A DNA stretch of 22,695 nucleotides from a virus, in the IMG/VR virus record IMGVR_UViG_3300032073_000278, positions 1 through 22,695 of that record, one strand, 5' to 3'. The notes under the pieces were generated by a model. It had not been told where the DNA came from. It saw only the letters and a list, made by a program, of their open reading frames with translations, and did no database searches. The translations under genes and the position numbers were made by a program. Position 1 is the first letter of the stretch. The number at the start of each line of letters is the position of its first letter. Below are positions 1 through 22,695 of the stretch, in pieces.

Positions 1-1
1 A

Positions 2-859
2 GTTTATGAAGCTAGTCGTGCCATCTATGATGAAAAAAGAAGAGAAGATTTTTTTGCTAGACAGTTAGCAGCTAGAACACCTTATGCCAACTTTGTAAGA
101 TACGCTAAACGATTACCTGGTGATCTCTTGGATATGATTGGTCAAGATAAAGGTGAACAGTTTAGACAAAAACGTGATTTAAAAGTAAGAAAAGGAGACA
201 AAGCTTTTGGTATGGATGTATCAGGACCAAATGAGATTGCTGGAGCAAGTGAACTTAGAAAATATCTAAATCAACTTTCGGAAACTATACCTGGTTATGG
301 TGCTGGTCGTCCTTACATGAGAGAACACATAACTAATGAACCAATCTTATATCCCGAAAAAGCAGGGCCAGATTTATTTAACTTTGTTAGAAAAAGTCAA
401 AGTAAAAACCATCCTATATTTAGTGCTTTAGCTAAAATTGCAAAACCTTTAAGAGAACCATCTGATGTTATTACTGGTAGTGCTACTAACAGTCAAATAG
501 AACCATATAGATTATCATCAAATGAATATGCTGAATTAAGAAAGGTTGTAAATAACCATATTCCAGCATCACAAGAATATGGCAACAATAATCTTAATGA
601 TGCTTTGAAGTTATATCTTAAGAGTAAACATTACAAAAATAATATTGCAATAGTTGAACAAAATGGTGTTGAAGATTCACCAATCGCAGTAGACAAGATA
701 TACGATAAGTTAAGAGATATAAACAACTATTACATTGAGGAAGGAGAAAATGAGTGGATAAGAAATTCGGGAACAGGTAGAATAGGAGAACAGAAACAAA
801 AAAAACGTGACACTCAACTCAAGTACCGAAAAGACCTTCAATCACTATCTTCTGACTAA
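2..859 (+). CDS. Internal virion protein, C-terminal part (5' end off window)
   Basis: The reading frame is open from base 2, so this is the last 285 residues of a longer protein; the first ATG at 128 is internal. The visible part is charged and Lys/Arg/Asn-rich with no transmembrane segment or catalytic motif that I recognise. Identification is by position: in T7-like phages the large internal virion (ejection) proteins gp15 and gp16 lie immediately before the tail fibre gene, and here the tail fibre starts 3 bases after this stop. Proteins of that class sit in the capsid core and are ejected into the host cell with the DNA. Whether it is the gp15 or gp16 equivalent cannot be told from the fragment. 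Confidence 0.6.
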   Translation, partial: VYEASRAIYDEKRREDFFARQLAARTPYANFVRYAKRLPGDLLDMIGQDKGEQFRQKRDLKVRKGDKAFGMDVSGPNEIAGASELRKYLNQLSETIPGYGAGRPYMREHITNEPILYPEKAGPDLFNFVRKSQSKNHPIFSALAKIAKPLREPSDVITGSATNSQIEPYRLSSNEYAELRKVVNNHIPASQEYGNNNLNDALKLYLKSKHYKNNIAIVEQNGVEDSPIAVDKIYDKLRDINNYYIEEGENEWIRNSGTGRIGEQKQKKRDTQLKYRKDLQSLSSD

Positions 860-861
860 TC

Positions 862-3800
862 ATGGCTACTAACACTGCTGCATCTTTTACAAACCACACT
901 GGTAACGGTTCTGCCGGTCCTTTTAGTATCTCTTTCTCCTATCTATCAGAATCAGAAGTAGATGTTACTGTCGGTGGTGTACTAAAAACCATAACCACCC
1001 ACTATACATTTACCAGTGGTACACAGATAACATTTACCAGTGGTAATGAACCTGCTAATGGTGTTGCTATTAAGTTTCAAAGAGATACAGATATAAGTTC
1101 TAAAAAGGTAGATTTTGTTGATGGTAGTGTTTTGACAGAAACAGATTTAGATACTAATACTGAACAACTATTATTCGGTCTGCAAGAAGTAACAGATTTT
1201 ACTAATGAACAACTTTCATCTATTTCTAATTCATTAAAAGTTTCTGTTAACAATACAGTAGATTCTGGTTCTGTTACTGGTGCTGTAGAAAGAACTCTTA
1301 CAGACAAACTAGCTGATATAGTTAATGTTGCTGATTTTGGTGCTAAAGGTGATGGTGTTACTGATGACACCTTATCATTACAAAACGCTATAAATTTTTG
1401 TATTACTAATAGTGGTAAAGAATTACAGTTAAACGCTGGTGTTTATGTTCTTACACAAAATTTACTTGCAACAATAGACGCGCAATTTGAACAATTACAT
1501 ATTAAAGGTAATGGTAATGTAATTTTTAAATGCATACCTACATTAACAACTTTATCTACAATTGCGATTGCAAATAAAAATACAGGAGCTATTAATACTA
1601 GTACTGATGTTGATTTTTCTAGTGTAGTAGGCAACGTATCAATTCAAGCCTCAAATTCTAGTGCTAGTGGAAATAGTGGTGGATTTAATACAGGACAAAA
1701 TTATATTTTGTTTTCAGAAGCTGGTTCTGGTAGTTCTTCATCAGGATCTGAAAGATCAATTGCTTTTGCACCTATAGATGCTAGTAATTTAGGTGGCAAT
1801 GGAAAAGTAACAAGAATAGAAATAGATGCAATTGTTGGTACAGACAATAATGGTGGTGAGTATCCAGATGTTAGTACTCCTGCCGCAGATGGAGAATACC
1901 TAGAATTACGTTACAGCACAGATAATGGTGCAAATTTTAATTTAATTGGACAAATAATACCAATTCAAGATAAGACTTTAATGTCGCAAACAGTTACGCA
2001 ATATTTTATAGATATACCAACTGCTGCACAAGGATCTAATGTAATCTTTCAATTACATCAACCAGATAATACAGGTGTTGATCATTATGGTATTACAAAT
2101 ATTAGATATTTAAATTTAAGTGCTGATAATTTTTTAGATGTAACCATAACATCTAATCATTATGCCTCTGGTTATTCAACAGGTGCGCCAAGATTTAGTA
2201 TAAAAAATATTGAATTTGCTTATGCCAATCAAACACAAAGCGTATTAGCAACAGGTATCAATTTAAAAGGTAGTAATATAACAGGACAGCATACACAGTT
2301 ATGTGTAATAGAAAATTGTCAATTTGTACCTTGGACAAACACTGCCAATAGTGCTTTGTTTGAATCGTTTTTTAGTGCAGCAGTAAAAATAAATGATTTA
2401 CATGAAGTATCTTTTAAAAATTGTTCTTTTTATGGTGAATTTGATCCAGAAGGAACGACACCTATAAATAACGTTTTTGGTAGAACAGCCGGAACTGTAA
2501 ATGGTCAGTCTGGAATTTCTGTATTTATTACTTCTACTGATAATACAAAAAAATTAGGAAATTATTATTTTGATACCTGTACTTTTTTATATGGTTTATA
2601 TGGTATATACAATGGGCCTTATGCTTTTAGTCTTTATATAAATAATTGTTTATTTCAACAAATGACTACTGGTATTTACATTGATACCATAGATACAAAT
2701 GTTGATACTACTTTTGTTAATGGATCAGTATTAAGAATAACTAATAGTGTATTTAGTAGTGAAACAAAACAATCAGACCCACCACTAGCTACTAATGCTT
2801 TAAATAGTCATTATTGCGTAATCACTAGTGGTTCATTAGACATACAAATAGCTAATTCTCTTTTTGTTTCTGGTGCAAATTTAAATTCAAATCCTACAGG
2901 AGCAAGATCTAGAGGATGTCTTTATTTATCTGATAGCGGAAGAATTAACATAAGTGGAAATAACTTTATATCTGTAGGTGCTGGTGCTAATAATACAAAT
3001 ATCTATAGCTACGCAAACTATAAAAATACAGGAATCGTAATTGATAATCCTAATGTTTCTAGTACAAGTGTAGACAGTCTTATACAAGGTAATAATTTTT
3101 ATGGATTTGCTAGTGCTTGGGCTGCTGTTTATTTAACTTCTACTAGTAAAGAAATTCAATGCTATGCAGAATTAAATGTGTTTAACGATTGTGGAAATAA
3201 TATTTATAACTTAGGCACAAATAATATTACATCTTTACCATCAACCTCAACCACACTAGATGCCTTAACAAATGTAACCTTATCAAGCCCTTCTAACGGT
3301 CAAGTACTTAAATACAATGGCTCTGCGTGGGTAAATGGCACTGATGCCAGTGGTGCTGGAGCAACAGATTTAAGTTACACAGCTAACGGAACATCATTAT
3401 ATGTTAACTCATCTACTGGTAATAACGTTTCTCTACCTGCTGCAACTACATCAGCTTGGGGTGTGATGACAGATGAAGATAAAACAAATTTAGATGCTAA
3501 TACAGCTAAAGTTACTAACGCAACTCATACAGGAGATGTAACTGGAGCAACAGCTTTAACAATAGCTAATGATGCAGTAACCACAGATAAGATAGCTGAT
3601 GATGCAGTAACAGCAGATAAATTAGCTAATTCCATAAATACAGAGATAGCAGCAAATACCGCAAAGGTTTCTAATGCCACCCATACAGGTGATGTGACAG
3701 GTGCTACTTCTTTAACTATTGCTAATGATGCTGTTACAACAGATAAAATTAATTTAATATCTACATCTTCTGTACCTAGTTTGGAAGCAAAAGGTGATGG

Positions 3801-4608
3801 AAGTTCACAAGATGGTTATATACAATTAAATTGCTCGCAAAACAGCCATGGTATAAAACTTAAATCCCCACCACATTCTGCTAATGCAAGTTATACCCTT
3901 ACATTTCCTAATACGGATGGTAATGCTAATCAGGTATTAAAAACTGATGGATCTGGTGGTCTCGACTGGGTAGATCAAACAACAAATACAGACACAACTT
4001 ATTCTGCTGGTACTGGCTTAACACTTACTGGTACTACATTTTCTGTTGATACTTTAAATCAAAACACAACAGGGTCTGCTGCAACATTAACAACACCAAG
4101 AGCTATTAATGGCGTTAACTTTGATGGTTCTGCTGATATAACAATAGCTGACTCAACTAAAATGCCGCTTGCTGGTGGTACGTTTACAGGTCTAGTTAAT
4201 TTTAATAATGGAATAGACCTTGCAAACTTATTAAAAGAAGGAGTGAATATAACTGCTGGCAAGTTAAGTGATAATACAAATATTGATTTAGAAGATGGCA
4301 TGGTACATCTTTTTACTACAGCAGAAACAACTACATCTACACCTAATATTAGAGTTAGCAGTTCTACTACTCTCGATTCTAGTATGAGTGTTGGAGAAGT
4401 TATATCAGTTACTATTATCACAACTGCTGCTGCTGCTGGTTATTCTGCACAGTTAACAATTGATGGTGCTGCGGTTACAGAAAACTGGATAGGTGGTTCT
4501 GCTCCCTCAGATGGCGGTTCAAGTGGTGTTGACATTTATGGTTACACTATCATTAAGACGGCATCAGCTACATTTACTGTAATTGGTAATCAAAGTAAAA
4601 CATCATAA
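862..4608 (+). CDS. T7-type tail fibre/tail spike with pectate-lyase-like beta-helix
   Basis: This 1248-residue protein should attach to the tail and recognise, and perhaps degrade, a surface polysaccharide. Residues 1-130 match the T7 gp17 N-terminal tail-attachment domain (FSISFSYL, then DLDTNTEQLLFGLQEV). At 156-169 VADFGAKGDGVTDD is the classic start of a pectate-lyase-3-type beta-helix, followed by about 600 residues of Asn/Gly/Ser/Thr-rich sequence typical of beta-solenoids. Around 879-965 a 33-residue unit (core THTGDVTGAT, then LTIANDAVTTDKI) occurs twice, 52 residues apart. The C-terminal 90 residues form a separate Ser/Thr-rich beta domain. It follows the internal virion protein by 2 bases and precedes the Gly-rich gene by 3. 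Enzymatic activity is inference; no active site was identified. Confidence 0.9.
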   Translation: MATNTAASFTNHTGNGSAGPFSISFSYLSESEVDVTVGGVLKTITTHYTFTSGTQITFTSGNEPANGVAIKFQRDTDISSKKVDFVDGSVLTETDLDTNTEQLLFGLQEVTDFTNEQLSSISNSLKVSVNNTVDSGSVTGAVERTLTDKLADIVNVADFGAKGDGVTDDTLSLQNAINFCITNSGKELQLNAGVYVLTQNLLATIDAQFEQLHIKGNGNVIFKCIPTLTTLSTIAIANKNTGAINTSTDVDFSSVVGNVSIQASNSSASGNSGGFNTGQNYILFSEAGSGSSSSGSERSIAFAPIDASNLGGNGKVTRIEIDAIVGTDNNGGEYPDVSTPAADGEYLELRYSTDNGANFNLIGQIIPIQDKTLMSQTVTQYFIDIPTAAQGSNVIFQLHQPDNTGVDHYGITNIRYLNLSADNFLDVTITSNHYASGYSTGAPRFSIKNIEFAYANQTQSVLATGINLKGSNITGQHTQLCVIENCQFVPWTNTANSALFESFFSAAVKINDLHEVSFKNCSFYGEFDPEGTTPINNVFGRTAGTVNGQSGISVFITSTDNTKKLGNYYFDTCTFLYGLYGIYNGPYAFSLYINNCLFQQMTTGIYIDTIDTNVDTTFVNGSVLRITNSVFSSETKQSDPPLATNALNSHYCVITSGSLDIQIANSLFVSGANLNSNPTGARSRGCLYLSDSGRINISGNNFISVGAGANNTNIYSYANYKNTGIVIDNPNVSSTSVDSLIQGNNFYGFASAWAAVYLTSTSKEIQCYAELNVFNDCGNNIYNLGTNNITSLPSTSTTLDALTNVTLSSPSNGQVLKYNGSAWVNGTDASGAGATDLSYTANGTSLYVNSSTGNNVSLPAATTSAWGVMTDEDKTNLDANTAKVTNATHTGDVTGATALTIANDAVTTDKIADDAVTADKLANSINTEIAANTAKVSNATHTGDVTGATSLTIANDAVTTDKINLISTSSVPSLEAKGDGSSQDGYIQLNCSQNSHGIKLKSPPHSANASYTLTFPNTDGNANQVLKTDGSGGLDWVDQTTNTDTTYSAGTGLTLTGTTFSVDTLNQNTTGSAATLTTPRAINGVNFDGSADITIADSTKMPLAGGTFTGLVNFNNGIDLANLLKEGVNITAGKLSDNTNIDLEDGMVHLFTTAETTTSTPNIRVSSSTTLDSSMSVGEVISVTIITTAAAAGYSAQLTIDGAAVTENWIGGSAPSDGGSSGVDIYGYTIIKTASATFTVIGNQSKTS

Positions 4609-4611
4609 ACA

Positions 4612-5559
4612 ATGAAACAAAACTTTTGGACTTATAATAAACCTTTATCAATGCAAGGTTTAGGTGGTGGTGCTAACTCACTAAACCTAAAATCTAGTGG
4701 TGGAGGTGAAGTCATCTTACCTAATGCTGGAAACGTTAATGGTAATGCACAACAACAAGAAATAACAATATCAAACTTTATTTCTGCTGGACAAACACTA
4801 AAAATTCCTTCTGGTCTTTATATATGGTCAGATAACACAAGTAATCCAGCTTTAACTGTAGATATTGCATGCACAATTATAAACGAAGGTATCATTATGG
4901 GTCGTGGTGGTAATGGTGGTTCAACGGTTTCTGGGTCACAAGCTGGAAATGATGGAGGATCAGCAATTAAAATCAACAGTGGTGTCACTGGAGTTACCAT
5001 AACTAACAATTCAGGTGCTTACATCTTCGGTGGCGGTGGCGGTGGTAGTTCTGGTTTTATTTCTTTAGAAAGTTGTGGCGGTGGCGGTGGTGCTGGCGGT
5101 GGAAAAGGTGGTCGTGGTAGTGAAGAAACCACATTAACTGCTGGAGGTGCTATCGGTGCAAATGGTAGTAGCAGTCCTCGTACTTATGGAGGCGTTGGCG
5201 GTGAAAATGGTGGAAGTGGTGGCTCGTCTAATAATGACAACTCTACAACAGATGGTGGGGCTTCTGGCGGGGGAGGAGGTAGATCAACTAGCTTCGGTAG
5301 TGTGTCCGCACCAACTGTAAGTGGAGGTACGTTTGCAAGTAGAGGTGGTTATGGTGGAAGTCATAATAGCACTGGTGGAAATGCAACTGGAGGTTTATCA
5401 GCATCTTTTCGAGGTGCTGGCGGTGGTGGCGGTGGCTATGGTGCAAATGGTGGAGTAGGAAAGTATGGGAATACTGTAGGTTCTGGAGGTAAAGCAATAG
5501 ATGATAGTGGCGTAACATACACTCTTACTAACAATGGCACAATTTACGGAGGTACATAA
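4612..5559 (+). CDS. Glycine-rich tail adhesin-like protein
   Basis: This 315-residue protein has a beta-rich N-terminal half (about 45-125, including TIINEGIIMGRGGNGG) and then many glycine runs of 4-6 residues (about 138-290), broken by Ser/Asn/Thr segments and ending in YTLTNNGTIYGGT. This architecture resembles glycine-rich distal receptor-binding domains of phage fibres, such as gp38-type adhesins built from packed polyglycine helices. Position directly after the tail fibre supports a host-recognition role. No signal peptide or membrane segment is seen. Glycines are mostly GGT and GGC, locally raising GC above the surrounding genes. Receptor binding is inference; a structural tail-tip protein is the alternative. 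Confidence 0.6.
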   Translation: MKQNFWTYNKPLSMQGLGGGANSLNLKSSGGGEVILPNAGNVNGNAQQQEITISNFISAGQTLKIPSGLYIWSDNTSNPALTVDIACTIINEGIIMGRGGNGGSTVSGSQAGNDGGSAIKINSGVTGVTITNNSGAYIFGGGGGGSSGFISLESCGGGGGAGGGKGGRGSEETTLTAGGAIGANGSSSPRTYGGVGGENGGSGGSSNNDNSTTDGGASGGGGGRSTSFGSVSAPTVSGGTFASRGGYGGSHNSTGGNATGGLSASFRGAGGGGGGYGANGGVGKYGNTVGSGGKAIDDSGVTYTLTNNGTIYGGT

Positions 5560-5987
5560 TGTCAACTAAATATTATTATGTAAATAGTAAATATAATACA
5601 GAAAATGAAGCTCAAGATGCTGCAAAAGCACTTTCTGTTCGTATGCAAAACAATCCTACTGACTGGATATCTGTAAAAGAAATAACTGGTAATAATGAGA
5701 CAGGATGGGTAATCTATCCAACATTATTAACAGATGCAGAAATACTAAATCCAGATACAAGTAAAACTTATACTTGTTTTAGTCAATACAGTGGCGAAAA
5801 TGTAATTCCAGTTAGTGCGACAGAATTAACTATAAAAAGTAGTGAATACAGGAAAATTTACGGGCAATTTTGGAACGTAAACACTATTGAAAAATTTGAA
5901 GATGATGTCGATTTTGAAGGTGATGGCAATAACGTACCTGCAACCGTATTTATAACCCCAACCACTGATATGTCAGAATATATCTAG
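5559..5987 (+). CDS. Hypothetical protein after the tail adhesin
   Basis: A 142-residue acidic soluble protein whose ATG overlaps the stop of the Gly-rich gene (TAATG), so translation is probably coupled. I do not recognise the family. It begins MSTKYYYVNSKY, contains a Trp near residue 36 (NPTDWISVKEI), a GWVIYPTLLTDAEI segment near 67, and an acidic stretch (FEDDVDFEGDG) near 112, without Cys pairs or membrane segments. As the last gene of the tail block it may be a tail accessory or fibre chaperone, but that rests on position alone. Confidence 0.6.
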   Translation: MSTKYYYVNSKYNTENEAQDAAKALSVRMQNNPTDWISVKEITGNNETGWVIYPTLLTDAEILNPDTSKTYTCFSQYSGENVIPVSATELTIKSSEYRKIYGQFWNVNTIEKFEDDVDFEGDGNNVPATVFITPTTDMSEYI

Positions 5988-6035
5988 CTAAGAATAAAAG
6001 CTGCTGTTACACTATAAGAAACACAGTATATATTT

Positions 6036-6206
6036 ATGGCTCGTAAAACGATTGAAGAATTAAAACAACAAATACAAATTCTAAAAAAAAATCAAGAAGA
6101 AGCTATACAGGTTGCTAACAATTGTCGTGACCAAATTATGCGTGTTGAAGCTGTTTTAGCAGATAGAGCAGAGGCCGAAACCGAAAAAAAGTCTTTTGCG
6201 AAATAA
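6036..6206 (+). CDS. Small coiled-coil protein (zero-frame product of a likely frameshift gene)
   Basis: A 56-residue ORF starting MARKTIEELKQQIQ and ending KKSFAK, followed by two in-frame stops (TAA TAG). The composition (Lys, Glu, Gln, spaced Leu/Ile) suggests a coiled coil. Its last codons run through A AAA AAG at 6185-6191, which lies in the correct phase for -1 slippage. A shift there joins it to a zinc-finger ORF ending at 6319. The zero-frame product alone may also be made. Function unknown; there is a 48-base gap to the gene upstream and no strong ribosome binding site. Confidence 0.6.
   Translation: MARKTIEELKQQIQILKKNQEEAIQVANNCRDQIMRVEAVLADRAEAETEKKSFAK
6185..6191 (+). promoter_or_regulatory. 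Putative -1 programmed ribosomal frameshift site
   Basis: The heptamer A AAA AAG sits in the X XXY YYZ phase of the 56-residue ORF. A Shine-Dalgarno-like AGAGG lies at 6170-6174, leaving a 10-base spacer, the same layout as the well-known E. coli dnaX shift site. The zero frame stops within 5 codons at tandem stops, while the -1 frame encodes an intact zinc finger. I see only a weak possible stem downstream (GCAG with CTGC). Confidence 0.5.
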
Positions 6207-6319
6207 TAGAAAAGCAGTGTAAATGCTGCGGTAAAGTGTTTGCTACAACAGAGCAAAGAAGAAAGTATTGTTCAAATGCTTGTAAAACAAGGTTTTATCG
6301 TAGAAAAAAAGCTACTTAG
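6191..6319 (+). CDS. Zinc-finger extension reached by -1 frameshift
   Basis: In the -1 frame relative to the preceding coiled-coil ORF there are 42 codons carrying CKCCGKVF, then RRKYCSNACKTRFYRRKK: a CxxC plus CxxxC zinc-binding pattern with a basic tail, like small nucleic-acid-binding zinc fingers. Between the previous stop in this frame and the first Cys pair there is no ATG, GTG or TTG, so independent initiation would need a rare codon such as ATA. Slippage at 6185-6191 would give a 94-residue coiled-coil plus zinc-finger protein. Alternatives are a single-base error in the A7 run at 6184-6190 or transcriptional slippage on it. Confidence 0.55.
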   Translation, partial: VFCEIIEKQCKCCGKVFATTEQRRKYCSNACKTRFYRRKKAT

Positions 6320-6441
6320 TTTCGGTAGTCATTTGCCTTGTCATTAAACTCATAGTGACGTATAAAGGTGACAGAGCTACAATTAGTAGTAACACAAGCA
6401 CACTTGTAAATGAAAGTGCTTTAAGTATCGCAAATTTAATC

Positions 6442-6672
6442 ATGTTTCAAAAGATCGCTAACGCTTTATCCATTTTATCATTCGTTCTTATAAGCACAAC
6501 TTTAGGAGCTTCGTATTTCGGTTATAAATACGTCACATCTGAGCAGTTTAAATCCAAACTTATGAAAGAGGTTATGAGTAATGTCTCTGGACTTTTACCA
6601 AATGTATTAGATAAAGGTTTACCAGAGATGACAGGGCCATCTTTACCTGCAACGTCTTTACCTAAATTCTAA
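6442..6672 (+). CDS. Small membrane protein, cyanophage-type hypothetical
   Basis: A 76-residue protein with one hydrophobic N-terminal helix (about residues 6-26, ILSFVLISTTLGASYFGYKYV), then a Lys-rich stretch and a Pro-rich C-terminus (LPEMTGPSLPATSLPKF). I recall similar short proteins in marine cyanophages, of unknown function. The start is uncertain: the frame extends to a GTG at 6355, adding 29 residues, but the ATG at 6442 puts the helix directly at the N-terminus. It heads a group of three same-strand genes for membrane or Pro-rich proteins and could take part in envelope modification or lysis; that is inference. Confidence 0.6.
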   Translation: MFQKIANALSILSFVLISTTLGASYFGYKYVTSEQFKSKLMKEVMSNVSGLLPNVLDKGLPEMTGPSLPATSLPKF

Positions 6673-6678
6673 TTCTGT

Positions 6679-7224
6679 ATGAATACTAATATTATTTTTA
6701 AAGGAGTAGCAGTAGGACTTGGTACTGCTTTTGTATCTTCTCAGTTTTATGCAATAAATTTATTAGCTACAAAACCTCGCTTACCTATGTTTGATTTGCC
6801 TGTTAGTAAATATTCTACTTATGAGATTGAAGCTGATATGCAAGGTTATAGAATTAGACATCGTATGCACGACCCAAGGATTATTGCTTCAATGGAGACC
6901 AGTAAAAAACCAGCAGGGTTCTTAGGAGCAAGTAAGGCTTTATCTACTAAAGAAACACAAAAAGTAGCTGGAGAAAAAGATGTAGCAGTTATAAATGGTG
7001 GTGAACTTACAGCAAAGCAAATAGCCTGTATAAAAGAAAGGGCTAAAGGTGAGTCAACTGGAGAATTAATTGGTACATCAGTGGCTACTGGAACTGGGTT
7101 ATCAACAACATTATCAGGAGTACCAGTAATAGGTTGGTTTTTGAGTGGCTTTGCTACAAATCAAGCAAGAAGAGAAGGTGGTAAGATCGGAGGTAATATG
7201 GCTTCTGATTTCAACGATTGTTAA
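6679..7224 (+). CDS. Hypothetical membrane-associated protein
   Basis: This 181-residue protein has a hydrophobic N-terminus (about 6-30, FKGVAVGLGTAFVSSQFYAI) that could be an uncleaved anchor, and a second weakly hydrophobic Gly/Ser/Thr-rich segment near 132-162 (TGLSTTLSGVPVIGWFLSGF), followed by GGKIGGNMASDF. The middle is charged and soluble. It starts 6 bases after the previous stop and its TAA overlaps the next ATG (TAATG), so the three genes probably form one unit. No catalytic motif is visible and I cannot assign a function; the family seems to recur in cyanophages. Confidence 0.6.
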   Translation: MNTNIIFKGVAVGLGTAFVSSQFYAINLLATKPRLPMFDLPVSKYSTYEIEADMQGYRIRHRMHDPRIIASMETSKKPAGFLGASKALSTKETQKVAGEKDVAVINGGELTAKQIACIKERAKGESTGELIGTSVATGTGLSTTLSGVPVIGWFLSGFATNQARREGGKIGGNMASDFNDC

Positions 7225-7883
7225 TGCCCACGATTAAAGTTCCTGAGATAAAAATACCAAAAGTAAATATACCAGAAACACCTTATATTCCTGAGACTGT
7301 TTTGATAGGAGAGAACCCTGCTTGTGATTTAACTAATAGAGATATAGAACTATCAGAAAATCCAACTATAATTTTTCATGGCAGAAAGGCTTATGCTACT
7401 TGTCCAAATGGTCAGGCAATTAGTGGCACACAACCAATTAAAACTCAACCAGAACCTAAAACATTTAGACCTATTGTTTATGATGCACAGGACACTATAG
7501 AAACAGAAGGTACATATAATTTTCAGCAAAAAGCAAGTGGAGTAAATATTAATTTAGGACAAAAAGAAGCAGAAAAAGAAATTGAGCTAGTACCCTGTCC
7601 ACCAAAAAACGCACCCTATAGATCAGGGGATTGGCGTAATGAGCTTAGATTAGAAAGGCTGGTAAAATATGAGCGTGGGTTATTGGAGGGTTCTTGTGAC
7701 GCAATCTGGGAAGAAGTACCGTTTGTGGACCAATACATACCAACGGCTAGCGTTGTTGTCTCTACTGCTGTTATCGCTAGTGTGGCTGCGACTACACCTG
7801 TTATTCTCCAGCTTGTAAAACCCCTAGTAAAAAATGTAATTAAAAAGCTGACAAAGAAAAAAGAAAAACCTAATCAACCTTAA
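7224..7883 (+). CDS. Proline-rich protein with C-terminal membrane segment
   Basis: A 219-residue protein from the ATG in the TAATG overlap; a TTG two codons earlier is also possible. The N-terminus is a repeated Pro/Ile/Lys pattern (KVPEIKIPKVNIPETPYIPE), the middle has several Cys (NPACDL, YATCPNG, VPCPP, EGSCDA), and the C-terminus has a hydrophobic helix at about 174-203 (VVVSTAVIASVAATTPVILQL) followed by a Lys-rich tail (KKLTKKKEKPNQP). This suggests a tail-anchored membrane protein with an extended Pro-rich arm. I recall cyanophage hypotheticals with the same design. Its 3' end overlaps the convergent exported-protein gene by 14 bases. Confidence 0.6.
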   Translation: MPTIKVPEIKIPKVNIPETPYIPETVLIGENPACDLTNRDIELSENPTIIFHGRKAYATCPNGQAISGTQPIKTQPEPKTFRPIVYDAQDTIETEGTYNFQQKASGVNINLGQKEAEKEIELVPCPPKNAPYRSGDWRNELRLERLVKYERGLLEGSCDAIWEEVPFVDQYIPTASVVVSTAVIASVAATTPVILQLVKPLVKNVIKKLTKKKEKPNQP

Positions 7884-8643
7884 GCTTATGAGTATGTGGT
7901 AATACTTGATTTGGAACGCTAGTCAATACAACATTTTTACAGCTAACAGCATCTTCTCCTACATACTTAACACCGAGCTTAAGCTGCTGGCTACAGATAG
8001 AAAGCCGATTGAGATTAACCTCTAGCTTTTTTGCTTGTAAAAGAAACTCTTGATATTTTCTATAAGTCTGGGCTGCCTTCAAGCACTCATCATTGAATCG
8101 TTTTCCTAATGGTACTTGTAGACTTATAGTTGCTCCATATGAAAAGTTATGATTTATTTGATCTAATCTTTCTTGCTCTGCTACGTAAAGTATTTCACCT
8201 GGATTTATTAGCTGACCAGTTTCACTATCTTTTGCTTGGTTATATATATTTGTTCTTTGTATAGTACTTCTAGGACTGTTGTAATATTCTCCTTTTGTTA
8301 TGAACGGATTAAAGCTTAAAGTAGGTGTTTGGCATTGAATACCATTGCTATATCTATGAGTTGGGAAAGATCCGCTTATACTTTGAAAACCTTGATTTAC
8401 TATTGTCGATTGGGTACTCGACTGGGGATTAGATATAGTAGTTTCTGCGTAAACAGGACTACCAAATAAAAGTCCTATTGAAACAATGTGACCGAAGTTT
8501 GAGTAGTTTCTATTGTCTGTGAGCGATTTATAATTGAAACTGCGTCTAAACCAGGAGCCAGGAAGTTTTCGGTCAGACTGAACGCTTCTGCCTCGTTTAC
8601 GATCTCGAATTGAGGCTTTGTTGTTAGGTCTGGTGTTATCCAT
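7870..8643 (-). CDS. Exported protein of antisense cassette, start uncertain
   Basis: The longest frame gives 257 residues, but the first 50 overlap the preceding gene in another frame and look like out-of-frame sequence. At about residues 53-67 IVSIGLLFGSPVYAE looks like a signal peptide core with an AxA-type cleavage site; the mature part has four Cys and a possible coiled coil (AAQTYRKYQEFLLQAKKLEV). No ATG, GTG or TTG lies just before the signal sequence; an ATT near 8490 could serve, coupled to the previous stop at 8475. I recall similar Ser/Thr-rich exported proteins in cyanophages. Either a rare start, the long ATG form, or a sequence error must explain it. Function unknown. Confidence 0.55.
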   Translation of the reverse strand: MDNTRPNNKASIRDRKRGRSVQSDRKLPGSWFRRSFNYKSLTDNRNYSNFGHIVSIGLLFGSPVYAETTISNPQSSTQSTIVNQGFQSISGSFPTHRYSNGIQCQTPTLSFNPFITKGEYYNSPRSTIQRTNIYNQAKDSETGQLINPGEILYVAEQERLDQINHNFSYGATISLQVPLGKRFNDECLKAAQTYRKYQEFLLQAKKLEVNLNRLSICSQQLKLGVKYVGEDAVSCKNVVLTSVPNQVLPHTHKLKVD

Positions 8644-8906
8644 TCAAAATTAACTGCACCTGCATTTCCTGTATTCTGACTTGTTGTGTATGTTGCTTCA
8701 GGAGAAATAACAGTGCCATCTTTGATTTTGATGTTAGATCCTGTAACTGAGTACGCATAGCCTGAGTTATAGTTTTCAGTAATAATAACTTCATCTATTT
8801 TTGAAACACTCCTTGAGTTGCTTTGAATTTGGTTCGCACCAAATCTTGGCGTATTAGCAAAAGCATTAGGACTTAAAACAACAAGTAGACATACCCACCA
8901 TTTCAT
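8475..8906 (-). CDS. Exported protein, paralogue of the upstream gene
   Basis: A 143-residue protein with a clear signal peptide (MKWWVCLLVVLSPNAFA, cleavage before NTP) and a beta-rich mature part. Its ATG shares a base with the stop of the upstream gene (TGATG), so it is preferred to the TTG one codon earlier. YSVTGSNIKIKDGTV and FEIVNEAEAFSLTENFL match ISVAGTNVTPKANTV and FTVTDAGNAWSVSETYL of the upstream gene in order and spacing, so the two look like diverged tandem duplicates. It is secreted to the periplasm or beyond. Role unknown; a virion or envelope-modifying function is possible. Confidence 0.6.
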   Translation of the reverse strand: MKWWVCLLVVLSPNAFANTPRFGANQIQSNSRSVSKIDEVIITENYNSGYAYSVTGSNIKIKDGTVISPEATYTTSQNTGNAGAVNFEWITPDLTTKPQFEIVNEAEAFSLTENFLAPGLDAVSIINRSQTIETTQTSVTLFQ

Positions 8907-9427
8907 CAATCAAGGCCAAGAGTAATAGTTGATTGTAGTGTGGCTGTAGTACCAGCACCCATATCAGCTAGGCTTACTGTAAGACCTTGTCCAGAATCAA
9001 GTGTTATAGCTACAGAACCAGGATCGCCTCCAGATACGATTGTATATGACCCCAAAAGAGGAATGGCACTTATACCATCAGTAACTTGTGCTGAGGTTGT
9101 ACTTGTACTATCCGCTTGAAGGTACGTTTCACTCACTGACCATGCATTTCCTGCGTCTGTGACCGTAAATGAAGTATCGTAGTCAACAGTAGGAACTCCG
9201 TTAGTAATACCAGCATCTGCTAAATCAAGAGAACCTATCTGACCAGCTACAGTATTAGCTTTTGGTGTTACGTTTGTACCTGCAACACTTATCGAAGCAC
9301 CAATGCGTTCAGATGTAGCACTAGCACCTAGAGTAGATACGCTTGCTACAGATTGGATTGAGTGAGTGATGTCTGCAAAACTAGCTGTTGGAAATGCTAG
9401 TAAAAGCAAGGGTAATAGTTTTTTCAT
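8906..9427 (-). CDS. Exported Ser/Thr-rich protein
   Basis: This 173-residue protein has a textbook signal peptide (MKKLLPLLLLAFPTASFA, cleavage before DITHS) and a mature part of about 155 residues very rich in Ser, Thr, Ala and Gly, without Cys, suggesting a beta-structured secreted domain. It overlaps the upstream gene by ATGA and the downstream gene by TGATG, indicating a translationally coupled operon. I recall similar cyanophage hypotheticals but know no proven function. Exported proteins are unusual for a podovirus outside lysis, so an envelope-related job is plausible but unproven. Confidence 0.65.
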   Translation of the reverse strand: MKKLLPLLLLAFPTASFADITHSIQSVASVSTLGASATSERIGASISVAGTNVTPKANTVAGQIGSLDLADAGITNGVPTVDYDTSFTVTDAGNAWSVSETYLQADSTSTTSAQVTDGISAIPLLGSYTIVSGGDPGSVAITLDSGQGLTVSLADMGAGTTATLQSTITLGLD

Positions 9428-9846
9428 TTTTTAGGATCAACAATTTCCGCACCAATAATTTTAATTGGTGTCTCTATTCTAACTGTTTGATACGATCCTG
9501 ACTGTGACGCTAGTAACGCTTCTACTTCTTTCTTGTTTAGAGGCTTTTCGTCAGGTTTAAACGTACCATCTCCACGTTTCTTAGCACCTTCTAAACCAAA
9601 CGAAGCTAATGCACCTGTCAGCAAAGAAGCTGGAAACGTTATATCTTTTGGTTCGTTACTGTAACCAGGAAGTGTAATGTAGTTAAGGGATACTATGAAG
9701 CCACTCCAAGCGACAACACTGAGTCTCACGATTACAGATATAAAAGCTAGTTGCTCTTCCTTATCAGTAATGTTCTCCTTCAGTTTTTGAAGGGGGCCTT
9801 TCTTTTCTTTTTCGTCCATACACCTTTTTTCTGTCATAATAGGCAT
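9424..9846 (-). CDS. Small membrane protein, holin-like candidate
   Basis: A 140-residue first gene of the antisense operon. Its charged N-terminus (DEKEKKGPLQKLKENITDKEE) is followed by a hydrophobic segment at about 33-56 (LAFISVIVRLSVVAWSGFIV) and a weaker one at about 72-85 (FPASLLTGALASFG), then a charged soluble tail. Two short membrane segments and position before exported proteins would suit a holin, but sequence alone does not show it. Other in-frame starts (the ATGs at residues 4 and 10) are possible; the last has AAGG just upstream. It is divergent from the GTG-started gene only 18 bases away. Confidence 0.55.
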   Translation of the reverse strand: MPIMTEKRCMDEKEKKGPLQKLKENITDKEEQLAFISVIVRLSVVAWSGFIVSLNYITLPGYSNEPKDITFPASLLTGALASFGLEGAKKRGDGTFKPDEKPLNKKEVEALLASQSGSYQTVRIETPIKIIGAEIVDPKK

Positions 9847-9864
9847 AAATAGAGGATTTGAAAA

Positions 9865-10095
9865 GTGATTGAACTAGCAGCAGCAGTTGGTGGGGCTTTA
9901 TTAACAGCTTGTTTTGTTTCTGTTGGCTCTATTTCTTACAGAGGAAGACAATCAAGAGATGACCTTGTGCGTAACACAACAGCTATAGAATTATTAACAA
10001 ATAAGATTGATACCATGCACGATGACATGAGAGAAATATTTCACCGACTAAAAGAAGTAGAGCTAAGTGTTGTTGAATTAAAACCTAAAAGATAA
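9865..10095 (+). CDS. Membrane-anchored coiled-coil protein, holin/spanin-like candidate
   Basis: A 76-residue protein started by GTG with AGAGGA at 9851-9856, an 8-base spacer. It has an N-terminal hydrophobic helix (about 3-24, ELAAAVGGALLTACFVSVGS) and then a heptad-like charged helix (about 31-70, with IELLTNKIDTMHDDMREIF and LKEVELSVVEL), so a single-span protein with a soluble coiled coil. Such small proteins often belong to phage lysis cassettes, but the family is not identified. It faces the antisense operon across 18 bases and is followed by a hairpin at 10100-10126. Confidence 0.55.
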   Translation: MIELAAAVGGALLTACFVSVGSISYRGRQSRDDLVRNTTAIELLTNKIDTMHDDMREIFHRLKEVELSVVELKPKR

Positions 10096-10099
10096 GAAA

Positions 10100-10126
10100 A
10101 AGTCCTACTTGGGGAGAATAGGACTT
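10100..10126 (+). terminator. Hairpin, possible terminator
   Basis: AAGTCCTA (10100-10107) pairs perfectly with TAGGACTT (10119-10126) around an 11-base loop, 4 bases after the preceding stop. The T-run is poor, so it may be a processing or stabilising hairpin rather than an efficient intrinsic terminator. Confidence 0.45.
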
Positions 10127-10199
10127 ATTGACTTGTGTGAGGAGTCAAGCCAAGATTAGCAAATCAGTACATAATGTAAAGAGTAGTATATTTTTTCCT

Positions 10200-10361
10200 A
10201 TGCTTGCCCTGTTAAAACCAATCATTTTTACCTTTCTCAAGTCCAAAGCAATTCGTCAACTTGCACTTGATCTTGTTCGTGCCTGTGTAACAAAAACAGA
10301 CAATGATGTCGATGATAAATTATGCGATATGTTGGAGAAAGCACTCTTCCCAGGCAAATGA
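10200..10361 (+). CDS. Small hypothetical protein
   Basis: A 53-residue protein from the ATG at 10200 (MLALLKPIIFTFLKSKAIRQ), with a hydrophobic/amphipathic N-terminus and acidic C-terminus (KTDNDVDDKLCDMLEKAL). The frame is open to a TTG at 10128, but that extension is non-descript and lies by the hairpin. TAGTATATT at 10184-10192 sits just upstream and recurs upstream of the small terminase subunit. Its stop overlaps the next start as ATGA. I recall similar cyanophage proteins; function unknown. Confidence 0.55.
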   Translation: MLALLKPIIFTFLKSKAIRQLALDLVRACVTKTDNDVDDKLCDMLEKALFPGK

Positions 10362-10675
10362 ATCACAAAGAATTTTTTGAGATTCTTATTGGTAAACCAC
10401 CTCTTGAAGTTGAACTTGAAATAGAGATGAAATGTAGAGAGGTGGATGAATTACCTGAAAGTATTATGAAAGCATATTCGTTTGCGTTGGTAAAAGAAAA
10501 CCGACTGCAAGATTTGCTTATCATGGCTGCTATGCAACGCATACAAGACACTGAAATTAAACTGATGCGATATGAAATGGCAGAACATCATCGGACAAAA
10601 AATCTTAAACAAAAAAAGAAATATAAAAAGAAAACTTTACTCGACAGATTCAAGACTATGTTGAGCGTGTTCTGA
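10358..10675 (+). CDS. Hypothetical charged helical protein
   Basis: A 105-residue protein beginning MNHKEFFEILIGKPPLEVEL, mostly alpha-helical by composition, with a very basic C-terminus (KNLKQKKKYKKKTLLDRFK). The ATG overlaps the previous stop (ATGA), which decides this start over an ATG 36 bases upstream. Similar KEFFxxLxGxPPLxVEL proteins occur in marine cyanophages as I remember them, without known function. The basic tail may bind nucleic acid. Its 3' end overlaps a convergent minus-strand ORF by 39 bases. Confidence 0.6.
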   Translation: MNHKEFFEILIGKPPLEVELEIEMKCREVDELPESIMKAYSFALVKENRLQDLLIMAAMQRIQDTEIKLMRYEMAEHHRTKNLKQKKKYKKKTLLDRFKTMLSVF

Positions 10676-10858
10676 TGATCTTTTATCATCCCATAAGACT
10701 TTGTAATAGTATTTTTTAACACCAACCTTATTAACTCTTGTAAGGGCTTCTGTGATGCTTCCTCTTTTTATTTTGTACTTATTAGAAAATCCTGTTGTAA
10801 ATTTTCTTATGACACGATCATCAATGTTAAACCGTTGACCTATTAACGCATTGGGCAT
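10637..10858 (-). CDS. Small hypothetical protein, SH3/KOW-like
   Basis: A 73-residue minus-strand ORF. FNIDDRVIRKFTTGFSNKYK, then KRGSITEAL and KKYYYKVLWDDKRSSEHAQHSL look like a small beta-barrel (a flow of DRV, RGxI, YKVxWD elements) known from short phage and bacterial proteins, so I consider it real rather than a shadow. It is divergent from the small terminase gene (45 bases between starts) and converges on the 105-residue gene with a 39-base overlap. No ribosome binding site is evident. Function unknown. Confidence 0.55.
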   Translation of the reverse strand: MPNALIGQRFNIDDRVIRKFTTGFSNKYKIKRGSITEALTRVNKVGVKKYYYKVLWDDKRSSEHAQHSLESVE

Positions 10859-10903
10859 AATTTGCTAAAAAATAGTATATTAGTTTCAACAGACATTGTA
10901 CCT

Positions 10904-11131
10904 ATGGCAGATAACAAGAAAATAAAATTATTAGAAACTCTTCATACAGTTCTTATTCGAGAACTTTTAGGACGTATAGAAAGCGGAGAAGCAAAACCAG
11001 GTGATCTTAACGTAGCTAGACAACTTCTCAAGGATAATGGTATCGAGTGCATACCAACAGAGAAGAGTCCTATGGAAGATCTTATGTCAAACCTTCCAGA
11101 CCTTGATGTAATACCTAGCATTGAAAGATAA
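10904..11131 (+). CDS. Terminase small subunit (T7 gp18-like)
   Basis: A 75-residue protein, in the usual size class for T7-type DNA packaging protein A (about 80-90). IRELLGRIESGEAKPGDLNV followed by ARQLLKDNGIECIP is the characteristic helical signature of that family (DNA_Packaging_2 type). It acts with the large subunit at the portal to recognise and package concatemeric DNA. The ATG at 10904 matches the typical N-terminus; an in-frame alternative start at 10862 would add 14 residues. Its TAA is directly followed by the TTG of the large subunit. Confidence 0.85.
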   Translation: MADNKKIKLLETLHTVLIRELLGRIESGEAKPGDLNVARQLLKDNGIECIPTEKSPMEDLMSNLPDLDVIPSIER

Positions 11132-12853
11132 TTGCAACCTTTACCAGAAAAACTACAAGACTTTAGATATTTCCTGATCATTACTTGGCGACATCTTAAC
11201 CTGCCAGATCCTACACCTGTTCAGTTAGACATAGCTGAATACTTACAATACGGTCCTAGAAGAAAAATCATACAGGCTTTTAGAGGTGTAGGTAAAAGTT
11301 GGATTACTTCTACCTACGTTGTGTGGAAACTACGGATGAATCCACAACTAAAGTTCCTTGTTGTCTCTGCAAGTAAGGATAGAGCAGACAACTTTAGTAC
11401 ATTTACCATGCGTCTTATAAACGAGATGCCGATATTAGCTCCACTACGTCCAGAAGACGCTCAGAGAAACAGTAAAATTAGTTTTGATGTTGGCCCTGCT
11501 CAAGCTGATCATGCCCCTTCTGTAAAGTCTCAAGGTGTTCTAGGACAAATGGCTGGTAGTAGAGCAGATGAGGTAATTGCTGATGACGTAGAAGTACCAA
11601 ACAACAGCTTTACCCAACCGATGAGAGACAAGTTAAGTGAAGCTGTAAAAGAATTTGATGCAATCCTTAAACCTAACGGTAAAATAACCTTTCTTGGTAC
11701 ACCACAAACAGAACAATCTTTATATCTAACTCTAGAAGAACGTGGATATACAACTCGCATCTGGACTGCACGTTATCCAGACCTTAAAAACAACTATGGA
11801 GATAGACTAGCTCCTAAGTTAGCCAAAAGCCTTCAAGAAGAGCTTGTAAAGCCTAAAGATCCTGTTGACCCAGAAAGATTCACTGCAATAGATCTAATGG
11901 AACGTGAGGCCTCCTATGGACGTTCTGGGTTCTCTCTACAGTTCATGCTTGATACTTCGTTATCAGACCAAGACCGTTACCCTCTTAAGCTTTCAGACCT
12001 AATAATATCTTCAGTAAACCCAGATCATGCACCAGAAAAGGTAATTTGGTCGTCCTCTCCCGAATATGTCATCAAAGAACTTCCTTGTGTAGGGTTTAAC
12101 GGTGATCATTTTTACCGACCTGCCCAACAATTCGGTGATTGGATTGAATATACAGGAGCAGTAATGTTTGTTGACCCCTCTGGTAAGGGTAAAGATGCTA
12201 CAGGTTATGCCGTAGTAAAAATGTTAAACGGTAATCTATACGTCCCTGACGCAGGTGGTCTAAATGGTGGTTACTCTGATGCAGTATTAACAACTTTAGC
12301 CAAGATAGCCAAGGCCAATAAGGTAAATACCATACTCGTAGAATCAAACATGGGTGGAGGTATGTTTGCAGAACTCCTAAAACCATTCCTTATGAGGTAT
12401 CACCCCTGTGAAGTCAAAGATGTACGCAATACAAAGACTAAAGAACTACGCATAATAGACATCCTTGAACCTGTAATGAACTCTCACAGGCTAATAATCG
12501 ACAAAAAGGTAGTAGAAAAAGACTATAGATCTAATCCTAACGAAGCTCCAGAACGCAAACTTAAGCTACAACTCTTCTATCAAATGTCTCGTATTACAAA
12601 ACATAGAGGTTCTCTAGTACACGATGACATCCTTGATGCTCTTTCAGGAGCAGTAGCTTACTGGACTGAATATATGGCTCAAGATGAAGACAGAAATATA
12701 AGATCTCGTAAAGATGAATTACTTTCCGCTCACCTTGATAACTGGGGTTCTTATCTTAATAACTCCGTTACTCAAGCAGCCATGGGGATGACTCATAAAC
12801 AGATAAGTAATTCTAATACCTCCACCGATGGTTTCATAAATAATTCTTATTAG
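11132..12853 (+). CDS. Terminase large subunit (T7 gp19-like)
   Basis: The 573-residue packaging ATPase/nuclease translocates DNA into the prohead and cuts concatemers. N-terminal ATPase: Walker A AFRGVGKS at 49-56, Walker B IADDVE at 149-154, coupling motif TFLGTPQTE at 186-194. C-terminal RNase H-like nuclease: acidic residues in VMFVDPSGKG (D348), ILVESNMGGG (E404) and HDDILDALSG (D498/D499). Length is close to T7 gp19. There is no ATG near the N-terminus, and the frame begins with TTG immediately after the small subunit stop (TAATTG), implying coupled translation at a lower rate. It is the last gene before the long non-coding region, as in T7. Confidence 0.93.
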   Translation: MQPLPEKLQDFRYFLIITWRHLNLPDPTPVQLDIAEYLQYGPRRKIIQAFRGVGKSWITSTYVVWKLRMNPQLKFLVVSASKDRADNFSTFTMRLINEMPILAPLRPEDAQRNSKISFDVGPAQADHAPSVKSQGVLGQMAGSRADEVIADDVEVPNNSFTQPMRDKLSEAVKEFDAILKPNGKITFLGTPQTEQSLYLTLEERGYTTRIWTARYPDLKNNYGDRLAPKLAKSLQEELVKPKDPVDPERFTAIDLMEREASYGRSGFSLQFMLDTSLSDQDRYPLKLSDLIISSVNPDHAPEKVIWSSSPEYVIKELPCVGFNGDHFYRPAQQFGDWIEYTGAVMFVDPSGKGKDATGYAVVKMLNGNLYVPDAGGLNGGYSDAVLTTLAKIAKANKVNTILVESNMGGGMFAELLKPFLMRYHPCEVKDVRNTKTKELRIIDILEPVMNSHRLIIDKKVVEKDYRSNPNEAPERKLKLQLFYQMSRITKHRGSLVHDDILDALSGAVAYWTEYMAQDEDRNIRSRKDELLSAHLDNWGSYLNNSVTQAAMGMTHKQISNSNTSTDGFINNSY

Positions 12854-12874
12854 GGCGTAGTAGTGGATAAACTT

Positions 12875-12893
12875 GGGGGGGATAAAGGGGGGG
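12875..12893 (+). other. G-quadruplex-capable double G7 tract
   Basis: Two runs of seven G (12875-12881 and 12887-12893) separated by ATAAA. Read as GGG-N1-GGG-N5-GGG-N1-GGG it fits a three-layer intramolecular quadruplex, striking in an AT-rich genome and 20 bases after the terminase stop. Confidence 0.5.
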
Positions 12894-13006
12894 TTCATGC
12901 GGTTAGATAACCACAAAAGATACGGCCACAGTCATAGAAACACACAAAGTCACAGAATCCTCCACAGAATTACAGCCAACAGCATTACCCATTAGACTAA
13001 TAACCA

Positions 13007-13029
13007 TAGGTCTCTATACAATAGACCTA
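13007..13029 (+). terminator. Hairpin upstream of the terminase terminator
   Basis: TAGGTCT (13007-13013) pairs with AGACCTA (13023-13029), 9-base loop. It lies 6 bases before the stronger hairpin at 13036-13072; no T-run follows, so it may assist termination or be part of a repeat array. Confidence 0.4.
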
Positions 13030-13035
13030 CTAAAG

Positions 13036-13072
13036 ACCCCTATAGATCACTTCTGGGCAGATCTATAGGGGT
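13036..13072 (+). terminator. Intrinsic terminator after the terminase operon
   Basis: A perfect 13-bp stem: ACCCCTATAGATC (13036-13048) with GATCTATAGGGGT (13060-13072), loop of 11 bases, followed by TCTTTTAG. This is the strongest terminator candidate of the window and would stop late transcription before the early region. Confidence 0.75.
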
Positions 13073-13293
13073 TCTTTTAGTTATCTTATAGATAACCTAT
13101 AGGTGTCTACTAAATAATTTTGAAACAAAAATTTGAAGGGTTTACGCATATATACATATTTTATTTTTCCCCATATAGGTCTAGTTTTTTGTAGAAATAA
13201 AGCTATATATAGAGTTTTTTATTAGTAGTACTGTCATGTGGACAGAACTACAATATAGATACTGACTAGGTTCCTGAACTAATTAATAGTATC

Positions 13294-13322
13294 TTGGACA
13301 GAATTGGACAAATAATTGGACT
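13294..13322 (+). repeat. Three TTGGAC boxes at about one helical turn
   Basis: TTGGACA at 13294 and 13304 and TTGGACT at 13316, start-to-start 10 and 12 bases, so on roughly the same DNA face. Possible protein-binding iterons or an operator before the early genes; a related TGGACAGAA occurs at 13239. Confidence 0.45.
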
Positions 13323-13429
13323 ATGGGGCGGGATATAGGGTCTATTGTTACATTTTATTAAGTTTATTTGTATTTATTATTTATCGGTGGCCGTCCTATA
13401 GCATCCTATGTAGTAGGACTATCTAAATA

Positions 13430-13445
13430 GTTCTAGCCCTAGAAC
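13430..13445 (+). other. GTTCTA/TAGAAC hairpin just before the first early gene
   Basis: GTTCTA (13430-13435) pairs with TAGAAC (13440-13445) around GCCC, 11 bases before the ATG at 13457. It belongs to a set of related GGTTCT/AGAACC hairpins in front of the early genes. Confidence 0.45.
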
Positions 13446-13456
13446 CTATTAACCAA

Positions 13457-13744
13457 ATGATTACTAAAGAAAGAACTCAAGTAGTAGAAGGAATGTGTAT
13501 TAAGACAAAGTACATAGGACCAACTGACTACAAGGGAACCAGGATTAAAGCAATCCACAAGAGAGACAGTGAAAGAACCTGGACTAAAACTATTAGTTGG
13601 GACTATTCATTAGAAGCAAAAGAAAACCATTTAGAAGCAGCTAAAGAATTAATTGCAAGTTGGGACATGAACGAGTTCTATCCTGATATGAAGATTGTTT
13701 CTTGTGGTTGGGACCATGAACATTATTACTTTATTGTTTCTTAG
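13457..13744 (+). CDS. Early hypothetical protein, cyanophage family
   Basis: A 95-residue protein: MITKERTQVVEGMCIKTKYI, then GPTDYKGTRIKAIHKRDS, then a region rich in Trp/Tyr, ending CGWDHEHYYFIVS. I recall this family (VVEGMCIKTxYIGPTxxKGxRIKA) in marine cyanophages of several morphologies; function unknown. It is the first gene after the putative genome-end region and therefore likely an early, host-takeover class gene. Followed by two hairpins before the next gene, so it is probably transcribed as a separate unit or processed from a longer RNA. Confidence 0.7.
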   Translation: MITKERTQVVEGMCIKTKYIGPTDYKGTRIKAIHKRDSERTWTKTISWDYSLEAKENHLEAAKELIASWDMNEFYPDMKIVSCGWDHEHYYFIVS

Positions 13745-13754
13745 AAAATCCCTT

Positions 13755-13774
13755 AAAGGGTCTACGGACCTTTT
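13755..13774 (+). terminator. UACG-tetraloop hairpin, probable terminator
   Basis: AAAGGGTC (13755-13762) pairs with GACCTTTT (13767-13774), one G-U pair, around the stable tetraloop TACG. It lies 10 bases after the stop of the 95-residue gene and ends in four T; terminator or RNA-stabilising 3' end. Confidence 0.55.
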
Positions 13775-13778
13775 AAAG

Positions 13779-13799
13779 GGTTCTCTTAATAAAAGAACC
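13779..13799 (+). other. GGTTCT/AGAACC hairpin before the second early gene
   Basis: GGTTCT (13779-13784) pairs with AGAACC (13794-13799), loop of 9 bases, 50 bases before the ATG at 13850. Second member of the early-gene hairpin set; possible processing site. Confidence 0.45.
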
Positions 13800-13849
13800 T
13801 TAGTAGTTCTTTAGAGCTACAAACACCGCCCAGTTATTAATTATTAATT

Positions 13850-14002
13850 ATGTCTGATGACAAATACGACTACGAAGCAGAGTTAAAAGCTGCTAAACGT
13901 GCAGAGATTGAGAGACTGTATTTTGAAATGGAGCTTACAAATGAACAGCTACTAGCAGAATACAAAGCCCTTGATATTAAAGAAGAAGACAAGCCTAATT
14001 AA
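13850..14002 (+). CDS. Small acidic early protein
   Basis: A 50-residue ORF: MSDDKYDYEAELKAAKRAEI, then a helical charged stretch ending IKEEDKPN. Its leader CCCAGTTATT...ATTATTAATTATG resembles that of the gene at 14150, and it is immediately followed by a strong terminator whose stem begins in its last codons, which together support a real gene. It looks like a single amphipathic helix; no function recognised. Confidence 0.6.
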   Translation: MSDDKYDYEAELKAAKRAEIERLYFEMELTNEQLLAEYKALDIKEEDKPN

Positions 14003-14012
14003 TTTTAGGCTT
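13991..14012 (+). terminator. Intrinsic terminator after the 50-residue early gene
   Basis: AAGCCTAA (13991-13998) pairs perfectly with TTAGGCTT (14005-14012), 6-base loop, followed by a long T-rich run (CTTTCTTTTTATTTTTTTT). The left arm overlaps the last codons and stop of the gene. Confidence 0.75.
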
Positions 14013-14108
14013 CTTTCTTTTTATTTTTTTTATTGTTGTTAGTTGCTTATTATCCTTAGCAAAATCTTTAATGAACCCTTTAAGAATTTTTTTAGTTGAA
14101 TTTTTAAC

Positions 14109-14125
14109 AGGTTCTTTATGAACCT
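14109..14125 (+). other. AGGTTC/GAACCT hairpin before the third early gene
   Basis: AGGTTC (14109-14114) pairs with GAACCT (14120-14125), 5-base loop TTTAT, 24 bases before the ATG at 14150. Third member of the early-gene hairpin set. Confidence 0.45.
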
Positions 14126-14149
14126 AGTCCCAGTTATTTTTATTATTAA

Positions 14150-14338
14150 ATGATTACCAAAATTAAAGACAATGAACAGGCATATCTTCATGCCTTAGTA
14201 CTTGCTGTTACCGCACCTAATGATGCCCTGTCTTTAGAGTGCCAGCATATAGCTGAATCTATAGGCTCTCAGCTAACAGAAAAGCAAAGAGAGTTATGTA
14301 AAAAGGGTGTTGAAGTATGTATGGAGTATCTAAAATGA
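14150..14338 (+). CDS. Early hypothetical protein, cyanophage family
   Basis: A 62-residue helical protein: MITKIKDNEQAYLHALVLAV, then APNDALSLECQHIAESIGSQ and CKKGVEVCMEYLK at the end. I recall near-identical short proteins in marine cyanophages, without a known role. It has three Cys and no membrane segment. It begins a run of seven tightly overlapped genes leading into the RNA polymerase; its stop overlaps the next ATG (ATGA). Confidence 0.7.
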   Translation: MITKIKDNEQAYLHALVLAVTAPNDALSLECQHIAESIGSQLTEKQRELCKKGVEVCMEYLK

Positions 14339-14541
14339 AACTTTGTACTAATCAGAGTATCCCTTTGGAATATTTAAAGGGAGCTTGTATCTTTTTATCC
14401 GATGAGGATGAGGGGAGGTATATAAAAGATGTGTGTGTAGACCTGGAGAAACATTCTATTATCTTGATTGATGATGAGGGTAATGGGATGTACTGGGAAA
14501 GCTTACGCAATGCGTCTATCCAATTCCAGGGGGGTAGATAG
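14335..14541 (+). CDS. Early hypothetical protein
   Basis: A 68-residue protein from the ATG in the ATGA overlap (MKLCTNQSIPLEYLKGACIF); a longer frame from 14317 would overlap the previous gene by 22 bases and is less likely. It is acidic, with LSDEDEGRYIKDVCVDLEKH and LIDDEGNGMYWESLRNASIQ, giving an alternating beta pattern. No recognised domain. The following ATG comes directly after its TAG, with a G-rich ribosome binding site inside its last codons. Confidence 0.6.
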   Translation: MKLCTNQSIPLEYLKGACIFLSDEDEGRYIKDVCVDLEKHSIILIDDEGNGMYWESLRNASIQFQGGR

Positions 14542-14757
14542 ATGAGCCAGCATACTATCTCTATGTCTTGTCGAATAGATGAGCTACCAGAAGAACATCA
14601 GGTAACTATTGTTCATTTAGTTAATCATCTTGCAAGTTTACCTGGGGCATATCAAACAAATGCTATGGCTAGGCTTTCAAGGATAGCTGTAGAAAATCCT
14701 TGGCAAGATGACATAGAAGGTCTTGAGAAATTTCCTATGGAGGAAGCTGATGTCTGA
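14542..14757 (+). CDS. Early hypothetical protein
   Basis: A 71-residue mainly helical protein: MSQHTISMSCRIDELPEEHQ, then VTIVHLVNHLASLPGAYQTN and a terminal acidic stretch (ENPWQDDIEGLEKFPMEEADV). The GGGGGG run at 14528-14533 about 8 bases before the ATG is a plausible ribosome binding site. It overlaps the next gene by 8 bases. Function unknown. Confidence 0.6.
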   Translation: MSQHTISMSCRIDELPEEHQVTIVHLVNHLASLPGAYQTNAMARLSRIAVENPWQDDIEGLEKFPMEEADV

Positions 14758-14914
14758 TTATCCTTACAATCTTACAGCCATAGCTACGCATTTAAGGGAG
14801 CTATCTTTATCTATTGCTAAGAAATTAGACATAAGTGAGGATGATGCCTGGGATCTTTGCATTGAAAAACTAGAATCTAAGTTTTCATCAATGAAAAGGG
14901 AGGATGACAAATGA
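14750..14914 (+). CDS. Small early hypothetical protein
   Basis: A 54-residue protein: MSDYPYNLTAIATHLRELSL, then SIAKKLDISEDDAWDLCIEK and a basic/acidic end. The start at 14750 is chosen over 14723 because GGAGG at 14739-14743 stands 6 bases before it. Two amphipathic helices are likely. The stop overlaps the next ATG (ATGA). Function unknown. Confidence 0.6.
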   Translation: MSDYPYNLTAIATHLRELSLSIAKKLDISEDDAWDLCIEKLESKFSSMKREDDK

Positions 14915-15156
14915 GTTATTCAATAAGAACCAGGTTGCATCATTGGATTGAACAATGCCCTTGTACTAATTTTTTAGTAAAGAATAAAAAAGAACAAGAA
15001 CAAGTTGATGGTGTTTGGTATGACGTTGTTGTGGTTGAATGTCTTGTAAAAGCAGAGGATCAACAATCTTTACCTCATACTCCTACAGATACATCCGAAA
15101 AAGCTTTGGATGCCATGCAGCAGAGGATTCTTGACAGGTTGGAGGATCAAAAATGA
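14911..15156 (+). CDS. Early hypothetical protein
   Basis: An 81-residue protein: MSYSIRTRLHHWIEQCPCTN, then VDGVWYDVVVVECLVKAEDQ and a helical C-terminus (ALDAMQQRILDRLEDQK). The N-terminal half suggests a small beta element with a Cys pair (CPC). ATGA overlaps at both ends link it to its neighbours. Family not recognised. Confidence 0.6.
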   Translation: MSYSIRTRLHHWIEQCPCTNFLVKNKKEQEQVDGVWYDVVVVECLVKAEDQQSLPHTPTDTSEKALDAMQQRILDRLEDQK

Positions 15157-15395
15157 TTATCTGTCCTAACTGCGGTGGTTCTTCTACTGAAGTGAACACA
15201 CAAAAACCTAGACAGGCTGCTTACATCTGGAGAAGTAGAACTTGTAAGGATTGTGGTAAGACTTTCAGCACACGAGAATACACCTTAGAAGATCTTGGTA
15301 AATTAATTAATCAGGATAGTAATTTAGTTACTGATCAAGTTAATGACATTATTGAAGATCTATCTGAACTTATATCTAACCATGAGAAACATTGA
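15153..15395 (+). CDS. Zinc-ribbon protein, NrdR N-terminus-like
   Basis: An 80-residue protein with CPNC at 4-7 and CKDC at 31-34, followed by GKTFSTREY. This spacing and the RTCKDCGKTFSTREYT motif are those of the zinc ribbon at the N-terminus of the NrdR repressor family, but the ATP-cone domain of NrdR is missing. It is therefore more likely a small nucleic-acid-binding zinc ribbon than a nucleotide-sensing repressor. It lies two genes upstream of the RNA polymerase, with overlapping starts and stops, so it could act on early transcription; that is inference. Confidence 0.7.
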   Translation: MIICPNCGGSSTEVNTQKPRQAAYIWRSRTCKDCGKTFSTREYTLEDLGKLINQDSNLVTDQVNDIIEDLSELISNHEKH

Positions 15396-15532
15396 TGACA
15401 AACGTAGTAAACCTTACGAAGTACAGACATGATCGTGACAAAGCGATTGATGAACGTATTGAGAACGCTGAACGCAGAATCAAAGAACTACATCTATTGA
15501 TTTACTCATGGAAGTTGTTGAAACATGAGTAA
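15395..15532 (+). CDS. Small basic helical protein before RNA polymerase
   Basis: A 45-residue ORF: MTNVVNLTKYRHDRDKAIDE, then RIENAERRIKELHLLIYSWK and LLKHE. Its ATG overlaps the zinc-ribbon stop (TGATG) and its stop overlaps the RNA polymerase start by 8 bases (ATGAGTAA), so it fits exactly into the coupled chain and closes the gap. Predicted helical/coiled coil; function unknown. Confidence 0.6.
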   Translation: MTNVVNLTKYRHDRDKAIDERIENAERRIKELHLLIYSWKLLKHE

Positions 15533-17921
15533 ACAACAACAGGTAGAAGAAGAAATGTGTGGTCGTGGCTATGATTCACGCCAAAGAAAAGTCCAGTTAA
15601 ATATATCCAAGGGTAAAGAGTCTGAAAATGATTATGCAAGAAGCATGATTGAAGCAGGTCTTGTACCTTTATCAAAAGCAATACAACAGTTTCTTGATCG
15701 TCATTGGAGACAAGGTAAACCAGGACCAAGGGCTGTTGCTGCTGTTAAGTTAAATCAATACCCTGATATAGATGTCGTTGCCTTTATTGCCTTCAAAGCA
15801 ATCATTGATTGTGCTTCACAAGTTAAGACTGCAACCCAGACTGCTATACAAATAGGACATCTTTTAGAAGATGAACTTAGGTTTAGTGTCTTTGAACAGG
15901 AAGATGAAAAACATTTTACTGCTGTAAAAAAACATATAACTGATACAACCCATCCAAGATACCGAAGGAACATGATGATGGGTCACATGAGAAATAAAGG
16001 TTTTGTTTTTAAATCTTGGAGTAAAGAAGATAAGTTGCGTGTAGGCATGAAGATGATTGACCTGATGAAACAATCAGTAGGCATGATAAAGCTTGCAACT
16101 ATCAGATCAGGTAAGACCATGAGAACTTATATTGAGTTTACTGAAGGTGCTATGGAGTGGATCAAGAAACAAAGAAAGAATAGATTTGCTGCCTATCCTA
16201 TTTATATGCCTTGTCTTGAGAAACCTAGAGATTGGATCAGCACTACAGAGGGTGGTTATTACAGCAAAAGACTACGACACGTTAAGGCAATCAAGTCTAA
16301 GGATCTCGATTACTTACAAGAAGTATCAGAAAGAAAACCAACAGCGTTTTTTGCAGCGTTAAATGCTCTGCAATCAACGAAGTGGGAAGTAAATAAAAAT
16401 GTTCTTGAAATTGCTCAGAGTTGTTGGGATAGAGGTATAGAAGTTGGATGCTTGATTGATGCTGAAACATTGCCACTACCTCCTAAACCACATGATATTG
16501 ATACTAATGATGATGCAAGACTGCAATATAGGAAGGCTGCAAGTTTAATCCATGACCAAAATGCCCATGATCGAGCTAAAAGATTTCAATGCTTATCTTT
16601 GCTTGATACTGGACTGTATTACAAAGATGAAACCTTTTACCACGTTTATCAGGCAGATTTTACCGGACGAATTTATCCGGCTGCTGCTACATTTAACCCA
16701 CAGGGAAATGATTTAGCTAGAGCCTTACATAGATTTGCTGAAGGCAAGCCAATAAAGAATGGAGAAGCTAAAAACTGGCTTGGTATTGCTGGTGCTAATC
16801 ACTGGGGTATGAGTCGTTGCAGTTATGAAGAACGTATCGAATGGTCTGATACAGAAGGAGCAGCACTGGCAAGACAGGTAGCTAATAATCCAGAAGCGAC
16901 TGTTAGTTTATGGAGTAAAGCAGAAGAACCATTCCAGTTTGTTTCTTGGTGTATTGAGTGGAGTGGCATGTTGGATGAAGGTTATGGGTATATATCAAAG
17001 CATCCTGTCCTGTTGGATGGCAGTAACAATGGCTATCAACACTTTGCAGCCATGACCTGTGATCAAGACCTTGCAGGTAAAGTAAATCTTATGCATTTTA
17101 ATGAGATCCAAGATCTTTATAACGAGGTAAGAACAAAACTGATTGCTGATCTTTCTGACAGTGAAGAGCCTTTGGCTAAAGATTGGTATAAATATCAAGA
17201 AGTTATATCAAGAAAGCTAGTAAAAAAACCGATAATGATGATTCCTTACAGTGGTACTTTGTATGGTATCTGTTATGCAATCAAAGATTATATACATCAG
17301 CAGAATATACATTTGGATTGGCCGACAGATGACTTTGCACATAACTATTTCTTGGCAAGGAAGATTGTAGAAACTGTTAAAAAAGTATGCCCAAAGTCTT
17401 CAATCATCATGCAATATTTAACAGACATTGCCAAATGTTTTGGTAATGAAAGTAAAGTAATGAAGTGGAATACACCTTCTAAGTTTTATGTTAACCAGAA
17501 TTATTACAAGCTTAGTAGTAAACAAATAAAGACCAAAATAGGCACTAGCACTATAAGATTGTCACTTACTGATGCTACGGATGAGGTAGATAAAAGAAAG
17601 ACTAGTATTAGTTTTGCCAGTAACTTTGTTCATAGTTTAGATGCTGCTAATGTACATTTAGCATTGCATAAAAGTAAGCAGAAAGGTCTTACAAACTTTA
17701 CAACTATCCACGATTGTTTTGGCTCTAATGCTGCTGACATCCAAGAATTTATATCCTGTGTGAAAGAATCTTTTGTAGAAATGTACACCGATAATGTACT
17801 GGATAATTTATATGACCAAGCTGTTCAGCAGTTAGATAAACCAAGAAGATTACCGACACCACCAGATCCAGGTGACTTTAATATCTGTGAAGTTCTTCTT
17901 GCTCCATATGTATTTAGCTGA
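15525..17921 (+). CDS. T7-type single-subunit DNA-directed RNA polymerase
   Basis: The 798-residue enzyme transcribes phage genes from its own promoters; T7 gp1 has 883 residues, so the N-terminal half is shorter. Seen: DFTGRIYPA at 378-386 (T7 D-x-x-GR motif), motif A LDGSNNGYQHF at 497-507 with metal ligand D498, motif B SRKLVKKPIMMIPYSGTLYG at 562-581 (R563, K567, Y575), SNFVHSLDAANV at 699-710, motif C TIHDCFG at 727-733 with D730. The region at 661-698, corresponding to the T7 promoter-specificity loop, is unlike T7, so promoters should differ. It ends in YVFS, close to the typical aromatic C-terminus. All catalytic residues are intact. Confidence 0.95.
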   Translation: MSKQQQVEEEMCGRGYDSRQRKVQLNISKGKESENDYARSMIEAGLVPLSKAIQQFLDRHWRQGKPGPRAVAAVKLNQYPDIDVVAFIAFKAIIDCASQVKTATQTAIQIGHLLEDELRFSVFEQEDEKHFTAVKKHITDTTHPRYRRNMMMGHMRNKGFVFKSWSKEDKLRVGMKMIDLMKQSVGMIKLATIRSGKTMRTYIEFTEGAMEWIKKQRKNRFAAYPIYMPCLEKPRDWISTTEGGYYSKRLRHVKAIKSKDLDYLQEVSERKPTAFFAALNALQSTKWEVNKNVLEIAQSCWDRGIEVGCLIDAETLPLPPKPHDIDTNDDARLQYRKAASLIHDQNAHDRAKRFQCLSLLDTGLYYKDETFYHVYQADFTGRIYPAAATFNPQGNDLARALHRFAEGKPIKNGEAKNWLGIAGANHWGMSRCSYEERIEWSDTEGAALARQVANNPEATVSLWSKAEEPFQFVSWCIEWSGMLDEGYGYISKHPVLLDGSNNGYQHFAAMTCDQDLAGKVNLMHFNEIQDLYNEVRTKLIADLSDSEEPLAKDWYKYQEVISRKLVKKPIMMIPYSGTLYGICYAIKDYIHQQNIHLDWPTDDFAHNYFLARKIVETVKKVCPKSSIIMQYLTDIAKCFGNESKVMKWNTPSKFYVNQNYYKLSSKQIKTKIGTSTIRLSLTDATDEVDKRKTSISFASNFVHSLDAANVHLALHKSKQKGLTNFTTIHDCFGSNAADIQEFISCVKESFVEMYTDNVLDNLYDQAVQQLDKPRRLPTPPDPGDFNICEVLLAPYVFS

Positions 17922-17942
17922 CAAAGGGGTGACAGATAAAAA

Positions 17943-18635
17943 ATGTACGGTAATATCAATGTTACGTCTACCGCAGACGATTTTAAAAGAAACTTTAAAA
18001 AAACCTATCAAATGATTAAACCTGAAATTTGTAATTTCACTACACCAGTGTGCGTATTGCAATATGCGTGGTTAGTTGAACCAGACACTAAGTTTGATGC
18101 TGCTGGATTATGGCAAGTCGAATGTCTTATCGAACCAGAGAAAGCACAAGAACTTGAAGAACAACTTAATGGACTTCTTGAAAGATGGAAAGCACAACTA
18201 AAGGCTGCAAATCCTAATAAGAAATACAAGCTTGCACCTGCTCGCTTTGGTTATGAAGAAGTTGATGGTACTCCTTACTTTAAAATAAAAACAAAAATGA
18301 AAGGTGGTGGAGTAAGAGCAGATGGTACTCAATGGAAAAAAAGGCCACCTGTTTTATATAACTCTGATGGTTCTCCTATGTCAGAAGAACAAAGGCAAGC
18401 TGTAAACAAACTTGGACCAGGTTCAACTGGGCAAGTCAATATAAGATGTAGCGGATGGGAAGCACCAGCTTTCGGTGTCGGTATAAAGATCGAACCTGAA
18501 GCTGTAATCATTCACAACTTTGTTGAATATGTCAAAGATGCAAAAGGCTACGGCTTTGAAACAAAAGAAGCAACCCCAGAGGAAGCCCCTAAGGTCGCAG
18601 GTTTTGAGACAGTCTCTTCAGGGAGTGAATTTTAG
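17943..18635 (+). CDS. Single-stranded DNA-binding protein (T7 gp2.5-like)
   Basis: A 230-residue protein with an OB-fold-type central part: FTTPVCVLQYAWLVEPDTKF, then WQVECLIEP, YFKIKTKMKGGG, RPPVLYNSDGSPM and GSTGQVNIRCSGWE follow the gp2.5 order. It coats ssDNA and coordinates helicase and polymerase. In T7 a strongly acidic tail ending in Phe contacts partners; here the tail (EATPEEAPKVAGFETVSSGSEF) is only mildly acidic but keeps the final Phe. The start at 17943 has AAGGGG 13 bases upstream; an alternative ATG at 18012 would remove 23 residues and matches relatives equally well. It lies between RNA polymerase and endonuclease as in T7. Confidence 0.85.
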   Translation: MYGNINVTSTADDFKRNFKKTYQMIKPEICNFTTPVCVLQYAWLVEPDTKFDAAGLWQVECLIEPEKAQELEEQLNGLLERWKAQLKAANPNKKYKLAPARFGYEEVDGTPYFKIKTKMKGGGVRADGTQWKKRPPVLYNSDGSPMSEEQRQAVNKLGPGSTGQVNIRCSGWEAPAFGVGIKIEPEAVIIHNFVEYVKDAKGYGFETKEATPEEAPKVAGFETVSSGSEF

Positions 18636-18987
18636 AAGTAAATTTGAAGCTACAATAGCTGCAAGTTTAAACGCAAATAAAATTCCCTATGACTATGAAA
18701 AAATTGATCTTGAATACTGCATCATCGGGTCTTACAAACCTGACTTCATCTTTAAAAACTTTATCGTTGAAGCCAAAGGTTACTTCTCTCCTGAGGACAG
18801 AAGAAAGATGCTTGCAGTTAAGGAGAAACATCCCAGTTTAGATATACGTTTCTGTTTTCAGAACGCAAAAACAAAACTAAGTCGTGGCAAAAAGAGAAGC
18901 CTTACCTATGCTCAATGGGCAGAACGTCATGGGTTTCTCTGGAGTCATGGCTCCATCCCAGAAGAATGGCATGAACGACAAGAGTAA
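18604..18987 (+). CDS. Endonuclease I, Holliday-junction resolvase (T7 gp3-like)
   Basis: This nuclease resolves branched DNA and degrades host DNA. Seen (from the TTG at 18604): FRSKFE with E15, YKPDF with D47, VEAKG with E56 and K58, in the spacing of T7 catalytic residues E20, D55, E65, K67; then HPSLDIRFCF and GFLWSHGSIPEEW like T7. The start is unclear: the frame opens to an ATG at 18520 inside the SSB gene, adding 28 basic residues, while TTG 18604 has AAGG 9 bases upstream and GTG 18625 would leave only a few residues before the active site. It overlaps the SSB gene and, by 17 bases, the primase-helicase gene. Confidence 0.85.
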   Translation: MRQSLQGVNFRSKFEATIAASLNANKIPYDYEKIDLEYCIIGSYKPDFIFKNFIVEAKGYFSPEDRRKMLAVKEKHPSLDIRFCFQNAKTKLSRGKKRSLTYAQWAERHGFLWSHGSIPEEWHERQE

Positions 18988-20578
18988 ATATGTAAGAAAA
19001 ACTAGCTGCTCTGAATGTGGCAGCAAAGATAACATGGCTATCTATGACGATGGACATGGTTATTGTTTCGGTTGTGGTCATACCTATCAACCACCAAAAG
19101 ATAAACCCAGAAAGTCTTTTATTAAAACAGTGAAGAAACCTTTATTAAAATTTGTATCTCCAAGACCTTTACCGAAACGTGGCTTAACACAAGAAACTTG
19201 TGAAATGTTTGGCTATGGAATATCAGAACACAATGGTCAACCTGTACAAGTAGCTACCTATGAAGACAAGTTAGGTAGACAAGCAGCACAGCACATTAGA
19301 TTTCAGAACAAAAAATTTATCTGGCTTGGTGATGTAGCAGAACTCCAGCTATGGGGTCAAAGGCTTTGGCGACAACAGAATACAGGTAATATGTTTGTCA
19401 CCATTACAGAAGGAGAGATAGATTGTATGTCTGTTTCTCAAGCACAAGGTAACAAGTTTCCTGTGGTAAGTTTGCCATCTGGTTCACAATCAGCTAACAA
19501 GTACATAGCTGCGAATTTAAAATGGTTATCTCAATTTGTACGAATAGTAATCTGTTTCGATAATGATTCAGCTGGTCAGCTTGCTTCAGAGAAGGCAATT
19601 AAAATCTTACCTGCTGGCAAGGCAGCTATATGTAGACTCCCTAGAAAAGACGCTAATGAAATGCTCCTCGCAGGAGAAGGGGATGAACTTAGAAAACTTT
19701 TATTCCAAGCAACACCTGTTAGACCAGATGGAATACTTAACGCCAGTAATCTCTGGGGAGAACTAACAAAGAAAGGATCTAACAGCGTCTGTCCTTTCCC
19801 CTACCCAATGTTGGATCAGTTTACAAAAGGCTTTCGTAAAAGTCAGATGATAACGATAGCAGCAGGTAGTGGTACAGGTAAGTCAACTATATGTAGAGAA
19901 CTGGCACATCACTTTCTTAAGAATAAACTGACGGTTGGTTACATTGCTCTTGAAGAGAGTGTACAAAGAACAATGCAGGGGATACTCGGTGTAGAGATGA
20001 ATAAACCCCTGCACCTTGAGGATAATGTAGAAGAAACAGAAGGGTTGAAACAATCCTTTGACAGGTTGTTTGGTACAGAAAAACTATTCTTATATGATCA
20101 CTTCGGATCTATGGACCCTGACAGGTTGATAGAACAGATCACTTACCTTGCAACAGCAGAAGGTGTAGATGTAGTGATATTGGATCATCTGACAATAGTT
20201 GTTTCTGGTATAGATAATGTAGATGAAAGAAGAGCTATTGATATTGCGTGTACAAAATTACGACAGGTCGTTGAATCTACTGGTATAGGTTTGATACTTG
20301 TCAGCCATTTAAGAAGACCACCTGGTCTTTCGCACGAACAAGGACAGACTGTAAGTACCTCTGACTTGAGAGGTAGCTCTGGAATTTTACAGCTATCAGA
20401 TCTTTGTATCAGTGCTGAAAGAAATCAGCAATCGGAAAGCTATGCAGAAAGGGCAGAACTACAGCTACGAGTACTGAAGAACAGGCATACAGGGATGACA
20501 GGACCGATAGATAAATTATTGTATGACCAAAGCACAGGAAGACTTGTAGTGCCTATGTCCACTTACTTTGGAAACTAA
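18971..20578 (+). CDS. Bifunctional DNA primase-helicase (T7 gp4-like)
   Basis: A 535-residue protein that makes primers and unwinds the fork. Zinc-binding domain: CSEC at 13-16 and CFGC at 32-35 with DDGHGYCF. TOPRIM primase core: TEGEID at 146-151 and FDNDSAG at 196-202. RecA/DnaB-type helicase: Walker A GSGTGKST at 299-306, Walker B VVILDHL at 401-407, LILVSHLRR at 441-449, LRGSSGILQLSD at 466-477 and LKNRHTG at 502-508. The ATG at 18971 puts the zinc domain at the N-terminus; longer frames run into the endonuclease gene. The stop overlaps the exonuclease start (TAATG). The gp5 polymerase gene expected between these two is absent. Confidence 0.95.
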   Translation: MNDKSKYVRKTSCSECGSKDNMAIYDDGHGYCFGCGHTYQPPKDKPRKSFIKTVKKPLLKFVSPRPLPKRGLTQETCEMFGYGISEHNGQPVQVATYEDKLGRQAAQHIRFQNKKFIWLGDVAELQLWGQRLWRQQNTGNMFVTITEGEIDCMSVSQAQGNKFPVVSLPSGSQSANKYIAANLKWLSQFVRIVICFDNDSAGQLASEKAIKILPAGKAAICRLPRKDANEMLLAGEGDELRKLLFQATPVRPDGILNASNLWGELTKKGSNSVCPFPYPMLDQFTKGFRKSQMITIAAGSGTGKSTICRELAHHFLKNKLTVGYIALEESVQRTMQGILGVEMNKPLHLEDNVEETEGLKQSFDRLFGTEKLFLYDHFGSMDPDRLIEQITYLATAEGVDVVILDHLTIVVSGIDNVDERRAIDIACTKLRQVVESTGIGLILVSHLRRPPGLSHEQGQTVSTSDLRGSSGILQLSDLCISAERNQQSESYAERAELQLRVLKNRHTGMTGPIDKLLYDQSTGRLVVPMSTYFGN

Positions 20579-21309
20579 TGACTTTACTAATTGACGCTGA
20601 TTGGCTTTTGTATTCTTCATGTTGTGCCTGTGAACAGGACATAAAATGGGATGACAATCTACACACTCTTCATGCTGATGAAAGAGATGTACATGAAATG
20701 ATTGATGGCAGAGTCTCTTACTATCAGACTATTGCTGAAGGCGATAAGGATGTTGTTATGTGCTTTACTGAGTACCCGACATTCAGACATACGATATATC
20801 CAGAGTACAAAGCTAATAGAAAGAACAAAAGAAAACCGTTAGCCTTTAAAAAAATAGTAGAACAGGTAAGAGAAAAGTATCAATCAAAAAGCTTTGATGG
20901 GTTAGAAGGAGATGATGTTATGGCTTTGCTTGCAACATCTAAACAATACGACAACCCAATAATAGTTTCAGTCGATAAGGACATGAGGTCTGTACCTTGC
21001 ACACTGCTTGCAGGTGATGACCTAGAACTTATAACCAAACGTAAGGCTGATCGACATTGGATGAAGCAAGCCCTTACAGGAGACAGTACAGATAACTATT
21101 TTGGTATAGATAAAGTAGGACCAGTAACAGCAGAGAAGATACTGGGAGAATCTAAAACACTAGAACAGATGTGGGAGAAGGTAGTAGCTGCGTATGAGAA
21201 AAAGAAATATGACTTTGCTGATGCTGTATTAAATGCACAGCTTGCAAGAATACTGAGAGATGGAGACTTTGATTACAAGACAGGAGAAGTATCTCTTTGG
21301 ACTCCATAA
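20578..21309 (+). CDS. 5'-3' exonuclease (T7 gp6-like, FEN family)
   Basis: A 243-residue nuclease for primer removal, host DNA degradation and recombination. Family motifs: LLIDADW with D6, YKANRK at 77-82, LEGDD at 109-113, SVDKDM at 131-136, LTGDSTDN at 166-173, and the helix-3-turn-helix KVGPVTAEKIL at 179-189. Length is somewhat below T7 gp6 (about 300). Its ATG shares a base with the primase-helicase stop, so the two are co-translated. It ends the replication operon, 2 bases before a strong terminator. Confidence 0.9.
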   Translation: MTLLIDADWLLYSSCCACEQDIKWDDNLHTLHADERDVHEMIDGRVSYYQTIAEGDKDVVMCFTEYPTFRHTIYPEYKANRKNKRKPLAFKKIVEQVREKYQSKSFDGLEGDDVMALLATSKQYDNPIIVSVDKDMRSVPCTLLAGDDLELITKRKADRHWMKQALTGDSTDNYFGIDKVGPVTAEKILGESKTLEQMWEKVVAAYEKKKYDFADAVLNAQLARILRDGDFDYKTGEVSLWTP

Positions 21310-21311
21310 AG

Positions 21312-21352
21312 AAAACACTGGCAACCTACGGGTATTTAGTCACCAGTGTTTT
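21312..21352 (+). terminator. Intrinsic terminator after the replication genes
   Basis: AAAACACTGG (21312-21321) pairs perfectly with CCAGTGTTTT (21343-21352), loop of 21 bases, with the T-run continuing (TTTTTGC). It stands 2 bases after the exonuclease stop. Confidence 0.7.
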
Positions 21353-21368
21353 TGCTTAGTCAAAAAAA

Positions 21369-21398
21369 ACCAGTAACTAATGGCGGTCAGCTACTGGT
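21369..21398 (+). terminator. Second hairpin in the replication/structure gap
   Basis: ACCAGTAACT (21369-21378) pairs with AGCTACTGGT (21389-21398) except one A/C mismatch, loop of 10 bases, followed by ATTTCC. An A8 run precedes it, so it could also terminate minus-strand transcription, though no minus-strand gene is near. Confidence 0.45.
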
Positions 21399-21442
21399 AT
21401 TTCCGTGTTGTAATAGAAAGACTCTCCTATAACATCATCACC

Positions 21443-21471
21443 TTATCACATAAATTTAAACCTGCTATACT
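21443..21471 (+). promoter_or_regulatory. Sigma70-like extended -10 promoter before the structural genes
   Basis: TTATCA (21443-21448), a 17-base spacer ending TGC, then TATACT (21466-21471). TGnTATACT is an extended -10. It lies 45 bases before the ATG at 21516, downstream of two hairpins. GAACTACAATA follows at 21486-21496 and also occurs before the early genes. Confidence 0.45.
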
Positions 21472-21515
21472 TTATTATCTAATTTGAACTACAATACTTA
21501 TAAATCTTACTAATC

Positions 21516-21719
21516 ATGTCATCTGAAAAGCTTCCTGTTATTACAGATGAACTGATTCTTGCTTTAAATCAAATCTTTCCTAATCGTCATCCTGATTTGT
21601 CATTAACTGATAGAGAGGTATGGTATAGGGCAGGGCAAAGGTTTGTTGTTGATTATCTTATTGAACAACAAGCCAGGCAAAAAGATACCATGCTCACCGA
21701 ATCAGTCTTGGAGAATTAG
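21516..21719 (+). CDS. Hypothetical protein, first gene of the structural operon
   Basis: A 67-residue protein: MSSEKLPVITDELILALNQI, then FPNRHPDLSLTDREVWYRAG and QRFVVDYLIEQQARQ. The pattern (LI.AL...FPN..PD....REVW..AG...VVD.L) is one I recall from cyanopodovirus genes just upstream of the portal gene, so it probably belongs to the head block. No catalytic or membrane element. Possibly a virion-assembly accessory; unproven. Confidence 0.7.
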   Translation: MSSEKLPVITDELILALNQIFPNRHPDLSLTDREVWYRAGQRFVVDYLIEQQARQKDTMLTESVLEN

Positions 21720-21721
21720 CT

Positions 21722-21946
21722 ATGTGCATTGGCAGACCTTCACCACCACCTTTACCAGAACCTAGACCAACAGCACCAAGGCCAGAGAGAACTGCTGAAC
21801 GTGTAGTCGTTGGACAACAAAGGGCTGAAGGACAAAGAAGAAGAAGAACACCAACTCAAAGAAGCAGAAGAAGATTAGGTACATCTTCATTAAGAATCCC
21901 TTTATTAGACCAAGGGCAAATGGGAACAGGTAATCTAAGGTACTAA
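21722..21946 (+). CDS. Pro/Arg-rich small protein with MCIG N-terminus
   Basis: A 74-residue low-complexity protein: MCIGRPSPPPLPEPRPTAPR, then Arg-rich repeats (GQRRRRTPTQRSRRRLG) and a hydrophobic end (SSLRIPLLDQGQMGTGNLRY). It is strongly basic. I recall similar short MC(I)GG..PPPP proteins before marine podovirus portals. After Met removal the N-terminus would be Cys; no signal peptide precedes it, so lipoprotein processing is not indicated. It starts 2 bases after the preceding stop. Confidence 0.6.
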   Translation: MCIGRPSPPPLPEPRPTAPRPERTAERVVVGQQRAEGQRRRRTPTQRSRRRLGTSSLRIPLLDQGQMGTGNLRY

Positions 21947-21948
21947 TT

Positions 21949-22275
21949 ATGTGTATAGGAGGAAGAAGCCAAGCTGTGCAACAAACACCAACTTTTCGTG
22001 ATGCACCACCTGTAGTAACAGGGTCACAAACTGGTGTTGATAATCCTAAAGATACAAAAAAAGCAACAGAACAATTAAAAATTAAAAGACAAAAAAGAGA
22101 AGGAACTTATGTAGATCCAAATCTTGAAACAGTAGAAAATTTATTAAATACAAGTGGTGGAATGTCACAATCTGATCGAGCAAGGAGAACAGCAAATCAA
22201 GATAGAGCAAAACGTAACTTTAATAAAAGAAAATACTCTAGAGGTATTACAGGTCAAAAGACTAGATCAGCTTAA
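21949..22275 (+). CDS. Basic hypothetical protein with MCIGG N-terminus
   Basis: A 108-residue basic protein beginning MCIGGRSQAVQQTPTFRDAP, with KKATEQLKIKRQKREGTYVD in the middle and an Arg/Lys-rich C-terminus (RARRTANQDRAKRNFNKRKY). The first four residues (MCIG) repeat those of the preceding gene, and the start GTG/ATG context is identical (ATTATGTG). It precedes the portal gene by 2 bases. A head- or connector-associated role is plausible; not shown. Confidence 0.6.
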   Translation: MCIGGRSQAVQQTPTFRDAPPVVTGSQTGVDNPKDTKKATEQLKIKRQKREGTYVDPNLETVENLLNTSGGMSQSDRARRTANQDRAKRNFNKRKYSRGITGQKTRSA

Positions 22276-22277
22276 CT

Positions 22278-22695
22278 ATGGAATACTCAACACAAGGACA
22301 AACAGCAGCAGGTAGATATGCACAACTACAAAGTGCAAGATCTACCTTTGATAGAGAAGCAAAAGAATCATCAAAACTAACCATACCTAGTTTGATACCT
22401 GAGAGTACAACTGGTACAAGAGCTAAGATAAAAACTCCATTTCAAGCTGTAGGTGCTAGAGGTGTTAACAGTCTTGCATCTAAATTATTATTTGCTTTAC
22501 TTCCTCCTTCAACTGCTTTTTTTAAACTAAGTATTGATAGTCTTGAACTGTTGAAACAAGGACAGGAAGGATTAGAAACAGAGATAGATAAAGGATTACG
22601 AACAATTGAAACAGCTTTGATGAATGAGATAGAGATCTCTAACGACAGAGTTGCAATGTTTGAAGCATTGAAGCATCTGATTGTTGGAGGGAATG
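22278..22695 (+). CDS. Portal (head-tail connector) protein, 5' part
   Basis: The first 139 residues of a T7 gp8-like portal, running off the window (T7 gp8 has 536). TIPSLIPE, TPFQAVGARGVNSLASKLLF and EISNDRVAMFEALKHLIVGGN-type segments match T7 gp8 (TPWQAVGARGLNNLASKL, RVTLFEALKQLVVAGN) residue by residue. The dodecameric portal is the DNA entry channel, the docking site for terminase and the base of the tail. ATG at 22278, 2 bases after the previous stop. Confidence 0.93.
   Translation, partial: MEYSTQGQTAAGRYAQLQSARSTFDREAKESSKLTIPSLIPESTTGTRAKIKTPFQAVGARGVNSLASKLLFALLPPSTAFFKLSIDSLELLKQGQEGLETEIDKGLRTIETALMNEIEISNDRVAMFEALKHLIVGGN

Follow-up and report, generated by a model that had tools for sequence, protein, structure and literature searches.

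How can a short phage gene deliver a second protein domain when the coding sequence for that domain lies in a different reading frame from the rest and lacks a start codon? The question is raised by positions 6036-6319, on the plus strand, of a 22,695-nucleotide stretch of viral DNA (IMG/VR record IMGVR_UViG_3300032073_000278), which is referred to here as the window. ORF calling of this gene reports a 56-residue hypothetical protein alone and misses altogether a zinc-finger-like domain encoded in the -1 frame. The reading that we favour, with a probability of roughly 0.85, is that this gene of a marine T7-like phage would yield two proteins by programmed -1 ribosomal frameshifting.

Layout of the gene and the candidate frameshift signal

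The 0-frame ORF (6036-6206, plus strand, as are all elements of the gene) begins with ATG and encodes 56 residues of a helical, probably coiled-coil protein (MARKTIEELKQQ...EKKSFAK*). Its codons 50-52, GAA AAA AAG, contain the slippery heptamer A AAA AAG (6185-6191) in the X_XXY_YYZ phase, and an AGAGG motif (6170-6174), a putative stimulator resembling a Shine-Dalgarno (SD) sequence, is located 10 nt ahead of the slip site. The 0 frame is closed by tandem stop codons, TAA (6204-6206) and TAG (6207-6209). In the -1 frame, 42 codons and a TAG (6191-6319) specify a zinc-finger-like domain with the spacing C-x2-C-x13-C-x3-C and a basic tail; this frame, which encodes VFCEIIEKQCKCCGKVFATTEQRRKYCSNACKTRFYRRKKAT, is open from past a TAG at 6164-6166 up to the TAG at 6317-6319 and contains no ATG, GTG or TTG ahead of the cysteines.

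A first-pass annotation of the stretch had proposed this arrangement, and when its coordinates were reread from the sequence all of them proved exact. The heptamer is in phase as codons 50-52, AGAGG lies 10 bases upstream at 6170-6174, the tandem zero-frame stops are TAA TAG, and the finger is without ATG, GTG or TTG in the gene itself and in 45 of 45 ungapped homologues.

Taken alone, in a single sequence, the frameshift signal is unusual to a modest degree. The window contains 14 copies of AAAAAAG, with 12.4 expected, and one occurrence of GAGG separated by 8-12 nt from AAAAAAG, with 0.12 expected. Among the plus-strand ORFs examined, 6185-6191 is the sole in-phase strong heptamer that opens a -1 frame of at least 25 codons past a nearby 0-frame stop. 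It is because the signal is conserved in homologues that it stands far beyond chance.

Homologues share the split gene

A scan of IMG/VR with the 94-residue fusion recovered 77 loci, to which a second scan, based on the alignment, contributed a few. From these, 51 distinct marine viral homologues were complete enough for comparison, and 45 ungapped homologues were used for a tree and for counts of changes by codon position. It is important to point out that many homologues are close kin, so that counts overstate the number of independent events and rank the evidence rather than provide exact probabilities.

The homologues come from dozens of contigs and many metagenomes, and the split is identical in all 51: a helical protein in the 0 frame ends soon after the heptamer, and the finger is readable in the -1 frame only. 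The 0-frame C-terminus reads ...EKKSxAK* or a close variant, or ...KKQEGVVTIKA* and similar in the group L063-L068; two homologues, L152 and L133, have the same layout at greater divergence. The first-pass annotation had suggested conservation of both frames and of the heptamer as a check, and these are indeed conserved in the 51 homologues, together with the SD-like element and the stops. It had also named two observations that would speak against frameshifting. An extra A joining the frames is found in no homologue, and a separate ATG for the finger is seen only in contigs in which no helical part was found (L147-L151, L153 and L154).

Two loci depart from the common pattern. In L002 (1771-1998) 53 bases ahead of the heptamer are deleted, which joins helix and finger in one continuous frame and bypasses the frameshift; this in-frame fusion may be genuine or the product of a chimeric assembly. 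In L140 (973-1280) the same slip site and finger follow a very divergent N-terminal helix, and GAGG is absent at 10 nt; a comparison of the L140 N-terminus with the family gave no BLASTP match and an hhalign probability of 20%.

Selection on the signal and on both reading frames

The heptamer is AAAAAAG in 50 of the 51 homologues and AAAAAAA in the remaining one, always in phase. On the 45-sequence tree it requires no parsimony change, compared with 5-15 changes for other conserved lysine codons of the finger. The codon preceding the slip is GAA, GCA, GTA or ACA, such that the residue varies (Glu, Ala, Val or Thr) while the final A is constant, and AAAAAAG is present in all 47 distinct matches to a DNA pattern that was built downstream of the slip site and did not require the A run. 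The run itself is A6-A8 in length among the 51, six of which have only A6; it reaches A8 in L064 and L133 and A9 in L152. GAGG is found at exactly 10 nt upstream in 49 of 51 homologues (it is absent in L061 and L064). Glu codon 46 is GAG in 50 of 51, as against 23% GAG across all Glu codons of the same reading frame, and its neighbours are variable. Downstream, codons 57-58 of the -1 frame are ATA ATA or GTA ATA, with Ile58 encoded by ATA in 45 of 45 homologues; it is this codon bias that preserves the 0-frame stops.

On the 45-homologue tree, the helical part has accumulated 136, 92 and 280 changes at first, second and third codon positions, and the finger region, counted in the -1 frame, 67, 60 and 231. 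A permutation test on a stretch of the finger with counts of 65, 60 and 231 gave no equally extreme outcome in 20,000 permutations. The third-position excess in each frame therefore indicates purifying selection on both reading frames. The -1 frame is free of stops in all 45 homologues, and the four cysteines of the finger are invariant across 31 alignment rows.

A downstream stem-loop or pseudoknot is unsupported. Single-strand folds gave z values of -0.28 and -0.91, RNAalifold returned a weak consensus fold only on the alignment, and an Rfam search downstream of the slip site found nothing. The best reading is therefore that the upstream SD-like stimulator acts alone, and the element looks like a minimal -1 signal comprising a heptamer and an upstream SD, with no evident 3′ structure.

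Proposed ribosomal frameshifting and its rivals

We propose that, while ribosomes decode A AAA AAG, the GAGG located 10 nt upstream would pair with the anti-Shine-Dalgarno sequence of 16S rRNA and detain them. In a fraction of these ribosomes lysyl-tRNA would slip back by one base and pair anew, so that translation would proceed in the -1 frame to make the 94-residue protein, and the remaining ribosomes would end at the tandem TAA TAG to make the 56-residue protein. The details of the signal are consistent with the literature: in E. coli, A_AAA_AAG is reported to shift far more readily than A_AAA_AAA or A_AAA_AAC, and SD sequences that promote -1 shifts are reported at a distance of 9-14 nt (PMC5009743), while A_AA.A_AA.G ranks among the most efficient motifs when stimulators are present (PMC4066793). 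The 10-nt spacing of GAGG lies inside this range, and 50 of 51 homologues keep the A_AAA_AAG form. The sequences themselves support the two reading frames, the slip site with its stimulator, the stops, and the selection acting on each frame. The two-protein reading of the first-pass annotation is likewise supported, by the conserved frames, the heptamer, the SD-like element with its spacing and the stops, with the pattern of evolution pointing to the two products. That the ribosome slips, rather than the RNA polymerase, is something we infer, as is the efficiency of the shift.

The main rival is slippage of the transcript, whereby an RNA polymerase would insert an additional A in the A6-A7 run and the altered mRNA would be translated normally into the same 94-residue fusion. 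The phage encodes its own T7-like RNA polymerase (15525-17921), and T7 RNAP is reported to slip on A runs as short as three and to favour insertion on poly(A) (PMC6260861); the longer runs mentioned above, A9 and A8, are also in keeping with such slippage. However, polymerase slippage leaves unexplained the GAGG at its exact spacing, the G that ends the run and the six homologues with only A6. The cassette is, moreover, also found in siphovirus-like contigs related to MED4-184 that are without a match to the T7-like RNAP family, as are the MED4-184 and MED4-117 records themselves, and E. coli RNAP is reported to require a run of 7 Ts or more, with a still longer one in the case of As (PMC6260861). 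We consider transcript slippage improbable, with about one chance in ten left to it. Internal initiation, in which helix and finger would be two independent genes and the GAGG would be the ribosome-binding site of the second, draws on the fact that in seven contigs such a finger does begin with an ATG and that GAGG could bind ribosomes. Yet 0 of 45 homologues have an ATG, GTG or TTG between the last upstream -1-frame stop and the cysteines, the -1 frame is closed immediately ahead of the slip site in 10 of 45, and the conserved ATA codons are too distant from the GAGG for a normal start. Initiation of the finger at standard start codons is excluded, since none is present in the joined genes; the fingers with their own ATG occur in helix-less contigs and therefore offer no alternative start for the joined genes.

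Were the split due to an error of sequencing or assembly, or to decay of the gene, loss of one base would have broken a true single-frame fusion; homopolymer runs are error-prone, and one extra base would restore the frame. Against this stand the same split across dozens of contigs, purifying selection on both frames and the maintenance of the stops, and the 51 homologues rule out both a sequencing error and a pseudogene. Because the split, heptamer, GAGG and stops are conserved, independent initiation is very unlikely, and error or decay so unlikely that its probability is close to nil. Programmed ribosomal frameshifting is the reading adopted in what follows.

Helix and finger as separable modules

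The small finger is predicted, from the finger alignment, to form a small beta hairpin and helices (mean pLDDT 83). Searches for its identity with Pfam, PHROG, NCBIfam, PDB sequences and Foldseek gave weak or sub-threshold matches only (DUF2116, HNH-associated fingers, YacG and C2H2). The DUF2116 profile matched at 13.7 bits, below its cut-off of 26.8 (E 0.065), and YacG at a Foldseek TM of about 0.47 and E 3.2, which is not significant. For the N-terminal part, the first-pass annotation had spoken of a coiled coil. A long helix is predicted, the single-sequence model of the natural L002 fusion showing the helical part as one long helix (pLDDT 75), and the coiled coil itself remains a conjecture drawn from it.

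Residues 1-52 of the helical protein match positions 1-52 of the 60 in the phrog_20003 profile (E 1e-11). A tblastn search of INPHARED with the fusion, or with the first helical query, returned no close relative, probably due to low-complexity masking; less repetitive helical queries identified complete stand-alone homologues of about 47-59 residues in the cultured Prochlorococcus phages P-RSP2, P-GSP1, P-SSP2, P-SSP3, MED4-184/P-HS2 and MED4-117. These helix-only phages lack the finger, and close to the end of their gene there is no heptamer in phase; they hence serve as negative controls. In P-RSP2 and MED4-184 the helical gene sits after tail-region genes and before genes of the phrog_568/570 type. 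Conversely, in the seven contigs L147-L151, L153 and L154 the finger is an ORF by itself that starts with ATG. These contigs are fragments, and a helical part was found in none of them; in several, the finger precedes the same downstream gene as in the joined loci.

Since stand-alone helical homologues exist, the 56-residue product is plausibly functional by itself, and since the modules are separate elsewhere, the frameshift would join two modules. Overall, cyanophages display the helix alone, the finger alone, the two joined by frameshifting, the two fused in frame (L002) and the cassette on a divergent helix (L140). Slip site and finger may together constitute a transferable cassette that lends a second form to a phage protein able to stand alone, with frameshifting determining what share of the subunits in an oligomer, encoded beside swapped tail-fibre genes, would bind nucleic acid; we advance this idea tentatively, at somewhat under even odds. 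As to function, our preferred reading, put forward at low confidence, is a late accessory oligomer: the short form would be the main, coiled-coil protein, made together with the products of the tail-fibre and late genes, and frameshifting would equip a fixed minority of the subunits in mixed oligomers with a zinc finger that binds nucleic acid.

Genomic context and host

The upstream neighbour (5559-5987, plus strand) is the end of a variable tail-fibre cassette, and its slot holds a Phage_tail_APC (PF16778) gene in many homologues; the downstream neighbour (6355-6672, plus strand) encodes a small protein (phrog_568) and belongs to a conserved cassette. The upstream genes vary among homologues (tail fibres, collagen-like adhesins, Phage_tail_APC, 2OG-Fe(II) oxygenase) and those downstream of the frameshift gene are largely constant, which therefore places the gene at the border of an exchanged tail-fibre cassette. 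In L042 and L027, both of which were tested, the upstream gene resembles a 2OG-Fe(II) oxygenase (phrog_61) that replaces the tail-fibre-assembly gene, and L029, L032, L034, L039, L045 and L058 have upstream sequences similar to this oxygenase-like gene.

The RNA polymerase of the window (15525-17921) shares 47% identity with the enzyme of Prochlorococcus phage P-SCSP2, a phage that was isolated on strain MED4 and belongs to a clade without DNA polymerase (PMC9860041). The phage looks like a relative of this DNA-polymerase-lacking podovirus, and the host, judged from the phage relatives, is probably Prochlorococcus. A scan of genome contigs found one distant finger only, in a Lachnospiraceae contig, and therefore linked no host. 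Searches with the T4-portal and T7-connector families had no match anywhere and are hence uninformative.

Several further features of the window were observed. The regions 15525-17921 and 18884-22695 contain a T7-like RNAP, a primase/helicase and an exonuclease, and no DNA polymerase ORF is evident in the window, which is not a complete genome. A minus-strand gene block (7870-9846) lies amid a plus-strand region, and P-SCSP2 and P-RSP2 have one in a similar place. The adjacent ORFs 21722-21946 and 21949-22275 start alike, with MCIGRPSPP and MCIGGRSQA respectively, and a short leader may have been duplicated here.

Comparison with known frameshift systems

The class of mechanism is already known from dnaX, IS elements and lambda G-GT. 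Three features of bacterial-type -1 frameshifting are present in this gene: the heptamer, a conserved -1 ORF that overlaps the end of the 0 frame and is without a start, and an SD-like element 9-14 nt upstream. A fourth, the downstream stem-loop or pseudoknot that is frequent at such sites but dispensable, is unsupported here. No earlier description of the gene was found in the open-licence full-text literature, and it apparently represents a genuine, undescribed -1 frameshift gene of marine cyanophages.

The first-pass annotation had likened the signal to that of E. coli dnaX (tau/gamma). The likeness holds for the in-phase A AAA AAG and the upstream SD-like stimulator (PMC5009743), but does not extend to the products or to the 3′ side: the dnaX shift leads to an early -1 stop and a shorter, truncated product, whereas here the -1 product is the longer one, and a downstream stem-loop contributes in dnaX, whereas none is supported here; the proteins are also unrelated. 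Elements of the IS3/IS1 family (OrfA/OrfAB) likewise use sites of the A_AAA_AAG type and add a C-terminal domain by the shift, and an SD-like stimulator has been estimated in 56% of IS elements (PMC5009743). The present gene, by contrast, is short, phage-borne and located beside tail genes, and no transposase domain was found in it; 3′ structures are a common additional feature of IS elements. Lambda gpG/gpGT and other frameshifts of tail-assembly chaperones resemble it in their proximity to tail genes and in a -1 shift that yields a C-terminally extended product with a common N-terminus; in contrast, the present gene follows tail-fibre genes, its extension is a zinc finger, and Pfam and PHROG reveal no homology between the 56-residue helical protein and a tail-assembly chaperone. 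For the finger, treble-clef-like fingers of the YacG/DUF2116 type share the C-x2-C ... C-x3-C spacing and a basic helix, a lead only, as the matches are non-significant. The closest counterparts of the helical N-terminus are its homologues among the phrog_20003-like Prochlorococcus phage proteins, which differ in being single ORFs without finger or heptamer. Next to these systems, the gene adds a well-conserved and apparently undescribed case of recoding, in phages of picocyanobacteria that abound in the sea, and together with its stand-alone modules it provides a natural series for studying domain fusion by frameshifting.
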